This document shows, piece after piece, positions 1 to 64,000 of a stretch of 64,000 bases of DNA (its first letter is position 1; the number at the start of each line of letters is the position of its first letter). The stretch is from Thiohalophilus sp. (GTDB lineage Bacteria > Pseudomonadota > Gammaproteobacteria > UBA6429 > Thiohalophilaceae). The notes under the pieces are model-generated. The model was not told where the DNA came from, did no database searches, and saw nothing but the letters and a program-made list of their open reading frames with translations. Position numbers and translations under genes: made by a program. The stretch is taken from positions 992,001 through 1,056,000 of the forward strand of contig NZ_JAXHLN010000003.1 of assembly GCF_034522235.1 (NCBI RefSeq). Reading direction: 5' to 3'.

Positions 1-1415
1 GGGCCGGCTTCCATGCCGGTGTGGATCTCGTCACCGGTGCGATCCAGAAAGCCGGTATTGATGAACACCACGCGATCCTTTGCGGCGCGGATGCATTCCT
101 TGAGGTTGACCGAGGTGCGGCGTTCTTCGTCCATGATGCCCAGCTTGAGGGTATGCCGGGCCAGGTTCAGTTGATCCTCGATAAAGTCGAGCAGTTCATT
201 GGTAAAGGCGGCTTCCTCGGGGCCGTGCAGTTTGGGTTTGACCAGATAAATGCTGCCGCGGCGGGAATTGCTGAGTGAACTGTTTTCCCGGATATCATGC
301 AGCGCGATCAAGGTGGTGACCAGTGCATCGAGGATACCCTCGGGGATTGGTGCGCCGTAGTGGGTCACTGCTGCGTCGGTATGAATAAACAGGCCGACGT
401 TGCGAATGAGTAACAGGCTGCGTCCGGGCAGGGTCAGGGTGTCGCCGCCCGGGGTCTGGTACTGGCGATCCGGGTTGAGGCGGCGGGTGAGCATCTTGCC
501 GGATTTGGAGAAGGTCTCCGTCAGGTTGCCCTGCATCAGTCCCAGCCAGTTACGATAGGCCAGCACCTTGTCCTCGGCATCGACCGTGGCAACCGAATCT
601 TCCAGATCCTGAATGGTGGTGAGCGCCGCTTCCAGCTGAATGTCTTTAATGCCGGCCGGGTGGGTCTTGCCGGTGGGGTGTTCGCGATCGATCTGCAGCT
701 CGATGTGCAGACCGTTGTGGCGCAACAGCACGGCTTGTGGCTCGTCACTGTGGCCATCGAAACCGGCAAACTGATCGGCCTGCTGGAGTGTGGTTAACGT
801 CCCATCCGTCAGAGTGACTGTCAGTTTTCCGTTGTCTATGCTGTAACTGCTTGCGATATGGTGGCTGCCTTTGGCCAGCGGGGCGACCGAATCGAGCAGG
901 TCCATGGCCCAGTCGATTACCTTTTCACCGCGCCGGGGGTTATACCGGGGGGTGCGTTCGGCGCCGTCGGACTCGTCGATTACATCGGTGCCGTAGAGGG
1001 CATCATACAGGCTTCCCCAGCGCGCATTGGCGGCGTTCAGGGCGTAGCGGGCGTTGGTGACGGGCACCACCAGTTGCGGGCCGGCCACCGTGGCGATTTC
1101 GTCATCCACGTTGGTGGTGGTGATGCTGAAATCATCACCTTCGGGTAAGAGATATTCGATGTCGATCAGAAACTGTTTGTAGGCTTTGGCATCAAAGCGG
1201 GGATGTTCGCGGTGCCAGGCATCGATCCGGGCCTGGAGATTATCGCGCTGTTCAAGCAGTTCATGATTGCGCGGGCCGAATTGGTGAACCGTTTCCGAGA
1301 GTGTGCTCCAGAATTGTTCGGGTTCAATTCCGGAACCGGGCAGCGCTTCATCCATAATAAAGGCATGTAGCTGGCTGTCGATCTGCAGTTCGCCGGCCTG
1401 GATGTATTGCGTCAT
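1..1415 (-). CDS. glcB: Malate synthase G, N-terminal part (runs off the left edge)
   Basis: Condenses glyoxylate with acetyl-CoA to malate, in the cytoplasm, for the glyoxylate/glycolate pathway. Translating the minus strand from the ATG at 1415 gives an uninterrupted frame to base 1, about 471 of the roughly 720 residues expected. Recognisable GlcB blocks are the N-terminal [14 protein letters not shown] stretch, [20 protein letters not shown] followed by [14 protein letters not shown], and near the window edge [20 protein letters not shown] and [20 protein letters not shown], which belong to the TIM-barrel active-site region of isoform G. AAAGGTA lies just upstream of the start. The gene is divergent from the small membrane-protein gene on its right. 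The C-terminal part is outside the window, so integrity cannot be judged. Confidence 0.95.
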
Positions 1416-1757
1416 GGGGGTACCTTTGATGTCGGGTCTGGCCGTCGTTATCCATAGTTTACCATTTTAAGCATAGACGTTTTTGAACCTCTTCGTTGAA
1501 GACTCGCCACAGACAAGGTGATGACCCGTACCCGGGCGACAATAAACGACTCACCGATCGATTGTCGTGCTCCCAACCGGAGGCGGTGTTTTCGCCTGCA
1601 CGAAAAGAAACGGCTAAAAACCCTGTAAATACTCATGAATTGTGGTCAGTGAACTGTGACCTCGTCGACGGCCGCTCCTTTTATAACAGGATGCAGTGAC
1701 TATACTTGTTGGTGTCAGGACGTGCAGTGAGCTCACAAACGATACAGGGGTATGACG
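1416..1757. promoter_or_regulatory. Divergent intergenic region between glcB and a small membrane-protein gene
   Basis: About 340 bp with no convincing gene; the short frames here show no recognisable domain. A TATACT hexamer at 1701-1706 is a possible -10 box for the rightward gene, but the sequence 17 bp upstream (CTTTTA) is a poor -35. No terminator or operator palindrome stands out. Confidence 0.3.
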
Positions 1758-2129
1758 ATGACGAGGCGTTATTTAAAAGTGCTGGAGTACCTGATGATTG
1801 CCACCGGGGTCGTCGTGGCGTTTATCGCGGCGTTCGAGCCGCAAGCGGCGGAGGGGTATTACCTGCATGCCGGCATCCTGCTGGTCGGGTTATTGCCTTA
1901 TTTTGTCTATTCCCTGGCGGTGGCGTTGATGGACCGTGCGCTGGTGACACTACACGGTGTGGTGTTGTTGGCAATTCATATCTGGATGGTCGCTGTCGTG
2001 CGCTTTGTGCCGACCGAAGCCTATGGCATCAGTCTGCTGGTCTATGGGCCACTGGTGTTGAGCCTGGCACTGATCCCGCTGGTGATACTGGCGCTGCGTC
2101 AACCCTGGAAAATGCCGGAACCTGAGTGA
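1758..2129 (+). CDS. Small multi-spanning membrane protein of unknown function
   Basis: A protein of about 123 residues made almost wholly of hydrophobic segments: roughly residues 8-26, 37-58, 65-85 and 92-111, so probably four inner-membrane helices, with a short charged N-terminus (TRRYLK) and tail (KMPEPE). I recognise no family signature or catalytic motif. Two in-frame ATGs lie close together (1752 and 1758). The AGGGG at 1746-1750 is only 1 nt from the first but 7 nt from the second, so 1758 is the better start. It stands alone between divergent glcB and the convergent DegS-like gene, so context suggests no role. Confidence 0.6.
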   Translation: MTRRYLKVLEYLMIATGVVVAFIAAFEPQAAEGYYLHAGILLVGLLPYFVYSLAVALMDRALVTLHGVVLLAIHIWMVAVVRFVPTEAYGISLLVYGPLVLSLALIPLVILALRQPWKMPEPE

Positions 2130-2192
2130 TCGGAGGGCGCCTTGTTCGTTCCTGATTGCTAAAACCTCGCCCGATTGGCGACGGGGCGTTTC

Positions 2193-3359
2193 TTATTCAT
2201 CCTGTTTCGGCCGCTGGGCCACTTTGACGGTTTTGTCGAATGCGTCGTTCTGACGCAGGCCCTGGATACGGATTTTACTGCCGGGTCGATTACCACTGAT
2301 GAGGTCCAGTGCCGTGGCAACATCGGTGACCGGTTGGCCATCGATACGGGTAATGACATCCCCGGGCTGCAGACCGGCCTTGTCGGCCGGTCCGTTATTG
2401 AGAATGCTGGTGATGATGACCCCTTTTTGATCTTCATCAAGGTTCAGGGACTCGGCGAGGTTATCATTGATGTTCTGAATGGCAACGCCGAGCCAGCCGC
2501 GCTTGACCTCGCCGTGTTCGATGATCTGGTGCATGACATCGCGGGCCAGGCTGGTGGGGATGGCGAAACCGATGCCCTGCGAGCCGCCGCTGCGCGAGAA
2601 GATGGCGGTATTGATGCCGACCAGATCGCCGCTGGCGGTGATCAGGGCGCCGCCGGAGTTGCCGGGATTGATGGCCGCGTCGGTCTGGATGAAGTTTTCG
2701 AAGGTGTTGATGCCGAGCATGTTACGCCCGGTGGCGCTGACAATGCCGGAGGTGACGGTCTGGCCGACGCCGAAGGGGTTGCCAATGGCCAGCACCACGT
2801 CGCCGACCCGTAATTGATCGGACCGGCCCAGGGTGATGACCGGCAGGTTGTCCAGCTCGATTTTGAGCACGGCCAGATCGGTGTCGGGATCGGTGCCGAC
2901 GACGGTGGCGTTGGCTGTACGTTGATCACGCAGCGCGATCTGAATCTCTTCGGCGTCGCTGATCACATGGTTGTTGGTGAGGATGTAGCCCTGCTGACTG
3001 ATGATGACGCCGGAGCCGAGATTGGTCTCTTCGCGCTCGCGCGGGCCGCCGAAGTCGTCGCCGAAAAAGTGGCGAAACATGGGATCGTCCAGTAAGGGAT
3101 GGGCCTCGCGGGTGATGAGCTTTTTGGTATGAATATTGACCACCGCCGGCGCGGCAATCTCCACCGCGTTGGCATAGGATACCGGGCCGGCATTGCGGGG
3201 GAGCTGCTCGCGGGGCGGGGTTTCGCGGACCTCGACCACCTGGTTGCCGCCCGGGCGCAGGGCATTGTCGGGCAGCAGATAGATGACGACGAAGGCCACG
3301 GCCAGGCCGAGCACGGCAAACTGGAGAATGAATTTGAGCGAACGGGTCAGGCGCATCAT
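2193..3359 (-). CDS. Membrane-anchored trypsin-like serine protease with one PDZ domain (DegS/AlgW type)
   Basis: A periplasmic protease of the HtrA family. About 388 residues with one N-terminal transmembrane anchor (FILQFAVLGLAVAFVVIYLL), a trypsin-like domain carrying the triad His (TNNHVIS), Asp (DTDLAVL) and Ser (NPGNSGGAL), then a single PDZ domain (from about LGVAIQNI to IRIQGL). One PDZ and an uncleaved anchor fit DegS/AlgW, which cut the anti-sigma factor RseA/MucA in the envelope stress pathway; DegP/DegQ have a cleaved signal and two PDZs. The open frame extends to 3431 but would overlap the divergent Nif3 gene, so the ATG at 3359 (or 3356) just before RLTRSLK is preferred, although no good ribosome site is visible. 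Confidence 0.9.
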   Translation of the reverse strand: MMRLTRSLKFILQFAVLGLAVAFVVIYLLPDNALRPGGNQVVEVRETPPREQLPRNAGPVSYANAVEIAAPAVVNIHTKKLITREAHPLLDDPMFRHFFGDDFGGPREREETNLGSGVIISQQGYILTNNHVISDAEEIQIALRDQRTANATVVGTDPDTDLAVLKIELDNLPVITLGRSDQLRVGDVVLAIGNPFGVGQTVTSGIVSATGRNMLGINTFENFIQTDAAINPGNSGGALITASGDLVGINTAIFSRSGGSQGIGFAIPTSLARDVMHQIIEHGEVKRGWLGVAIQNINDNLAESLNLDEDQKGVIITSILNNGPADKAGLQPGDVITRIDGQPVTDVATALDLISGNRPGSKIRIQGLRQNDAFDKTVKVAQRPKQDE

Positions 3360-3422
3360 GATAAGGAATTGGTTACACTGTGAGGATTTCACCGGATAAT
3401 AACTGATGGAGACGGGATTCGC

Positions 3423-4181
3423 ATGGTGCATCTGAAAGATTTGGTCCGCTATCTGGATGACCTGCTGGAGGTGGAACGGTTCGGGGATTACTGCCCCAAC
3501 GGCTTACAGGTCGAGGGCGCGGCCTCGGTCGGCCGACTGGTGTGTGGCGTGACCGCCTCGCAGGCGCTGATCGAGTCGGCGATCGAAGCCGGGGCCGATG
3601 CCCTGCTGGTGCATCACGGTTATTTCTGGAAGGGCGAGGCGGCGCCGATCGTCGGCATTAAAAAACAGCGTATCGCCCGCCTGCTGGAACACGACATCAG
3701 CCTGCTGGCCTATCACCTGCCGCTGGATGCCCATCCTGTCTACGGCAACAACGTGCAGTTGGCGCAGGTGCTGGGGTTGAATGTGGAAGGCAGCTTCGGC
3801 CCGGCGGGCAATCCGGCCATTGGCCTCTATGGCCGCCTCGCCGAGCCGCTCTCCGGGGCGGCGCTGGCCGAGCAGATCGGCGCCCGGCTGGGCCGTGCGC
3901 CGCTGCATGTGGGTGAGGCCATGGCGCCGGTGCGCACGCTGGCCTGGTGTACCGGGGGTGCCCAGGGGTTGATCGAGGAAGCGGTCCGCCTCGGGGTGGA
4001 CGGTTATTTGACCGGTGAGGTCTCGGAACAGACAGTCCACCTGGCGCGGGAAAACGGGCTCCACTTTTACGCGGCGGGCCATCACGCTACCGAGCGTTAC
4101 GGTGCCCGGGCCCTGGGTGAGCATCTGGGCGGCCACTTTGGGCTGGAACAACGGTTTATTGATATCGACAACCCGGCTTAA
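3423..4181 (+). CDS. Nif3-family dinuclear metal centre protein (YbgI type)
   Basis: 252 residues matching the NIF3/YbgI family throughout: N-terminal DYCPNGLQVEG, the metal-ligand His pair in ALLVHHGYFW, HLPLDAHP, and the C-terminal ligand region FYAAGHHATERYG. Family members form hexameric toroids with a two-metal site in each subunit. They are often annotated as GTP cyclohydrolase 1 type 2 homologues, but their in vivo role is not settled. Divergent from the DegS-like protease, an arrangement I recall from other gammaproteobacteria. Product family is secure, function is not. Confidence 0.92.
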   Translation: MVHLKDLVRYLDDLLEVERFGDYCPNGLQVEGAASVGRLVCGVTASQALIESAIEAGADALLVHHGYFWKGEAAPIVGIKKQRIARLLEHDISLLAYHLPLDAHPVYGNNVQLAQVLGLNVEGSFGPAGNPAIGLYGRLAEPLSGAALAEQIGARLGRAPLHVGEAMAPVRTLAWCTGGAQGLIEEAVRLGVDGYLTGEVSEQTVHLARENGLHFYAAGHHATERYGARALGEHLGGHFGLEQRFIDIDNPA

Positions 4182-4422
4182 CCGTCGGATTAGGCTAAAG
4201 TTAACAAGGAGATGATATAACTTATTGATGCGCTAGGGTATATAGCCGGCTTTCTTGACCCCGGCTGCCTGATACGCGAAACTATGCCCGCCTGAAATCC
4301 TGGATGTTTACCACATTCTGAAACTCTCATTTAGGCATAGCGATTTCACTAGCACGATTTTTCGATGATGGCCGGTTGTCGGCTGTGATCCTTTTATACC
4401 TGAGTCGGGGAGATTTATTTAA
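4182..4422 (+). promoter_or_regulatory. petABC upstream region
   Basis: 241 bp without a gene. It holds a possible stem-loop, AGCCGG at about 4244-4249 pairing with CCGGCT at about 4263-4268, that could end nif3 transcription, but no T-run follows. It must also contain the petABC promoter; I see only weak -10-like hexamers (TATACC at 4395-4400) and do not assign one. Confidence 0.3.
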
Positions 4423-5025
4423 ATGAGTACCGATGGCATTGATACCAGCCGACGCCGATTTCTGCTTGCCTCTACCAGTGTGGTGGGTGCAGTAGGCGTG
4501 GTCGGCATCGCGATTCCGTTTATTCACTCCATGAACCCCAGTGCCCGTGCCCAGGCGGCCGGCGCGCCGGTGGAAGTGGACGTCAGCAAGCTGTCGCCGG
4601 GCGAACGGGTGACCGTCGAATGGCGCGGCAAGCCTATCTGGGTGATACGCCGTACCGAGCAAAACATGGCTGATCTGGAATCCCTGAACGAAAAACTGGC
4701 GGACCCGCAATCGACAATGCCTCAGCAACCGGAATATGCGCAGAATCTTCACCGCTCCCGTGGTAAGAGTCCCGAAATCGCTGTGCTGGTGGGAATTTGT
4801 ACCCATCTGGGCTGCTCGCCCACCTATCGACCGGAACCGGGTGCCAGGGACATGGGCGGCAAGGAGTGGAAGGGTGGTTTCTTCTGCCCCTGTCACGGTT
4901 CCAAATTCGATATGGCCGGCCGGGTTTATGCCGGTGTGCCGGCGCCGACCAACCTTGTGGTGCCGCCGTTCAAATTCCTGAGCGATTCGGTCGTGCTGGT
5001 CGGTGAAGACGGAGGGGCAGCCTGA
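4423..5025 (+). CDS. petA: Rieske iron-sulfur subunit of cytochrome bc1 complex
   Basis: Transfers electrons from quinol to cytochrome c1 in complex III. 200 residues. The N-terminus has a twin-arginine-type motif (DTSRRRFLLAS) leading into the single membrane anchor (about residues 17-35). The soluble domain carries both halves of the [2Fe-2S] cluster site: CTHLGC (about residue 127) and CPCHGS (about 155), each giving one Cys and one His ligand plus the disulfide Cys. First gene of petABC; its TGA overlaps the petB ATG by one base (TGATG), so the two are translationally coupled. Confidence 0.97.
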   Translation: MSTDGIDTSRRRFLLASTSVVGAVGVVGIAIPFIHSMNPSARAQAAGAPVEVDVSKLSPGERVTVEWRGKPIWVIRRTEQNMADLESLNEKLADPQSTMPQQPEYAQNLHRSRGKSPEIAVLVGICTHLGCSPTYRPEPGARDMGGKEWKGGFFCPCHGSKFDMAGRVYAGVPAPTNLVVPPFKFLSDSVVLVGEDGGAA

Positions 5026-6260
5026 TGAGTAAAACACAAGCCTTTATGAACTGGATCGATGCCCGTTTCCCCATGAGCAAGATGTGGAAGGAGCATCTTT
5101 CCGAATATTACGCGCCGAAAAACTTCAACTTCTGGTACTTTTTCGGTTCGCTCGCCTTGCTGGTACTGGTCATCCAGATCGTCACCGGTATCTTCCTGAC
5201 CATGCATTACAAGCCCGACGCGGGCATGGCGTTCGCCTCGGTCGAGTACATCATGCGTGATGTCAACTGGGGCTGGCTGATCCGTTATATGCATTCCACC
5301 GGCGCCTCGGCGTTCTTCATCGTGGTCTATCTGCATATGTATCGCGGGCTGATGTACGGTTCCTACAAGAACCCGCGCGAGCTGATCTGGATCTTCGGCG
5401 TGCTGATCTATCTGGCGCTGATGGCGGAAGCCTTCTTCGGCTATCTGCTGCCCTGGGGGCAGATGTCCTACTGGGGGGCGCAGGTTATCGTCAATCTGTT
5501 CTCCGCTGTGCCGTTCGTCGGTGAGGAGCTGTCGGTCTGGATTCGCGGTGACTATGTTATCGGCGATGCGACCCTGAACCGCTTCTTTGCCTTCCACGTG
5601 ATTGCTCTGCCGCTGGTGCTGATTGCCCTGGTGGTAGCCCACATCCTCGCCCTGCACGAAGTCGGTTCCAATAACCCCGATGGCGTGGAAATCAAGAAGA
5701 ACAAGGACGCCAACGGCAAGCCGATCGACGGCATTCCGTTCCATCCGTATTACACGGTCAAGGATATTGCCGGTGTGGTGGTGTTCCTGATTTTCTTCTT
5801 CGCGGTGGTGTTCTTTGCACCGGAGATGGGCGGCTACTTCATTGAGCACGCCAACTTTGTGCCGGCGGATCCGCTCAAGACTCCCGAGCATATAGCCCCG
5901 GTCTGGTACTTCACGCCGTTCTACGCCATGTTGCGCGCGATTCCGCCGATGTTCGGTTCGCAGTTCCCCGGCGTTGTGGTCATGGGTGCCGCGATTGTGG
6001 TGATGTTCTTCCTGCCCTGGCTGGATCGCAGCCCGGTCAAATCAGTGCGTTACCGTGGTCCGTTGTTCAAGGTTGCCCTGGCCGTCCTTGTTATCAGTTT
6101 TGTCGTGCTGGGTTATCTGGGGGTACAGCCGTCAACACCGGTTAAAACGCTGTTGGCGCAGATCTTCACCGCGCTGTACTTTGCGTTTTTCCTGCTGATG
6201 CCCTGGTACACCAAAATCGACAAGACCAAACCGGTTCCGGAGAGGGTGATTGACAAATGA
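5025..6260 (+). CDS. petB: Cytochrome b subunit of cytochrome bc1 complex
   Basis: 411-residue integral membrane protein with the quinol oxidation and reduction sites and the two b-type hemes. Visible signatures are the helix B region (RYMHSTGASAFFIVVYLHMY) and helix D region (FFAFHVIALPLVLIALVVAH), each with paired heme-ligand histidines, the Qo-loop motif PEHIAPVWYF (a PEW-like site), and LLPWGQMSYWGAQV. The length suits a full bacterial cytochrome b rather than the split b6/IV form. The stop codon overlaps the petC ATG (ATGA). Confidence 0.97.
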   Translation: MSKTQAFMNWIDARFPMSKMWKEHLSEYYAPKNFNFWYFFGSLALLVLVIQIVTGIFLTMHYKPDAGMAFASVEYIMRDVNWGWLIRYMHSTGASAFFIVVYLHMYRGLMYGSYKNPRELIWIFGVLIYLALMAEAFFGYLLPWGQMSYWGAQVIVNLFSAVPFVGEELSVWIRGDYVIGDATLNRFFAFHVIALPLVLIALVVAHILALHEVGSNNPDGVEIKKNKDANGKPIDGIPFHPYYTVKDIAGVVVFLIFFFAVVFFAPEMGGYFIEHANFVPADPLKTPEHIAPVWYFTPFYAMLRAIPPMFGSQFPGVVVMGAAIVVMFFLPWLDRSPVKSVRYRGPLFKVALAVLVISFVVLGYLGVQPSTPVKTLLAQIFTALYFAFFLLMPWYTKIDKTKPVPERVIDK

Positions 6261-7027
6261 TGAAAAAAATAACTGCATTTCTGCTGATGTTGGCACCGGT
6301 TGCGGCCCTGGCCGCCGGCGGGAACATCAAGCTGCTGGACGCGGATGTTGACCTGAATAACAAGGCTTCCCTGCAACGGGGTGCCCAGTTGTACGTCAAT
6401 TACTGCATGGGTTGTCACTCCCTCTCTTCCATGCGTTATAACCGTATGGGCCAGGATATCGGGTTGAGCGACGAACAGGTGGCGCAGAATCTGATGTTCG
6501 TGTCCGATTTTTCCACATCATCCACCGGGGAGCTCCCCAAGATGGGCTCGCTGATGGAGAACGCCATGCCCGCCGAGGATGCCGCCAACTGGTTCGGCAC
6601 CAAGGTGCCGGATCTGTCCGTGATCGCGCGTTCACGTGGAGCTGACTGGTTATACACCTACCTGAAGACCTTCTACGTGGACGACTCCCGCCCGATGGGC
6701 GTCAACAACGAAGCGTTTCCGCTGGTCGGGATGCCGCACGTCCTGTGGGAGCTCGAAGGCCTGAAAAAACCGGTCTATGAGACCCATGAGGGTGAAGACG
6801 GCGAAGAGGTCAAGGAACTGGTCGATTACGAAATGGTCAAGGAAGGTTCCATGAGCCCGGCCGAATACGACAACGCGGTCCGGGATCTGGTGAACTTTCT
6901 GGTCTACACCGGCGAGCCCGCCAAGCTGGATCGCTACAAGATCGGCGTCTGGGTGATTCTGTTCCTGGTCGTTCTGTTCTTCTTTGCCTATGCCCTGAAG
7001 AAGGAATACTGGAAAGACATCCATTAA
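6257..7027 (+). CDS. petC: Cytochrome c1 subunit of cytochrome bc1 complex
   Basis: 256 residues. N-terminal signal peptide (MMKKITAFLLMLAPVAALA), one c-type heme motif CMGCHS near residue 50, and a C-terminal anchor (VWVILFLVVLFFFAYALKKE). It takes electrons from the Rieske protein and passes them to a soluble cytochrome c in the periplasm. A candidate for the sixth heme ligand is a Met in the region after residue 150 (for example PLVGMPHVLW). Last gene of petABC; a GC-rich hairpin follows it by 9 nt. Confidence 0.96.
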   Translation: MMKKITAFLLMLAPVAALAAGGNIKLLDADVDLNNKASLQRGAQLYVNYCMGCHSLSSMRYNRMGQDIGLSDEQVAQNLMFVSDFSTSSTGELPKMGSLMENAMPAEDAANWFGTKVPDLSVIARSRGADWLYTYLKTFYVDDSRPMGVNNEAFPLVGMPHVLWELEGLKKPVYETHEGEDGEEVKELVDYEMVKEGSMSPAEYDNAVRDLVNFLVYTGEPAKLDRYKIGVWVILFLVVLFFFAYALKKEYWKDIH

Positions 7028-7036
7028 AGCGCGTGA

Positions 7037-7057
7037 GGCGGGGCGCTACGCCCCGCC
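7037..7057 (+). terminator. GC-rich hairpin after petC
   Basis: A perfect 9-bp stem, GGCGGGGCG (7037-7045) and CGCCCCGCC (7049-7057), with a CTA loop, 9 nt after the petC stop. No T-run follows, so it may protect the 3' end or act with Rho rather than be a classical intrinsic terminator. Confidence 0.5.
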
Positions 7058-7170
7058 GCAGCGGGCCACGCCCGGGGATCTTCGCGGGCTGAGAGCGCCA
7101 AATCAGACACTTGCGCACCACAAAGGCCGATTTTTCCCAACGGAAGCGCCAAACGATGCGATAAGTTCGG

Positions 7171-7208
7171 TATAATCAACAGGGGAAGCCCTCCGGGTTT
7201 CCCCTGTT
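7171..7208 (+). promoter_or_regulatory. Probable sspA promoter (-10) with a stem-loop at the transcript start
   Basis: A perfect TATAAT at 7171-7176, without a recognisable -35, lies about 65 nt upstream of sspA. It is followed directly by a 10-bp inverted repeat, AACAGGGGAA (7178-7187) and TTCCCCTGTT (7199-7208), with a further inner CCC/GGG pairing. Transcription starting near 7182 would begin inside the stem. The hairpin could equally terminate petABC readthrough; the two readings cannot be separated here. Confidence 0.5.
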
Positions 7209-7240
7209 TCGTTTCTGAACATATAGCAATGGGGAAAAGC

Positions 7241-7867
7241 ATGGCGCAAATGGCCAATCGACGTTTGGCAATGACTCTGTTTTCGGGCAATACCTGTCCG
7301 TACTGCCACATGGTACGCATCGTACTGGCGGAAAAGGGTATCAACTACGATATTCACAACGTCGATCTTGGCGACACGCCGGAAGATCTCAAGGATTTGA
7401 ATCCCTACAATGAGGTGCCGACGCTGGTGGATCGGGATTTGGTGTTATTCGAACACCAGGTCATCATGGAATACCTCGACGAACGCTTTCCGCATCCGCC
7501 TTTGATGCCGGTCGATCCGGTCTCGCGGGCGCGCAACCGGATGATGCTGCACCGCATTGAGCGTGACTGGTATCGCCTGGCCCACCAGTTGACCAACCCC
7601 GGGACGGCCAGTGATGCCGTGCGCAAGGAGCTGCGCGACAGCCTGATGTCGATTTCACCGATTTTCGATCAGAAACCGTTTTTCCTGGGTAACGAGTTCT
7701 CCCTGATTGACTGCAGCGTCACCCCCTTGTTGTGGCGTCTGCCGTCCTACGGCATCGAGCTGCCCGCCGCGGCCAGGCCGTTGATTAACTACGCCGAACG
7801 GATGTTTGAACGTGAATCCTTCAAACAGAGTCTCACCGAGGGTGAGAAGGAACTGAAAGAAGAATAA
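7241..7867 (+). CDS. sspA: Stringent starvation protein A
   Basis: RNA-polymerase-associated protein with a glutathione-S-transferase fold; in enterobacteria it lowers H-NS levels and helps survival in stationary phase and acid. About 208 residues. Family blocks are VRIVLAEKG, LNPYNEVPTLVDRDLVL, VIMEYLDERFPHPPLMPVDP and HRIERDWYRL. The N-terminus reads FSGNTCPYCHMVRIV: a CPYC motif as in glutaredoxins, where E. coli SspA has a non-cysteine sequence. A start at 7229 is possible, but GGGGAAAA just before 7241 favours the second ATG. It forms a pair with sspB 17 nt downstream. Confidence 0.95.
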   Translation: MAQMANRRLAMTLFSGNTCPYCHMVRIVLAEKGINYDIHNVDLGDTPEDLKDLNPYNEVPTLVDRDLVLFEHQVIMEYLDERFPHPPLMPVDPVSRARNRMMLHRIERDWYRLAHQLTNPGTASDAVRKELRDSLMSISPIFDQKPFFLGNEFSLIDCSVTPLLWRLPSYGIELPAAARPLINYAERMFERESFKQSLTEGEKELKEE

Positions 7868-7884
7868 GTCCCAAAGGTAATGCC

Positions 7885-8274
7885 ATGTCTATGACGCCCA
7901 GCCAGCCGTATTTGCTTCGTGCGATTTATGACTGGATCGTCGATAACCAGATGACACCCTATGTCCTGGTCAATGCTGAAAACGACTATGCCTATATTCC
8001 GCGCGATTACGTGGAAAACGGCAAGATCGTCCTGAATATCGGTCCGATTGCGGTCAACGCCCTGGATCTGGGCAACGATTACGTTGCCTTCAATGCCCGC
8101 TTCGCCAGCAAGCCTATGGAGGTCAGTTTTCCGGTGAATGCCGTACTGGCGATCTACGCCAAGGAAAACGGCCAGGGGATGGTATTCAACGAATCCGACG
8201 ATATGCCGCCGCCGGACGATACCCCGGACGACGACAGCAAATCCGGCAAGCCCAACCTCAAACTTGTGAAATAA
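7885..8274 (+). CDS. sspB: ClpXP protease specificity-enhancing factor SspB
   Basis: Adaptor that delivers ssrA-tagged and some other substrates to ClpXP. 129 residues: a folded N-terminal domain (PYLLRAIYDWIVDN, TPYVLVNA, DYVENGKIVLNIGP, AVLAIYAKENGQGM), an acidic flexible linker (DDMPPPDDTPDDDS), and the C-terminal ClpX-docking tail GKPNLKLVK, comparable to the ...RVVK tail of E. coli SspB. AAAGGTAA precedes the ATG. Its end faces the end of the FAD oxidase gene with 13 bp between them. Confidence 0.96.
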   Translation: MSMTPSQPYLLRAIYDWIVDNQMTPYVLVNAENDYAYIPRDYVENGKIVLNIGPIAVNALDLGNDYVAFNARFASKPMEVSFPVNAVLAIYAKENGQGMVFNESDDMPPPDDTPDDDSKSGKPNLKLVK

Positions 8275-8287
8275 CCTGCTAAATTTT

Positions 8288-9672
8288 TCACCGCGTCGGG
8301 AACATTTTCCCCGGATTCAAAATGCCCTTTGGGTCAAAGTCCTGCTTGATGCGCCGCATCAGTTCCAGCGTGACCGGTTCGATCTCGCGGCCGACGAACT
8401 CCTGCTTTTCGATACCGACCCCGTGCTCGCCGGAGAGGGTGCCGTCCAGCTCCAGGACCAGGGAGAAGACGGCATCGAGGCATTGATGCGTCCGCAGCAT
8501 CTCGTCCGGGTCGTCGGGGTTGGCCAGCAGGTTGACATGGATATTGCCGTTACCGGCGTGGCCGAAGTTGACGATGGTAATGGCGTACTGTTCGGCGAGC
8601 CGGTTCAGGCCGTTGATCAGTTCGGGAATGCGGGAAACCGGCACCACCACATCTTCGTTGATCTTTTTCGGGGCGATGGTGCGCAGGGCCGGGGAGAGCG
8701 CCTTGCGGGTCTGCCACAGTGCCTGGATTTCGGCGGCGGTTTTCGCGCGGGTCAGTTTTAACAGGCCGTCGTTGTCGGCAGCACGGCAAATGGCGTCAAC
8801 GGCGTGTTGAATATTGTTCTCGGCCCCGTCCACCTCGATCATCAGCAGGGCGCCGGCATCCCGGGGCAGCTCGGCTTCGGAGTAGTCGCGAATCATGTTG
8901 ATCGCCCCGGCATCCATAAACTCCAGCGCATAGGGGACGACCGGCTGGGCCATAATGGCGGAGACTGCACGGGCAGCACTGTCGATATCGCGGTAGATGA
9001 CTTGCAGGGTGCGTTTGCTTTCGGGCAAGGGGGTCAGTTTCAAGGTGGCTTCAGTGATGATCGCCAGCGTGCCTTCGGAGCCGATCAGCAAGCGGGTCAG
9101 ATCGTAGCCGACCACCCCCTTGGTCGTGTAGACCCCGGTGCGGATACTCTTGCCGTCACCGGTGATCGCGCGCAGGCCGAAGGTGTTTTCCCGCGGTGTG
9201 CCGTATTTGATGGCCCGCGGTCCCGCCGAGTTGTAGGCCAGATTGCCCCCGATCGAGCAGTAGGCGGCACTGGTGGGATCGGGCGGCCAGAAAAAACCGT
9301 GTTCGGCGGCGACATCCTGGACCTGCTGGTTGGTGACGCCGGGCTCCACCACCATGTAGCGGTTGGCGGGATCGATCCGGATGACATGGTTCATTTTTTC
9401 GGTTGAAAGAATCACGCCGCCGTTGATGGGTACGCTGGCGCCGGTGGTGCCGGTGCCGCGGCCCCGAGCGGTCAGCGGTACGACAAATTCGTGACAAAGA
9501 CGCACGACGGCAGCCACCTGGTCGTGGTCGGCCGGCAGGGCAACCAGTTCAGGCGCGGCGTGGCGACGGCTGTTGTCGTAGCCATAGTTCCAGGTTTCCG
9601 CGGGATCGCTCAACAGGCCTTCGCTACCCAGCTCCTGTTGCAAGCGCCGAACAAACGCGTCGGGTAAAGGCA

Positions 9673-9673
<1 letters not shown>
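8288..9673 (-). CDS. FAD-linked oxidase of the GlcD / D-lactate dehydrogenase family
   Basis: 461 residues with the two domains of the GlcD/DLD2 group: an N-terminal PCMH-type FAD-binding domain (ARGRGTGTTGASVPINGG, VVEPGVTNQQV, TSAAYCSIGGNLAYNSAG, LIGSEGTLAIITEATLKL) and a C-terminal FAD-linked oxidase domain ending in the conserved SGEHGVGIEK and FDPKGILNPGKMFP. Likely substrates are D-lactate, glycolate or another D-2-hydroxyacid; the sequence alone does not decide. No GlcE/GlcF-like iron-sulfur partner is adjacent, which favours a single-subunit dehydrogenase. It overlaps the SIS-isomerase gene by one base and ends the lpoA-yraN transcript, where E. coli has dolP. Confidence 0.88.
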
Positions 9674-10640
<967 letters not shown>

Positions 10641-10643
10641 TCC

Positions 10644-12509
10644 TTATAACCCTTCATCCAGGGCAACGGGGCGGCCGCTGCGAAATTTGACCCAGGTCAG
10701 CTGGCGCTGGACCCGTTGCTGCGGATCCAGACTGAGGCTGCCGGTTTCGCCATCATAACGCTCATAGGGATAGGCCTTGAGCGTATTGAGGGCGGCGATA
10801 ATGTTGTAGGCATCGATACCCAGGGCATAAAGCCGTTGCAGGCTGTTGCCGGCACGGGAGATATACGGTTCGATCGTCGGGCGCAGCCCCCGATGGGCGG
10901 TACTGCCGGCCAGTACCCAGGGCATGTCGCCAAACATCAGGCCGTCCATGTCGCGATCCCGTTCCTGATTCAGGCCACCGGCAAAGACATGGGAGGTGGC
11001 ATACACCGGTACATCGGCCGCGTGATAGAACTTCAGCTGCGGACGAATCTGGCGGGCCTGACGCGGATAGGCGGCGAGAAAAATAAAATCCATATCCTTG
11101 CGACGGCGTGGTTCGAACTTGATGTCCTGTGACAGTAACTGGCGCAGACTACGGGCCCGGCGCCGGCTTTCGTTGATGTTCAGCAGATCCTGGATCGGGG
11201 CGGAGAAATCCTGCTGCTCGGCGTTGTATTGCTGAATTTCGATCACCTGGCCGCCGAGTTGTTCCCAGCGTTGCTGAAAGGCGGTATAGACCCGTTCGCC
11301 CCAGCTGCCGGACGGAATCAGCGCCGCACTGTTGACGTGACCATCCAGCCAGGTACGCTCCGCGACCTGGCGCGCTTCCTCTTCGGGCGAGAGGCCGAAC
11401 TGATAGAGCGTGTCGGGGGCGTCCTGCTCGAGTGTGTAGTTGAGCGCCAGGGTGGGGACCGGGAAGGTGCCTTTGTCGGCAATCCACTCGATGGATTCCT
11501 TGTTCAGGGGGCCGATAACAAAGTCACTATCCTCGGCAAGGGCCTGTTTATAGGCCGCCAGTGCCGTTGCCGGGTCGGAGCCGCTATCGTAAAAACGGAT
11601 GCGCTGATCGGCGTGATGCGGGCGCGAGTAATAGGCGGCGATAATGCCGTCGCGTATGGCTTCGGCCGCCTGGCCGAAGCGGCTGTCAAACGGCAGCAAC
11701 ACGGCGAGTCGCTGCGGGAGGATAATGTCTTCCAGGCGTCGTTCCAGTAACCCCTTGAGTATGTTCTCCTGAACGGGATGATCGGGGTAGCTTTGGTGCC
11801 ATTCGTCCACGCGCCGCTTCAGTACTTCCGGGTCCAGCTGGTAGGTCTTGGCGATCTGGACCAGTTCCATCCAGCCGCCGAGCACATTCTTGCCGACGGC
11901 TATGCGCATCCGGGCGAGGGTGCGTTCATTCATTCTTGCCAGGGCTTCCCAGATCGCCTGCTGGTTTTCCTCGATCAGTTGCGGGTTCTGCAGATATTGT
12001 TCGCGGTTGACCAGTTCGCTGGCCGTGTCAATCCGGTCTCCCAGCATGGTGCGGGCATCGGCGCGTAACAGGTGATAATCGGCCAGATAGGCATGGTCGA
12101 TCTGGCCTGACGGCGACTGCTGCAGAATACGCAGGGCATCCTCGGCACGGCGCTCCATCAGGGCGATGTGGGCCTCGGTCAGATTCAGCAAAAACCGTTG
12201 CTGTACATTACGCGGATCCAGCTGAACGGTTTCGAGGATCTGTCGGCTCTGGTGGACGCGATCATCGCGGGCCAGGGCGGCGGCGGTGCGCAGCAAAAAG
12301 CTGGTCTGCTGCGGTCCGCTGCTCTCTTTGGCAAGCTCGTTGAAGGCTTCGGTGGCTGACCGGTATTCACCGCTGGCAAAGAGGCGTTCGGCTTCGATAA
12401 CCGGATCTTTTTCCTTCACCACTTCTTTTTCCGGCACGCCGGCGCAACCGGCCAGCAGAAGCGTTACAATCATGACCCAGAGGGAAAACAATCGGCGTGG
12501 CATCATCAC
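10644..12509 (-). CDS. lpoA: Penicillin-binding protein activator LpoA (outer-membrane lipoprotein)
   Basis: Outer-membrane lipoprotein that in E. coli stimulates the bifunctional synthase PBP1A. 621 residues with a lipoprotein signal ending at the lipobox LLLAGC (Cys near residue 22). The N-terminal half is helical and TPR-like (EAERLFASGEYRSATEAFNE). The C-terminal half is a periplasmic-binding-protein-like domain (ILPQRLAVLLPFDSRFGQAA, DFVIGPLNKESIEW, LDGHVNSAALIPSGSWGERV, FIFLAAYPRQARQIRPQ). The frame opens with GTG-ATG-ATG; AGGAA upstream suits the GTG at 12509 or the ATG at 12506. Divergent from rsmI, with 66 bp between them. Confidence 0.93.
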   Translation of the reverse strand: MMMPRRLFSLWVMIVTLLLAGCAGVPEKEVVKEKDPVIEAERLFASGEYRSATEAFNELAKESSGPQQTSFLLRTAAALARDDRVHQSRQILETVQLDPRNVQQRFLLNLTEAHIALMERRAEDALRILQQSPSGQIDHAYLADYHLLRADARTMLGDRIDTASELVNREQYLQNPQLIEENQQAIWEALARMNERTLARMRIAVGKNVLGGWMELVQIAKTYQLDPEVLKRRVDEWHQSYPDHPVQENILKGLLERRLEDIILPQRLAVLLPFDSRFGQAAEAIRDGIIAAYYSRPHHADQRIRFYDSGSDPATALAAYKQALAEDSDFVIGPLNKESIEWIADKGTFPVPTLALNYTLEQDAPDTLYQFGLSPEEEARQVAERTWLDGHVNSAALIPSGSWGERVYTAFQQRWEQLGGQVIEIQQYNAEQQDFSAPIQDLLNINESRRRARSLRQLLSQDIKFEPRRRKDMDFIFLAAYPRQARQIRPQLKFYHAADVPVYATSHVFAGGLNQERDRDMDGLMFGDMPWVLAGSTAHRGLRPTIEPYISRAGNSLQRLYALGIDAYNIIAALNTLKAYPYERYDGETGSLSLDPQQRVQRQLTWVKFRSGRPVALDEGL

Positions 12510-12575
12510 TTCATCGGGTTCCTGTTTTTGCTGTATAAAAGGCGGACGGCACCTGATCCTGACGGAAATTATACC

Positions 12576-13418
12576 GTGAACTCTGAAAACAGTGCGCTCT
12601 ATATTGTCGCAACACCGATCGGGAATCTCGGCGACATGTCACAACGTGCCGTGGAAATCCTGCAACAGGTCGCGCTGATTGCGGCCGAGGATACGCGGCA
12701 CAGCGCCCGCTTGCTGCAGCATTATGCGGTGTCCACCCCGTGCGTGGCCTTGCATGAACATAACGAGCGGGAACAGAGTAGCAGATTGTTAGAGCGTCTT
12801 GCCAATGGCGAGAGCGTGGCGTTGATTTCCGATGCCGGCACGCCGTTGCTCAGCGATCCCGGCTTTCATCTGGTCCAGCAGGCCCGCCAGCAGGGTGTTC
12901 GGGTGATCCCGGTGCCCGGCCCCAGCGCGGTGATCGCGGCCCTGTCGGTCAGTGGGCTGCCCACCGACTGTTTCAAGTTTATCGGCTTTTTGCCGGCCAA
13001 AGGCGCCGCGCGCCGTCAACGGCTGGCGGCCCTGGCCGCCGAGCCCTGCACGCTGGCGTTTTACGAGTCGCCACACCGGATTCTGGAGAGCCTGGCGGAT
13101 ATGGGCGAGATCCTGGGCAGGGATCGGGACGCCGTGCTGGCCCGGGAACTGACCAAGACCTTCGAAACCGTGCAGGGCGCCAGCCTGGACGAGCTGCATG
13201 CCTTTGTCAGCCGCGATGCCAATCAGCAAAAAGGGGAGATGGTGTTGCTGGTGGCGGGCGCGCCGGCGGTGGAGGCGGTCCTGGATCCCGAAGTCGAGCG
13301 GATTCTGGGAGTCTTGCTGGAGGAACTCCCCGTCAAACAGGCGGCGGCGCTGGCCGCGCGGATTACCGGGGTCAAAAAGAACCAGCTCTATCAACAGGCG
13401 CTGGTGATGAAAAATTAA
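12576..13418 (+). CDS. rsmI: 16S rRNA 2'-O-ribose C1402 methyltransferase
   Basis: Methylates the 2'-OH of C1402 in 16S rRNA, together with RsmH, whose gene lies downstream in this window. 280 residues of the tetrapyrrole-methylase fold: LYIVATPIGNLGDMSQRAVE at the N-terminus, AAEDTRHSARLL, LISDAGTPLLSDPGF, VIPVPGPSAVIAALSVSGLP, KFIGFLPAKGAARRQRL, FYESPHRILE. The frame extends to 12528, but homology begins just after the GTG at 12576, which fits the family length and has GACGGAA before it. rnpB starts 50 nt downstream. Confidence 0.95.
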   Translation: MNSENSALYIVATPIGNLGDMSQRAVEILQQVALIAAEDTRHSARLLQHYAVSTPCVALHEHNEREQSSRLLERLANGESVALISDAGTPLLSDPGFHLVQQARQQGVRVIPVPGPSAVIAALSVSGLPTDCFKFIGFLPAKGAARRQRLAALAAEPCTLAFYESPHRILESLADMGEILGRDRDAVLARELTKTFETVQGASLDELHAFVSRDANQQKGEMVLLVAGAPAVEAVLDPEVERILGVLLEELPVKQAAALAARITGVKKNQLYQQALVMKN

Positions 13419-13455
13419 TCAGCCGGGGTTTCACCCGCCAGGAACATACTTATTA

Positions 13456-13461
13456 TATAAT
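13456..13461 (+). promoter_or_regulatory. rnpB -10 box
   Basis: Perfect TATAAT, 6 nt before the inferred 5' end of RNase P RNA at 13468. No good -35 is visible at 16-18 bp upstream. It lies within 45 bp of the rsmI stop, so rnpB has its own promoter. Confidence 0.6.
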
Positions 13462-13467
13462 AGGTGC

Positions 13468-13826
13468 AAGAGTCGGCCTGACAGTCGCTCCGCCCCTGGC
13501 GGGGAGGAAAGTCCGGGCTCCATCGGGCGGGATGCCAGGTAACGCCTGGGAGGCGCGAGCCTACGGAAAGTGCCGCAGAAAATATACCGCCCAAGCCGCG
13601 CAAGCGGCCGGTAAGGGTGAAATGGTGCGGTAAGAGCGCACCGCGTCGGTGGTAACACCGGCGGCAGGGTAAACCCCATCCGGAGCAAGACCAAATAGGG
13701 GAGCAGGCCGCAAGGCCGCGTGTGGCCCACACGGTTCCCGGGTAGGTCGCTAGAGGTGCGCGGTGACGCGCATCCCAGATGAATGACTGTCCACGACAGA
13801 ACCCGGCTTAACGGCCGACTCTTTCT
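13468..13826 (+). ncRNA. rnpB: RNase P RNA, bacterial type A
   Basis: The catalytic RNA that matures tRNA 5' ends. All universal type-A blocks occur in order: GAGGAAAGTCCGGGCTCCAT, GCCAGGTAACGCCTGGG, GGTAAGGGTGAAA, GGTGCGGTAAGAGCGCACCG, GGAGCAAGACCAAATAGGGG, CCCGGGTAGG, and GATGAATGACTGTCCACGAC followed by AGAACCCGGCTTA. The 5' end AAGAGTCGGCC (13468-13479) pairs with GGCCGACTCTT (13813-13823) to close helix P1, which fixes both ends to within a few bases. Its place between rsmI and mraZ is usual in Pseudomonas-like genomes. Confidence 0.97.
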
Positions 13827-13979
13827 TATTGATTCACATTAAATCCCGTCTGTAACCTCTTGTTTTTTCGTTATACTCACCCCCATCAAAAAGTGTTTTT
13901 GTACCCCTCCCACCACGGTTGAGTGCCGCTAAGTTACTGTCAGACAAGAAAGAATTCCCGCTTTTGTGGCGCTGTTTGC

Positions 13980-14009
13980 TTGACACTTGGGCATATTGCT
14001 ACCTATAGT
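13980..14009 (+). promoter_or_regulatory. Pmra: main promoter of the division/cell-wall cluster
   Basis: Perfect -35 TTGACA (13980-13985) and -10 TATAGT (14004-14009), 18 bp apart, giving a start near 14016. This is about 50 nt before the mraZ GTG and directly upstream of the MraZ repeats. Confidence 0.75.
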
Positions 14010-14018
14010 GTATCAAAG

Positions 14019-14042
14019 TGGATCAATGTGGGAATTAATGGG
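14019..14042 (+). promoter_or_regulatory. MraZ operator: three TGGR repeats at 10-bp spacing
   Basis: TGGA at 14019, TGGG at 14029 and TGGG at 14039 lie exactly 10 bp apart, so on one face of the helix, just after the Pmra start. E. coli MraZ is reported to bind three TGGGN repeats with 5-nt spacers in the same location and to repress its own operon. The first copy deviates at the last position. Confidence 0.7.
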
Positions 14043-14065
14043 ATTTCATCCCCGGGGAAACCAAC

Positions 14066-14524
14066 GTGTTTCGTGGCGTCAACACACTCAGCCTGGATGC
14101 CAAGGGCCGCATGGCCATGCCGAGTCGATATCGGGATGGTGTGCTCGAGCAGTCCGACGGGCAACTGGTGATTACTGTCGATCGCAGTGATCCGTGCCTG
14201 TTACTGTATCCGTTGCCCGAATGGGAAGAGATCGAGCGCAAGCTCGTTCGGCTGGGGAACCTCAACGCCACCGCCCGCCGCCTGCAGCGTCTGCTGATCG
14301 GCCATGCCACCGAGCTGGAGCTGGACAGTCACGGCCGCATCCTTATCCCGCCGCCACTTCGTGAATTCGCCAAACTGGATAAACGCATTGCCCTGACCGG
14401 GCAAGGCAACAAGTTCGAAATCTGGGACGAACAGACCTGGAACGAGCAACGCGATCGCTGGATCAGCCAGGAAAACGAGGAGGAGTCAGAGCTGTCCGCT
14501 GAGCTGGAAACACTGTCTTTATGA
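14066..14524 (+). CDS. mraZ: Transcriptional regulator MraZ
   Basis: Ring-shaped DNA-binding regulator of the dcw cluster. 152 residues with the two tandem SpoVT/AbrB-like half-domains: [20 protein letters not shown] at the start and [20 protein letters not shown] in the middle, each with the DxxGR signature. The start is GTG, with GGGGAAA about 8 nt upstream. The acidic C-terminal tail ([13 protein letters not shown]) is longer than in some family members. First gene of the cluster; 4 nt from rsmH. Confidence 0.96.
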
Positions 14525-14528
14525 AACC

Positions 14529-15461
14529 ATGAACGGCAAACAGGACCATTTGCCCGTTCTGCTGGAAGAGGCGATAAGGGGTATGAATATCAAACCGGAC
14601 GGTCGTTATATCGACGGCACCTTCGGGCGCGGTGGCCACAGTGCGGCTATTCTCGCGCGCCTGAGTGACGACGGTCGTCTGCTCGCCTTTGACAAGGACC
14701 CCGAAGCCCTGCGCACCGCGCAGGATAAATTCTCACACGATTCACGTTTTCATCTCGTCCAGGATTCCTTTGCCCATATGGCGCCCCATATCGCCGAACA
14801 GGGTTGGGAACAGGTTGACGGTATCCTGCTGGATCTGGGGGTCTCTTCACCCCAGCTCGACGATGCCACGCGCGGCTTCAGTTTCCAGAAAGAGGGTCCG
14901 CTGGACATGCGTATGGATACCAGCCGCGGCCCGACGGCCGCCCAGTGGCTGGCCGACGCCGGCGAAAAGGAAATTGCCCGCGTATTGAAGGAATATGGCG
15001 AGGAACGCTTTGCCAGGCGTATTGCCCGGGCGATCGTTGCCGCACGCAATGAACAACCGATTACCACCACCAAACAACTGTCCGCGATTGTCGCGGCGGC
15101 CAACCCGGCCTGGGAAAAAGGCAAGGATCCGGCCACCCGCGCCTTTCAGGCGATTCGTATTTATATCAACCAGGAGCTGGACGAGCTGGATGAGTGCCTG
15201 TCGCAGATCATCGATCTGCTCGTGCCGGGGGGACGACTCGTGGTGATCAGCTTTCACTCACTGGAAGATCGCCGGGTCAAGCAGTTTATGCGCAAGCAGA
15301 GCAAGGGGGACGATTTTCCGCCCGATCTGCCGGTGATGCAGAGTCAGCTCAAGCCGAAGATGAAGCTCATCGGCAAGGCGCAGCAGGCCGGTGATGAGGA
15401 GGTTGCGAAAAATCCACGTGCACGCAGCGCTGTATTGCGTATTGCGGAGAAGCTGTCATGA
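14529..15461 (+). CDS. rsmH: 16S rRNA N4-cytosine-1402 methyltransferase
   Basis: Puts the N4-methyl group on C1402 of 16S rRNA with S-adenosylmethionine, at the ribosomal P site. 310 residues. Signatures are LPVLLEEAIRGM, the SAM loop IDGTFGRGGHSAAIL, AFDKDPEAL, VDGILLDLGVSSPQLDDATR, GFSFQKEGPLDMRMD, and ISFHSLEDRRVKQFM near the end. Acts on the same nucleotide as RsmI, encoded 2 kb upstream. Overlaps ftsL by 4 nt. Confidence 0.97.
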   Translation: MNGKQDHLPVLLEEAIRGMNIKPDGRYIDGTFGRGGHSAAILARLSDDGRLLAFDKDPEALRTAQDKFSHDSRFHLVQDSFAHMAPHIAEQGWEQVDGILLDLGVSSPQLDDATRGFSFQKEGPLDMRMDTSRGPTAAQWLADAGEKEIARVLKEYGEERFARRIARAIVAARNEQPITTTKQLSAIVAAANPAWEKGKDPATRAFQAIRIYINQELDELDECLSQIIDLLVPGGRLVVISFHSLEDRRVKQFMRKQSKGDDFPPDLPVMQSQLKPKMKLIGKAQQAGDEEVAKNPRARSAVLRIAEKLS

Positions 15462-15724
15462 AAGCTGAATGGATGCTGATTCCGCTGATTTTGGCCGTGC
15501 TCGCCTCGGCTGTGGGCGTCGTGTATTCGACCCATTACAGTCGCAAGCTGTTCGTGGAACTGACCGAGCTCAAGCAGGTTCGGGATGATCTGAACGTGGA
15601 ATGGGGGCAGTTGCAACTGGAACAGAGTACCTGGGCAACGCACGGACGTATCGAGGAACTGGCGCGCAAGAAACTGAATATGAAACCGCTCGACTATAAA
15701 CAGGTAATCATCCTCAAGCCATGA
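15458..15724 (+). CDS. ftsL: Cell division protein FtsL
   Basis: 88-residue bitopic division protein that joins FtsB and FtsQ in the divisome. A short cytoplasmic start, one transmembrane helix (about residues 6-25, LIPLILAVLASAVGVVYSTH), then a coiled-coil-prone periplasmic part (KLFVELTELKQVRDDLNVEW) and the tail ARKKLNMKPLD typical of FtsL. Overlaps rsmH and ftsI by 4 nt each. Identification rests on position plus this architecture, since the family diverges fast. Confidence 0.92.
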   Translation: MKAEWMLIPLILAVLASAVGVVYSTHYSRKLFVELTELKQVRDDLNVEWGQLQLEQSTWATHGRIEELARKKLNMKPLDYKQVIILKP

Positions 15725-17448
15725 ACGTGCAGGTATACAAACCGGCTTCGGCCTTTCGCCTGATTACCGTCATGCTGGTATTGCTGTCGGTGACGTTTGT
15801 CCTGGTGTGGCGCGCTGTCGATCTGCATGTGGTCAGAAAAGCCTTTCTGCAGGATCAGGGTGATGCCCGCTATCTGCGTGAACTGCCCCTGGCGGCTCAT
15901 CGCGGCATGATCACCGATCGCCATGGCGAGCCGTTGGCAATCAGCACACCGGTTGATTCGGTCTGGGTCAACCCGGCCGAGTTTGCCGTGGCCCAGCCAC
16001 AGTGGCCGAAGCTGGCGAAGCTGCTCAATCTTGATGTCAGGGATATGGTGACAAGTATCGCACAACGCCAGGATAAGGAGTTCGTCTATATAAAACGGCA
16101 TGTAGAACCCGCGCGGGCGGAACGGGTCATGGATCTGGGCATCCCGGGTGTTTCCCTGCAGCGTGAGTATCAGCGCTATTATCCCATGGCTGAAGTGGTT
16201 TCCCATGTTGTGGGATTCACGGATATCGATGATCAGGGCCAGGAAGGATTGGAACTGGCCTTCGACAAATGGTTAAGCGGTGAAGCAGGCAGCCAGCGTG
16301 TGATCCGGGATCGCCTGGGTCGGGTGGTCAAGCATGTGGAACTATTGAAAAAGCCCCGGCCAGGCCAGGATCTGGCCCTGAGTATCGACCGGCGTCTGCA
16401 ATATCTGGCCTATCGTGAATTAAAGCGCGCGGTGATTGGTAGTGGGGCCAAATCCGGCTCCGCCGTGATTCTGGATGTTAAAACCGGTGAAGTGCTGGCG
16501 ATGGTCAACCAGCCCGCCTATAACCCGAACAATCGCGGTAACCTCCAGAGCCAAAAAGTCCGTAATCGTGCTGTTACGGATGTGTTTGAGCCGGGCTCGA
16601 CCATCAAGCCCTTTACCGTGGTCGCTGCCCTGCAGAGCGGGAACTATAACCCCGACAGCCTGATCGACACGGCTCCCGGTTATTATCAGGTGAGCGGGAA
16701 TACGATACGCGACGTTCGTAACTACGGCCGCATCAATCTGACCCGAATCATCCAGAAGTCGAGCAATGTAGGTGCCAGCAAGCTGGCCTTGTCGCTGGAG
16801 CCCAAAAAGATCTGGCGCGTTTTCGATCAATTGGGGTTTGGTATGGTCACCAGCAGCGGGTTTCCCGGTGAAGCCGGTGGCGTACTGAAGCCCGCCGCAA
16901 CCTGGGGTGATATCGAACAGGCGACGCTGGCATTTGGTTATGGGCTTGCAGTGACACCGCTGCAACTGACAAGAGCTTATGCCGCGATCGCCAATCAGGG
17001 GGTTATCAAGCCGGTCAGCTTCGTGCGGGTCAATGAACCTGTGCAGGGCAAGCGCATTATCGATGCAAAAGTGGCCAGAAATATGGTGAACATGCTGGAG
17101 ACCGTTACCAATGAGGGCGGTACCGGCACACGTGCCAGGGTTCCCGGCTACCGGGTGGCCGGGAAAACCGGAACAGTCAAAAAAGTGATGAGTGACGGCT
17201 ACACTGCGGAAAAATATATCGCGGTATTCGCCGGTATGGCACCTGCCAGCAATCCGCGTATTGCCATGGTTGTCACAATTGATGAACCCTCCGGTGAGGA
17301 TTATTACGGTGGTCAGGTTGCCGCGCCGGTCTTCTCCCGGGTCATGGGTGGCGCGTTGCGTCTGTTCGACATCGCACCGGATAACCTGGTGAATGACAAT
17401 ATCAAATTTGCTTCACTGCGCGACAAGGCAGCAGGAGAGCACCCATGA
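15721..17448 (+). CDS. ftsI: Peptidoglycan D,D-transpeptidase FtsI (PBP3)
   Basis: Septal class B penicillin-binding protein. 575 residues: one N-terminal membrane anchor (about 13-33), a pedestal domain (AHRGMITDRHGEPLAISTPV), and the transpeptidase domain with all three active-site motifs: SxxK as STIKPF, SxN as SSNVG, and KTGT followed by VKK. Works with the glycosyltransferase FtsW encoded later in the cluster. Overlaps ftsL and murE by 4 nt each. Confidence 0.97.
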   Translation: MNVQVYKPASAFRLITVMLVLLSVTFVLVWRAVDLHVVRKAFLQDQGDARYLRELPLAAHRGMITDRHGEPLAISTPVDSVWVNPAEFAVAQPQWPKLAKLLNLDVRDMVTSIAQRQDKEFVYIKRHVEPARAERVMDLGIPGVSLQREYQRYYPMAEVVSHVVGFTDIDDQGQEGLELAFDKWLSGEAGSQRVIRDRLGRVVKHVELLKKPRPGQDLALSIDRRLQYLAYRELKRAVIGSGAKSGSAVILDVKTGEVLAMVNQPAYNPNNRGNLQSQKVRNRAVTDVFEPGSTIKPFTVVAALQSGNYNPDSLIDTAPGYYQVSGNTIRDVRNYGRINLTRIIQKSSNVGASKLALSLEPKKIWRVFDQLGFGMVTSSGFPGEAGGVLKPAATWGDIEQATLAFGYGLAVTPLQLTRAYAAIANQGVIKPVSFVRVNEPVQGKRIIDAKVARNMVNMLETVTNEGGTGTRARVPGYRVAGKTGTVKKVMSDGYTAEKYIAVFAGMAPASNPRIAMVVTIDEPSGEDYYGGQVAAPVFSRVMGGALRLFDIAPDNLVNDNIKFASLRDKAAGEHP

Positions 17449-18971
17449 TGACTGTACCGAGCACACATTCCGCGATGTATCTGGGCGAGCTGCTCGAGGG
17501 TCGCGTGGCTATCCCCGCCAGTCTGGATTGTCCCATCAAGGACATGACCATGGACTCACGGCAAGTGGTTGCGGGAAGTCTGTTTGTTGCAGTGAAAGGG
17601 CGTCAGGTCGATGGCGCGGATTATATCGATACGGCAATAGAGCAGGGTGCGGTCGCCATTTTGCGGGAGAGTATCGGCGATGAGATCGGCGTTACGCCAT
17701 TGAGCTGGAAAACATCCTCCACGGGCCAAACGGTGCCGGTGGTCACTCTGAAAGACCTGTCCCGCCAAGTGGGCACACTGGCCGATCGGTTTTACGGCAG
17801 CCCTTCGTCGCGGTTGTTTGTTGTCGGCATTACCGGCACCAATGGCAAAACATCCTGCAGCCAGTTTGTGGCACAGGCGCTGAAGCAGGAAAAACCGTGC
17901 GGCATTATCGGCACCCTGGGTCGCGGATTGTATGGACAGCTGGAGGATTCCGGACACACCACACCGGATGTCATTGCCAATCACTGCTGGCTGGCAAAAA
18001 TGCGCGATCAGGGCGCGACCAGCGTTGTGATGGAGGTCTCCTCGCATGCTCTGGATCAGGGCCGCGTGGCTCAGGTGCAATTCGATTGTGCCGTATTTAC
18101 CAATTTGACCCATGAACACCTGGACTATCATGGCGAGATGGCAAGCTATGCCAGTGTCAAGCAACAGCTGTTTCGAACCCCGGATCTGAAGACAGCAGTT
18201 ATCAACAGGGATGATGCCTATGGGCGTGAGTTTGAAGCAGCGCTGGATAACTCGATCAAGGTTATCAGCTACGGGATGCAGTCGGAATACCAGCCGACAC
18301 TGTTGGCGCAGAACATTCGTATTCTTGCTGACGGCCTGCAGTTCAAGGTCGAGTCAGCTTACGGTACCGGCGAGATCAGAACACAGTTATTGGGGCGCTT
18401 TAACATCAGTAATCTGTTGGCCGCACTTGGTGCATTGCTCGCCAAAGGGCTGGCCTTCGATGATGCACTGACCAGACTGGCCAGCGTCAGGACTGTGAGC
18501 GGAAGGATGGAAACTCTGGGTGGGAACGGTCAGCCACTGGTGGTGATTGATTACGCCCACACTCCCGACGCCCTGCAACACGTCCTGGAAGCCCTGCGTG
18601 AGCATACCCGTGGAACACTGTGGTGTGTCTTTGGCTGTGGCGGCGAACGAGATAAACAAAAACGTTCCCTGATGGGAAAGATTGCGGAAGTTTATGCGGA
18701 TCGGGTTGTCGTGACCAATGACAATCCACGGCATGAAAACCCGGTGGATATTATCGAGCAGATTCTGTCCGGCATGTCGGACTCTGACAAAGCCTATGTC
18801 GAGCGGGATCGGCAAAAGGCTATCGAGAGCGTCATTCAGGGCGCAGATGAAAAAGATGTCATCCTGGTGGCCGGTAAAGGCCATGAGAACTATCAGCAAG
18901 TCGGCGATGAAAGGCGGCCGTTCAGTGATTTGGCCGAGGCACAATTACAGCTTAAACGGCGAAAGGCATGA
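17445..18971 (+). CDS. murE: UDP-MurNAc-L-Ala-D-Glu:meso-DAP ligase
   Basis: Adds the third peptide residue to the peptidoglycan precursor, ATP-dependent, cytoplasmic. 508 residues of three Mur-ligase domains: N-terminal UDP-binding domain (MDSRQVVAGSLFVAVKG), central ATPase with P-loop GITGTNGKTSCSQF and EVSSHALDQGRV, and C-terminal domain (VIDYAHTPDALQHVLEAL, FGCGGERDKQKRSLMGKIAE). The DNPR motif (TNDNPRHENP) marks specificity for meso-diaminopimelate rather than lysine, as expected for a Gram-negative. Confidence 0.97.
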   Translation: MMTVPSTHSAMYLGELLEGRVAIPASLDCPIKDMTMDSRQVVAGSLFVAVKGRQVDGADYIDTAIEQGAVAILRESIGDEIGVTPLSWKTSSTGQTVPVVTLKDLSRQVGTLADRFYGSPSSRLFVVGITGTNGKTSCSQFVAQALKQEKPCGIIGTLGRGLYGQLEDSGHTTPDVIANHCWLAKMRDQGATSVVMEVSSHALDQGRVAQVQFDCAVFTNLTHEHLDYHGEMASYASVKQQLFRTPDLKTAVINRDDAYGREFEAALDNSIKVISYGMQSEYQPTLLAQNIRILADGLQFKVESAYGTGEIRTQLLGRFNISNLLAALGALLAKGLAFDDALTRLASVRTVSGRMETLGGNGQPLVVIDYAHTPDALQHVLEALREHTRGTLWCVFGCGGERDKQKRSLMGKIAEVYADRVVVTNDNPRHENPVDIIEQILSGMSDSDKAYVERDRQKAIESVIQGADEKDVILVAGKGHENYQQVGDERRPFSDLAEAQLQLKRRKA

Positions 18972-20353
18972 ATCTGCATTCAGAACAGATTATAGGTCGC
19001 GGCCTGCAGATGAAGGCAAAGCAAATCGCCGAACTGCTGGCGGCGGATTATATTGGCGTGGATGTTGAAATACGCGGGGTGTCCACGGATACGCGAAGAA
19101 TTGCCGATGGCCAGCTGTTTATTGCACTCAAAGGACCGAACTTTGACGGGCACGATTTTGTACAACAGGCGGCTGAAACCGGTGCAGCAGCCTGTCTGGT
19201 CGAGCAGCCTGTCGAGGGCCTGAACTGTATTGTCGTAAATGACACCCGGCTCGCGCTGGGTGAACTCGCAGCGCAATGGCGCCAGCGATTAAACGTCAGA
19301 TTGATTGGTATTACCGGCAGCAATGGCAAAACCACGGTCAAGGAGATGCTGGCCGGTATATTGTCCGGGCAGGGTGAAGTCCTGGCCACTCGCGGCAATC
19401 TGAATAATGACATTGGCATGCCCCTGACGCTGCTGGAGCTTGATGCGCGACATAGCTATGCAGTTATCGAGATGGGAGCAAATCATCCCGGTGAAATCGG
19501 CTACTTAACCCGGATTGCACAGCCTGATGTGGCGTTGATCACCAATGCCGGTATGGCCCACCTTGAAGGCTTTGGCAGTGTTGAAGGCGTGGCACATGCC
19601 AAGGGCGAGATTTACCAGGGTCTGGATGATGATGGCATTGCCGTTGTTAACAATGAAGATACCTATGCCGATTACTGGAAACAGCTGAATAAGCAGCGGC
19701 GCATTATCAGTTTTGGCACACTGCCGGGGTCGGATGTCAGGGCCGAAATAAAGATCGAAAAAGATGGCCAGAGCATGGAGATTGTTACACCGGCGGGCGA
19801 TATGAGCGTCACGCTGAAATTACTGGGTAAACATAATGCCATGAATGCCCTGGCGGCAATATCCGCCGCGATTGCCGTGGATGTGCCTTTGACAGCAATC
19901 AAGGCGGGGCTGGAAAGTCTGAGCCCGGTTAGTGGGCGTTTACAGCTAAAGGACGGCATCAAGGGCAGTCGGATTATTGATGATACTTACAATGCCAACC
20001 CAACTTCCCTGTATGCGGCACTGGATGTTCTGCGTGAATTTCCGGGCCAGCATTACCTGGCACTCGGGGATATGGAAGAGTTGGGCGGCAAGGCCGAATC
20101 ATTGCACAGTGACGCCGGCAGGGAGGCGAGAGAAAGTGGAGTGCGACGGCTGTATACCCTGGGATCGCTGGCGCGTCATGCCGGCGCTTCTTTCGGCGAG
20201 TCTGCGCACAGTTTCTCGGATCACGACGAGATGATTGAACAGATCAGCAGCGATCTGACATCCGATGTCACACTTCTGGTTAAAGGTTCGCGGCGCATGC
20301 AGATGGAAAAAATTGTTGCGGCGTGTGAAGCAGGTCATAACAGGAAAAACTGA
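18968..20353 (+). CDS. murF: UDP-MurNAc-tripeptide:D-Ala-D-Ala ligase
   Basis: Completes the cytoplasmic pentapeptide precursor. 461 residues with Mur-ligase domains: [21 protein letters not shown]-loop [53 protein letters not shown] and [19 protein letters not shown]. The start overlapping murE by ATGA (18968) gives a 14-residue extension before the usual N-terminus; the ATG at 19010 ([10 protein letters not shown]) is a reasonable alternative. The stop overlaps the mraY start by one base. Confidence 0.96.
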
Positions 20354-21435
20354 TGCTATACCATCTGACACAATACCTGCAGGAGTTTTACAGCGGCTTC
20401 AATGTGTTTAATTATTTGACGCTGCGGGCCATTCTGGGTGTCTTGACCGCATTGGTTATCTCCTTGCTCGTTGGGCCATGGATGATTCGTCGTCTGGGAA
20501 CGTTCAGCCTCGGTCAGCCGATTCGGGATGATGGCCCACAAACCCATTTAATCAAAGCGGGCACACCGACTATGGGGGGTGCCCTGATTTTGATTGCTAT
20601 CGCGATCAGCACGCTTCTGTGGTCGGATCTGGGTAATCGCTATGTCTGGGTGGTTATTCTGACTACTTTCCTGTTTGGCGTGATCGGCTGGATCGATGAT
20701 TATAAAAAACTGGTTAAAAAAGATCCGCGTGGTCTGGTCGCACGCTGGAAGTACTTCTGGCAGTCGGTTATCGCTATTGCCGTTGGCATCTATTTATACC
20801 AGACGGCACTGCCGGTTGAGACACAATTGATTGTGCCGTTTTTCAAGAGCATCTCCATCGAAATGGGTATGATCGCTTATGTGCTGTTGACCTATTTTGT
20901 CGTTGTCGGGTCAAGCAACGCGGTAAACCTGACGGACGGTCTGGATGGCCTGGCCATATTGCCGACGGTCATGGTTGGCGGGGCGTTGGGGATATTCGCC
21001 TATGCATCCGGACATGCCGGCTTTTCTGAATATCTGCAGATTCCCAACGTTCCCGGTGCCGGTGAACTGGTGATCTTTTGCGGGGCGCTGGTTGGTGCCG
21101 GCCTCGGATTTCTCTGGTTTAACACTTATCCGGCGCAGGTATTTATGGGTGACGTTGGTGCGTTGGCCCTCGGTGCCGCACTGGGAGTTTTGGCCGTAAT
21201 TGTCCGACAAGAGCTTGTTTTATTTATTATGGGCGGCGTTTTTGTTGTGGAAACCCTTTCGGTTGTTTTGCAGGTTTTATCATTCAAACTGACCGGCAAG
21301 CGAATATTTCGCATGGCACCGCTACATCATCATTTTGAGTTAAAAGGCTGGCCGGAACCGCGAGTGATCGTCCGCTTCTGGATTATTACCGTCATTCTGG
21401 TGTTGATCGGTTTGGCAACGTTGAAGATTCGATAA
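20353..21435 (+). CDS. mraY: Phospho-MurNAc-pentapeptide transferase MraY
   Basis: Makes lipid I by moving phospho-MurNAc-pentapeptide onto undecaprenyl phosphate. 360-residue inner-membrane protein with about ten helices. Signatures are [31 protein letters not shown] with the adjacent Asp pair, the nucleoside site [23 protein letters not shown] and the C-terminal [17 protein letters not shown]. Confidence 0.97.
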
Positions 21436-21438
21436 CTA

Positions 21439-22821
21439 ATGCTGGCAACACACATGACAATGAGCAGACAGGCAGCAGAGTACTTGCAAGACAAGAAGGT
21501 CCTGATCGTCGGTCTGGGCCAGACGGGTCTCTCCTGTGCTCGCTTTTTGTCGGCCTATGAGATTGATATTGCGATCACAGACAGTCGGGGCGAGCCGCCC
21601 TGCCTGTCTGCATTGCAGAAAGAATTGCCCGATATGGCAGTGTTTGTCGGTGGTTTTGATGAGCTGGCGTTCCGTCGTGCGGATATCATCCTGGTCAGTC
21701 CGGGAATATCGTTACGCGAGCCATTGATTGTTGAGGCATGTGCCAGAGGCGCAAAAATTATTGGTGATATCGAGTTGTTTGCGTGGTTTGTCAATGTGCC
21801 GGTGGTGGCGATTACCGGCTCCAATGGAAAAAGTACGGTGACCACCCTGGTTGGCGAGATGTTTCACAAGGCCGGTATCAAGGCGGGTGTCGGCGGCAAT
21901 ATCGGGAAGCCGGCACTGGAACTGCTCAAAGAAGACAATCAGATCTGCGCGCTGGAACTGTCCAGTTTTCAGCTTGAGACCACCGAGTCACTGGATCCGG
22001 TCGCGGCAGCATTACTCAATATCAGCGAAGATCATCTGGATCGTTATGACACCCTGGCGGACTACACGGCGGCCAAGGCCAGAATTTTCTATGGCTCCGG
22101 TGTGCTGGTGGTCAATGCCGATGATGAAAAAGTGATGGCAACCGCTCGACTGTTTTGTGCCGGGCGTAAGCAGATCAGTTTCAGTCTGGGGATGCCTGAA
22201 GGCGATAACTACGGGATTTGTCAGCAGGATGCGGAACGCTGGTTATGCCGGGGTCACCAGATGCTGATTGCCGTCGATGATCTGAAAATCACCGGTGAAC
22301 ACAATCTGGCCAATGCCCTGGCGGCTCTGGCTCTCGGGGAGGCAGCCGGTCTGACGTCAGAGGTTATGACTGATGCGCTACGGAATTTTGCCGGACTGCC
22401 GCATCGGTGCCAGTGGCTGGGACAACACAACGGCGTGACCTGGATTAATGATTCGAAGGCGACCAATGTCGGTGCGGCGATTGCCGCCATTGAAGGGATC
22501 CCGGGTGAAAAACTGGTCCTGATTATGGGCGGCCAGGGTAAGGGACAGGATTTTAGTGTTTTGCGCGATGTTGTGGCGCGGCGAACCAGGGGCATTGTTC
22601 TGATTGGCGAGGATGCGCCATCCCTGCGAAACGCATTGGGTGATGTGATACCGGTTGCAAGTGCCGGCACCATGCAGGAAGCCGTTAATAAAGCGGCGCA
22701 AATGGCCCGAACGAATGACGCGGTATTGTTATCCCCGGCCTGCGCCAGCTTTGACATGTTTAACGGGTTTGAACATCGCGGCGATACGTTTATCGAGTGT
22801 GTCAGGAGCCTGTGTCAGTGA
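21439..22821 (+). CDS. murD: UDP-MurNAc-L-Ala:D-Glu ligase
   Basis: Adds D-glutamate as second residue of the stem peptide. 460 residues: N-terminal Rossmann-like domain (VLIVGLGQTGLSCARFL), P-loop ITGSNGKSTVTTLVGEM, GGNIGKPALELL, ELSSFQLETTESL, NISEDHLDRYDTLADY, WINDSKATNVGAA and the C-terminal LLSPACASFDMFNGFEHRGD. Several in-frame ATGs (21439, 21454, 21460) precede the conserved part and none has a clear ribosome site, so the exact start is uncertain by a few codons. Confidence 0.96.
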   Translation: MLATHMTMSRQAAEYLQDKKVLIVGLGQTGLSCARFLSAYEIDIAITDSRGEPPCLSALQKELPDMAVFVGGFDELAFRRADIILVSPGISLREPLIVEACARGAKIIGDIELFAWFVNVPVVAITGSNGKSTVTTLVGEMFHKAGIKAGVGGNIGKPALELLKEDNQICALELSSFQLETTESLDPVAAALLNISEDHLDRYDTLADYTAAKARIFYGSGVLVVNADDEKVMATARLFCAGRKQISFSLGMPEGDNYGICQQDAERWLCRGHQMLIAVDDLKITGEHNLANALAALALGEAAGLTSEVMTDALRNFAGLPHRCQWLGQHNGVTWINDSKATNVGAAIAAIEGIPGEKLVLIMGGQGKGQDFSVLRDVVARRTRGIVLIGEDAPSLRNALGDVIPVASAGTMQEAVNKAAQMARTNDAVLLSPACASFDMFNGFEHRGDTFIECVRSLCQ

Positions 22822-24023
22822 TAACAGCAACTCACATCGCCAGCTTGTTTCAAAAGCCGGATAACCGGAATGAGCAAGTGCGTCTGCTGGATGTGGTTGA
22901 CAAGCCATTGTTACTTGTCGTTCTGTCCCTGTTATGTCTTGGGCTGGTGATGGTCGGTTCGGCATCAACTTCAATCGCTGAAAAAATGGTCAATGATCCC
23001 TTCTATTTTTTCTGGCGTCAGTTGGGCTACATGATAATCGGGCTGATTGCCGCCGGTGCCATAATACGCGTGCCGATGGAAATATGGGAAAAGAGTGGAA
23101 TGCCGCTTATATTGCTAAGCATTCTGTTACTGATGCTGGTTTTCGTTCCCGGACTGGGACGTGAGGTCAATGGCAGTCAACGCTGGATTATGCTGGGTCC
23201 ACTCTCCTTGCAGGTCTCTGAATTCGTCAAGCTATTTTCGGTAATTTATCTGGCCGGTTATCTGGTCCGTCATCACGGGGAAGTACGTTCGCGGGTTGTC
23301 GGATTTCTACGGCCGCTTATCCTGCTGACCCTGCTGGGTCTGTTGTTGTTGCTGGAACCCGATTATGGCGCAGTCGTGGTCCTGTTTCTGACGGCTTTTG
23401 GCATGATGTGGCTTGGCGGCGTGCGCTTTACCCAGTTCATATTATTGCTGATGTCTTTGACCAGTGCGCTGGCCTTGTTGGCTCTGACTTCACCCTATCG
23501 GTTACAGCGTTTGACAACATTTCTGAATCCCTGGGCTGACCCTTATGATAGCGGCTTTCAGCTGACCCAGGCCCTGATTGCCTTTGGTCGTGGTGAATGG
23601 TTCGGCGTGGGGCTCGGATCGAGCATCCAGAAACTGTTTTATCTGCCCGAAGCACATACTGATTTCTTATTCGCTGTCATGGCCGAAGAGTTGGGACTGT
23701 TTGCGGTAATACTGGTGGTAGTGGCGTATTTGTTTGTGATTTACAAGGCGCTGAGTATCGGTCGCCGTGCCGAGAAACGTGAGCAGCCATTCGCCGGTTA
23801 TGTGGCCTATGGCCTGGGAATCTGGATCGGTGTGCAGGCGTTTATCAATATCGGTGTCAATATGGGTGTATTGCCCACCAAAGGTCTCACACTACCCTTG
23901 ATGAGTTATGGCGGCAGCAGTTTGCTGGTCATGTGTATTGCCGTGGCTTTGCTGCTTCGCATCGATTATGAAACCCGAAAATATGATCGTCGTAATCAAA
24001 TGCCGCAAGGGAGGCGTTCATGA
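22818..24023 (+). CDS. ftsW: Septal peptidoglycan glycosyltransferase FtsW
   Basis: SEDS-family polymerase that partners FtsI at the septum. About 401 residues and ten membrane helices. Signatures are LGLVMVGSAS in the first helix, EVNGSQRWIMLGPLSLQVSE, the large-loop region AFGRGEWFGVGLGSSIQKLF with YLPEAHTDFLFAVMAEELG, and TKGLTLPLMSYGGSSL. The open frame reaches 22797, but AGGAG at 22804-22808 lies 9 nt before the GTG at 22818, which also gives the GTGA overlap with the murD stop seen at other joints of this operon. Confidence 0.95.
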   Translation: MITATHIASLFQKPDNRNEQVRLLDVVDKPLLLVVLSLLCLGLVMVGSASTSIAEKMVNDPFYFFWRQLGYMIIGLIAAGAIIRVPMEIWEKSGMPLILLSILLLMLVFVPGLGREVNGSQRWIMLGPLSLQVSEFVKLFSVIYLAGYLVRHHGEVRSRVVGFLRPLILLTLLGLLLLLEPDYGAVVVLFLTAFGMMWLGGVRFTQFILLLMSLTSALALLALTSPYRLQRLTTFLNPWADPYDSGFQLTQALIAFGRGEWFGVGLGSSIQKLFYLPEAHTDFLFAVMAEELGLFAVILVVVAYLFVIYKALSIGRRAEKREQPFAGYVAYGLGIWIGVQAFINIGVNMGVLPTKGLTLPLMSYGGSSLLVMCIAVALLLRIDYETRKYDRRNQMPQGRRS

Positions 24024-25108
24024 ATCGCCATCCCCGACGCATTTTGATTATGGCCGGCGGCACGGGAGGGCATGTCTTCCCGGCACTGGCTGTTGCACGT
24101 TACCTCCAGGACCAGGGTGTGGAGATCTATTGGCTGGGTACACGCCGGGGGCTGGAGTCACGGGTTGTTCCGCAGGCGGGTTTCAGTATCCGATTTATTT
24201 CCGTCAGTGGCTTGCGGGGCAAACGTCTGTCCGGATTATTATTCGCACCGTTTAAACTCTCCTATGCATTGTTACAGGCGGTAGCGATTTGTCTGCGACT
24301 CAAACCGGATGCCGTACTGGGAATGGGCGGCTTCGTCACCGGCCCCGGGGGGCTGGCCGCCTGGTTGTTACGCCGGCCATTATTGATCCACGAACAAAAT
24401 GCCATTCCGGGACTGACCAACCGTTTGCTCAGCCATCTGGCCTTGCAGGTGATGGAGGCGTTTCCGGGTAGCTTTAAAAATGACAAAGTCCTGCACACCG
24501 GTAATCCGGTGCGTCAGGACATTGTGGATTTACCGCAACCGGCACAACGCTTTGCCCGACACGAGGGGGCAATTCGTATTCTGGTTGTCGGCGGAAGCCT
24601 TGGTGCGCAGGTTCTGAATGAAACCGTGCCGCAAGCACTCAGCCGGCTACCGGCACAGATGCCGGTCACGGTTCGACATCAGGCCGGCAAGGATAAACTG
24701 AAGTCGGCCCGGCAGGCGTATGCCTCGGCCGGTGTCGAGGCCCAGACCGTCATGTTTATTGAGGATATGGCCGAAGCGTTCGAATGGGCGGATCTGGTGA
24801 TCTGCCGCGCCGGCGCCCTGACCGTTTTTGAACTCGCTTCTGCAGGTCTGGCTTCCATCCTGGTGCCGTACCCCTATGCAGTGGATGATCATCAGACGGC
24901 CAACGCCCGCTATTTGCAGAAGGCCGGTGCGGCCAGAGTAATGTTGGCCGCCGAGTTCAACAGCGAACGCCTGGCCTCAGTATTACGGGAATTGCTGGAA
25001 CAGGGCCGGGACCGATTACTGGATATGGCACAACGGGCTCGTCAACTGGCTATGCCCGATGCCACCCGGATCGTGGGTCAGCGCTGTCTGGAGGTGATGC
25101 ATGGCTAA
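24020..25108 (+). CDS. murG: Lipid II synthase MurG
   Basis: Adds GlcNAc from UDP-GlcNAc to lipid I on the inner face of the membrane. 362 residues in two Rossmann domains: [50 protein letters not shown], and the donor site [15 protein letters not shown] followed by [21 protein letters not shown] overlap with ftsW, preceded by GGGAGG; its last 8 nt overlap murC. Confidence 0.97.
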
Positions 25109-26549
25109 ACAGCTGAGACGCTTCACCGATCTGCCCTCCGGTCAGGGTGAACCGGGTATGGGGCGGATTAACTGTATTCATTTTGTCGGCATCGGTGGTG
25201 TCGGCATGGGCGGGATCGCCGAAGTACTCATCAATCTCGGTTACGAGGTTACCGGTTCGGATATTCATGAAAATGCCGTGACCCGTCATCTGGCCCAACT
25301 GGGGGCAACTATTATTCAGGGACATGCCGCGGAAAATATCCGCAACTGCGATGTGGTGGTGATCTCCAGCGCGATTGTTGCGGATAACCCGGAGGTCAGG
25401 GCCGCGCACCAGCAGCGTATTCCGGTGGTACCGCGCGCAGAGATGCTCGCCGAACTGATGCGCTTTCGTTACGGCATTGCCGTAGCCGGAACCCACGGCA
25501 AAACCACGACAACCAGCCTGATTGCCAGCGTCCTGGCCGAAGGCGGCGTGGACCCGACATTTGTGATTGGCGGGCGTCTCAACAGTGCCGGTACCCATGC
25601 ACGTCTGGGCAGCGGGCGCTATCTGGTGGCGGAAGCCGATGAAAGCGATGCCTCGTTTATGCATCTGCAACCGATGATGGCCATCGTAACCAATATCGAT
25701 GCGGATCATATGGAAACCTACGGCGGGGATTTTGAAAAACTGCGCCAGACCTTTGTCGAGTTTCTGCATCACCTGCCGTTTTACGGCCTGGCGGTGGTAT
25801 GTATTGATGACGAGGAAATTCGCGATCTGATGCCGCACATCAGTCGGCCCATGATTACCTATGGGCTGAACGAGGACGCGGATGTGCGCGCGGTCGATAT
25901 TACCCAGGTGGCAAACCAGACTCATTTTACAATTGTACAGCGCGATTCAGGTGAACATTTTGATGTCACGTTGAATATGCCGGGACATCACAATGTTCTG
26001 AATGCGCTGGCGGCGATCGCGGTCGCGCATGAGATCGGCATCGAAAACCAGCATATTGCCCGGGCGCTGGATAATTTCCAGGGGATCGGCCGCCGTTTCC
26101 AGATCTATGGGGAGTATGAACTTGCCCAGGGGCGGGTGATTCATGTTGATGATTACGGTCATCATCCGCGCGAAGTGGAAGCAACCATTCAGGCGATCCG
26201 CGCCGGCTGGCCCGAACGGCGCCTGGTCGTCGTATTTCAACCGCACCGCTATACCCGTACCCGGGACCTGTTTGAAGACTTTACCCGGGTACTGTCGGAA
26301 GTGGATGCCCTGGTCTTGCTGGAAGTGTATCCCGCCGGTGAGACACCCATTAACGGGGCCGACGGACGCTCATTGACCCGCGCCATTCGGACGCGGGGCC
26401 AGGTTGAACCGATTTTTGTCGAAGAGCTGGATGAGTTGCCGGCGGTGTTGAACGGGGTATTACAGGACAGGGATATTGTACTGACACTCGGGGCCGGGAA
26501 CATTGGCGCCGCGGCGGCCCGACTCGAGCAGCAGTTGAGCGGGCAGTAA
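25101..26549 (+). CDS. murC: UDP-N-acetylmuramate:L-alanine ligase
   Basis: Adds the first stem residue, L-alanine. 482 residues: Rossmann start [32 protein letters not shown]-loop [68 protein letters not shown] and [21 protein letters not shown] at 25091-25095, inside the murG 3' end, serves the ATG at 25101. Confidence 0.97.
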
Positions 26550-26553
26550 CAAC

Positions 26554-27474
26554 ATGATGCAGATGGACACAATAGAGACCGGGACCATGCAACTGCGGGG
26601 CGAAATGAAACAGCTTGAACCGATGAGCCGCCATACATCCTGGCGCGTGGGCGGCGTGGCCGAGCATTTCTATCGGCCGGCGGATGTCGCCGATCTGCAG
26701 CAGTTGTTGCAGCAGTTGCCGGCCCGGGAATCGCTGTTCTGGCTGGGGCTGGGCAGTAATTTGCTGGTGCGTGATGGCGGTATTCGCGGCACGGTGATCT
26801 GTACCAGTGGTGTGCTCAACGGTATCGAGTGGCTGGAAGATAACCGGGTGTATGTGGAAGTTGGTGTGGCCTCCCCGCAGGTGGCCCGACAAACGGCCCG
26901 GCGGGGATTGCACGGCGCCGAATTTCTCTGCGGTATTCCCGGCACCTTTGGCGGGGCTCTGGCCATGAATGCCGGTGCCATGGGCGGGGAAACCTGGAAC
27001 ATCGTTGAATCGGTGAAGATGATCGATCGCCAGGGCAATCTGAGGCTCCGTCAGGCTGATAAATTCGAGACAAGTTATCGTCATGTTCGCGGCCGAGTGG
27101 ATGAGTGGTTCGTCGGTGCCACGTTGCAGCTTGAAGCCGGCGATGCCAGCCAGAGCTTGCAACAGATTAAACAGCATCTGGCCCGGCGCGGCGCGACGCA
27201 GCCGACCAGTCAGCCCAATGCGGGATCGGTGTTCCGCAATCCGCCGGGGGATTATGCGGCCCGCCTGATCGAACAGTGCGGCTTGAAAAGCACCTGCGTC
27301 GGCGGGGCCTGCGTGTCGGAAAAACACGCCAATTTTATTATCAATACCGGGACGGCCACGGCCCGGGATATTGAACTGTTGATTGAACGGGTTGCCGATG
27401 AAGTGCAACAGGCAAGCGGCATCAAACTTGTCAGGGAAGTGCAGATTGTCGGAGAACCGCATGAGCGTGACTGA
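26554..27474 (+). CDS. murB: UDP-N-acetylenolpyruvoylglucosamine reductase
   Basis: NADPH- and FAD-dependent reduction of enolpyruvyl-UDP-GlcNAc to UDP-MurNAc. 306 residues: MSRHTSWRVGGVAEHFYRP, FAD-binding WLGLGSNLLVRDGGIRG, GAEFLCGIPGTFGGALAMNA, SYRHVRGRVDEWFVGATL, QPNAGSVFRNPPGDYAA with the catalytic Ser, and KHANFIINTGTATARDIELL. The length and the central blocks match the shorter type II class rather than the E. coli type I enzyme (about 340 residues). The last 14 nt overlap ddlB. Confidence 0.95.
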   Translation: MMQMDTIETGTMQLRGEMKQLEPMSRHTSWRVGGVAEHFYRPADVADLQQLLQQLPARESLFWLGLGSNLLVRDGGIRGTVICTSGVLNGIEWLEDNRVYVEVGVASPQVARQTARRGLHGAEFLCGIPGTFGGALAMNAGAMGGETWNIVESVKMIDRQGNLRLRQADKFETSYRHVRGRVDEWFVGATLQLEAGDASQSLQQIKQHLARRGATQPTSQPNAGSVFRNPPGDYAARLIEQCGLKSTCVGGACVSEKHANFIINTGTATARDIELLIERVADEVQQASGIKLVREVQIVGEPHERD

Positions 27475-28453
27475 GGACAACAAAACTATCGAGCCGCGGG
27501 CCTTTGGCAAGGTCGCGGTATTGATGGGTGGCTGGTCCGCCGAACGGGCGGTCTCGTTGCGCAGCGGTCAGGCGGTACTGGATGCCCTGTTGCGCAGTGG
27601 TGTCGATGCGCAGGGTATTGACGTTAATAAAGAGACTGTCCTGCAGACGCTGGAAGCGGGTAATTACGATCGCGCCTTTATTGTCTTGCATGGTCCCGGC
27701 GGTGAGGATGGTCGAATCCAGGCGGTCCTTGAGGTGATGGATATCCCCTATACCGGCAGCGACGTGCTCTCCTCGGCACTGGCCATGGACAAATTGCGCA
27801 GCAAGATGATTCTCGAGGCCGCCGGGTTGCCGACGCCGGATTACATGGTGCTGGATGACGATACCGATCCGGAGTATGTGGTCGCCAGTCTGGGCTTGCC
27901 GCTGATGGTCAAACCGGCGCTGGAAGGATCAAGTATCGGCATGACCCGGGTTAATGAGCCGCAGCAGATGCGTGACGCTTATACGACGGCCGCGCAATTT
28001 CCCGGCGCGGTCATTGCCGAACGCTGGATCGAGGGCGGCGAATATACCGTGACCATACTGGGCGAACAGACGTTGCCGGTGATTAAACTCGAAACCCCGA
28101 ATGAGTTTTATGACTACGAGGCCAAATACCAGTCGGATCAGACCCGTTATTTATGTCCCTGCGGACTGGATCCCGAACAGGAAGGTCAATTGCAGCGTTT
28201 GGCTCTGGCGGCTTTCAAGGCGGTGGGAGCGCGTGGCTGGGGACGGGTTGACATTCTTTGCTCGGAAGACGGCAAGCCCTGGGTAATTGAACTGAATACC
28301 GTGCCGGGCATGACCGATCACTCCCTGGTTCCCATGGCGGCCAGAGCTATTGGTATGGACTTCGATCAGCTGGTTTACGCAATTCTTGCCCAGACACTGG
28401 AAGGCCATAACGGCGACCATCAGCATGGAGGTGGCCATGTCGGCGCGGGCTAA
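27461..28453 (+). CDS. ddlB: D-alanine--D-alanine ligase B
   Basis: Makes the D-Ala-D-Ala dipeptide used by MurF. 330 residues of ATP-grasp fold: VAVLMGGWSAERAVSLRSG, VLHGPGGEDGRIQAVLEVM, IPYTGSDVLSSALAMDKLRS, VKPALEGSSIGMTRV, and WVIELNTVPGMTDHSLVPMA. The frame opens at 27383, inside murB, but GGAG at 27451-27454 lies 6 nt before the ATG at 27461 (MSVTEDN), which fits family length. Confidence 0.96.
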   Translation: MSVTEDNKTIEPRAFGKVAVLMGGWSAERAVSLRSGQAVLDALLRSGVDAQGIDVNKETVLQTLEAGNYDRAFIVLHGPGGEDGRIQAVLEVMDIPYTGSDVLSSALAMDKLRSKMILEAAGLPTPDYMVLDDDTDPEYVVASLGLPLMVKPALEGSSIGMTRVNEPQQMRDAYTTAAQFPGAVIAERWIEGGEYTVTILGEQTLPVIKLETPNEFYDYEAKYQSDQTRYLCPCGLDPEQEGQLQRLALAAFKAVGARGWGRVDILCSEDGKPWVIELNTVPGMTDHSLVPMAARAIGMDFDQLVYAILAQTLEGHNGDHQHGGGHVGAG

Positions 28454-29189
28454 CCAGGCAGTACTTATGCAAGGCGGGGAGCTTTTCAAATTTCGCCCCG
28501 GGCGACTGTTGCTGATTCTGTCGGTGATATTGTCGGGGGTATTGCTGTACTGGGGTATCCAGAGCCTGGTTAATCCGCTGAACGTACCGGTGGATAAAAT
28601 TCGCGTGCAGGGGAGCTTTGTCAATGTAACCGAGGCCATGCTCAATCCGCTTTCGAAAAGTTTATCCGGTGTCGGTTATTTCGATATCAATGTGGCCGCC
28701 GTGCAGCAACAGGTCGAGAGTCTGCCCTGGATTAAACATGCGACCGTGCGACGCATCTGGCCCGATACGCTGGCAATCCATTTTATTGAACAACAACCCC
28801 TGGCTGTCTGGGCGGCTGGCGGGTTGCTAAACCGGAACGGCGACATATTCAAACCGGCTGCATCAACCTTTCCCCCGGATCTTCCGGTTTTCCAGGGGCC
28901 GGAAAAATTGAGCGGCAAAATGCGGGATGCCCATCAACGTTTTTCCGGATTGTTGGCACCACTGGGAATGCAGATTGTGAAATTGAAACTGGATCAACGC
29001 CAGGCGTGGCGAATCAGCCTGGATAACGGCATTCACCTGAAACTGGGGCGTGAACATGAATTTGAACGTCTGGCGCGCTTCGTCCGGGTTTACCCCCGGC
29101 TTAGTTCGCTGGACAAAGGTCGCGTGACACGGATTGATTTGCGCTACACCAACGGCATGGCGGTGGCATGGGAACAGAACAGGACATGA
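28437..29189 (+). CDS. ftsQ: Cell division protein FtsQ
   Basis: Bitopic divisome protein that links early and late division proteins. About 250 residues: cytoplasmic N-terminus, one membrane helix (about 21-41, LLLILSVILSGVLLYWGIQ), a POTRA domain (PVDKIRVQGSFVNVTEAML through SLPWIKHATVRRIWPDTLAI) and the FtsQ beta domain (AVWAAGGLLNRNGDIFKPA, RVTRIDLRYTNGMAVAW). GGAGG at 28427-28431 favours the ATG at 28437 over those upstream; the start overlaps the end of ddlB by 17 nt. Confidence 0.95.
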   Translation: MSARANQAVLMQGGELFKFRPGRLLLILSVILSGVLLYWGIQSLVNPLNVPVDKIRVQGSFVNVTEAMLNPLSKSLSGVGYFDINVAAVQQQVESLPWIKHATVRRIWPDTLAIHFIEQQPLAVWAAGGLLNRNGDIFKPAASTFPPDLPVFQGPEKLSGKMRDAHQRFSGLLAPLGMQIVKLKLDQRQAWRISLDNGIHLKLGREHEFERLARFVRVYPRLSSLDKGRVTRIDLRYTNGMAVAWEQNRT

Positions 29190-29213
29190 AAACGCGTTCG
29201 GGAGTGACATTGA

Positions 29214-30449
29214 ATGTCTAAGAAAACAGAAAAAAACCTGATCGTCGGACTCGATATCGGCACCTCCAAGGTGGTTGCGATTGTCGGTGAGGTTACCCCG
29301 GAGAATGATATCGAAATTATCGGGCTGGGTTCGCATCCGTCCCGCGGTCTGAAAAAGGGTGTGGTGGTGAATATTGAATCCACGGTGCAGTCGATCCAGC
29401 GCGCGGTGGAGGAAGCGGAACTGATGGCCGGTTGTCAGATCCACTCGGTCTATGCCGGAATCGCCGGCAGCCATATCCGCAGCCTTAACTCGCACGGCAT
29501 CGTGGCGATCCGGGACAAGGAAGTGACCCAGTACGATGTCGAACGGGTGATCGATGCGGCGCGGGCGGTCGCGATACCGGCCGATCAAAAGGTGCTGCAC
29601 ATTATGCCGCAGGAATTCATTATCGACGATCAGGAAAGCATCCGTGAGCCGATCGGCATGTCCGGCGTGCGCCTGGAAGCCAAGGTACACATGGTGACCG
29701 GTGCGGTGAGTGCTGCGCAGAACATTATCAAGTGCGTCCGTCGCTGCGGACTGGAAGTGGACGACATCATTCTCGAGCAGCTGGCGTCCAGCCATTCGGT
29801 ATTGACCGAGGACGAAAAGGAACTGGGGGTCTGCCTGGTGGATGTCGGCGGCGGCACCACCGACATTGCTGTGTTCACCGAGGGGGCGATTCGCCACACC
29901 GCGGTGATTCCCATCGCCGGCGATCAGGTGACCAATGATATTGCCGTGGCTCTGCGCACGCCGACCCAGCATGCCGAGGAGATCAAAATCAAATACGCCT
30001 GTGCGCTGACCCAGCTGGCCAGCGCCGATGAAACCATTGAAGTGCCCAGTGTCGGTGAACGACCGGTAAGACGTCTTGCCCGCCAGACCCTGGCCGAGGT
30101 GGTCGAGCCGCGTTACGAAGAGCTGTTCACGCTGATTCAGGCCGAGTTGCGTCGCAGCGGATTCGAGGATCTGTGTGCCGCCGGCATCGTACTGACCGGG
30201 GGCAGTTCCAAGATGGAAGGCACGGTGGAACTGGCCGAGGAGATCTTCCACATGCCGGTGCGCCAGGGCCTGCCGCAATATGTCAGCGGGCTGGTGGATG
30301 TGGTGCGTAATCCCATTTATTCCACCGGGGTCGGGTTACTGCTGTTCGGTTATCAGAATCGTGCCTTGCGTGAAGCGGAAACACGCATGGGCGGTGGTTT
30401 TACAACCGTCTTGCGACGGATGAAGAGCTGGTTTCAGGGAAATTTCTAA
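29214..30449 (+). CDS. ftsA: Cell division protein FtsA
   Basis: Actin-like protein that tethers FtsZ to the membrane. 411 residues: phosphate-1 motif LIVGLDIGTSKVVAIVGEV, GLKKGVVVNIESTVQSI, YAGIAGSHIRSLNSHGI (1C domain), phosphate-2 region GVCLVDVGGGTTDIAVF, adenosine motif IVLTGGSSKMEG, and the C-terminal amphipathic membrane-targeting helix (RRMKSWFQGNF). GGAGTGAC precedes the ATG. Confidence 0.97.
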   Translation: MSKKTEKNLIVGLDIGTSKVVAIVGEVTPENDIEIIGLGSHPSRGLKKGVVVNIESTVQSIQRAVEEAELMAGCQIHSVYAGIAGSHIRSLNSHGIVAIRDKEVTQYDVERVIDAARAVAIPADQKVLHIMPQEFIIDDQESIREPIGMSGVRLEAKVHMVTGAVSAAQNIIKCVRRCGLEVDDIILEQLASSHSVLTEDEKELGVCLVDVGGGTTDIAVFTEGAIRHTAVIPIAGDQVTNDIAVALRTPTQHAEEIKIKYACALTQLASADETIEVPSVGERPVRRLARQTLAEVVEPRYEELFTLIQAELRRSGFEDLCAAGIVLTGGSSKMEGTVELAEEIFHMPVRQGLPQYVSGLVDVVRNPIYSTGVGLLLFGYQNRALREAETRMGGGFTTVLRRMKSWFQGNF

Positions 30450-30512
30450 AGGATTTGTGACGTAGACACAATGTAACAACCAACTGCGTTGTCAGTGAGG
30501 AGGGGTAAAGAA

Positions 30513-31658
30513 ATGTTTGAACTAATGGATACTTACAGTCAGAACGCCGTGATAAAAGTGATCGGTGTAGGTGGCGGTGGTGGTAATGCCGTCGAACACA
30601 TGGTGGTCCAGAGTATCGAAGGGGTGGATTTCATCTGCGCCAATACCGATGCCCAGGCCATGAAAAACAGCTCTGCCAAGACCCTGTTGCAACTGGGTGG
30701 CGGTGTCACCAAGGGACTCGGGGCCGGGGCCAATCCGGAAACCGGACGTAATGCGGCGATGGAAGATCGTGAACGCATCCAGGAAGTGCTGGAAGGCGCC
30801 GACATGGTCTTTATCACCGCCGGCATGGGTGGCGGAACCGGCACCGGCGGTGCGCCGATCGTGGCGCAGATTGCCCGCGACATGGGCATTCTCACCGTGG
30901 CGGTGGTCACCAAGCCGTTTCCCTTTGAAGGCAAAAAGCGCATGGAAGTGGCCATGGCCGGGATGGATGAGCTCAAGCAGTACGTCGATTCGCTCATCAC
31001 CATTCCCAATGAAAAACTGCTCAGCGTGCTGGGCAAGAACATCAGCCTGCTGGATGCCTTCAAGGCGGCCAACGATGTGTTGCTTGGCGCGGTGCAGGGC
31101 ATTGCCGAGCTGATCACCCGTCCGGGTCTGATCAACGTCGACTTTGCCGATGTGCGAACCGTCATGTCCGAAATGGGCATGGCCATGATGGGTTCCGGTC
31201 GGGCCTCCGGTGAAGATCGGGCCCGCGAAGCGGCCGAAGCGGCGATTGCCAGTCCCTTGCTGGAAGACGTCAACCTGGCCGGGGCACGCGGGATTCTGGT
31301 CAACGTGACCGCCGGGATGGACATGTCCATCGGTGAGTTCGAAGAGGTGGGTAACACGGTCAAGCAGTTTGCCTCCGAGAACGCCACGGTCGTGGTGGGA
31401 ACCGTGATTGATCCGGCGATGTCCGGCGAGCTGCGGGTTACCGTGGTGGCAACCGGTCTGGGCAACGAGTTGAAACAGGGCGACAAGCCGAAACTGGTGG
31501 TCAACAAGAAAAGCGATGGCGAGGTGGATTACAATCAGCTGGATCGCCCGACGGTCATGCGCAACAAGGGGGCGGCCGAAGGCAAAGGCTCTCGCCAGGG
31601 TGACGGGGATATGGAGTATCTGGATATTCCGGCGTTCCTGCGGCGTCAGGCGGACTGA
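30513..31658 (+). CDS. ftsZ: Cell division GTPase FtsZ
   Basis: Tubulin homologue that builds the Z ring. About 381 residues: [25 protein letters not shown], the tubulin signature [56 protein letters not shown], a variable acidic/Gly-rich linker and the conserved tail [13 protein letters not shown] that binds FtsA and ZipA. GAGGAGGGG lies about 8 nt before the ATG at 30513; the frame extends 8 codons further up without support. A 63-nt gap from ftsA may hold an additional ftsZ promoter, but I see no clear one. Confidence 0.97.
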
Positions 31659-31688
31659 ATGCTGCTGCCGCCGCAGAGGCGGGACGCT

Positions 31689-31735
31689 TCTGTGACGGAG
31701 GTAGCGGATTTATCTGTGATAGAGGTATCAAGTTT
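31689..31735. repeat. Degenerate 24-nt direct repeat between ftsZ and lpxC
   Basis: Two adjacent copies beginning TCTGTGACGGAGGTAGC (31689) and TCTGTGATAGAGGTATC (31713), about 17 of 23 positions identical, period exactly 24 nt, so in frame if read through. Function unknown; it could be a chance local duplication. Confidence 0.35.
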
Positions 31736-31810
31736 TCCCTGAAATCGCCGTTTATCGCCATAAGTTGCTGTAAGATGTGAACTTGTTTTATTATGCGGGT
31801 TTTCTCGCGG

Positions 31811-31819
31811 TGCTATACT
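31811..31819 (+). promoter_or_regulatory. Extended -10 promoter for lpxC
   Basis: TGCTATACT at 31811-31819 is an extended -10 (TGN plus TATACT), with TTATGC 17 bp upstream as a weak -35. The start would be near 31826, about 80 nt before the lpxC GTG. It lets lpxC be expressed apart from ftsZ. Confidence 0.55.
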
Positions 31820-31906
31820 TACGCCCACGCACTCGTTCGTAGTGAAGCAGGCCTGAATTTTGCATCGCCCAGGAAGACCTGAGAATCAAAAAGGAGAAAA
31901 CGGCTA

Positions 31907-32818
31907 GTGATTAACCAGCGTACACTGAAAAATGTCATTCGCGCCACCGGCGTGGGTCTGCACACCGGTGAAAAAGTCTACCTCACCCTTCGACCAGCTG
32001 CAGCGGATACGGGCATTATTTTCAGACGCGTGGACTTGCCGGAACCGGTTGAAATCCCGGCCGTTCCCGAGAATGTCGGGGATACGACCCTGTCTACCAC
32101 CCTGATCAAGGACGGCATTCGGGTCTCCACCGTGGAGCACCTGCTGTCGGCTCTGGCCGGGCTGGGCATCGACAACGCCTATATTGATCTGAATGCGCCG
32201 GAAGTACCGATTATGGACGGCAGTGCCGGCCCCTTTGTGTTTCTGGTGCAATCGGCTGGCATTCAGGAGCAAAAGGCACCAAAACGGTTCATCCGGATTA
32301 AAAAGCCGATCGTGATTGAAGAAGACGATAAATGGGTGCGCTTTGAACCGTTCGAGGGGTTCAAAGTGTCGTTCACCATTGATTTTGACCACCCGGTGTT
32401 CAAGGATCAAAATCAGACTGCGATGATCGATTTTTCCACTACCTCCTTCGTCAAGGAGGTCAGCCGGGCCCGGACCTTCGGTTTCATGAGCCAGATTGAG
32501 AACCTGCGGGCCCATAATCTGGCGCTGGGCGGCAGCCTCGACAATGCAGTTGTCGTGGATGAATACCGGGTACTGAATGAGGACGGTCTGCGCTATGTGG
32601 ACGAATTCGTCAAACACAAGATTCTGGATTCCATCGGCGATCTCTATTTGCTGGGACACAGCCTGATCGGTGCCTTCAGCGGCCACAAATCCGGCCATGC
32701 CCTGAACAACCGCCTGTTGCGCGAGTTGCTGGCCAACAAAGAAGCCTGGGAAGAGGTAACTTTCGAGGATCCGGCCAAGGCGCCCATCTCCTTTGTCCAG
32801 CCGGTTCAGGTCACCTGA
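31907..32818 (+). CDS. lpxC: UDP-3-O-acyl-N-acetylglucosamine deacetylase
   Basis: Zinc hydrolase catalysing the committed step of lipid A synthesis. 303 residues: N-terminal [20 protein letters not shown], first zinc His in [24 protein letters not shown], second and third ligands in [16 protein letters not shown], and [10 protein letters not shown] with the catalytic His. The start is GTG at 31907, with GGAG about 10 nt upstream. It sits at the end of the dcw cluster, as in E. coli and Pseudomonas, and is followed by an intrinsic terminator. Confidence 0.97.
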
Positions 32819-32842
32819 AACCGCGTTGTGACACCCCAAAAG

Positions 32843-32865
32843 CACCGGCAATCGCCGGTGTTTTT
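32843..32865 (+). terminator. Intrinsic terminator after lpxC
   Basis: 7-bp stem CACCGGC (32843-32849) and GCCGGTG (32854-32860) with an AATC loop, followed by TTTTT. It closes the whole mraZ-lpxC block. Confidence 0.88.
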
Positions 32866-32959
32866 ATTTGGGCGGGACGAATCATGTGGGACTGGTGCGC
32901 GGATCCGGAAGATCGCGACCCGAAAAGCTTATCATTCGAGTCGAATGTATAAGAGTTAC

Positions 32960-33415
32960 TTATTTATCCCCGGTCCGACGGGGCCGACTTAATCGTTGCA
33001 GGGCCTCGCGCAGGACGGGATCGTCAATGGCCTCGGCCATGGCCTGGATATTTCGGCTGGCGGCGGGGGTAATCTCGCGTTTGTCCGGGGGCTTTTCGAC
33101 CGGCGTCGGCGTGGCCGGGGCGACATGGATTTTTATGGATTTAAGTCCTTGTAAATCAGGGATATTTTGCTTAAGCTCTTGCAGCAGGGTGGGAACGTAA
33201 TAACGCAAACGCGACGCCCAGACCGGTGAGTCCACCTGGATAATCAGTTGTTCGGTATCATAGCGGGCCACCTGGCAATGATCCGTCAGCGGCGCAGCGA
33301 GCACCGCTAACAGATGCTGATTGAGTCGCCGCAACTGGCGGGTGGTTGTGACCAGGTCCGCAAGCCGGGTCTTTTCTCCGTGCAGGAGCTTGTACAATGG
33401 TCTGGGAGTATTCAT
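32960..33415 (-). CDS. DUF721 / DciA-like protein
   Basis: 151 residues. Contains the DUF721 core: LNQHLLAVLAAPLTDHCQVA, then LIIQVDSPVWASRLRYYVP and TLLQELKQNIPDLQGLKSIK. DciA is the bacterial loader of the replicative helicase in genomes without dnaC; the short N-terminal domain and disordered C-terminal part (APATPTPVEKPPDKRE) fit this. Its place between lpxC and secA, on the opposite strand, matches the pseudomonad arrangement as I recall it. The family call is firm; helicase-loading activity is inferred. Confidence 0.82.
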   Translation of the reverse strand: MNTPRPLYKLLHGEKTRLADLVTTTRQLRRLNQHLLAVLAAPLTDHCQVARYDTEQLIIQVDSPVWASRLRYYVPTLLQELKQNIPDLQGLKSIKIHVAPATPTPVEKPPDKREITPAASRNIQAMAEAIDDPVLREALQRLSRPRRTGDK

Positions 33416-33497
33416 ACTGGATTATGAAGGGTTTGCCCGGTTAATCGGAAAATTCACTTTAACCTCACATTAAAATAACAAGAGCTGTGTTGTCACT

Positions 33498-34433
33498 ATG
33501 AATATCGTTGTTCTGAGACGGAAAAAAGGCTGTTCGGGGTTGTGGACCCTGAGTAAACATCGCCTGATCAGCCTTGTTCTGAGCACTGCCATTGTGATGC
33601 CGGCGGCGTTCATGGGTGTGGGCTATTATCTGGGCGTCGCGCATATGAAAGCGAACCCGGACGATCTGAACCTGGCCCTGCAATCGGAACTCGATGCCCA
33701 GCGCTTGCGAATCGAGGAAGTGACCCGCAACGCGCAGGACAGCATGGACGCGCTGGCACTGCGTCTGGGCAATCTGCAGTCCCATGTGGTCAGGCTGGAT
33801 GCGCTGGGACAGCGCCTGACCCAGATGGCCAATCTGGATGGCGGCGAATTCAATTTCGAGCAGGCTCCGGCCCAGGGCGGGCCTGTATCAAGCAGCGAAC
33901 AGCTGTCCGCTGATTCGATCAATGTGCCGGATTTCATTGAATCGCTGGAAGAACTGTCTTCGAAAATCGACGACCGCAGCCAGCAGCTCGGTGTACTGGA
34001 AGAGATGATCATGACCCGCAACCTGCAGGCCGAAGTGGTCCCGGCAGGGCGGCCTATCAAACGCGGCTGGCTGTCGTCCTATTACGGTATGCGCACCGAT
34101 CCCTTCAATGGCCGACGCACCCATCATTCGGGTATCGATTTCGCCGGCAAGGAAGGCTCCGAGGTGGTGGCCGTGGCGGCCGGGGTGGTCACCTATTCCG
34201 GCAAGCGCTCCGGCTACGGCCGACTGGTCGAGGTGAACCACGGCAAGGGCTATGTGACCCGTTACGGGCACAACAAGGAAAACCTGGTGGAAGTCGGTGA
34301 CACCATCAAAAAGGGCCAGGTGATTGCCAAAATGGGCAGTTCGGGGCGTTCTACCGGTCCGCACGTTCACCTGGAAGTGTTGCTCAACGGCCGTACTGTC
34401 GATCCCAAAAAATACATCATGGCCAGCAATTAA
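33498..34433 (+). CDS. M23-family (LytM) peptidoglycan endopeptidase
   Basis: 311 residues. A membrane helix near the N-terminus (about 24-45, LISLVLSTAIVMPAAFMGVG), a coiled-coil-prone stretch (LQSELDAQRLRIEEVTRNAQ) and a C-terminal LytM domain with the metal ligands HxxxD (HHSGIDFAG) and HxH (TGPHVHLEVLLNGR), plus YGHNKENLVEVGDTIKKGQ. Likely a periplasmic hydrolase of peptide cross-links or an amidase activator. It lies between lpxC and secA, where related proteobacteria also carry an M23 peptidase. Confidence 0.92.
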   Translation: MNIVVLRRKKGCSGLWTLSKHRLISLVLSTAIVMPAAFMGVGYYLGVAHMKANPDDLNLALQSELDAQRLRIEEVTRNAQDSMDALALRLGNLQSHVVRLDALGQRLTQMANLDGGEFNFEQAPAQGGPVSSSEQLSADSINVPDFIESLEELSSKIDDRSQQLGVLEEMIMTRNLQAEVVPAGRPIKRGWLSSYYGMRTDPFNGRRTHHSGIDFAGKEGSEVVAVAAGVVTYSGKRSGYGRLVEVNHGKGYVTRYGHNKENLVEVGDTIKKGQVIAKMGSSGRSTGPHVHLEVLLNGRTVDPKKYIMASN

Positions 34434-34465
34434 GCTGTGTTGCGTCCTGCTGACGGCTAATCCGT

Positions 34466-35623
34466 ATGTCCGCCAGTCGTTTGTTGCCGTTTTGGGCCCT
34501 CCTGCCGGCGTTGTTGCTGGCGGCCTGCTCGACAACACCCTCCGAACCGACCCGTGAAATACAGTCCGAACCGCAGCCGCATCCGCAGCCGTCTCGCAGC
34601 GTATTGACCGTTGCGGCGGTCGGGGATGTGATGCTGGGCACCGACTTTCCGTACCCCCGATTGCCGCCCGAAGACGGCGCCGAGCTGTTACGCGAGGTCG
34701 CACCGGTGCTGCGTGAGGCCGATATTGCCTTTGGCAACCTGGAAGGGGTGCTGATGGACGGCGGCGAGCCGGTGAAAACCTGTCAGAATCCCGCGGCCTG
34801 TTACCTGTTTCGCTCCCCCGCGCGCTATGCCGCGCACCTGCAACAAGCCGGTTTTACCCTCATGAGCCTGGCCAACAACCATGCCCGGGATTTCGGCGAG
34901 GCGGGCCGCGAGGCGAGTATGCAGATCTTGCGCCGCCACGGCATCCGGCATACCGGTCGCCGGGGGGATGTCGCCAGCTGGACGGTTAACGGACTGCGGG
35001 TGGCGGCCATCGCGTTTGCCCCGTTTATCGACTCGCATGACATGCTGGATACGGCGCGCATGGTCGCCCTGGTGAATGCGCTCAAGCGTCGGCACGATAT
35101 TGTGCTGGTCTCGTTCCACGGCGGCGCCGAGGGGGAGGAGGCCCTGCATCTGCCCTTTGCCGAAGAGCACTATTACGGCGAACGGCGCGGGGATGTGGTC
35201 GCCTTTGCGCGTCGGGCGGTGGAGGCCGGCGCCGATCTGGTAATCGGCCACGGTCCCCACGTGCCGCGGGCAATGGAGCTCTACCGCGGCCGGTTGATTG
35301 CCTACAGCCTGGGGAATTTCGCCACCTATCAGGGGATGAGCGTGAGCGGCCGCAAGGGTCTGGCGCCGTTACTCGAGGCGCGGCTGGATTCGCGGGGCCG
35401 CTTTATCGAGGGGCGGATTCATTCGTTTGTCCAGCAGCGCCCGCAGGGACCGGTCCGGGATGCGCAGCGGCGTGCCGCGGGGCTGATCGCACGCCTGTCG
35501 CAGCAGGATTTCCCGCGCGCCTCGCTGGCCTTCGATCACCGGGGCCATCTCTATCCCCTGTCCGTTCCGTTTGCGCTGAAAGCGGACAAAACCCGCGACG
35601 ATCGGTACAATACCCGGTTTTAA
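34466..35623 (+). CDS. CapA-family (PGA_cap) lipoprotein
   Basis: 385 residues with a lipoprotein signal ending in ALLLAAC (Cys about residue 21) and a proline-rich linker (SEPQPHPQPS). The body is a CapA-type metallophosphatase-like domain: AAVGDVMLGTDFPYP, IAFGNLEGVLMDGG, FTLMSLANNHARDFGEAG, VLVSFHGGAEGEE, LVIGHGPHVPRAMELYRGR and LIAYSLGNFATYQGM. In Bacillus, CapA takes part in polyglutamate capsule export, but no other cap genes are near, so the substrate is unknown. No strong ribosome site before the ATG; the 32-nt gap to the M23 gene suggests co-transcription. Confidence 0.85.
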   Translation: MSASRLLPFWALLPALLLAACSTTPSEPTREIQSEPQPHPQPSRSVLTVAAVGDVMLGTDFPYPRLPPEDGAELLREVAPVLREADIAFGNLEGVLMDGGEPVKTCQNPAACYLFRSPARYAAHLQQAGFTLMSLANNHARDFGEAGREASMQILRRHGIRHTGRRGDVASWTVNGLRVAAIAFAPFIDSHDMLDTARMVALVNALKRRHDIVLVSFHGGAEGEEALHLPFAEEHYYGERRGDVVAFARRAVEAGADLVIGHGPHVPRAMELYRGRLIAYSLGNFATYQGMSVSGRKGLAPLLEARLDSRGRFIEGRIHSFVQQRPQGPVRDAQRRAAGLIARLSQQDFPRASLAFDHRGHLYPLSVPFALKADKTRDDRYNTRF

Positions 35624-35703
35624 AGCAGGAAAAAGATTTTTCCAGGCACAATACTCCAACCAGTAAGTGAGCCCTTACACCAAAGCTTGCAACAGGCAAA
35701 TTT

Positions 35704-38415
35704 ATGTTCAAACCATTCCTGAAAAAAGTTTTCGGCAGCCGTAACGAGCGCCTGGTCAAGCAGATGGGTAAAACCGTCGAGCGCATCAACGCGCTGGAAG
35801 CGGACATGCAGGCCCTCTCCGATGCCGAGCTGCAAAACAAAACTGTCGAATTTCGCCAGCGGCTGGCCGACGGGATGAAACTGGACGACCTGTTGCCGGA
35901 GGCTTTCGCCGTAGTGCGCGAAGCGGCGGTGCGGACGCTGGGGATGCGCCATTTCGATGTGCAGTTGATCGGTGCCATGGTGCTGCATCAGGGCAAGATA
36001 TCCGAAATGCGCACCGGCGAAGGCAAGACCCTGATGGCGACCCTGGCCTGCTATCTGAATGCCCTGCCACAAACCGGCGTTCATGTGGTGACCGTCAACG
36101 ATTATCTGGCCCGCCGTGATGCCGAGTGGATGGGCAAGGTGTACGAATTTCTGGGGATGTCGGTGGGCACCATCGGCTCCGGCATGCCGTTTGAAGACAA
36201 GAAAGCCGCCTACGCCGCGGATATTACCTTCGGCACCAACAACGAGTTCGGTTTTGATTATCTGCGCGACAACATGGCGTTCAGCAAGGAGGAGCAATTC
36301 CAGCGTCAGCTGGGCTTTGCCGTAATCGACGAAGTGGACTCGATTCTCATCGACGAGGCCCGCACACCGTTGATTATCTCCGGGCCGTCCGAAGACAGTT
36401 CCGGGCATTATCACAAGATCAACGCGCTGGTTCCCAAGCTGACCAAACAGGAAGAGGAAGACGGTCCCGGCGACTACAGCGTCGAGGAAAAGAACAAGCA
36501 GATTTACCTGACCGAGGAAGGCCACCAGCATGTGGAAGAGTTGCTCACCGAAGTCGGGCTGCTTGAAGAGGGCGAGAGTCTCTACGATGCCGCCAACATC
36601 GGCCTGCTGCACCATGTTAACGCCGCGCTGCGCGCGCATGTGCTGTTCCAGAAAGATGTGGATTACATCGTGCAGGATAACGAAGTGGTCATCGTCGACG
36701 AGTTCACCGGGCGCACCATGCCGGGCCGGCGCTGGTCCGACGGGCTGCACCAGGCGGTGGAAGCCAAGGAGGGGGTGGAGATCCAGCGCGAGAACCAGAC
36801 CGTCGCCTCGATTACCTTCCAGAACTTTTTCCGGCTCTACGACAAGTTGTCGGGCATGACCGGGACCGCCGACACCGAAGCCTACGAGTTCCAGACCATC
36901 TACGGGCTGGAAGTGGTGGTGATCCCGACCCACAAGCCGATGATTCGCCAGGATATGGTGGACAAGGTCTATCTTACCCAGCAGGAGAAGTTTCAGGCCA
37001 TCCTGGATGACATTCGCGATTGCAAGCAGCGCGGCCAACCGGCGCTGGTCGGCACCACGTCGATCGAAGTGTCGGAATTGCTCTCCGGTGTGCTGCAAAA
37101 AGAGCAGATTCAGCACGAAGTATTGAATGCCAAGCAGCATGCCCGCGAGGCCGAGATCATCGCCCAGGCCGGGCGCCCCGGCGCGGTGACCATCGCCACC
37201 AACATGGCCGGCCGCGGTACCGATATCGTGCTCGGCGGTAACCTGGACGCGGAACTGGCGGAGTTCGAAGCCGCGGACGAACAGGCGCTGGAACAGCATC
37301 GCCAGGGTTGGCAACAGCGCCACGATCAGGTGGTGGACGCCGGCGGGTTGCATATCATCGGCACCGAGCGCCACGAGTCGCGGCGTATCGACAACCAGTT
37401 GCGCGGTCGCTCCGGACGCCAGGGCGATCCCGGCTCCTCGCGCTTTTATCTGTCCCTGGAAGACAGCCTGATGCGCATCTTCGCCTCGGAGAAGGTCTCC
37501 GGGTTGATGCAGCGTCTGGGTATGAAAGAGGGCGAGTCCATCGAACATCCATGGGTCAGCCGGGCGATCGAAAATGCCCAGCGCAAGGTCGAGGGCCATA
37601 ACTTCGATCTGCGCAAGCAGCTGCTGGAATATGACGATGTCGCCAACGACCAGCGCAGGGTGATCTACGAGCAACGCAACGAACTGTTGTCGGCCGAAGA
37701 CATCAGCGACACCGTCAAGGCGATTCGCGAGGACGTGGTTTACAACATGGTCACTCCGTATGTGCCGCCGCAGAGCCTCGAGGAGCAGTGGGATCTGCCG
37801 GGCCTGGAAGAGATGATCGAAGCGGAGTTCGGCCTCAAGCTGGAGGTCCGCCAGTGGCTGGAAGAGGACGCCAGTCTGCATGAAGAGTCCCTGCGCGAGA
37901 AAGTCCTGGCCGAGATCGAAGCGGCCTATGCCGCCAAGGAAGAGAGCGTCGGCAGTGAAGTCATGCGCCAGGTTGAAAAGGCGGTGATGCTGCAGGTATT
38001 GGACGGGCAGTGGCGTGAACACCTGGCCATGATGGATCAGCTGCGTCAGGGCATTCATCTGCGCGGCTATGCGCAGAAGAACCCCAAGCAGGAATACAAG
38101 CGTGAATCCTTCCAGCTGTTTACGGAAATGCTGGATCGCATCAAGCAGGAGGCGATCACCATTCTCAGCCGGTTGCGGGTACGCAGCGAGGATGACGTGG
38201 ATGCGCTGGAGCAGCAACGCCGCCAGCAACAACACGCCGACGCCATGGAGTTCCAGCATCGGGAGATCAGCGCCATGAGCGAGGAAGAGCCCGCCGCCGC
38301 GCCGGCCCCGGCCGCCACTCCCTATGTCCGGGAAGGGCGCAAGGTCGGGCGCAACGAACCCTGCCCCTGCGGCTCGGGCAAGAAGTACAAACAGTGCCAC
38401 GGCAAGCTGAGCTGA
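35704..38415 (+). CDS. secA: Preprotein translocase ATPase SecA
   Basis: Motor of the Sec pathway. 903 residues, full length: Walker A region [20 protein letters not shown], Walker [21 protein letters not shown], preprotein cross-linking domain, second nucleotide fold ([37 protein letters not shown]), helical wing and scaffold, a Gln/Ala/Pro-rich linker and the C-terminal zinc motif [19 protein letters not shown] that binds SecB and phospholipids. Usual position downstream of the dcw cluster. Confidence 0.98.
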
Positions 38416-38436
38416 CGCCGTCACGGAGTCGCGTCG

Positions 38437-39645
38437 ATGGCTGATGCCCACAATCCCGCCTTCGAACCGGTGCCCGGCATCCGGCTGGGTACGACGTGCG
38501 CCGGGATCAAAAAACCGGGCCGTCGCGATCTGGTGGTGATGGCGCTGGCCCCGGGAAGCACGGCGGCCGCGGTCTTCACCCGCAACGCTTTTTGCGCCGC
38601 CCCGGTCAGCGTCGCCCGCGAGCATTTGCAACAGCGCCAGCCGCGCTATTTGCTGATCAACACCGGTAACGCCAATGCCGGCACCGGCGCGGCCGGCCTG
38701 GCCGATGCCCGTCAGTGCTGCGCGGCGCTGGCCGAGCAGGTCGGTTGTCAGACTCAGGAGGTGCTGCCGTTCTCCACCGGGGTGATCGGCGAGCCGTTGC
38801 CGGTGACACGGATTACCGAGGGCCTGCCGGCGGCCTGTGCGGCGCTGGGTGCGGCGGGCTGGGACCAGGCGGCCCACGGCATCCTGACCACCGACACCGT
38901 CCCCAAACTCGTCTCCCGCCAGCTCACCCTGGCGGGGCGCACGGTCACGCTCACCGGGATGGCCAAGGGCAGCGGCATGATTCGCCCGGATATGGCGACC
39001 ATGCTCGCCTTTATCGCCACCGATGCGGCGCTCGAGGCGCCCTTGCTGCAGGAACTGCTGCAGCAGGCGGTGGACCACTCCTTCAACCGGATCACGGTCG
39101 ACGGTGACACCTCCACCAACGATGCCTGTCTGCTGGCGGCCACGGGGGCCAGCGGCGTCAACGTGACCGCCGGCAGTGTCGAGGCCAAAGCGCTGTCCGA
39201 GGCCCTGCAGGATGTCTGTGTGGCACTGGCCCGGGCCATCGTGCGCGACGGCGAAGGGGCTACCAAACTGATCAATCTCGTGGTCAACGGCGGACGCGAC
39301 GAGACCGAATGCCTGGCTGTGGCCTATACGATCGCCCATTCGCCGCTGGTCAAGACCGCCTTTTTCGCCAGCGATCCCAACTGGGGCCGACTGCTGGCCG
39401 CGGTCGGCCGGGCCGGACTCGCGGAACTGGATGTCGAAAGCGTCAGCCTGTGGCTGGACGACGTGCTGCTGGCCGAGGCGGGCGGACGCGCCGCCGGCTA
39501 TACCGAGGAACAGGGCCAGCGGGTGATGAATCAGGACGAGATCACCGTCACCGTGGATCTGCAGCGCGGCGATGCCACGGCCACCGTCTGGACCTGCGAC
39601 TTCTCCTACGACTACGTGCGCATCAACGCCGAATACCGAACCTAG
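38437..39645 (+). CDS. argJ: Bifunctional glutamate N-acetyltransferase / ornithine acetyltransferase
   Basis: Cyclic route of arginine synthesis: recycles the acetyl group from N-acetylornithine to glutamate. 402 residues; the precursor cuts itself before the Thr in RPDMATMLAFIATDA to give alpha and beta chains. Other signatures are TRNAFCAAPVSVAREHL, LLINTGNANAGTG, FSTGVIGEPLP, AKGSGMI, TVDGDTSTNDACLLAATGAS and ASDPNWGRLLAAVGRAG. GGAG lies 10-11 nt before the ATG, 21 nt after secA, so probably co-transcribed with it. Confidence 0.96.
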   Translation: MADAHNPAFEPVPGIRLGTTCAGIKKPGRRDLVVMALAPGSTAAAVFTRNAFCAAPVSVAREHLQQRQPRYLLINTGNANAGTGAAGLADARQCCAALAEQVGCQTQEVLPFSTGVIGEPLPVTRITEGLPAACAALGAAGWDQAAHGILTTDTVPKLVSRQLTLAGRTVTLTGMAKGSGMIRPDMATMLAFIATDAALEAPLLQELLQQAVDHSFNRITVDGDTSTNDACLLAATGASGVNVTAGSVEAKALSEALQDVCVALARAIVRDGEGATKLINLVVNGGRDETECLAVAYTIAHSPLVKTAFFASDPNWGRLLAAVGRAGLAELDVESVSLWLDDVLLAEAGGRAAGYTEEQGQRVMNQDEITVTVDLQRGDATATVWTCDFSYDYVRINAEYRT

Positions 39646-39687
39646 CAATCCGTCGATCAGGTCATGTTGGCCAGCGGCGCTGGATAT

Positions 39688-39846
39688 AACGCGGAGGACG
39701 CGGAGTCGCAGAGGCGCGGAGAATTCCAAGTTGAAACACCTGCAAGCTTCTCAAAATTTCAGTCAAATACTAATGAATGAGGTAATTTTTTTAACGCCAG
39801 AAACCCTTTTACTCCGCGACTCTGCGACTCCGCGTCCTCTGCGTTT
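39688..39846. repeat. Inverted pair of CGCGGAG-type repeats
   Basis: Arms at 39688-39722 (AACGCGGAGGACGCGGAGTC...) and 39811-39846 (reverse complement AAACGCAGAGGACGCGGAGT...) match at about 32 of 34 positions and flank 88 bp of AT-rich sequence. Each arm is built from short CGCGGAG/CGCAGAG units. Transcripts could fold into a long hairpin ending the secA-argJ unit. No gene lies in the interval. Confidence 0.75.
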
Positions 39847-39902
39847 AATTCCCGCTCTGAAAAAATGGGGCGACTTGCTTCCCGGAACGGTTATTCACGA
39901 CG

Positions 39903-40850
39903 ATGTCTGAAGTGATTCATGTCGCTGCAGGTGTGATTTACAACGCGGCCGGCGAGGTATTGCTGGCCCGGCGCGCGGAGCATCGTCATCAGGGGGGATT
40001 GTGGGAATTTCCCGGCGGCAAGATCGAAGCCGGCGAGACGGTGGAACAGGCTCTGGCCCGCGAACTGCATGAGGAGGTGGGGATTACGGTAAGTCACAGC
40101 GAGCCGTTGATTCGCATCCCGCATGATTATGCCGATCGCAGGGTCGTGCTGGATGTCCGTGCGGTGCGGGCCTTTAGCGGCGAGGCGCACGGGCGCGAGG
40201 GGCAGCCGGTGCGCTGGGTGGCGCCACCCCGGCTGAACGACTATGCCATGCCGGCCGCCAACCGGCCGATCGTGAACGCCCTGCGCCTGCCTGCCGAGTG
40301 CCTGATTACCCCGCCGCTCGAGAGCGAGGAACAGTGGTTGTCCGTGCTCAAAAAAAGCCTGCAACAGGGCGTGCGCCTGGTTCAGTTACGGCTCAAGGAG
40401 CTGGCCGCGGATCGGATCGATGCCCTGACGCGCAAGGCGCTGGCCCTGTGCCATGCCCATGGTTGCCAGGTCCTGCTCAATGCCGATCCGCCGCAGTTCG
40501 CCCATCTGCCGGTGGATGGCTTTCATTTACCCTCGGCAACATTGTCACGCTATAGCTCGCGGCCGGTTGCAGCTGACAAATGGCTGTCGGCCTCGGTTCA
40601 CAACCGGGCCGAGCTGGCCGAGGCGACCCGGCTGGAGGTGGATTTCGCATTTGTGGCCCCGGTGCAGGCGACCCGAACCCATCCCGATGCGGTGCCACTG
40701 GGCTGGGCCGGCTTTGCGGAACTGGCCGACGCGGCCGCGTTTCCGGTGTACGCCCTGGGCGGCATGCAGCGCCGTGATGTGATCCTGGCCCGACAGTATG
40801 GCGGGCAGGGCATCGCCGGAATTCGAGTGTTTGTTGAAGGAGACGCGTAA
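39903..40850 (+). CDS. mutT: MutT (Nudix 8-oxo-dGTP hydrolase) fused to a ThiE-like domain
   Basis: 315 residues. Residues 1 to about 130 are a MutT domain with the complete Nudix box GGKIEAGETVEQALARELHE followed by EVGI, and GGLWEFPGGK before it; this cleans oxidised dGTP from the nucleotide pool. Residues about 140-312 resemble a thiamine-phosphate-synthase TIM barrel (VRLVQLRLKELAADRIDALT, VLLNADPPQFAHLPVDGFHL, SASVHNRAELAEA, PVYALGGMQRRD). This fusion is known in gammaproteobacteria, where the ThiE-like half is thought not to make thiamine. No clear ribosome site before the ATG. Confidence 0.9.
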   Translation: MSEVIHVAAGVIYNAAGEVLLARRAEHRHQGGLWEFPGGKIEAGETVEQALARELHEEVGITVSHSEPLIRIPHDYADRRVVLDVRAVRAFSGEAHGREGQPVRWVAPPRLNDYAMPAANRPIVNALRLPAECLITPPLESEEQWLSVLKKSLQQGVRLVQLRLKELAADRIDALTRKALALCHAHGCQVLLNADPPQFAHLPVDGFHLPSATLSRYSSRPVAADKWLSASVHNRAELAEATRLEVDFAFVAPVQATRTHPDAVPLGWAGFAELADAAAFPVYALGGMQRRDVILARQYGGQGIAGIRVFVEGDA

Positions 40851-41357
40851 ATGTCACCGTGGGTCAAAACAGGTGGGTTGTTGCTGCTGGTCGTGCTGAT
40901 CGCCCTTGCCGGCGGTTACAGCTGGGTCGCTATCTACCACACTGACCGTGATACTGCTCCGGCCACACCGGCCAAAACTGTGTCGATGCCGGTGACGGCG
41001 ATCGCCTGCCGGGAGACAACGGGGGCCTGTCGGGCCACGCATCCGGATCTGGGCGACATCACTCTGCGCTTTCCCGACGGGGCGTATTACATGCAACGCT
41101 TCGCGGCCGAGCTGCGCCTGGCCAGGGCCACGCAACTCGATCGGGTCACGCTGGACCTGGCGATGACCGGCATGGACATGGGACGCAACCGCTTCAACCT
41201 GTCGCCGGCCGGAGACGGGATCTGGCAGGGCGAGTTACTGTTACCCCTCTGTGTTACGGGGCGCGTGGATTGGCAAGTAACGGTGCAACTGGACAGGGAT
41301 GAGCGACGTTATGAAGCGGTGTTTCCATTAAACGTTACGCGCGCCCCGCAACAGTAA
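40851..41357 (+). CDS. Membrane-anchored protein of unknown function (FixH/YtkA-like)
   Basis: 168 residues beginning directly after the mutT stop codon, so translationally linked to it. One N-terminal anchor (about 8-27, GLLLLVVLIALAGGYSWVA), then an outside domain with the phrase LDLAMTGMDMGRNRFNLSPA and a Trp-rich beta segment (GIWQGELLLPLCVTGRVDWQ). The beta-sandwich pattern with GMDMG recalls FixH/YtkA-type proteins of the copper and oxidase world, but that is a resemblance by eye. Two Cys (about residues 44 and 50) could form a disulfide. Function unknown. Confidence 0.65.
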   Translation: MSPWVKTGGLLLLVVLIALAGGYSWVAIYHTDRDTAPATPAKTVSMPVTAIACRETTGACRATHPDLGDITLRFPDGAYYMQRFAAELRLARATQLDRVTLDLAMTGMDMGRNRFNLSPAGDGIWQGELLLPLCVTGRVDWQVTVQLDRDERRYEAVFPLNVTRAPQQ

Positions 41358-41359
41358 CG

Positions 41360-41586
41360 AGGGGCGAGGTACGAGTGACGAGGAAAACATCTGTAGGGTG
41401 CGTTCTACGCACCTTTTCACCCGTTTCTGCGATGAAATCGGTGCGTAGAACGCACCCTACCGGCTCAGAACTCAGAACTCAGTACTCAGTACTTAGTAAT
41501 CAGCCGCAGGTCACATTGGCGAAGCCTATGTGATGATTCCCGGTCTTTCAGCACTCAGTAGCTGAAAATTCAAAATTCAAAATTCA
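41360..41586. repeat. Cluster of four short repeat families in a convergent gap
   Basis: No gene in this 230-bp gap. From left to right it holds: (1) GACGAGG/GACGAGT-like heptamers (about 41360-41385); (2) a perfect 21-bp inverted repeat with arms at 41393-41413 and 41440-41460, each arm itself a hairpin (GGTGCGTTCTACGCACC); (3) tandem CTCAGAA/CTCAGTA heptamers (about 41464-41495); (4) tandem AAAATTC heptamers (about 41565-41586). It may serve as a bidirectional terminator between the convergent operons. Confidence 0.8.
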
Positions 41587-41589
41587 GCA

Positions 41590-41796
41590 TTAGTCCTTAT
41601 CTTCGTCCGGATCGGTTTGTTCGTCGATGAACTCATCGGGCAGTTTGCGATCCCCGGGAATGCGGTGGCTTTCGCTGGCCCATTCGCCCAGATCGATCAG
41701 CCTGCAACGATCGCTGCAGAAGGGACGCCATTTGGCGTTTTCATCCCAGCTCACCGGCTTGCCGCAGGTCGGGCATTTGACGACCAGACGGCTCAT
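41590..41796 (-). CDS. yacG: DNA gyrase inhibitor YacG (zinc-binding)
   Basis: 68 residues. The four zinc cysteines are in KCPTCGKPV and [14 protein letters not shown], with the conserved [10 protein letters not shown] after them and an acidic tail ([11 protein letters not shown]). E. coli YacG binds GyrB and inhibits gyrase. The ATG at 41796 overlaps the zapD stop (ATGA), which sets the true start; the longer open frame upstream is the wrong frame of zapD. Last gene of pilBCD-coaE-zapD-yacG. Confidence 0.95.
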
Positions 41797-42560
41797 AGGG
41801 TGCAGCAGGTCAGCTGGAAGTTGACCGTCCCGTCCATCTGTACCGGGCGCCCGCTGTCGCCGGGGCGCACAAAACGGACACTGAAGCGGTGTTTGCCGCC
41901 GCTGATCTCCGGGTAGCAGTCCAGCGAATTGTCGAGCGTGACCCGCAGCAGCTGCGCCCGTGTCTGGCTGTCGAGGCTTTGCTGATAAAAGCCTTTTTCC
42001 GCCACCACCTCGCGGGAGTCGGCCGACTCGCGGAGGATCCCGAGGATCAGGCTGACCGGCTTGAGAATGGTGTTCAGCTCCTCGTACCATGTCTCCAGTT
42101 TGGCAATGCGCACTTCGGGATCCTGCTGCAGCCAGTAGTGATAGCCGGGCAGATCGAAACTGCAGCTGCCGGCGGTGATGGTCCCGCGCTGGCGCAGGCT
42201 GGCTATCAGTTCATTGTCGCGCAGGCTTTGCCCGGGGTGGCCCTGCAGGCCATGCAGTTCCTTCTGGGCGGCATCCAGCTGGGAGAGGATGGTATTCAGT
42301 TGCTCGCGATCCACGCCGGGCATGTCGCGCAGACGGGAGAGCGCGGCCTGGAGTCGATCCAGCTCCTTGAGGGTTTCCGCCTTGAGCTCGCCCCGGGAGA
42401 CGATCTCCAGGATATCGATCAACGCATTGACGGTGGCGCGCGAGTCCCAGACCGAAAAGCCGCGCAGGGTATAGGCTGCCTGTTTGAACAGGTGCTCGAG
42501 CCGCAGGTAGGTGCGGATGCGTTCGTTCAGGGGTTGCTCGTAAACGATCGGATTATCCAC
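41793..42560 (-). CDS. zapD: Cell division protein ZapD
   Basis: Cytoplasmic FtsZ-bundling protein (formerly YacF). 255 residues: [19 protein letters not shown] at the N-terminus, [54 protein letters not shown] and [19 protein letters not shown] near the end. Overlaps yacG by 4 nt and follows coaE after a 213-bp repeat-containing gap. Confidence 0.96.
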
Positions 42561-42773
42561 GTGAAATGATCAACCGCTTGAGGATGAATGTGGCCTTATC
42601 TTACTGGAAAGCCCCGGTGGCGAAAACGGGGGATCTAAATAGGTGTTCCGAATGGCTGTCCAGAGAGATTGCTTCGTCACGTTGTTCCTCGCAATGACAT
42701 CACTATTTTTGGTCATTGCGAGCCAGGCGAAGCAATCTTTTGGACGTGATGATTGGGTATTCGCGGTGCATAT
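42561..42773. repeat. Inverted repeat (GCTTCG...GCAATGAC family) between coaE and zapD
   Basis: The gap holds arms AGATTGCTTCGTCACGTTGT.. (42666-42698) and ..GCGAAGCAATCT (42712-42738) that pair over both ends (AGATTGCTTCG and GCAATGAC), 13 bp apart. This resembles a GTCATTGCGAGC...GAAGCAATCT repeat seen in many proteobacterial genomes. It breaks an otherwise tight operon and could form a strong hairpin. I see no gene here. Confidence 0.7.
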
Positions 42774-43373
42774 TCAGTGTGTCCCGGCGAGCGTCAGATA
42801 TTTTTCGTGCAGGGTATCGATCTGCTGTTCCAGTTGTTCCAGGTCGCGGCTGTTATCGATGAGGTCATCGGCCAGGGCGCGACGTTGGTCGCGACTACTC
42901 TGGCTGGCCAGGATCTGCGCGACCTGCTCGCGTGAGAGTTGATCGCGGGCCATGGTGCGGCGGACCCGGGTCTCCTCGTCCGCCTCCACCAGCAGCACCC
43001 GATCAACAAAGGGGTAGTCGCCGGTTTCGGCCAGCAGGGGAATGACCACCAGGCAGTATGGCCCCTGCAACCCGTCGAGCCGGCGCCGGACTTCGTCGCG
43101 GATCCGCGGGTGGAGGATCTGCTCCAGCGCCCGGCGCCGGGCGGGATCGGCGAAGACGATAGCGCGCAGCGCGCCCCGGTCGAGCTGGCCGTCCGCCGTC
43201 AGTATACTGTCACCGAAGTGCGCCGCGATTTGTGCCAGCGCCGGCTGGCCGGGCGCGACCAGCTCCCGGGCAATGACATCAGTGTCGATGATCGGGACAC
43301 CCCGTCGGGCAAAGGCATCGGCGACGGTCGATTTGCCGCTGCCGATGCCGCCGGTCAGCGCCACGATCAACAT
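42774..43373 (-). CDS. coaE: Dephospho-CoA kinase
   Basis: Last step of coenzyme A synthesis. About 199 residues: P-loop LTGGIGSGKSTVADAFARRG at the N-terminus, IDTDVIARELVAPGQPAL, ILHPRIRDEVRRR, VVIPLLAETGDYPFVDRVLL and ASQSSRDQRRALADDLIDN. The frame begins at 43391, but the ATG at 43373 (MLIVALTGG) fits the family N-terminus. 29 nt after pilD, as in Pseudomonas. Confidence 0.95.
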   Translation of the reverse strand: MLIVALTGGIGSGKSTVADAFARRGVPIIDTDVIARELVAPGQPALAQIAAHFGDSILTADGQLDRGALRAIVFADPARRRALEQILHPRIRDEVRRRLDGLQGPYCLVVIPLLAETGDYPFVDRVLLVEADEETRVRRTMARDQLSREQVAQILASQSSRDQRRALADDLIDNSRDLEQLEQQIDTLHEKYLTLAGTH

Positions 43374-43402
43374 TCTAGTTCCGTGCCTCATGGGTCACGG
43401 TA

Positions 43403-44299
43403 CTAGCCCTGAAGCCAGTTCAGATAGGCCTGATTGAGTTGCGGCCCCCAGAGCAGGGCGATCCAGCCGGCGGCCGCCAGATAGGGACCAAAGGGAATCG
43501 GTTTGCCGGCCTGATGTTGCCTGAACAGAATCAGCGCGATGCCGACCACGGCGCCGACCAGCGAGGAGAGCAGGATAATGGCCGGCAACATCTGCCAGCC
43601 CAGCCAGGCGCCGAGCATCGCCAGCAGCTTGAAATCGCCATAGCCCATGCCTTCCTTGCCGGTCACGAGTTTGAACAGCTGATAAACGCTCCACAGTGCC
43701 AGATACCCGGCCATGGCTCCGAACAGGGCCGAAGTGATATCGGTAAAAAGCCCCTGACTGTTGAGCAGCAGCCCGAGCCACAACAGCGGCAGCACGATAT
43801 TGTCGGGCAGATAAAAATGATCGTAATCGATCATCGTCAGCACAATCAGCGCCCAGGTCAGTACTATGGCGAAGACGGCCGTGGGCGTGACACCGAACTG
43901 CCAGGCGGTGAGCGCCGCCAGCAGGCCACTGACCAGTTCGATGATCGGGTAGCGGGCTGAAATGGGGGTCTGGCAATTATTGCAGCGCCCGCGCAGCAGC
44001 AGATAACTGATGACCGGGATGTTCTCCCAGGCGCGGATGGCGTGGCCGCAATGCGGGCAGCGCGAGGCGGGGGTCAGTAGATTATACGGGCCGCTTTCCG
44101 CCGGCGGCTGCCCGGTTTTGAGCTGGTGGGGGTGATGTTCAGTCAGATACTCCAGGCAGTCACCCTGCCACTGGCGGTGCAGCATCAACGGCAGACGCAG
44201 AATCACTACGTTCAGAAAACTGCCGACGATCAGGCCGAGCAGAAACACCACGGCCAAAAATAACACCGGGCTGTCCTGCAGCAGCTGGAGATAGCTCAT
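43403..44299 (-). CDS. pilD: Prepilin peptidase / N-methyltransferase PilD
   Basis: Inner-membrane aspartyl protease that removes the leader of type IV prepilins and methylates the new N-terminal Phe. 298 residues and about eight helices. The cytoplasmic zinc domain has two CxxC pairs (CPHCGHAI and CNNCQTPI) with PVISYLLLRGRC between them; the two catalytic Asp lie in MIDYDHFYLPD and GMGYGDFKLLAMLGAWLG (GxGD). It would process the short pilin encoded at 54425-54610. Confidence 0.97.
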   Translation of the reverse strand: MSYLQLLQDSPVLFLAVVFLLGLIVGSFLNVVILRLPLMLHRQWQGDCLEYLTEHHPHQLKTGQPPAESGPYNLLTPASRCPHCGHAIRAWENIPVISYLLLRGRCNNCQTPISARYPIIELVSGLLAALTAWQFGVTPTAVFAIVLTWALIVLTMIDYDHFYLPDNIVLPLLWLGLLLNSQGLFTDITSALFGAMAGYLALWSVYQLFKLVTGKEGMGYGDFKLLAMLGAWLGWQMLPAIILLSSLVGAVVGIALILFRQHQAGKPIPFGPYLAAAGWIALLWGPQLNQAYLNWLQG

Positions 44300-44308
44300 G
44301 AAGTTGAA

Positions 44309-45532
44309 TTAGCCGCCGACGACCTTACCCATCTGGAAGATCGGCAGGTACATGGCAATGACCAGGCCGCCGATCAGCACTCCCAGAAAGACCATGATGA
44401 TCGGCTCCAGCAGGCTGCTGAGACTGTCCACGGCATTATCGACTTCTTCTTCATAGAAGTCGGCGACCTTGGACAGCATCGTGTCCATGGAGCCGGCCTC
44501 TTCGCCGATGGCGGTCATCTGTATCACCATATTGGGAAACAGGTTGGCGGACTTCATGGCGACGTTCAGCTGGGTTCCCGTGGCGACTTCATCGCGCATG
44601 CGTAATACCGCGTTACCGTAGACTACATTGCCGACGGCGCCGGCCACCGATTCCATGGCTTCGACCAGGGGGACACCGGCGGCAAACATGGTGGCCAGGG
44701 TCCGGGCATACCGGGCGATGGCGGCCTTGTTCAGGATCGGGCCGAGGATCGGCATCTTGATCAATACCTTGTCGAGAAAAACATTGAATTTTTTCGATCG
44801 CTTCTTGGCCTGTATCAGGGCGTAAACACCACCGATGATGCCGCCAAATATCGCCCACCAGTATTGCTGGAAAATTTCCGACATATTGACCACGAATTTG
44901 GTCAGGGCGGGCAAATCGGCGCCGAAACCGGAAAAAAGGTTCTCGAATTCAGGGATAACGAAGAGCATCAAAATTGCGGTGATGAGGAAGGCGACCACGA
45001 TGACCGCGGTGGGATAGAACATAGCTTTTTTGATCTTGCCCTTGATCGCCTCGGTCTTTTCCTTATAGAGGGCAATCTTGTCCAGGATATCGTCCAGAAT
45101 ACCGGCGTGTTCCCCCGCGCGTACCAGGTTGCAGAACAGATCGTCAAAATGATAAGGATGCTTGGCCAAGGCTTCGGACAGGTTGCTGCCACTTTCGATG
45201 TCGGCCTTGACGCCGAGCAGCAGTTTTTGCATGGCGGGGTTTTCATGACCCCGGCCGATAATATCGAACGCCTGTACCAGCGGTACCCCCGAAGACATCA
45301 TCGTGGCCAGCTGGCGACTGAAGATGGAAATATCCGCTGCCTTGACTTTGCCGCCACCGCCAAAGAGAGGTTTGGGTTTCTTTTTGACTTTTTTCGGGTT
45401 GATCCCCTGGCGGCGCAAGTTGGCCTTGACCAGGGCGATACTCTGACCGGTGACTTCGCCCTTGACTGTCTGACCTTTATTGTCTTTACCCTCCCAGAGG
45501 AAGGTATCCTGTTTAGCAGCAGCCTGTGCCAT
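44309..45532 (-). CDS. pilC: Type IV pilus inner-membrane platform protein PilC
   Basis: 407 residues of the GspF/PilC fold: two repeated T2SSF domains (ADISIFSRQLATMMSSGVPL and AAIARYARTLATMFAAGVPL mark the start of each) and three membrane helices (about 168-190, 215-235, 375-397). A basic, Lys-rich N-terminal stretch (INPKKVKKKPKPLFGGGGK) is in the cytoplasm. Works with PilB to insert pilin subunits. 20 nt downstream of pilB. Confidence 0.97.
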   Translation of the reverse strand: MAQAAAKQDTFLWEGKDNKGQTVKGEVTGQSIALVKANLRRQGINPKKVKKKPKPLFGGGGKVKAADISIFSRQLATMMSSGVPLVQAFDIIGRGHENPAMQKLLLGVKADIESGSNLSEALAKHPYHFDDLFCNLVRAGEHAGILDDILDKIALYKEKTEAIKGKIKKAMFYPTAVIVVAFLITAILMLFVIPEFENLFSGFGADLPALTKFVVNMSEIFQQYWWAIFGGIIGGVYALIQAKKRSKKFNVFLDKVLIKMPILGPILNKAAIARYARTLATMFAAGVPLVEAMESVAGAVGNVVYGNAVLRMRDEVATGTQLNVAMKSANLFPNMVIQMTAIGEEAGSMDTMLSKVADFYEEEVDNAVDSLSSLLEPIIMVFLGVLIGGLVIAMYLPIFQMGKVVGG

Positions 45533-45552
45533 GGTGTTTTAACCTTAGTTTG

Positions 45553-47271
45553 TTAGTCTTTTGTGACACGGTTGACCTCATCCAGACTGGTCAGTCCGTC
45601 CTTGACTTTTTTCAGCCCCGATTTGCGGATATCCGGTATACCTTCTTTTTCCGCCTGGTCGGCCAGTTGCATGGCATTGGCCCCTTCCATGATCAGTCGA
45701 CTCAGGGCATCGGAGATCGGCATCACCTGATAGATCCCGAGTCGGCCCTTGTAGCCGTTGGTGCATTGATCGCAGCCTTTGGCACCGTAAATTTTGAAAC
45801 CGGTCTTAATTTCTTCTTCTGTGAAGCCTTCCTCCAGCAACGTCTCGCGGGGGATATCCTGCGGCTCCTTGCAGTTGTTGCATAGCCTCCGGGCCAGGCG
45901 CTGGGCGATGATCAGGTTGACTGCCGAGGCAATGTTGTAGGGAGGCACCCCCATGTTCATCAGGCGGTTGAGGGTCTGGGGCGCGTCGTTGGTATGCAGG
46001 GTGGAAAGGACCATGTGGCCGGTCTGGGCCGCCTTGATCGCGATCTCGGCGGTTTCCAGGTCACGGATCTCGCCCACCAGAATGATGTCCGGGTCCTGGC
46101 GCAGGAAGGCGCGCAGGGCTCGGGCAAAATCAAGACCTACCTTGGTATTGACGTTGACCTGGTTGACCCCCGGCAGGTTGATTTCCACCGGATCCTCGGC
46201 CGTGGAGATATTCACATCCGGCTGATTGAGGATGTTGACCCCGGTATACAACGAGACGGTTTTACCACTACCGGTCGGGCCGGTGACCAGAATCATGCCA
46301 TAGGGTTTATGGAGATTTTCCAGATAGAGCTGTTTTTGCTCTTCCTCATAACCGAGCGCATCGATCCCCATCTGGGCGCTGGTGGGATCGAGGATACGCA
46401 TGACGATCTTCTCGCCGAACAGGGTCGGGCAGGTATTGACACGAAAGTCGATGGCCCGGGTCTTGGAAAGATTCAGCTTGATCCGGCCGTCCTGGGGCAG
46501 GCGGCGCTCGGAGATGTCCAGGCGTGACATCACCTTGAGGCGCGCGGCGATGCGCGGCGCCATCCCCACCGGCGGGGCGGCCACTTCTTTCAATATCCCG
46601 TCCTGACGGAAACGGACCCGGAAGCTTTTCTCATAGGGCTCGAAATGGATATCCGAGGCGCCCTTGTTAATGGCATCCAGCAGGACCTTGTTGACGAAAC
46701 GCACCACGGGAGTGTCGTCGGCATCGGATTCGGTGACGGCTTCGCCGGCGGCGGCCTCATCATCGCTGAACTCCACATCATCGAGATCATCGTCGCCGGC
46801 CAGCGCCGAGAGGCCGGTATCGGCCGCTTCCATGGCCCGGTCGATGGTCTTGCTCAGCTTGTCGTCCTGGACCAGAATCGGCTCGGTGGTCATGCCGACG
46901 TGGAACTTGATCTCGTCCAGCGCCTGCAGGTTGGTGGGATCCGAGACCGCCACGAACAGGCGGTTGCCGCGCCGGAACAGCGGCAGGGTATGGTGTTTGC
47001 GTATCAGCTCTTCCTTGACCAGTTTGATGGTGTCCGGCTCGATGTCGACGACATCGATATCCATCACCGGCACGCCGAACTCGTCGGCCGCCGCCTGGGC
47101 GATTTTTCTGGCGTCTGCCATCCCTTTCTGTACCAGATAGCTGACGAACAGCATCTTCTGCTGGATGGAATCGGTGGACGCTTTCTGGGCATCGGCATCC
47201 GAGAGGATCCCGTCCTGCACCAGCTTGCGGGCCAGGCCGCTTAATTGCATTTGTACGCCGGGGGTGGCCAT
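45553..47271 (-). CDS. pilB: Type IV pilus extension ATPase PilB
   Basis: Hexameric motor for pilus growth. About 572 residues: N-terminal MshEN/T2SSE-N domain (LARKLVQDGILSDADAQKA), central domain SDIHFEPYEKSFRVRFRQDG, Walker A TGPTGSGKTVSLYTGVN, Asp box and Walker B QDPDIILVGEIRDLETAEIA, His box TGHMVLSTLHTNDA, and a C-terminal zinc cluster (LCNNC, GCDQCTNGYKGRLGIYQVM). The ATG at 47271 (MATPGVQ) is preferred over a TTG three codons upstream. No pilT is in this window. Confidence 0.96.
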   Translation of the reverse strand: MATPGVQMQLSGLARKLVQDGILSDADAQKASTDSIQQKMLFVSYLVQKGMADARKIAQAAADEFGVPVMDIDVVDIEPDTIKLVKEELIRKHHTLPLFRRGNRLFVAVSDPTNLQALDEIKFHVGMTTEPILVQDDKLSKTIDRAMEAADTGLSALAGDDDLDDVEFSDDEAAAGEAVTESDADDTPVVRFVNKVLLDAINKGASDIHFEPYEKSFRVRFRQDGILKEVAAPPVGMAPRIAARLKVMSRLDISERRLPQDGRIKLNLSKTRAIDFRVNTCPTLFGEKIVMRILDPTSAQMGIDALGYEEEQKQLYLENLHKPYGMILVTGPTGSGKTVSLYTGVNILNQPDVNISTAEDPVEINLPGVNQVNVNTKVGLDFARALRAFLRQDPDIILVGEIRDLETAEIAIKAAQTGHMVLSTLHTNDAPQTLNRLMNMGVPPYNIASAVNLIIAQRLARRLCNNCKEPQDIPRETLLEEGFTEEEIKTGFKIYGAKGCDQCTNGYKGRLGIYQVMPISDALSRLIMEGANAMQLADQAEKEGIPDIRKSGLKKVKDGLTSLDEVNRVTKD

Positions 47272-47624
47272 ATTTTTCAAATCCGGTATGACAGCAGGGT
47301 AATCAGTATATCCGTTTCGTCAGACTGTATCGACGCCGATCGGCGCAGGCTTGAGGCCGTGTGCGGAAAACGTGATACAGGCCCAATGAAACAGCCTGAA
47401 ATAATAATTATAAGTTATTGATGGAAAAGTATTAATTTAGGCAGGTCTACCTGTCAAGCCCAATTTATCCTCGCGCGACGGGGTTGGCCGGGAGCGGTGG
47501 TGAATAATATCAAGCAAGTGAACCCCAAGTTATTGTTTTAATTGTATTTATCGGATTACTAGTGGCTGTCGGTGAGCGTTTTACCTGGACCGGGGTGTCG
47601 GACTTGTCGGTGGTGGGAATGGTA
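47272..47624. other. pilB upstream region
   Basis: About 350 bp without a supported gene. The left part is AT-rich. It contains the pilB promoter described separately. Nothing recognisable is coded between 47460 and 47624; it may be decayed sequence from the former pilA-pilB junction. Confidence 0.4.
47428..47457 (-). promoter_or_regulatory. Probable pilB promoter with overlapping palindrome
   Basis: On the minus strand a perfect TTGACA (47457-47452) is followed, 17-18 bp on, by TAATAC/AATACT (47434-47428) as a modest -10, about 150 nt before pilB. The bases GACAGGTAGACCTGCC, which overlap the -35 and spacer, form a near-palindrome (CAGGT...ACCTG) that could bind a dimeric regulator. Confidence 0.5.
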
Positions 47625-47934
47625 TTAGGTGCTGCTGTTGACATCCACTTCGTAATCAAAACTCACTTCCCAGTCGTGCCCTGGACTTCCCACGGTCCAC
47701 CGCTGGCGGTTTTCAGGGCGCGTTACTGTTCCCGGAGAAGTCGCTGTTGTAGTCAAGATAAAAGTCCTCATGGACCAGCTCGAGCGCGGCCATGTTTTAC
47801 TACGCATTTGTCATCCGGCTCTCGGTGAGAGAACTGTTGTAGACAGGAATCGCGATCCCGGACAGAATCCCGATGATGGCGACATTCATCATCAGTTTGA
47901 TCGAGGTGGAGGCGAACAGTTTTTTGTAGTACAT
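47625..47934 (-). pseudogene. Decayed type IV pilin (former pilA) at the head of pilBCD
   Basis: From the ATG at 47934 the minus strand encodes MYYKKLFASTSIKL then MMNVAIIGILSGIAIPVYNS, plainly a pilin N-terminal helix (compare [24 protein letters not shown]). The processing site and Glu5 are gone: the residues aligned with FTLIE read STSIK. The frame hits TAG-TAA after SRMTNA, resumes as ALELVHEDFYLDYNSDF, and breaks again at 47706. A shifted frame then gives QRWTVGSPGHDWEVSFDYEV, ending at 47625. It lies directly upstream of pilB on the same strand, where pilA is often found. The IS3 element ends about 14 bp upstream of the ATG. Confidence 0.6.
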
Positions 47935-47976
47935 GATGTGCGGTGTTTTTCAAGATAGTTGTCGCCTTTTCCGTTC

Positions 47977-49020
47977 TTAAGCCGCTTGCTGCACCCGCTC
48001 AGGGTTGAGGGCCGTCGGTCCTACCGCTACCCAGTTTCTCGTTCTGCCGGACCATCGCTGCGGGTTCCGCACCTTGGCCTGCTCGTAGATCCGATCACGC
48101 TGTTTCAGGATATCCCGGTCGTCGCCTCGATGCCGCTGCGCCGGCGTCACAAATTTCAGCGCACTGTGGCAGTGGCGGTTGTTGTACCAGTCGACAAATT
48201 TCAGCATCCAGTCACGAGCCTCTTCCAGCGTGGCAAATCCCTGCGATGGCCAGGCCGGACAATACTTCAGTGTCCGAAACAGCGACTCGGAAAACGCATT
48301 GTCGTTGCTCACTCGCGGCCGACTGTATGACGGCGATATGCCCAGATCCGCCAGCTTGATCCGCAGCGTCTGCGATTTCATCGGGCTGCCGTTGTCCGCA
48401 TGCAAGACCAGCGGTTGGCGAAAGCACCGCTCGGCCAGCACGCTGCGCTGCACCAGCGGTGCGGCCAACTCGCCGGCCTCTCGCTCGTGGACTTCCCAGC
48501 CGACGATTTTGCGGCTGTAGATGTCCTCAATGAGGTACAGGTACCAAAACAGTCCACGCACCCGGCTGGGCATCCAGCTGATGTCCCACGACCACACCTG
48601 GTTCGGCCCGTCGGCCACATGCGTGGTCGGCGCCTTCGTTTTCTTCGGCGCCTGGGCCCGGCCCCGGTGATGCCGCTGGCCCGCCGCATGCAGTACCCGG
48701 TAGAAGCTCGACTCACAGGCGATATATTCACCCCGGTCCGCCAGCTTCGGCACGATCTGGCTCGGCGGCAGTGACGCAAACTCGGGTTCATTGCACACGG
48801 TCAGGATACGCTCGCGCTCCTCGGGCGTGAGCTTGTTCGCCGGCTCGGGCCTGATAGCATCAGGCCGTCGGTCGGCATGAACTTCCCCACCCTGGGTCCA
48901 TCGCTGCAGAGTGCGTACAGTGATGCCGATTTCCTTGCAGGCCCGCGCCTTGCGGGCTCCAGCGCTCACCGCCTCCTCAATATAACCCACCAGTTTGCGC
49001 CGCTCCGGGAGCGAGGTCAT
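47977..49020 (-). CDS. IS3-family transposase OrfB (integrase core)
   Basis: 347 residues. N-terminal helix-turn-helix-like segment (ARKACKEIGITVRTLQRW as far as it can be read by eye), HTH_21-like region and an rve integrase core with the DDE triad: Asp in VWSWDISWMPSRV, Asp in LVLHADNGSPMKS, Glu in VSNDNAFSESLFRTLKY, followed by FVDWYNNRHCHSALKFVTP. It overlaps orfA by 4 nt in the -1 frame, so it is probably made mainly as an OrfAB fusion. Confidence 0.93.
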   Translation of the reverse strand: MTSLPERRKLVGYIEEAVSAGARKARACKEIGITVRTLQRWTQGGEVHADRRPDAIRPEPANKLTPEERERILTVCNEPEFASLPPSQIVPKLADRGEYIACESSFYRVLHAAGQRHHRGRAQAPKKTKAPTTHVADGPNQVWSWDISWMPSRVRGLFWYLYLIEDIYSRKIVGWEVHEREAGELAAPLVQRSVLAERCFRQPLVLHADNGSPMKSQTLRIKLADLGISPSYSRPRVSNDNAFSESLFRTLKYCPAWPSQGFATLEEARDWMLKFVDWYNNRHCHSALKFVTPAQRHRGDDRDILKQRDRIYEQAKVRNPQRWSGRTRNWVAVGPTALNPERVQQAA

Positions 49021-49514
49021 CCTTCCTCGTCGTCCCCCCAGAGGGCGTTCAACTTTTTTCGCAGGGCCAGCAGCGCGGCGGTCTCTGCCAGCGCCTTGTC
49101 CTTGCGCCGCAGTTCCCGCTCCAGCTCCTTGATACGCTTTTTATCCTCGCGGGCCTGGGCCTTCTCAGCCTGTCGCCGACTGGCCGCCTGGTCCGCTCCG
49201 GTCTCACAGGCCGTGCGCCAGGCCTTCACCTGCTCGGGGTATAACCCCTTACCACGGCAATACTCACTCAGCTCCGCTTCACTCAGGCCGGCGGTCTCCA
49301 CCACCACCGCCAGCTTCGCTTCACCCGACCAGTCGTCGCTTTGTTTTCCGTTTCCCGGCACCGGGACCCCCTGTTCTCTGGCTTGTTTTCGCCAATTATA
49401 CAGGGTCATTTCGCTGATCCCTTCCTCTCGAGCCACATCGGCTACACTTCGGTTTTGCGGGGGCAACAGCATGCACATCACGGCAGCCTTGCGTTCTTCT
49501 GAATAACGGGGCAT
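49017..49514 (-). CDS. IS3-family transposase OrfA
   Basis: About 165 residues from the ATG at 49514 (MPRYSEERKAAVM). A helix-turn-helix domain (RSVADVAREEGISEMTLYNW) that should bind the IS ends, and a Lys/Glu-rich leucine-zipper-like coiled coil at the C-terminus (DKKRIKELERELRRKDKAL). The frame opens further up at a TTG inside the terminal repeat, but that has no support. A frameshift heptamer lies near the 3' end. Confidence 0.92.
   Translation of the reverse strand: MPRYSEERKAAVMCMLLPPQNRSVADVAREEGISEMTLYNWRKQAREQGVPVPGNGKQSDDWSGEAKLAVVVETAGLSEAELSEYCRGKGLYPEQVKAWRTACETGADQAASRRQAEKAQAREDKKRIKELERELRRKDKALAETAALLALRKKLNALWGDDEEG
49053..49059 (-). promoter_or_regulatory. A-AAA-AAG slippery site for -1 frameshifting in the IS
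   Basis: On the minus strand the orfA codons CGA AAA AAG contain the heptamer A AAA AAG in the correct phase for -1 slippage. After a slip the frame is open through the orfA stop into orfB. This is the standard IS3-family way of making OrfAB. Confidence 0.75.
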
Positions 49515-49582
49515 TTCTCGTCGCTTTCCACCCCCTGTCTTGGTTACTTTCTGATTCAGAAGAGGCGACAACTATCCTGACA

Positions 49583-49830
49583 CAGGGGGTGTGCCTCGAT
49601 AGTGTAATACCCTGTTTTTAATATTATAATATTTTGTGGTAATTTTCTGTGAAATCTGCGGAAACTACTATCCCGTAAAATCGGCATCGCTGGCGGCAAA
49701 TTGAGAATTAATTTTCCGTGTTTCCCCTGGTTTGTACGTGAAAGCGGCGGGCATGCTGGGCGAGGGCCAGTACAGACACTATACGAGTCGCTATTTTGTT
49801 AACGGCCAGTTATACAAGGCAGATTATTTA
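49583..49830. other. AT-rich gap between the IS and the O-ligase-like gene
   Basis: Mostly AT-rich sequence with overlapping TATAAT-like boxes near 49620-49632 that may drive the downstream gene. The reading frame of that gene is open back to a TTG at 49732, but its first recognisable hydrophobic segment starts after 49831. I see no sigma-54 site or second pilin fragment here. Confidence 0.4.
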
Positions 49831-51234
49831 ATGCGATTGGCAGAAGAATTAAAAAAACAACCGCTTTTCTTCCTCTCAATAACCGTGCTTGTGCTGATCG
49901 TGGCATTTTTTGCTGAGATGCAGGGGTTACATCAACCTCATGTTAAGACTATTTATAAAAGAGAACTATTTTTTTTGGAACTCGCGTTTGTTGTGTTAGT
50001 GATTTTAAATCGCGAGATCACTTTCCCTTCTGTGAAAAACTTTCCTGGTCTTTTGGTTGCATTAGCTGCGTACTGGGGAGTGTGGTCATTATTTTCTGCA
50101 GTTGATGCTATAAGACCGCTCTTGGCTTTGTATACATATGCAGAGCATTTAACTTTAGTGTTGTTTAGTTTCTCGGTTTACGCGCTCATCCGGAAATTTA
50201 AATACAGCAGAGAAATATTGCTATGGGTTATTCTTCTAGGGTTTTGTTTTTATTGTTTGTTTTTTGGTGGGTCGTATTTTCTGTTCGAAAATTATAATCC
50301 AGAAATCAATTTTGCTGCAACATTTGATGAAGTCGGATTTAGAAATATTCGTCATTTGGGATATTATTTTGCCATCGGTTTAGTTGTGGCGACTGGTATG
50401 GGAGTGGGTTTAGGGCATTATTATGGGAAAGCAGCATTATGGATTGGGGCTGTATTGTCTGTTGTTGCATGGGCTTTGATTTTTTGGGCAGGAGGAAGGG
50501 GGCCGCTGGTCGCATTCTTTGTGTCATTAGGGTTAATTATTTTTCTTAACGGAGGATTCAGGCAAAGCAAACAACTTTTACTATTTGTGGCTATCACCTG
50601 TTTCATCGGCGCTTTCGGATCACTGCTTATCCCCGGCGGTTATGGTATAGATTATTTAATAGGGAAGTTATTGTGGGTACCAGAAGACTTTTCGACGTTG
50701 ATAGAAGTGGAAAAAACACCGTCGAAGCGGATAGAGATGTGGCTGACCTGTTTGAATGAGATAAAAAATAATCCTTTTTTCGGGATAGGGCAGAACAATT
50801 TTCGATATGGCTGTGGCAAAGGGTTTCCGCTGACTCTCCATCCGCATGGTGTGCATATCCAGGCGCCGCTAGAGTGGGGGATACCGGGTGCAGTGGCATT
50901 TTTTTTGTTAGGCGGGGCTATGCTGTGGCGGACTTTCATGAATGTCAACGCAGCTCAGGAAGGTGAATCATATGCATTAATCCCTTTGTGGGGAGTGCTG
51001 ATGTTGCTGGTTGCCTCAGGATATGACGGGATATTGTATCAACGTTACTCGCTGATGTTTTTTGCATTATTTTTAGCAATGATGATGCCTGTTAAAGATG
51101 ACTTGAAATCAGATGGGGTACGCAAAGAAGATGGCCGATTAGTTTATTACGGGCTGCTGTTTTTTGTTTTGCTGTTACTTATGATTCTAGCTGTGGCTGA
51201 TTTTCAGTTCGTCGTTGAGTATTATGAATTGTAA
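49831..51234 (+). CDS. O-antigen-ligase/Wzy_C-family membrane protein, possible pilin O-oligosaccharyltransferase
   Basis: About 467 residues with ten or more membrane helices. The large periplasmic loop holds KRIEMWLTCLNEIKNNPFFG, GIGQNNFRY and HPHGVHIQAPLEWGIPGAVA, the His-containing pattern of the Wzy_C domain shared by WaaL ligases, Wzy polymerases and protein O-oligosaccharyltransferases (PglL, TfpO/PilO, TfpW). Its place among pilin genes makes a pilin-glycosylating enzyme likely, but no other glycan genes are near. The start is uncertain (TTG 49732 or ATG 49831; AAGGCAG precedes the latter). Base composition is AT-rich compared with the pil genes. Confidence 0.75.
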   Translation: MRLAEELKKQPLFFLSITVLVLIVAFFAEMQGLHQPHVKTIYKRELFFLELAFVVLVILNREITFPSVKNFPGLLVALAAYWGVWSLFSAVDAIRPLLALYTYAEHLTLVLFSFSVYALIRKFKYSREILLWVILLGFCFYCLFFGGSYFLFENYNPEINFAATFDEVGFRNIRHLGYYFAIGLVVATGMGVGLGHYYGKAALWIGAVLSVVAWALIFWAGGRGPLVAFFVSLGLIIFLNGGFRQSKQLLLFVAITCFIGAFGSLLIPGGYGIDYLIGKLLWVPEDFSTLIEVEKTPSKRIEMWLTCLNEIKNNPFFGIGQNNFRYGCGKGFPLTLHPHGVHIQAPLEWGIPGAVAFFLLGGAMLWRTFMNVNAAQEGESYALIPLWGVLMLLVASGYDGILYQRYSLMFFALFLAMMMPVKDDLKSDGVRKEDGRLVYYGLLFFVLLLLMILAVADFQFVVEYYEL

Positions 51235-51286
51235 GATTATATTCTAGTGCTATCCATGAAGCTGATATTTTGGATGTACTTTTTAT

Positions 51287-52222
51287 CTAGCTGTTGTGAC
51301 GATCATTTTGTGATTTCTGGTTATTTTTCTGTATTGGTTCCTCTAAAATACGAAAAAAAGTAGTTTCAAGGGATGTTGCTGGCCTGGCTTCAATCAGTTG
51401 CCCGCCTTTTTGGTTTAGTGCGACGAGCCAAGCAGCCATATCTGCCTGTTCAATTTCCTCTTCATATTCGCCTTTTCGTAATTGTTCCCCGCTGGTTATG
51501 TTCTCGTCAATCTGGTACCTGACAATAAAGCGGGCTGTATAACTTGACAAAAGCTCCTTCGGTGAACGTGTAGTTACAAGAGTACCTTCATTAATGAACC
51601 CGAATCTGTCAGCGATGCGTTCGACGTCATGTAATACGTGAGAAGTAAAAAATATTGCGCCACCCTGCTGTTTATATTCAAACAATAGTTCGATCACATC
51701 CTTTCGCCCTATCGGGTCAAGTCCGGATAACGGTTCATCAAGCACGAGTAAACGGGGTTTTACTACCATTGCATGGGCTATAGCAGTACGTTGCACATTA
51801 CCTTTGGAAAGCTGTCGAATTCGCCGGTTGGCGTAAGGCGTCAAGGATAAACGTTCCAGCCAGTATCCACACCATTCCTTATCATCGCTGCGTTTTATAC
51901 CATAGTGGCGCAACGCCATACGCAGGATTTCTAAAGGGGTAAATTGTTCATATAATGATGGTGACTCGGGCAGGTAAGATACACCACTACGGGATTCAGC
52001 GAGGCGAGCAGAAATACCATGGATCCGAACTTCTCCCTGATAGTTATTGATGATATCGAGCATGATTTTGATAGTGGTAGATTTGCCTGCACCATTAGGG
52101 CCAACAAAACCAAAGACTTCACCTTTAGGGATAGAAAAGCTAACATCACGTAAAGCATGGACGGTTTTTCGGCCCTTGCTGAATGATTTAGAGACGGAGT
52201 CGAATTCCAATACTGAAGTCAT
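51287..52222 (-). CDS. ABC transporter ATP-binding protein (PilH-like by context)
   Basis: 311 residues: Walker A GFVGPNGAGKSTTIKIMLDI, signature region RQLSKGNVQRTAIAHAM (LSKGN variant), Walker B RLLVLDEPLSGLDPIGRKDV, switch His in FFTSHVLHDVERIADRFG, and a C-terminal extension of about 90 residues (SYTARFIVRYQIDENITSGE on) typical of ABC-2 exporters. It partners the permease at 53073-53888. Third of three tightly packed genes (4-nt overlap with the TPR gene). Myxococcus PilH, required for pili, is an ABC ATPase encoded just after pilA; the shared position suggests the same job here. Low GC. Confidence 0.88.
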   Translation of the reverse strand: MTSVLEFDSVSKSFSKGRKTVHALRDVSFSIPKGEVFGFVGPNGAGKSTTIKIMLDIINNYQGEVRIHGISARLAESRSGVSYLPESPSLYEQFTPLEILRMALRHYGIKRSDDKEWCGYWLERLSLTPYANRRIRQLSKGNVQRTAIAHAMVVKPRLLVLDEPLSGLDPIGRKDVIELLFEYKQQGGAIFFTSHVLHDVERIADRFGFINEGTLVTTRSPKELLSSYTARFIVRYQIDENITSGEQLRKGEYEEEIEQADMAAWLVALNQKGGQLIEARPATSLETTFFRILEEPIQKNNQKSQNDRHNS

Positions 52223-53067
52223 AAGTCTCCCTCGTTTATCCCCTGAATCTTATGGGTCCGCAGACGAAATTCACCATTGATAAATTCATAGCCTAAATTG
52301 AGTGGGTCCTGAGGGAAATTATGTAGAATACCTTGAGTTATTAACTGTTTCGGGTTGTCCAATGATTCGCCGGTTTCTTCTTCGTAAGTATTCTGAGCTT
52401 TACGTAGTGTGACGAGCCCCTGTAACCGAACTAGGCGTTTTTCGAGCATCTCCCGCAACTTGGGATCTTGGGCTGTTCTAATTTCATTACTAAGATAATT
52501 AATAGCCATTTGCTCATCATTCATTTCTTCGGCGTTAATCATAATCGCCAGTTTGCGAAAGACTGAAGAATTGTTCGTTGAACGTTTGGCGGCCTTTTCT
52601 AATTCGTTTTGTGCTTCCTCGATATTATGAAAAAAGAAATATTGATTAAAGCCGAGAAAAAAAGGTGGATATTCATCCCAGAAACGGCATTCAGTCGCAC
52701 GTTGTAATAAGTCGTTTCCTGCTTCTTCCATTCCTCCCCAGGTAAGTACAGCGTTACCCATGTAATAGTTGTCTTCATGACAGGGATTAAGTTGGGCGAC
52801 CACTCTATGTGAACGAAGACGATAAACAGCACGTTCCCGATCATTACTGTCGTCAAGAGTAATGGTTGCGCTGCGTATCGCCTCCAAATTGGCTGCCAGA
52901 AAGCGGTCACCAGCAAATATTAGTAGTTGTACAGGGGCAGTAATTACCACTTGTCCTTCGAGAGAGTGCTCCGTACGAGATATGTCGCCTGGTCCCGTTA
53001 TATTGCCAAAAAAAAATATTAGCGCAAACAGAATACTGGCGAGTAAAGATAAATGATGTTGCCACAT
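52219..53067 (-). CDS. TPR-like protein with N-terminal anchor, between ABC subunits
   Basis: 282 residues. A hydrophobic N-terminal segment (about 6-21, LSLLASILFALIFFFG) acts as signal or anchor. The middle is rich in helical pairs spaced like tetratricopeptide repeats (NPCHEDNYYMGNAVLTWGGM, NIEEAQNELEKAAKRSTNNS, NDEQMAINYLSNEIRTAQDP). The C-terminal part (EEETGESLDNPKQLITQGIL, DPLNLGYEFINGEFRL) is a conserved-looking small domain. No catalytic motif. It lies 5 nt after the permease gene and overlaps the ATPase gene, so it is probably an accessory subunit of that transporter, perhaps the counterpart of Myxococcus PilG. Confidence 0.65.
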   Translation of the reverse strand: MWQHHLSLLASILFALIFFFGNITGPGDISRTEHSLEGQVVITAPVQLLIFAGDRFLAANLEAIRSATITLDDSNDRERAVYRLRSHRVVAQLNPCHEDNYYMGNAVLTWGGMEEAGNDLLQRATECRFWDEYPPFFLGFNQYFFFHNIEEAQNELEKAAKRSTNNSSVFRKLAIMINAEEMNDEQMAINYLSNEIRTAQDPKLREMLEKRLVRLQGLVTLRKAQNTYEEETGESLDNPKQLITQGILHNFPQDPLNLGYEFINGEFRLRTHKIQGINEGDL

Positions 53068-53072
53068 ATAAG

Positions 53073-53888
53073 TTAGTTAAATTGTTTACGTCCAAGTAAC
53101 CAGATTGATAGCGCCAGCAATGCAAGTGCATAGGCAAGTGTGCTTAATACTAAACCAGGCCAGTCTGCCGGCAGAAACTCCCATTTGCTGTACAAGCTGA
53201 TACGCCGCACATCTAAAGCGCCAAGATCAGGTAACAAGTAGTATAAAATGCCTAATGAGCCCCGATATAGCTCGGGGTTATCTACCACGTAGCGTTCGTT
53301 CTCTAGCAAGGCAATAATGCCAGAATAAGAGCGGGAAACCAGCAGGAAACCCAGGGTGCCTATGAGTACGAAACTGGGTGTTACAGCTACTATCGAAATC
53401 AGCAGAGCCAACGTGGCGATCACGAATAGGTCTATAGCTGTAAATACAAGTGTAACTACATATCCTAAGCCCAGATCTACGGGTGTAGACTGTTGGTAAC
53501 CATAATAACTTAGATAACCGACGAGGGCGGCAAGAATAATGCCGAGTATTATTATTGCGCCAAATGTGAGAATAATTAGTGCGGAGAAGCGTCCGAGTAA
53601 AAAATGAGAACGAGGTTGCGGTGCTGTTAGTGAAGTAAGATAGTAGCGTCGATCAAATTCTCGTGTGAATAGCTCCTGCATTAACAATATGATCAGTAAC
53701 GGTAATCCCAGTCGTATGACAGACAGGCCAATATCCAATGCGACAGTAGCTGGCTGGCGACCGCTGAATTGCGCGCCGAGTAATGTTGCAACCACAAGGA
53801 CCATGCCAATCCAGAAGAGGACTGTGAATAAACGCGCACGCCACGCAAGCCAAAGGCCGGTTACGAAGTCAGGGGCCAAGTATTTCAT
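53073..53888 (-). CDS. ABC-2 type transporter permease (PilI-like by context)
   Basis: About 271 residues with six predicted membrane helices (about 22-42, 55-75, 99-127, 145-170, 175-195, 240-262). Charged phrases LMQELFTREFDRRYYLTSLT and LAPDFVTGLWLAWRARLFTV resemble the coupling regions of ABC-2 permeases. The ATG at 53888 is chosen; a TTG lies two codons upstream. It begins just past the terminator that closes the pilin transcript, so it depends on readthrough or its own promoter, which I could not identify. Confidence 0.8.
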   Translation of the reverse strand: MKYLAPDFVTGLWLAWRARLFTVLFWIGMVLVVATLLGAQFSGRQPATVALDIGLSVIRLGLPLLIILLMQELFTREFDRRYYLTSLTAPQPRSHFLLGRFSALIILTFGAIIILGIILAALVGYLSYYGYQQSTPVDLGLGYVVTLVFTAIDLFVIATLALLISIVAVTPSFVLIGTLGFLLVSRSYSGIIALLENERYVVDNPELYRGSLGILYYLLPDLGALDVRRISLYSKWEFLPADWPGLVLSTLAYALALLALSIWLLGRKQFN

Positions 53889-53920
53889 AAGCAAAATGTA
53901 TCACAAAAATCGTTGTTCAT

Positions 53921-53949
53921 AAAAAAAAGGGAGGCAAGTGCCTCCCTTT
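53921..53949 (-). terminator. Intrinsic terminator after the split-pilin pair
   Basis: On the minus strand AAAGGGAGGC (53949-53940) pairs with GCCTCCCTTT (53935-53926) around a short ACTT loop, and eight T residues (53928-53921) follow. Strong and correctly oriented for the pilA-N/Spc-like transcript. It separates the highly expressed pilin pair from the ABC genes. Confidence 0.9.
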
Positions 53950-53983
53950 GATTTGATATCACGAACAGTTGTTACTGACTATA

Positions 53984-54385
53984 TCAGCTCGATGTGGCCA
54001 CCGTACCAGCTGCACCTGCTGCAGCGCTGCCTGCTGAATCGCAGTTTGCATCCTGAGAACCAACTACTGAGCCACCTGCAGAGCTGCCTGTGTAAATGTA
54101 GTTATTGTTGCTGGCATCGTTACGGCCATTGGGATGACAGGTACCCACAGCAATAATGTTGCTGGCTGTAGCACAGTGGTAGCCGCCGGCGACACCGCTG
54201 GAAAGGTTAATTGAGACATTTTCAGTCAACAGTGAGCAGTCACCAACTTGAATTGTTTGTTGTGTCCCTTCGCCGTTTCCGATCTGGTCAGCGGCAATGG
54301 CTTCATCAGTATCGTCTGCGGCGAAAACAGATGTTGAAAATGCAATGCCGACAATGCCGCCAAGCGTAATGAGTAATTTTTTCAT
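53984..54385 (-). CDS. Secreted four-cysteine protein, PilA-C/Spc-like partner of the short pilin
   Basis: About 133 residues with a Sec signal peptide (MKKLLITLGGIVGIAFSTSV, cleavage after FA), so not a prepilin leader. The mature part of about 112 residues has four Cys (in GDCSLL, GYHCATAS, GTCHPNG, DANCDSA), suited to two disulfides, and ends in a low-complexity Ala/Gly/Ser/Thr tail (SAAAGAAGTVATSS). AAGGAG lies 7 nt before the ATG at 54385. It follows the truncated pilin by 39 nt, before a shared terminator. In Geobacter the short PilA-N is followed by a gene for PilA-C (also called Spc), which completes the pilin. Position, size and export fit; sequence similarity was not tested. Confidence 0.6.
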   Translation of the reverse strand: MKKLLITLGGIVGIAFSTSVFAADDTDEAIAADQIGNGEGTQQTIQVGDCSLLTENVSINLSSGVAGGYHCATASNIIAVGTCHPNGRNDASNNNYIYTGSSAGGSVVGSQDANCDSAGSAAAGAAGTVATSS

Positions 54386-54424
54386 GATCAATCTCCTTAA
54401 GATTCTCTGACAGTACTGTGTTGT

Positions 54425-54610
54425 TTACCGTTTGCTGGCAAGCATCACGGTCAGCATGTTTTTAGCGTCAGCCTGGGCCGTAGAGTCATTGGCCTTGGCG
54501 CGGTATTCGTTAAACTGCGGAATGGCCACGGCGGCCAGGATGCCGATGATGGCGATAACGATCATCAGCTCGATCAGGGTGAAGCCCTTCATAGCTTTTT
54601 TCGCTTTCAT
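54425..54610 (-). CDS. Short type IV pilin, PilA-N type
   Basis: 61-residue prepilin. Leader MKAKKAMKG, cleavage before Phe (G/FTLIELM), Glu5 present. The mature protein is only 52 residues: the helix [20 protein letters not shown], then [20 protein letters not shown], then [12 protein letters not shown] and stop. Normal pilins go on for about 100 more residues with a beta domain and disulfide loop. The pattern IPQF--YR-KA--S----D--N closely matches Geobacter PilA (mature length 61). GGGAG lies 6 nt before the ATG, and a sigma-54 promoter and 5' stem-loop precede it. The gene ends cleanly, without frameshift debris, so it looks functional rather than truncated. Aromatics are only Phe1, Phe24 and Tyr27. 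Confidence 0.92.
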
Positions 54611-54653
54611 TTCGTTCTCCCATATTTCAGGTGGTAGGTTTTAAAACCGTATG

Positions 54654-54669
54654 CGGCAATTGCTTGCCG
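54654..54669 (-). other. 5' stem-loop of the short-pilin mRNA
   Basis: CGGCAA (54669-54664, minus strand) pairs with TTGCCG (54659-54654) over a 4-nt loop. It would lie within about 10 nt of the transcript start predicted from the sigma-54 site, where such hairpins protect abundant pilin mRNAs. Confidence 0.45.
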
Positions 54670-54686
54670 TTTGTTGGGTATCTTGT

Positions 54687-54702
54687 AGCAGTATGCGTGC
54701 CA
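54687..54702 (-). promoter_or_regulatory. Sigma-54 (RpoN) promoter of the short pilin
   Basis: Minus-strand TGGCACGCATACTGCT matches the -24/-12 consensus TGGCACG-N4-TTGCW with one mismatch (C for the first T of TTGC). GG and GC are exactly 10 bp apart. Transcription would start near 54676, about 66 nt before the ATG. PilR, encoded just upstream, is a sigma-54 activator. Confidence 0.85.
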
Positions 54703-54821
54703 CATGGGTATCGACCCGATCACAAAATTTTTGATGGCGTATTTTGTTCTTTAATTACAATGACTTGTAAAAAATCCGGGCGCCTGGCGATGTGGTCTGA
54801 GTGGTGATGTTTTCACCGCTA

Positions 54822-54885
54822 TGTCACTTCGAGGTGACCGGTTTTGTCACTTTCTGACACGAACGGTCAGTTCGTGTCAGGTCAC
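54822..54885 (-). promoter_or_regulatory. Cluster of TGTCA/TGACA motifs, candidate PilR enhancer
   Basis: TGTCAC (54822-54827), TGTCAC (54845-54850), TGACAC (54855-54860), GTGTCA (54874-54879) and GTCAC (54881-54885) lie 145-210 bp upstream of the sigma-54 start, the usual enhancer distance. Pseudomonas PilR is reported to bind TGTC-containing repeats upstream of pilA. Confidence 0.5.
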
Positions 54886-54888
54886 GGG

Positions 54889-56241
54889 TTATTCGATGCC
54901 CAGTTTCTTGATGCGATAGCGTAACTGGCGAAAGCTCAGTCCCAGCAGCCGGGCGGCGGCGGTTTTGTTGTAGCGGGTCTGTTCCAGGGCCTGGCGGATG
55001 GCTTCTTTTTCCTGTTCCTGCAGGGAATTGTCCAGCGGTCGCTCTTCGGCAGCGTGCGGGGCGGGGTTGCTGGTCGTGGCGGTGTGGTTGGCAGGCAGGT
55101 TGAGACTGGCAGCGTCGATCCGGTTGTCCTCGCACAGGGTCATGGCCCGCTCGAGCAGGTTTTCCAGTTCCCGGACGTTGCCGGGAAAGGAATAGCTTTG
55201 CAGCGCCTGCAGGGCATCGTCGCTCAGGCGGGGAACGTCCACCTGCCAGTCGGCGGCGATGCGCTGCAGAAAATGGTCCGCCAGTAAAGGGATATCCCCG
55301 GGCCGCTCGGCCAGATCCGGCAGGTGCAGTTCGATGACGTTGATCCGGTAATAGAGATCCTGGCGAAACTCGCCGGTGTGAATCAGCTGGCCCAGATCTT
55401 TGTGCGAGGCACTGAGGATGCGCACATCGGTATGGATCTCCTGCTGGCTGCCGATGGGGCGTACGGCCTTTTCCTGGATGGCGCGCAGCAGTTTGACCTG
55501 CATGTGCAGGGGCAGGTCGGCCACCTCGTCGAGAAACAGGGTGCCGCCCTGGGCGGCCTGGAACAGGCCGGCCTTGTCGCCGTTGGCCCCGGTGAAGCTG
55601 CCTTTTTTGTGGCCAAAGAACTCGCTTTCCATCAGCTCGGCGGGAATGGCGCCGCAGTTGACCGGCACGAAGGGCTGGTCGCGGCGCGGCCCCTGTTCGT
55701 GAATCAGGCGCGCCGCCAGCTCCTTGCCGACCCCCGAGCCGCCGCTGATATAGACCGGCGCCTGGCTGCGGGCCAGCTTGGCAATGGTCTGGCGAATCTG
55801 CTGCATCACCGCCGAGTCGCCCAGCAGGGTGGTTTGCCCCGGTTCGGCCGGGCTTTTAGAGGCAGGCCGTCGTTCGAGCTTGAGGGCGGTGGTGACCAGG
55901 CTGCGCAGATCGTTGATGTCCAGCGGCTTGTTGACGAAGTCGTAGGCCCCGGCCTTGAGGGCCTCGATGGCCGATTCCATATTGCCGTGGGCGGTGATCA
56001 TCGCCACCGGCAGATCAGGGTACTGTTGCTGGATATGGCGGATCAGATCGATGCCGTTGCCGTCGGGCAGGCGCATATCGGTCAGACAGAGATCAAACGT
56101 ATTCTGCGTAAGCAGCGTTTTCGCCTGCCCCAGATTTTCCGCGCTGAGGCAGTCCACGCCCATGCGCGAGAGCGTGATCTCCAGCAGCTCGCGGATATCC
56201 GGTTCGTCGTCGACGATTAGTGCCAGTGGTTGTTCGGTCAC
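54889..56241 (-). CDS. pilR: Sigma-54-dependent response regulator PilR
   Basis: Activates pilin transcription when phosphorylated by PilS. 450 residues: receiver domain (LIVDDEPDIRELLEIT, phospho-acceptor Asp in LCLTDMRLPDGNG, conserved Lys in VNKPLDINDL), AAA+ domain with P-loop SGGSGVGKELAARLIHEQG, the sigma-54 loop GSFTGA, TLFLDEVADLPLHMQVKLLR, and a C-terminal Fis-type helix-turn-helix (RYNKTAAARLLGLSFRQLRY). GC-rich, unlike the pilin block it borders. Confidence 0.95.
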   Translation of the reverse strand: MTEQPLALIVDDEPDIRELLEITLSRMGVDCLSAENLGQAKTLLTQNTFDLCLTDMRLPDGNGIDLIRHIQQQYPDLPVAMITAHGNMESAIEALKAGAYDFVNKPLDINDLRSLVTTALKLERRPASKSPAEPGQTTLLGDSAVMQQIRQTIAKLARSQAPVYISGGSGVGKELAARLIHEQGPRRDQPFVPVNCGAIPAELMESEFFGHKKGSFTGANGDKAGLFQAAQGGTLFLDEVADLPLHMQVKLLRAIQEKAVRPIGSQQEIHTDVRILSASHKDLGQLIHTGEFRQDLYYRINVIELHLPDLAERPGDIPLLADHFLQRIAADWQVDVPRLSDDALQALQSYSFPGNVRELENLLERAMTLCEDNRIDAASLNLPANHTATTSNPAPHAAEERPLDNSLQEQEKEAIRQALEQTRYNKTAAARLLGLSFRQLRYRIKKLGIE

Positions 56242-56273
56242 GGTAATCCTTGAAATCGTTTTATTTACTGAGG

Positions 56274-56439
56274 TGTTGAATTGATCACCCCTCCCTAACC
56301 CTCCCCTGGAAGGGGAGGGGATACAGCTCTGGACCTCGTCACTCGTTACTCACCCCTGTGTCGTCAGACACTGGCTTGCCCGGAATGACGCCTGTTGTTT
56401 TTCCTCGTCACTCGTTCCTCGTAACTCGTCCCTGTGTCG
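56274..56439. repeat. Short repeats between pilS and pilR
   Basis: The 198-bp gap holds a CCCTCCCCTGGAAGGGGAGGG hairpin-like element near 56300-56319 and two runs of CTCGTCACTCGTTACTC-type heptamers (about 56337-56352 and 56402-56430). The latter is the reverse complement of the GACGAGTGACGAGG repeats found at 41360, 62427 and 62950. No gene seen. Confidence 0.7.
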
Positions 56440-58071
56440 TCAGTGCATCTGCCGGCGCGGATCCTGAAAGGTAATCCGGAAACAGCTGCCGCCGGTAGCG
56501 ACCGGTTCATAGTTTAAATGGGCCTGGTTGGCTTCGGCCAGTTCCCGTGAGATATACAGCCCCAGCCCGGTGCCCGAAGTGGCAGTGGTGTAAAAGGGCT
56601 CGAAGATGTGGGCGGCGATTTGCGGATCGATACCCGGGCCGTGATCGAGAATATCGATAAACGGCCGGGCCGATTCCCCGGTCAGGGCCGCGTGGATCAC
56701 CACCTTGGGAAATCCCGGGTAGTCCTCGCTGTAGCGCACCGCATTCTGGCACAGGTTGGTGAGGATCTGCTCCAGCTGGCTCGGATCAAACCGGACTCGC
56801 AACGGGCTTGAATCGATGTTGAGGCCGATCAGCTCCGGGCGCAGCCCCTGCCCGGCGACGAACTCGCGGAGGAAATTCGGCAAAAAATGGTTCAGTTCGA
56901 TCAGCCGCGGAGTGGAATGATCGCGGCGGCTCAACTGCATGATGTTCTCCACGATGGTATTCATACGCCGGGATTGATCGCCGATGATGCCGGTCAGGCG
57001 CCGGTCGTGCTCGTCCAGCTGGGGCGATTCGCCCAGCAACTGCCCGGCGTGGCTGATGGCGCCCAGCGGGTTGCGGATCTCGTGGGCGATACTGGCGGTC
57101 AGGCGCCCCAGCGCGGCCAGTTGCAACTGCTGCGCGTGGCGGGCCATGGCGGTGGCATCCTCCAGAAAGATCAGGGTCCCGCTGCCCGACGCCTGACCGA
57201 TGCGGGCGAACCGCGGCATGACCCGGGGGTGCTCCGCCGAGGGCTGGATCATCTCGATCTCGGCGGCCGGATCCGCCCGCCAGCGTTGCGCCTGATCGGC
57301 CAGTGGTGCCGAGAGATCGGCCAGCCGGCTGTAGTGGGTAGCCGAGGGCATGCCGAGCATGTACCAGGCCGATTCGTTCATCAGCCGGATCCGATCCGCC
57401 TCATCGATGACCATGATGCCGGTTTGCATGCGCTGGATGATGTGTTCGGTCAGCTGCGACATGTTGGCCAGGTCCAGCCCGCGGCGCTGGGCCAGCGCCT
57501 CGCTTTCCCGGATGCGGCGGGCAAAGCCGTGAACCGCCAGGGCGGTGACGAACAGCGTCAGGCCCAGAATGCCGGCCTGGGTGTAGGTGTTGGGCTCCCC
57601 GAGCCCGACAAACTGGGCAGTAAACTGTTCGCCCAGTACCGCCAGGGTGGCCAGCGCGGCGAACATCAGCGGATGCCGGCCACCCATGACGATGCTGCCG
57701 CCGGCCACGGTGACGATCAGCAGGGTGCCGAGGCCGCTGCTGATACTGCCGCTGGCATGCATCAGCAGTGTGGTAGCAAGGATGTCGGTGCCAATCTGCA
57801 GGTAGATCTGGAGTTCAAACCGCGGCCAGCGATTACTGATCAGGACAATGAAAATGATCGCCAGCGCAAAATAGATCAGCGAAACGGCATAAAACAGCAC
57901 CGGATCGTGGCTGGCCAGCGGGGGCAGCAGATAATCGCTGTAGAACAGCCCGGTGAACAGCCCGCTGATCAGCAGGCGGTAGAGATTGAGCAGGGCCAGC
58001 GGTTGCCAGATCTGCGCCTCACTCTCGGCATGGGCAAACGGGAAAGGTTGATCGTCGGTGTCTGTGCGCAT
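56440..58071 (-). CDS. pilS: Sensor histidine kinase PilS
   Basis: Membrane kinase that controls PilR; in Pseudomonas it senses pilin in the inner membrane. About 543 residues: six N-terminal helices (about 30-190), a PAS-like domain (MQTGIMVIDEADRIRLMNES), HisKA box with the phospho-His (TASIAHEIRNPLGAISHAGQ), and ATPase motifs N (NLCQNAVRYSED), G1 (DILDHGPGIDPQI) and G2 (GTGLGLYISRELAEANQAH). The ATG at 58071 is chosen; the frame extends 34 codons further into the next gene's region. Confidence 0.94.
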   Translation of the reverse strand: MRTDTDDQPFPFAHAESEAQIWQPLALLNLYRLLISGLFTGLFYSDYLLPPLASHDPVLFYAVSLIYFALAIIFIVLISNRWPRFELQIYLQIGTDILATTLLMHASGSISSGLGTLLIVTVAGGSIVMGGRHPLMFAALATLAVLGEQFTAQFVGLGEPNTYTQAGILGLTLFVTALAVHGFARRIRESEALAQRRGLDLANMSQLTEHIIQRMQTGIMVIDEADRIRLMNESAWYMLGMPSATHYSRLADLSAPLADQAQRWRADPAAEIEMIQPSAEHPRVMPRFARIGQASGSGTLIFLEDATAMARHAQQLQLAALGRLTASIAHEIRNPLGAISHAGQLLGESPQLDEHDRRLTGIIGDQSRRMNTIVENIMQLSRRDHSTPRLIELNHFLPNFLREFVAGQGLRPELIGLNIDSSPLRVRFDPSQLEQILTNLCQNAVRYSEDYPGFPKVVIHAALTGESARPFIDILDHGPGIDPQIAAHIFEPFYTTATSGTGLGLYISRELAEANQAHLNYEPVATGGSCFRITFQDPRRQMH

Positions 58072-58085
58072 AGGCCGGGGGGATG

Positions 58086-58334
58086 TCAGCTGTCGTGAGG
58101 CAGATGCGCGCGGCTGCAATAGTAATGACCGTCCCGCTTGAGCGCCTCTTTTTCCGGGACATGGGTGCCGCACTGCTCGCAGCGCACCATGTTTTCAACG
58201 GGGTTTTCAACGGGCCGGCCGGGCTTCGACGAATTTGTGCTGCGCGCCCGGGCCAGGGCCTTGAAGCGTTGATAGAGACGAATGACCAGCCAGATCAGCA
58301 GGGCAAGGACGATAACGCGCAGAAGTCCGGGCAT
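58086..58334 (-). CDS. PP0621-family small membrane protein with zinc-ribbon-like tail
   Basis: 82 residues from the ATG at 58334 (AGGA upstream; the longer frame lacks support). One N-terminal helix (LLRVIVLALLIWLVIRLYQR), a basic Ser/Pro linker, and a C-terminal Cys motif MVRCEQCGTHVPEKEAL and HYYCSRAHL, likely a metal-binding knuckle. A gene of this family is common beside pilS in Pseudomonas-like genomes; its role is unknown. It starts the pilS-pilR transcript, with 14 nt to pilS. Confidence 0.85.
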   Translation of the reverse strand: MPGLLRVIVLALLIWLVIRLYQRFKALARARSTNSSKPGRPVENPVENMVRCEQCGTHVPEKEALKRDGHYYCSRAHLPHDS

Positions 58335-58407
58335 GGAATATCCTGTATCGAAGTTTGTAACTGCCCCATGATAACCCAGATCAGGGCGGGATACCCCGGG
58401 CGTATTT

Positions 58408-58490
58408 TGTAGGAGCCGAGCCACCTCGGCGATTCACCCTCGACGATCGCACCATCCTCAACCCATCGGCCAGAGGGCTGGCCTCCTACA
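58408..58490. repeat. REP-like element, left copy flanking sucCD
   Basis: Begins TGTAGGAGCCGAGCC and ends GGCCTCCTACA, so it has 8-bp terminal inverted repeats, with two internal hairpins (CCGAGCCACCTCGG and CGGCCAGAGGGCTGGCC). The reverse complement matches 60650-60731 over nearly its full length. Resembles Pseudomonas REP sequences that also start TGTAGGAG. Confidence 0.85.
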
Positions 58491-58621
58491 ACCTAACAGA
58501 TTGCATCCCAAACCCCGGCAACCGGTGACGCCTGCCGGGCGAGTCGTTAGCCCCGGACAAGGTTTTGCGTCCACCCCCCGAATGTTCCAGAATAGACGCT
58601 GGTTCCCTGCCGAATAACAAT

Positions 58622-59788
58622 ATGAATCTTCACGAATTTCAGGCCAAGCAGCTGTTTGCCCGCTATCACATCCCGGTGCCCGAGGCGTGCGTCGCCGACT
58701 CGGTCGAGGCGGCACGGGCCGCCGCCCGTGAACTGGGCGGCGGGTCGTGGATGATCAAGGCCCAGGTGCATGCCGGCGGCCGGGGCAAGGCCGGCGGGGT
58801 GGTCAGGGCCGCCTCGGCGGACGAGCTGGAAGCCGCGGCGAACCGGCTGCTGGGTTCCAGGCTGGTCACCGGCCAGTCCGGCCCCGACGGGCAGCCGATC
58901 AACCAGCTGTTGATCGAACGCCCGGGCGACATCGCCGCGGAGTATTACCTGGGGATGCTGATCGATCGTGCCCTCTCCAGAGTGGTGTTCATGGCCTCCG
59001 CCGCCGGCGGCATGAACATCGAGGCGGTGGCCCGCGAGACGCCGGAGAAAATTCTTACCGTGCCGGTTCATCCCGCCGCCGGGCTGCAGGGGTATCAATG
59101 CCGGCAACTGGCCTTCGGCCTGGGGCTGGAAAAACAGCTCAAGTCCCTGACGGCCATCATGCAGGGCCTGTACCGGCTGTTCATGGACAACGATCTGAGC
59201 CTGGTGGAGATCAACCCGCTGGTGCTGACCGGTGACGGCGAGCTGCTGGCGGTGGATGCCAAGATCAATCTTGATGACAGCGCCCTTTATCGACACCCGG
59301 ATTTACAGGCCCTGCGCGATGCCAGCCAGGAAGATGAACGCGAAAACCGCGCCCACCAGCACGGTCTTAATTACGTCAGCCTCGACGGCAATATCGGCTG
59401 CATGGTCAACGGCGCCGGGCTGGCGATGGCGACCATGGATCTGATCCAGCTGCACGGCGGGGCGCCGGCCAACTTTCTCGATGTGGGTGGCGGCACCACC
59501 GCCGACAAAGTCGCCGAGGCGTTCAAGCTGATCCTCTCCGACAGCAAGGTCAAGGCGATTCTGGTCAATATCTTCGGCGGCATCGTGCGCTGCGATCTGA
59601 TCGCCGAGGGCATCATTCAGGCGGTGAAAGAGACCGGACTCGCGCTGCCGGTGGTGGTGCGTCTGGAAGGGACCAACGTGGAACAGGGCAAGGCGCTGCT
59701 GCAGCAAAGCGGCCTGGACATCATCGCGGCGGAGGGATTGAGCGATGCGGCGACCCGGGTGGTCGAAGCGGCCGGAGGACAGGCCTGA
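58622..59788 (+). CDS. sucC: Succinyl-CoA synthetase beta subunit
   Basis: TCA-cycle enzyme that couples succinyl-CoA to succinate with nucleotide formation. 388 residues: [23 protein letters not shown]-grasp segments [19 protein letters not shown] and [20 protein letters not shown] (read as VEINPL), and the C-terminal CoA-ligase part [54 protein letters not shown]. The ATG at 58622 matches the family start. Overlaps sucD by one base. A stand-alone sucCD unit, not joined to odhA-sucB. Confidence 0.97.
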
Positions 59789-60654
59789 TGGCAGTACTGA
59801 TCGATAAAACTACCCGGGTGATCGTGCAGGGCTTGACCGGCAAGCAGGGCAGCTTTCACGCCGGGCAGGCCATCGAGTACGGCACACAGATCGTCGGTGG
59901 CGTCACGCCCGGCAAGGGCGGCACCCCCCATCTGGATCGGCCGGTGTTCGATACGGTCGCCGATGCCGTGTGCGAGACCGGTGCCAATGCCAGCATGATC
60001 TATGTGCCGGCGGCCTTTGCCGCCGATGCGATCCTGGAGGCCGCCGATGCCGGCATCGAGGTGATCGCCTGCATCACCGAGGGCATCCCGGTGCTGGATA
60101 TGCTTCGGGTGAAAGCGGCATTGAAGGACAGCGACAGCTATCTCATCGGCCCCAACTGTCCCGGCATCATCACCCCCGGCCAGTGCAAGATCGGTATCAT
60201 GCCCGGCGCGATCCATCAGCCGGGCGGGATCGGTATTGTCTCGCGTTCCGGTACATTGACTTATGAGGCGGTCCATCAGACCACCCGCAACGGCCTGGGG
60301 CAGAGCACCTGCATCGGCATCGGCGGCGACCCGATCCACGGCTTGAATTTCGTTGATTGCCTGTCGCTGTTTGAAAACGATCCCGCCACCCGCGGCATGA
60401 TCCTGGTGGGCGAGATCGGTGGCGGCGAGGAGGAGGAAGCCGCCGAATTTATCCGTCATCACGTCAGCAAACCGGTGGTGGCCTACATCGCCGGCGTCAC
60501 CGCCCCGCCGGGCAAACGCATGGGCCATGCCGGGGCGATCATCGCCGGCGGCAAGGGCACCGCCGAGGGCAAGTTCGTCGCCTTGCAGGAGGCCGGGGTT
60601 ATTGTCAGTCGCTCCCCGGCCGAAATGGGGCGGCTGATGCAGGAACAACTGTAG
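59788..60654 (+). CDS. sucD: Succinyl-CoA synthetase alpha subunit
   Basis: 288 residues: [95 protein letters not shown] and the phospho-His in [15 protein letters not shown]. The stop TAG is the TAG of the TGTAGGAGG start of the right-hand REP element, so the repeat abuts or slightly rewrote the end of the gene (last residues MQEQL). Confidence 0.97.
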
Positions 60655-60731
60655 GAGGCCAGCCCTCTGGCCGATTGGTTGAGGATGGTGCGATCGTCGC
60701 AGAAGAATCGCCGAGGGGCGCGGCGCCTGCA
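60650..60731. repeat. REP-like element, right copy flanking sucCD
   Basis: Starts TGTAGGAGGCCAGCC and runs through GGCCGATTGGTTGAGGATGG and TGCGATCGTCG to CGGCGCCTGCA. Inverted relative to the copy at 58408-58490, with roughly 80-85% identity by eye. Likely the 3' hairpin of the sucCD transcript. Confidence 0.85.
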
Positions 60732-60790
60732 GGGCCGTATGATTTTAGCCGACGTTTTTTGCGAGATTGAACAGGGAGATTAATGCGAGC

Positions 60791-62452
60791 ATGCCAGAGC
60801 AGGAACTACGGATCGCGATTGCCCAGATCAATCTGCTGGTCGGCGACATGGAGGGCAACGCCCGGCGCATCATCGAAGTGATGCATGAAGCACGTGATAA
60901 CCTTCAGGCCCATGTGCTGGTGACGCCCGAGCTGGCCCTCACCGGCTATCCCCCCGAGGACCTGCTGTTACGTCCCGGCATGTACGAGCGTATCGACCGG
61001 ACCCTGTTGCAGATTCAACAGCAGGTCACCGGGATCGATCTGCTGCTCGGTTATCCCGAGCAGACACCCGAAGGGGTCTACAATTCGGCGGCAGTGATTC
61101 GCGAAGGCCGGATCATCGCCCATGCCCGCAAGGAGAACCTGCCCAACTACAGCGTGTTCGACGAGAAGCGCTACTTTGTGCCGGAGCATCATACCTGTGT
61201 GGTCGAAATTGCCGGAGCGCAGGTGGGGATCACCATTTGCGAAGACATCTGGTTTCCCGAACCGCCGCAACGGCTCAGGGAAGCCGGCGCCGATCTGATC
61301 CTGAATATCAACGCCTCGCCCTATCACCTGAACAAAGGTTACGAACGTGAACAGACGGTGGCGGATCGTTGCCGGGAAACCGGCCTGCCGGTGGTGTACG
61401 TCAACCTGGTCGGCGGTCAGGACGAGCTGGTGTTCGACGGCGATTCGTTCGTGATGAACGGTGCCGGAAGTGTGACCCAGCGCGTGCCGGCGTTTAGCGA
61501 AAAACTGGAACCGGTGCGGTTCAAAAAGGGCGAGGAGGGCTGGCAACCGGTGCAGGCCGATGTGTTGCCGGCACCGCTGTCGACCACCGCCAGTGTCTAT
61601 CAGGCCCTGGTGCTGGGGGTGCGCGATTTCGTACGCAAGAACGGTTTCAACGGCGCGGTGATCGGCCTCTCCGGGGGGATCGATTCGGCCCTGACGCTGG
61701 CGATCGCCGTCGATGCGCTGGGTGGTGAGGAGATCGAGGCGGTGATGATGCCCTCACGTTATACCGCCGACATGAGCGTCGAGGATGCCGCCGAACAGGC
61801 ACGCACCCTGGGCGTCAATTACCGGGTCATCGCCATCGAACAACCCTTCAACGCCTTTCTCGAGATCCTGGCCGATGAATTCGCCGGCCTGCCGGTGGAT
61901 ACCACCGAAGAAAATATCCAGGCCCGTTGCCGCGGTGTGTTGCTGATGGCGATCTCCAACAAGAAGCGCAAGATGGTCCTGACCACCGGCAACAAGAGCG
62001 AGATGGCGGTGGGCTATGCCACCCTCTACGGCGACATGGCCGGCGGCTTCGATGTGCTCAAGGATGTGCCCAAGACACTGGTTTACGAACTGGCCAATTA
62101 TCGCAATACCCTCTCGGCGGTGATCCCGCAACGGGTGATCGACCGTCCCCCGTCCGCGGAGCTGGCGCCGGATCAACAGGATACCGACAGCCTGCCGCCC
62201 TACGAGGTGCTGGATGCGATCCTGGAAATGTATGTGGAAAAGGACATGGGACTGGAAGATATTGTCTCCCACGGTTATGACCGGGAGATCGTGCAAAAAG
62301 TCATGCAGATGGTGACGCGGAACGAATATAAACGCCGTCAGGCACCACCGGGGATTCGGATCACCCAGCGCGCCTTCGGTCGCGATCGGCGTTATCCGAT
62401 CACCTCCGGTTACGCCCTGCCAGATCAGGGACGAGGGACGAGGGACGAGTGA
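60791..62452 (+). CDS. nadE: Glutamine-dependent NAD+ synthetase
   Basis: Last step of NAD synthesis, with its own glutaminase. About 553 residues: N-terminal nitrilase-type domain with the Glu-Lys-Cys triad (TPELALTGYPPEDL, ARKENLPNYSVFDEKRYF, VGITICEDIWFPEPPQ) and C-terminal synthetase domain with P-loop VIGLSGGIDSALTLAIAVDA, MPSRYTADMSVEDA, NIQARCRGVLLMAISNKK and TTGNKSEMAVGYATLYGD. GGGAG lies 12 nt before the ATG at 60791; a TTG at 60767 is the alternative. The last codons (QGRGTRDE and stop) come from the GACGAGG repeat array. Confidence 0.96.
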   Translation: MPEQELRIAIAQINLLVGDMEGNARRIIEVMHEARDNLQAHVLVTPELALTGYPPEDLLLRPGMYERIDRTLLQIQQQVTGIDLLLGYPEQTPEGVYNSAAVIREGRIIAHARKENLPNYSVFDEKRYFVPEHHTCVVEIAGAQVGITICEDIWFPEPPQRLREAGADLILNINASPYHLNKGYEREQTVADRCRETGLPVVYVNLVGGQDELVFDGDSFVMNGAGSVTQRVPAFSEKLEPVRFKKGEEGWQPVQADVLPAPLSTTASVYQALVLGVRDFVRKNGFNGAVIGLSGGIDSALTLAIAVDALGGEEIEAVMMPSRYTADMSVEDAAEQARTLGVNYRVIAIEQPFNAFLEILADEFAGLPVDTTEENIQARCRGVLLMAISNKKRKMVLTTGNKSEMAVGYATLYGDMAGGFDVLKDVPKTLVYELANYRNTLSAVIPQRVIDRPPSAELAPDQQDTDSLPPYEVLDAILEMYVEKDMGLEDIVSHGYDREIVQKVMQMVTRNEYKRRQAPPGIRITQRAFGRDRRYPITSGYALPDQGRGTRDE

Positions 62453-62456
62453 CGAG
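62427..62456. repeat. GACGAGG heptamer array overlapping the nadE 3' end
   Basis: Four tandem units GGGACGA / GGGACGA / GGGACGA / GTGACGA then GGAG. It supplies about eight final codons and the TGA of nadE. Related arrays occur at 41360-41385, 56337-56430 and 62950-62970. Confidence 0.85.
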
Positions 62457-62463
62457 GAGAAGC

Positions 62464-62926
<463 letters not shown>

Positions 62927-62949
62927 CGTCCTGCGGGCAGGGCCGGGTT

Positions 62950-63098
62950 ACGAGGGACGAGGGACGAGGAAGGGCTTTTACCACGAAGACGCGAAGGCCC
63001 GAAGATTGGAACAGGGTGACTTTGTGTGGTTACCCGCCGGGCAACACGTTCTTAAATTGATTTTTTCTCTTCGTGTCTTGGCGTCTTCGTGGTAAATG
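62950..63098. repeat. Repeat cluster between convergent glnB and bamD
   Basis: A GACGAGG heptamer array (about 62950-62971) is followed by an inverted pair: TTTTACCACGAAGACGCGAA (from 62977) and CTTGGCGTCTTCGTGGTAAA (ending about 63096). Together they could form a long stem acting as bidirectional terminator. No gene here. Confidence 0.8.
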
Positions 63099-63102
63099 CT
63101 TT

Positions 63103-63873
63103 TCAGGATCTTGTTTTGGCCTGTTTCGTTTCGTGGTGATCGGGGTAGTTGAGTTCCAGCACTTCCAGCGCGTCGGCGGCGAGGTCGTTCATTTCCAGTT
63201 GCCGGTAGGCACGCACCATAATGCCCAGGGCTTCGGGGACCTGCTTGGTCTGTTGGTAATTCTCCACGATATATTTGGCGCGATTGACGGCTGCAATCAG
63301 TGCGCCGCGCCTGTAATAGTAATTGGTGACGTGCATTTCATGTTTGGCCAGGGCATTGCGCAGGGCATACATGCGCCCGATGGCGTCTTTGGCATAGCGG
63401 CTGTCGGGAAACTTCTCTACCAGTTCGGAGAAATAGCGAAACGCCTTGCGTGACGGGCGCGGATCCCGTTCGGTCATATCCTGGTTGAACCAGCGATTGA
63501 TGAAGGAAGGTTCCAGGCGAAAGCTGGCCAGGCCGCGCATATAATAAGCATAATCCACATGCGCATGGTTCGGATGCAGTTTGATAAACCGATCGGCCGA
63601 GAGGATCGCCGTCTCCGGTTCATTGTATTTATAATAAGCGTAGATTATCTCCAGCTGAGCTCGTTCGGCGTAGGGGCCGTAGGGAAAGCGCGATTCCAGC
63701 CGCTCATAAAGGTTGATAGCCTCTTCATAATTCGTATTATCCAGCGCTTCGCGGGCCGCTTCATAGAGCTCCTCCACCGACATGCCGGCAGTGGGATCGT
63801 TTGCATCCGGTGAAGACGAGCAGCCGGATAACCACAGCAGTGGCAGGATTAAAAGCAGGTATCGAACAGCCAT
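63103..63873 (-). CDS. bamD: Outer-membrane assembly lipoprotein BamD
   Basis: Essential lipoprotein of the BAM complex. 256 residues: lipobox LWLSGC (Cys about residue 18), then five TPR-type helical repeats, including YEEAINLYERLESRFPYGPY, DRFIKLHPNHAHVDYAYYMR, the conserved RDPRPSRKAFRYFSELVEKF with PDSRYAKDA, and EALGIMVRAYRQLEMNDLAA. Divergent from rluD, as in E. coli and Pseudomonas. In Pseudomonas bamD is close to pilSR; here sucCD, nadE and glnB lie between. Confidence 0.96.
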   Translation of the reverse strand: MAVRYLLLILPLLWLSGCSSSPDANDPTAGMSVEELYEAAREALDNTNYEEAINLYERLESRFPYGPYAERAQLEIIYAYYKYNEPETAILSADRFIKLHPNHAHVDYAYYMRGLASFRLEPSFINRWFNQDMTERDPRPSRKAFRYFSELVEKFPDSRYAKDAIGRMYALRNALAKHEMHVTNYYYRRGALIAAVNRAKYIVENYQQTKQVPEALGIMVRAYRQLEMNDLAADALEVLELNYPDHHETKQAKTRS

Positions 63874-63928
63874 GATGATTCCGGATAAGGTGGCAGTGGA
63901 TTTGTAGTACGATCGGGTTCAATTGCCG

Positions 63929-63934
63929 ATTATA
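63929..63934 (-). promoter_or_regulatory. bamD -10 box
   Basis: Perfect TATAAT on the minus strand (63934-63929), about 55 nt before the bamD ATG. No convincing -35 at standard spacing. Confidence 0.5.
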
Positions 63935-63949
63935 CCCTGAAACAGGTTA

Positions 63950-64000
63950 ATGACGACACAACGGACAGAATATCTCAGCGGCGAGGTGCCCGACAGCCTG
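63950..64000 (+). CDS. rluD: Start of a probable 23S rRNA pseudouridine synthase RluD (runs off the right edge)
   Basis: The last 51 bases encode MTTQRTEYLSGEVPDSL from an ATG with ACAGG upstream. RluD proteins begin with a short variable stretch then a VPxxLxGxRLDQAL-like S4 start, and rluD is usually divergent from bamD. Only 17 residues are visible, so the call rests mainly on position. Confidence 0.6.
   Translation, partial: MTTQRTEYLSGEVPDSL

Follow-up and report, generated by a model that had tools for sequence, protein, structure and literature searches.

A probable two-gene type IVa pilin of PilA-N/PilA-C type in Thiohalophilus sp. and its relatives

The papers covered here tie the pilA-N/pilA-C gene pair to Geobacter, to its order and to "nanowires". 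The two genes of Geobacter (GSU1496 and GSU1497) encode geopilin domain 1 (PilA-N) and geopilin domain 2 (PilA-C, also named Spc). The pilin subunit of G. sulfurreducens is composed of PilA-N and PilA-C (PMC11046646). For G. metallireducens, both chains are present in the pilus structure 9egp. Truncated pilins were also described in Accumulibacter, Thermithiobacillus, Pseudomonas and others, together with eight GSU1497-like partners (PMC5174107). The origin of PilA-C is disputed: gene fission, with PilA-C derived from full-length pilins, was proposed in PMC5174107, whereas a shared pilin ancestor for PilA-C was doubted in the review PMC6201914. Within excerpts of the open-access literature, we found no report of a PilA-C-like partner outside Desulfuromonadales.

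We analysed a stretch of 64,000 nucleotides from Thiohalophilus sp. (contig NZ_JAXHLN010000003.1, positions 992,001 to 1,056,000), which is called the window below; its pilus features are collected in Table 1. A sequence-only reading of this DNA had proposed a Geobacter-style split pilin in a gammaproteobacterium, made of a complete 61-residue prepilin, a four-cysteine Sec-type protein 39 nt behind it and a strong terminator, and these three elements were borne out. The short prepilin (61 aa) has a class III leader, Glu5 and a stop codon, and ends after the alpha-1 helix. It matched N_methyl (PF07963) with an E value of 4.2e-10 (39.2 bits against the Pfam gathering cut-off of 21.2), its mature form of 52 aa starts with FTLIELMIV, and GGGAGA forms a ribosome site 5′ of the ATG. 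The partner gene is located directly downstream on the same strand and encodes 133 aa from its ATG, or 135 aa from an alternative TTG 6 nt further 5′; AAGGAGA precedes the start. By reading, the partner carries a Sec-type signal peptide whose A-x-A site lies behind residue 22, and the mature protein has 111 residues with four cysteines. The gap of 39 nt is in frame, and the TAA of the pilin is the sole interruption between the two genes.

Four terminator-like sites were found against a shuffle mean of 1.3, and two of the four are the hairpin behind the partner, found on both strands. The sigma-54-like element 5′ of the pilin was called with the -24/-12 consensus. At least nine of ten positions matched in 22 of 33 upstream regions of short pilins and fewer than nine in the other 11; the scan covered the upstream regions of short pilins, and its shuffles preserve base composition only.

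Table 1. Features of the pilus locus in the window, counted from its first nucleotide
Feature	Position	Strand	Basis
PilD-like prepilin peptidase	43403..44299	-	sequence reading and synteny only
PilC platform protein	44309..45532	-	PilC model E=6.8e-130, below equivalog cut-off
PilB, type IVa pilus extension ATPase	45553..47280	-	TIGR02538 over cut-off
ABC ATPase, PilH-like by position	51287..52222	-	ABC_tran 1.5e-28
Membrane-anchored protein, PilG-like by position	52219..53067	-	no family passes its cut-off; synteny with T. thiocyanatoxydans
ABC-2 type permease, PilI-like by position	53073..53894	-	ABC2_membrane below cut-off; same place in relatives
Intrinsic terminator hairpin after partner	53926..53949	-	terminator-like site scan; 10 pairs, then T run
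Partner with Sec-type signal, PilA-C-type head candidate	53984..54385	-	family behind short pilins; profile match 9egp_B
Short type IV prepilin, PilA-N type	54425..54610	-	N_methyl; geopilin domain 1 PDB matches; kept in relatives
Sigma-54-like -24/-12 element 5′ of pilin	54688..54702	-	TGGCAC-N5-CTGC, 9/10 consensus positions
PilR-like sigma-54 response regulator	54889..56241	-	Response_reg, Sigma54_activat, HTH_8; name by position
PilS-like sensor kinase, 6TM_PilS domain	56440..58173	-	PF25323, 9.7e-35

The same layout was found in the congener Thiohalophilus thiocyanatoxydans DSM 16326 (Gammaproteobacteria, Thiohalomonadales), where the order by reading is pilS–pilR–short pilin–partner–permease–G–H, a 134-aa pilin and pilB–pilC. 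Identity to the window was 74% for the short pilin and 34% for the partner. A profile of four short pilins reached at least 79.7 bits in nine of 369 genomes of the class. Eight of these contained a short pilin and then a partner, and the ninth (G115) contained full-length pilins; the pair was thus counted in at least eight genomes of this search, splitting being checked one by one in the strongest matches. The pair was also present in Thauera sp. Sel9 and in all three genomes of one further family (that of G160). For another family (f160), 24 of 198 genomes passed E≤1e-21 with the short-pilin profile, and their best loci held a short pilin in 20 and a full-length pilin in four (L111-L114). Family f207 belongs to another class, possibly Zetaproteobacteria. 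Fifteen loci were taken from it, and the pair of short pilin and partner was present in three of them, a full-length pilin in the other 12. Through the phylum sample, 70 of 398 genomes passed the short-pilin profile, a count in which split and one-gene pilins are not told apart. With its wording "in a gammaproteobacterium", the sequence-only reading drew the range too narrow, because the pair occurs in Thauera and in another class as well.

We counted 33 distinct short pilins, in Thiohalophilus, in Thauera, in three further families of the class and in a family of another class. Their mature length was 52 aa in 27, 51 aa in three and 53 aa in three. These 33 were filtered for mature lengths of 48-59 aa, and a separate listing that kept everything below 85 aa also gave 51-53 aa only; two more short pilins of 52 aa (L110, L116), missed by the pattern, stand outside the 33. 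A secreted partner followed 11-44 nt behind in 25 of 27 distinct short-pilin rows; in one of the 25 the contig ends within the partner. The remaining two, second copies in L092 and L107, had a PilI-like permease directly behind and no partner of their own. All 27 complete partners showed an even cysteine count after residue 20, with two to eight cysteines among the relatives; partner counts omit L125 (runs of N), L090 (contig end) and the two permeases behind second copies. Because pair, order and spacing recur across many genomes, the pair is not a product of chance.

Some loci contained additional copies. A second, diverged short pilin (52-53 aa mature) was located near the first in L092, L102/L118, L107 and L109. 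In L088 (G200), one short pilin is followed by two partner-family genes in tandem, at 8925-9392 and in the frame after it (L048:1933-2370, +). The motif of the second has diverged, and the two are possibly alternative heads for one helix.

For a held-out test at E<0.01, a profile of nine mature partners (A6) was compared with the downstream frames of those pilins whose loci played no part in building it. It matched behind 18 of 23 short pilins from f160 and f207 and behind one of 81 full-length pilins, where the match was the neighbouring full-length pilin itself. The five misses were the second pilin copies of L092, L102, L107 and L109, plus L103, of which the partner is visible in the locus listing and scored below the threshold. 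The partners therefore form a single family, which goes with short pilins. One further match of the partner profile, in G056 (E=0.009), was dropped since it sits opposite unrelated genes.

Against PDB, the short pilin matched 7tgg_A (1.8e-16), 9egp_A (5.4e-16) and 2m7g/6vk9 (1.9e-14). These top three of the 21 PDB sequences listed are all Geobacter geopilin domain 1, ahead of 18 others; judged from these alignments, the helix part is homologous to geopilin domain 1.

The partner itself was more difficult to assign. It matched no family over cut-off in Pfam or NCBIfam, and a better match to an unrelated family, which would have spoken against the split pilin, was found neither there nor in the PDB profile searches. 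Through comparison of a nine-row partner profile with signal peptides (A5) with 177,635 PDB sequences, we found a single match at E≤10. This was 9egp_B (E=2.4e-5), the PilA-C chain (geopilin domain 2) in the pilus of G. metallireducens, and the signal peptide contributed to the score. The nine-row profile without signal peptide matched no PilA-C in PDB at E≤10. The profile search that had been suggested for the partner thus pointed to PilA-C with the full profile, but not with the mature-only profile. In shuffle comparisons, 9egp_B restricted to its mature residues (22-97 as printed) was reached by none of 5000 shuffles with A5, one of 5000 with A6 and five of 3000 with a 27-row partner profile. 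The corresponding counts for G. sulfurreducens PilA-C (7tgg_a) were 24 of 5000, 55 of 5000 and 322 of 3000. Weak scores between partner and PilA-C are expected, because the two Geobacter PilA-C proteins are barely alike mutually (E=0.014).

A link was found through the heads of full-length pilins. In local HHalign comparison, the 27 partners matched the heads of the 12 full-length f207 pilins (P=1.6e-4, probability 51%), and these heads matched the two Geobacter PilA-C sequences (P=1.2e-4, probability 55%); partners and f207 heads align at a motif LSxxV...H..G...Y. In global mode the two indirect links had P values of 0.0086 and 0.0036. Direct comparison of the partners with Geobacter PilA-C was weak, with P=0.018 for both sequences together and 0.04 and 0.046 singly. 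Ordinary gammaproteobacterial heads gave P=0.088 to 0.97 in ten comparisons with partners, f207 heads and PilA-C. With the partner profile, f207 heads outranked other heads (Mann-Whitney p=3e-4, 16 vs 78), and the best single full-length head reached 10.6 bits. Among 72 heads, an ordinary one came ahead of the two from G115, which took places 2 and 4; among 94 heads and with the larger partner profile, the G115 heads took places 10 and 23. For these weak ranks G115 alone was not used as evidence of a fused pilin, the f207 full-length pilins giving the better test. The link via f207 heads and the lone PDB match argue against a purely positional, convergent tie to PilA-C. The split pilin of the sequence-only reading gained from the conserved partner family behind short pilins and from the PilA-C match, and its reservation that the PilA-C link was positional and might be convergent lost ground, as f207 heads match both sides, although the direct comparison remained weak (P=0.018). 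On these statistics, which are modest, the partner is most likely a PilA-C-type head related by descent.

An AlphaFold2 model of the partner from three rows is beta-rich, with six strands and a C-terminal helix (pLDDT 63, pTM 0.62), and Foldseek found no match for it in PDB at E≤0.001. By VIA-align, 9egp_B appeared weakly in seventh place, with Z 2.7 and 20% identity over 60 aligned residues (target length 92), among rows that reach Z 3.4 and are mostly unrelated proteins, and was not taken as proof of fold. When both genes were read through in frame and folded as a single chain, along with two relatives, the model was uninformative (pLDDT 42, pTM 0.32), and no structural claim is based on it.

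In the window, the short pilin is located between the pilR-like gene and the ABC gene set, upstream of pilB–pilC, and an O-antigen ligase-like gene and an insertion sequence separate the ABC genes from pilB–pilC. The type IVa set of the genome comprises PilB and PilQ over cut-off, PilC below the equivalog cut-off, PilS, and PilR by position; the PilD-like protein had no NCBIfam match at 1e-10. The O-antigen ligase-like protein (Wzy_C, PF04932, 1e-11; 49732-51234, +) could transfer oligosaccharides to pilin, as a pilin O-oligosaccharyltransferase. Frames that resemble it were seen by reading near pilins in L059 and L061/L087. The insertion sequence contains two genes, an rve integrase and HTH_Tnp_1 (47977-49571, -), and occupies the stretch from the pilH-like gene to pilB where T. 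thiocyanatoxydans has its 134-aa full-length pilin (ComP_DUS, L041:7393-7797) in the pil locus. No counterpart of this pilin was found at that place in the window genome.

Fifteen N_methyl frames were found in the genome, one inside the window and 14 outside. The latter belong to a fimT/pilV/pilW/pilX/pilY1/pilE operon, an MSHA-type cluster, a T2SS gspGHIJ set and one orphan, names which come from gene order and sequence and not from family calls. A PilE-like pilin of 149 aa (C3:2474654-2475103) is the last gene of the operon, read as fimT-pilV-pilW-pilX-pilY1-pilE, and is the other plausible filament former; in principle it could polymerise. The pilin at C3:187891 is located behind ATPase and platform genes read as MSHA-type. 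The locus at C3:186590-191519 (G000, L043) was read as an MSHA-type cluster with its own full-length pilins, and the next frame, of 1022 aa, consists largely of N. The sequence-only reading had named a longer pilin elsewhere, forming the actual filament, as a finding that would refute it; longer pilins do exist, but in clusters read as minor-pilin, MSHA-type and T2SS.

We consider it quite probable that the two genes encode two halves of one major type IVa pilin of PilA-N/PilA-C type, a reading that includes docking of the partner and its presence in the filament. The short prepilin would be cleaved and methylated by PilD and, by analogy with Geobacter, would supply the membrane-embedded, polymerising N-terminal helix (alpha-1). 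The partner would be exported by Sec as a free periplasmic beta-domain, probably disulfide-bonded, and may dock on the C-terminal part of alpha-1 before assembly driven by PilB and PilC. The pilus would then be assembled by PilB and PilC with the partner as globular head, again by analogy with Geobacter as to its presence and stoichiometry. Transcription of the pair, as a short unit that ends at its own terminator, may be under the control of PilS–PilR and sigma-54.

Other readings were weighed against this one. The partner could be a periplasmic chaperone, or an assembly factor, that serves the short pilin specifically and stays outside the filament structure; Spc has been termed a putative e-pili chaperone in PMC10470525. 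Its much faster evolution than that of the pilin (34% against 74% identity) would fit, and so would the second short-pilin copies of L092 and L107, with the permease and no partner directly behind. However, pilin heads normally evolve fast, and such a rate would be normal for a head. The partners moreover resemble heads of full-length pilins, both chains are held in 9egp, and the G. sulfurreducens subunit is PilA-N plus PilA-C (PMC11046646), and a chaperone outside the filament seems unlikely to us. Could the short pilin instead be a minor or special-purpose subunit, with a full-length PilE-like or MSHA-type pilin making the main filament? The 14 N_methyl frames outside the window would allow it, and so would the additional pilin of 134 aa that precedes pilB in T. 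thiocyanatoxydans; but the window genome has no pilin at that place, its PilE-like gene ends the operon that begins with fimT, the C3:187891 pilin was read as MSHA-type and others lie in a set read as T2SS. The short pilin, for its part, adjoins pilSR and has the sigma-54-like element, and a minor role is regarded as quite improbable.

It might also be that the partner is unrelated to PilA-C and became paired with short pilins independently of Geobacter. The mature-sequence signal to G. sulfurreducens PilA-C is near chance, the direct HHalign comparison reached only P=0.018, and Pfam and NCBIfam gave no family over cut-off, all of which would suit convergence. Nevertheless, the partners form one family by the nine-row profile and by the 18 of 23 held-out pilins of f160 and f207, and they are linked to PilA-C through pilin heads as well as through the lone PDB match 9egp_B, which leaves such convergence improbable. 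Lastly, the in-phase frames with one stop between them in the window could be read as two remnants of a full-length pilin gene decayed by frameshift or stop. This reading was refuted by the conservation of the split and its probability is negligible: each gene has its own start and ribosome site, the partner has its own signal peptide, the break falls at residue 51-53 in 33 distinct pilins, and two stops lie between the frames in L051 (Thauera) and L052.

For conductive e-pili, PMC7399161 gives an aromatic content of at least 9.8% (His counted) and aromatics at positions 1, 24, 27, 50/51 and 32/57, and by aromatic content it names candidates in Beta- and Gammaproteobacteria. The window pilin does not match this description: its mature form has only F1, F24 and Y27 as aromatics (5.8% for F, W and Y; no His is present). 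None of the 33 short pilins reaches 9.8% (F, W, Y), the highest being 9.6%. As the e-pili aromatics are missing, conductivity of the window pilin is not predicted, and a nanowire reading of its sequence is not supported.

With about even confidence for and against, we might speculate that the two-gene pilin is an old and widespread type IVa class in Pseudomonadota rather than a peculiarity of Geobacter that evolved for conduction. Secreted separately, the heads would then be free to swap and to diversify; the Geobacter nanowire pilin would be one branch, and full-length pilins with matching heads would be the one-gene sources of the split. A split pilin without the conductive aromatic set in Thiohalophilus and Thauera separates the two-gene architecture from conductivity, and the fission hypothesis gains candidate links in the full-length pilins whose heads match both the partners and PilA-C of Geobacter. 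For dating a fission, the 48 aa of N-domain in a FastTree tree were considered too few. These organisms also offer cultivable non-Geobacter systems for asking why the pilus head is a separate protein.

Compared with known systems, ordinary gammaproteobacterial PilA/PilE of type IVa share the class III leader, Glu5, the conserved alpha-1-N and the machinery with the short pilin. They differ in being one-gene pilins, mostly with IPAY... where the short pilin type has IPQF..YR.KA, and their heads do not match the partner (HHalign P=0.25, 0.69). A three-gene ABC set beside pilA and pilSR, as in the window and T. thiocyanatoxydans, is also present in Myxococcus as PilG/PilH/PilI, the names here being given by position; according to PMC6060248, the transport role of the Myxococcus proteins is without supporting experimental data.

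Full-length "geopilin-type" pilins (for example L126-L137 in f207 and L089 in G115) have the same N-domain, with about 100 bits by the short-pilin profile, and heads with LSxxV...H..G...Y, of which the f207 heads as a group match the partner family; unlike the window pair, helix and head are in one gene. In f207, the loci L126, L130, L131 and L132 contain tandem full-length pilins, the second of 119-121 aa mature with the H-G head motif. The Geobacter pair differs from that of the window in length: according to PMC11046646, the mature helix part has 61 aa in G. sulfurreducens against 52 aa here, and PilA-C has 104 aa against a mature partner of 111 aa with four cysteines. The window pilin, unlike that of Geobacter, has no aromatics at 32, 50/51 and 57, and its host is a gammaproteobacterium. 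Both have a short class III prepilin that stops behind alpha-1, a second protein that is secreted on its own and is beta-rich (in the window by prediction), and pilSR and core pil genes nearby.
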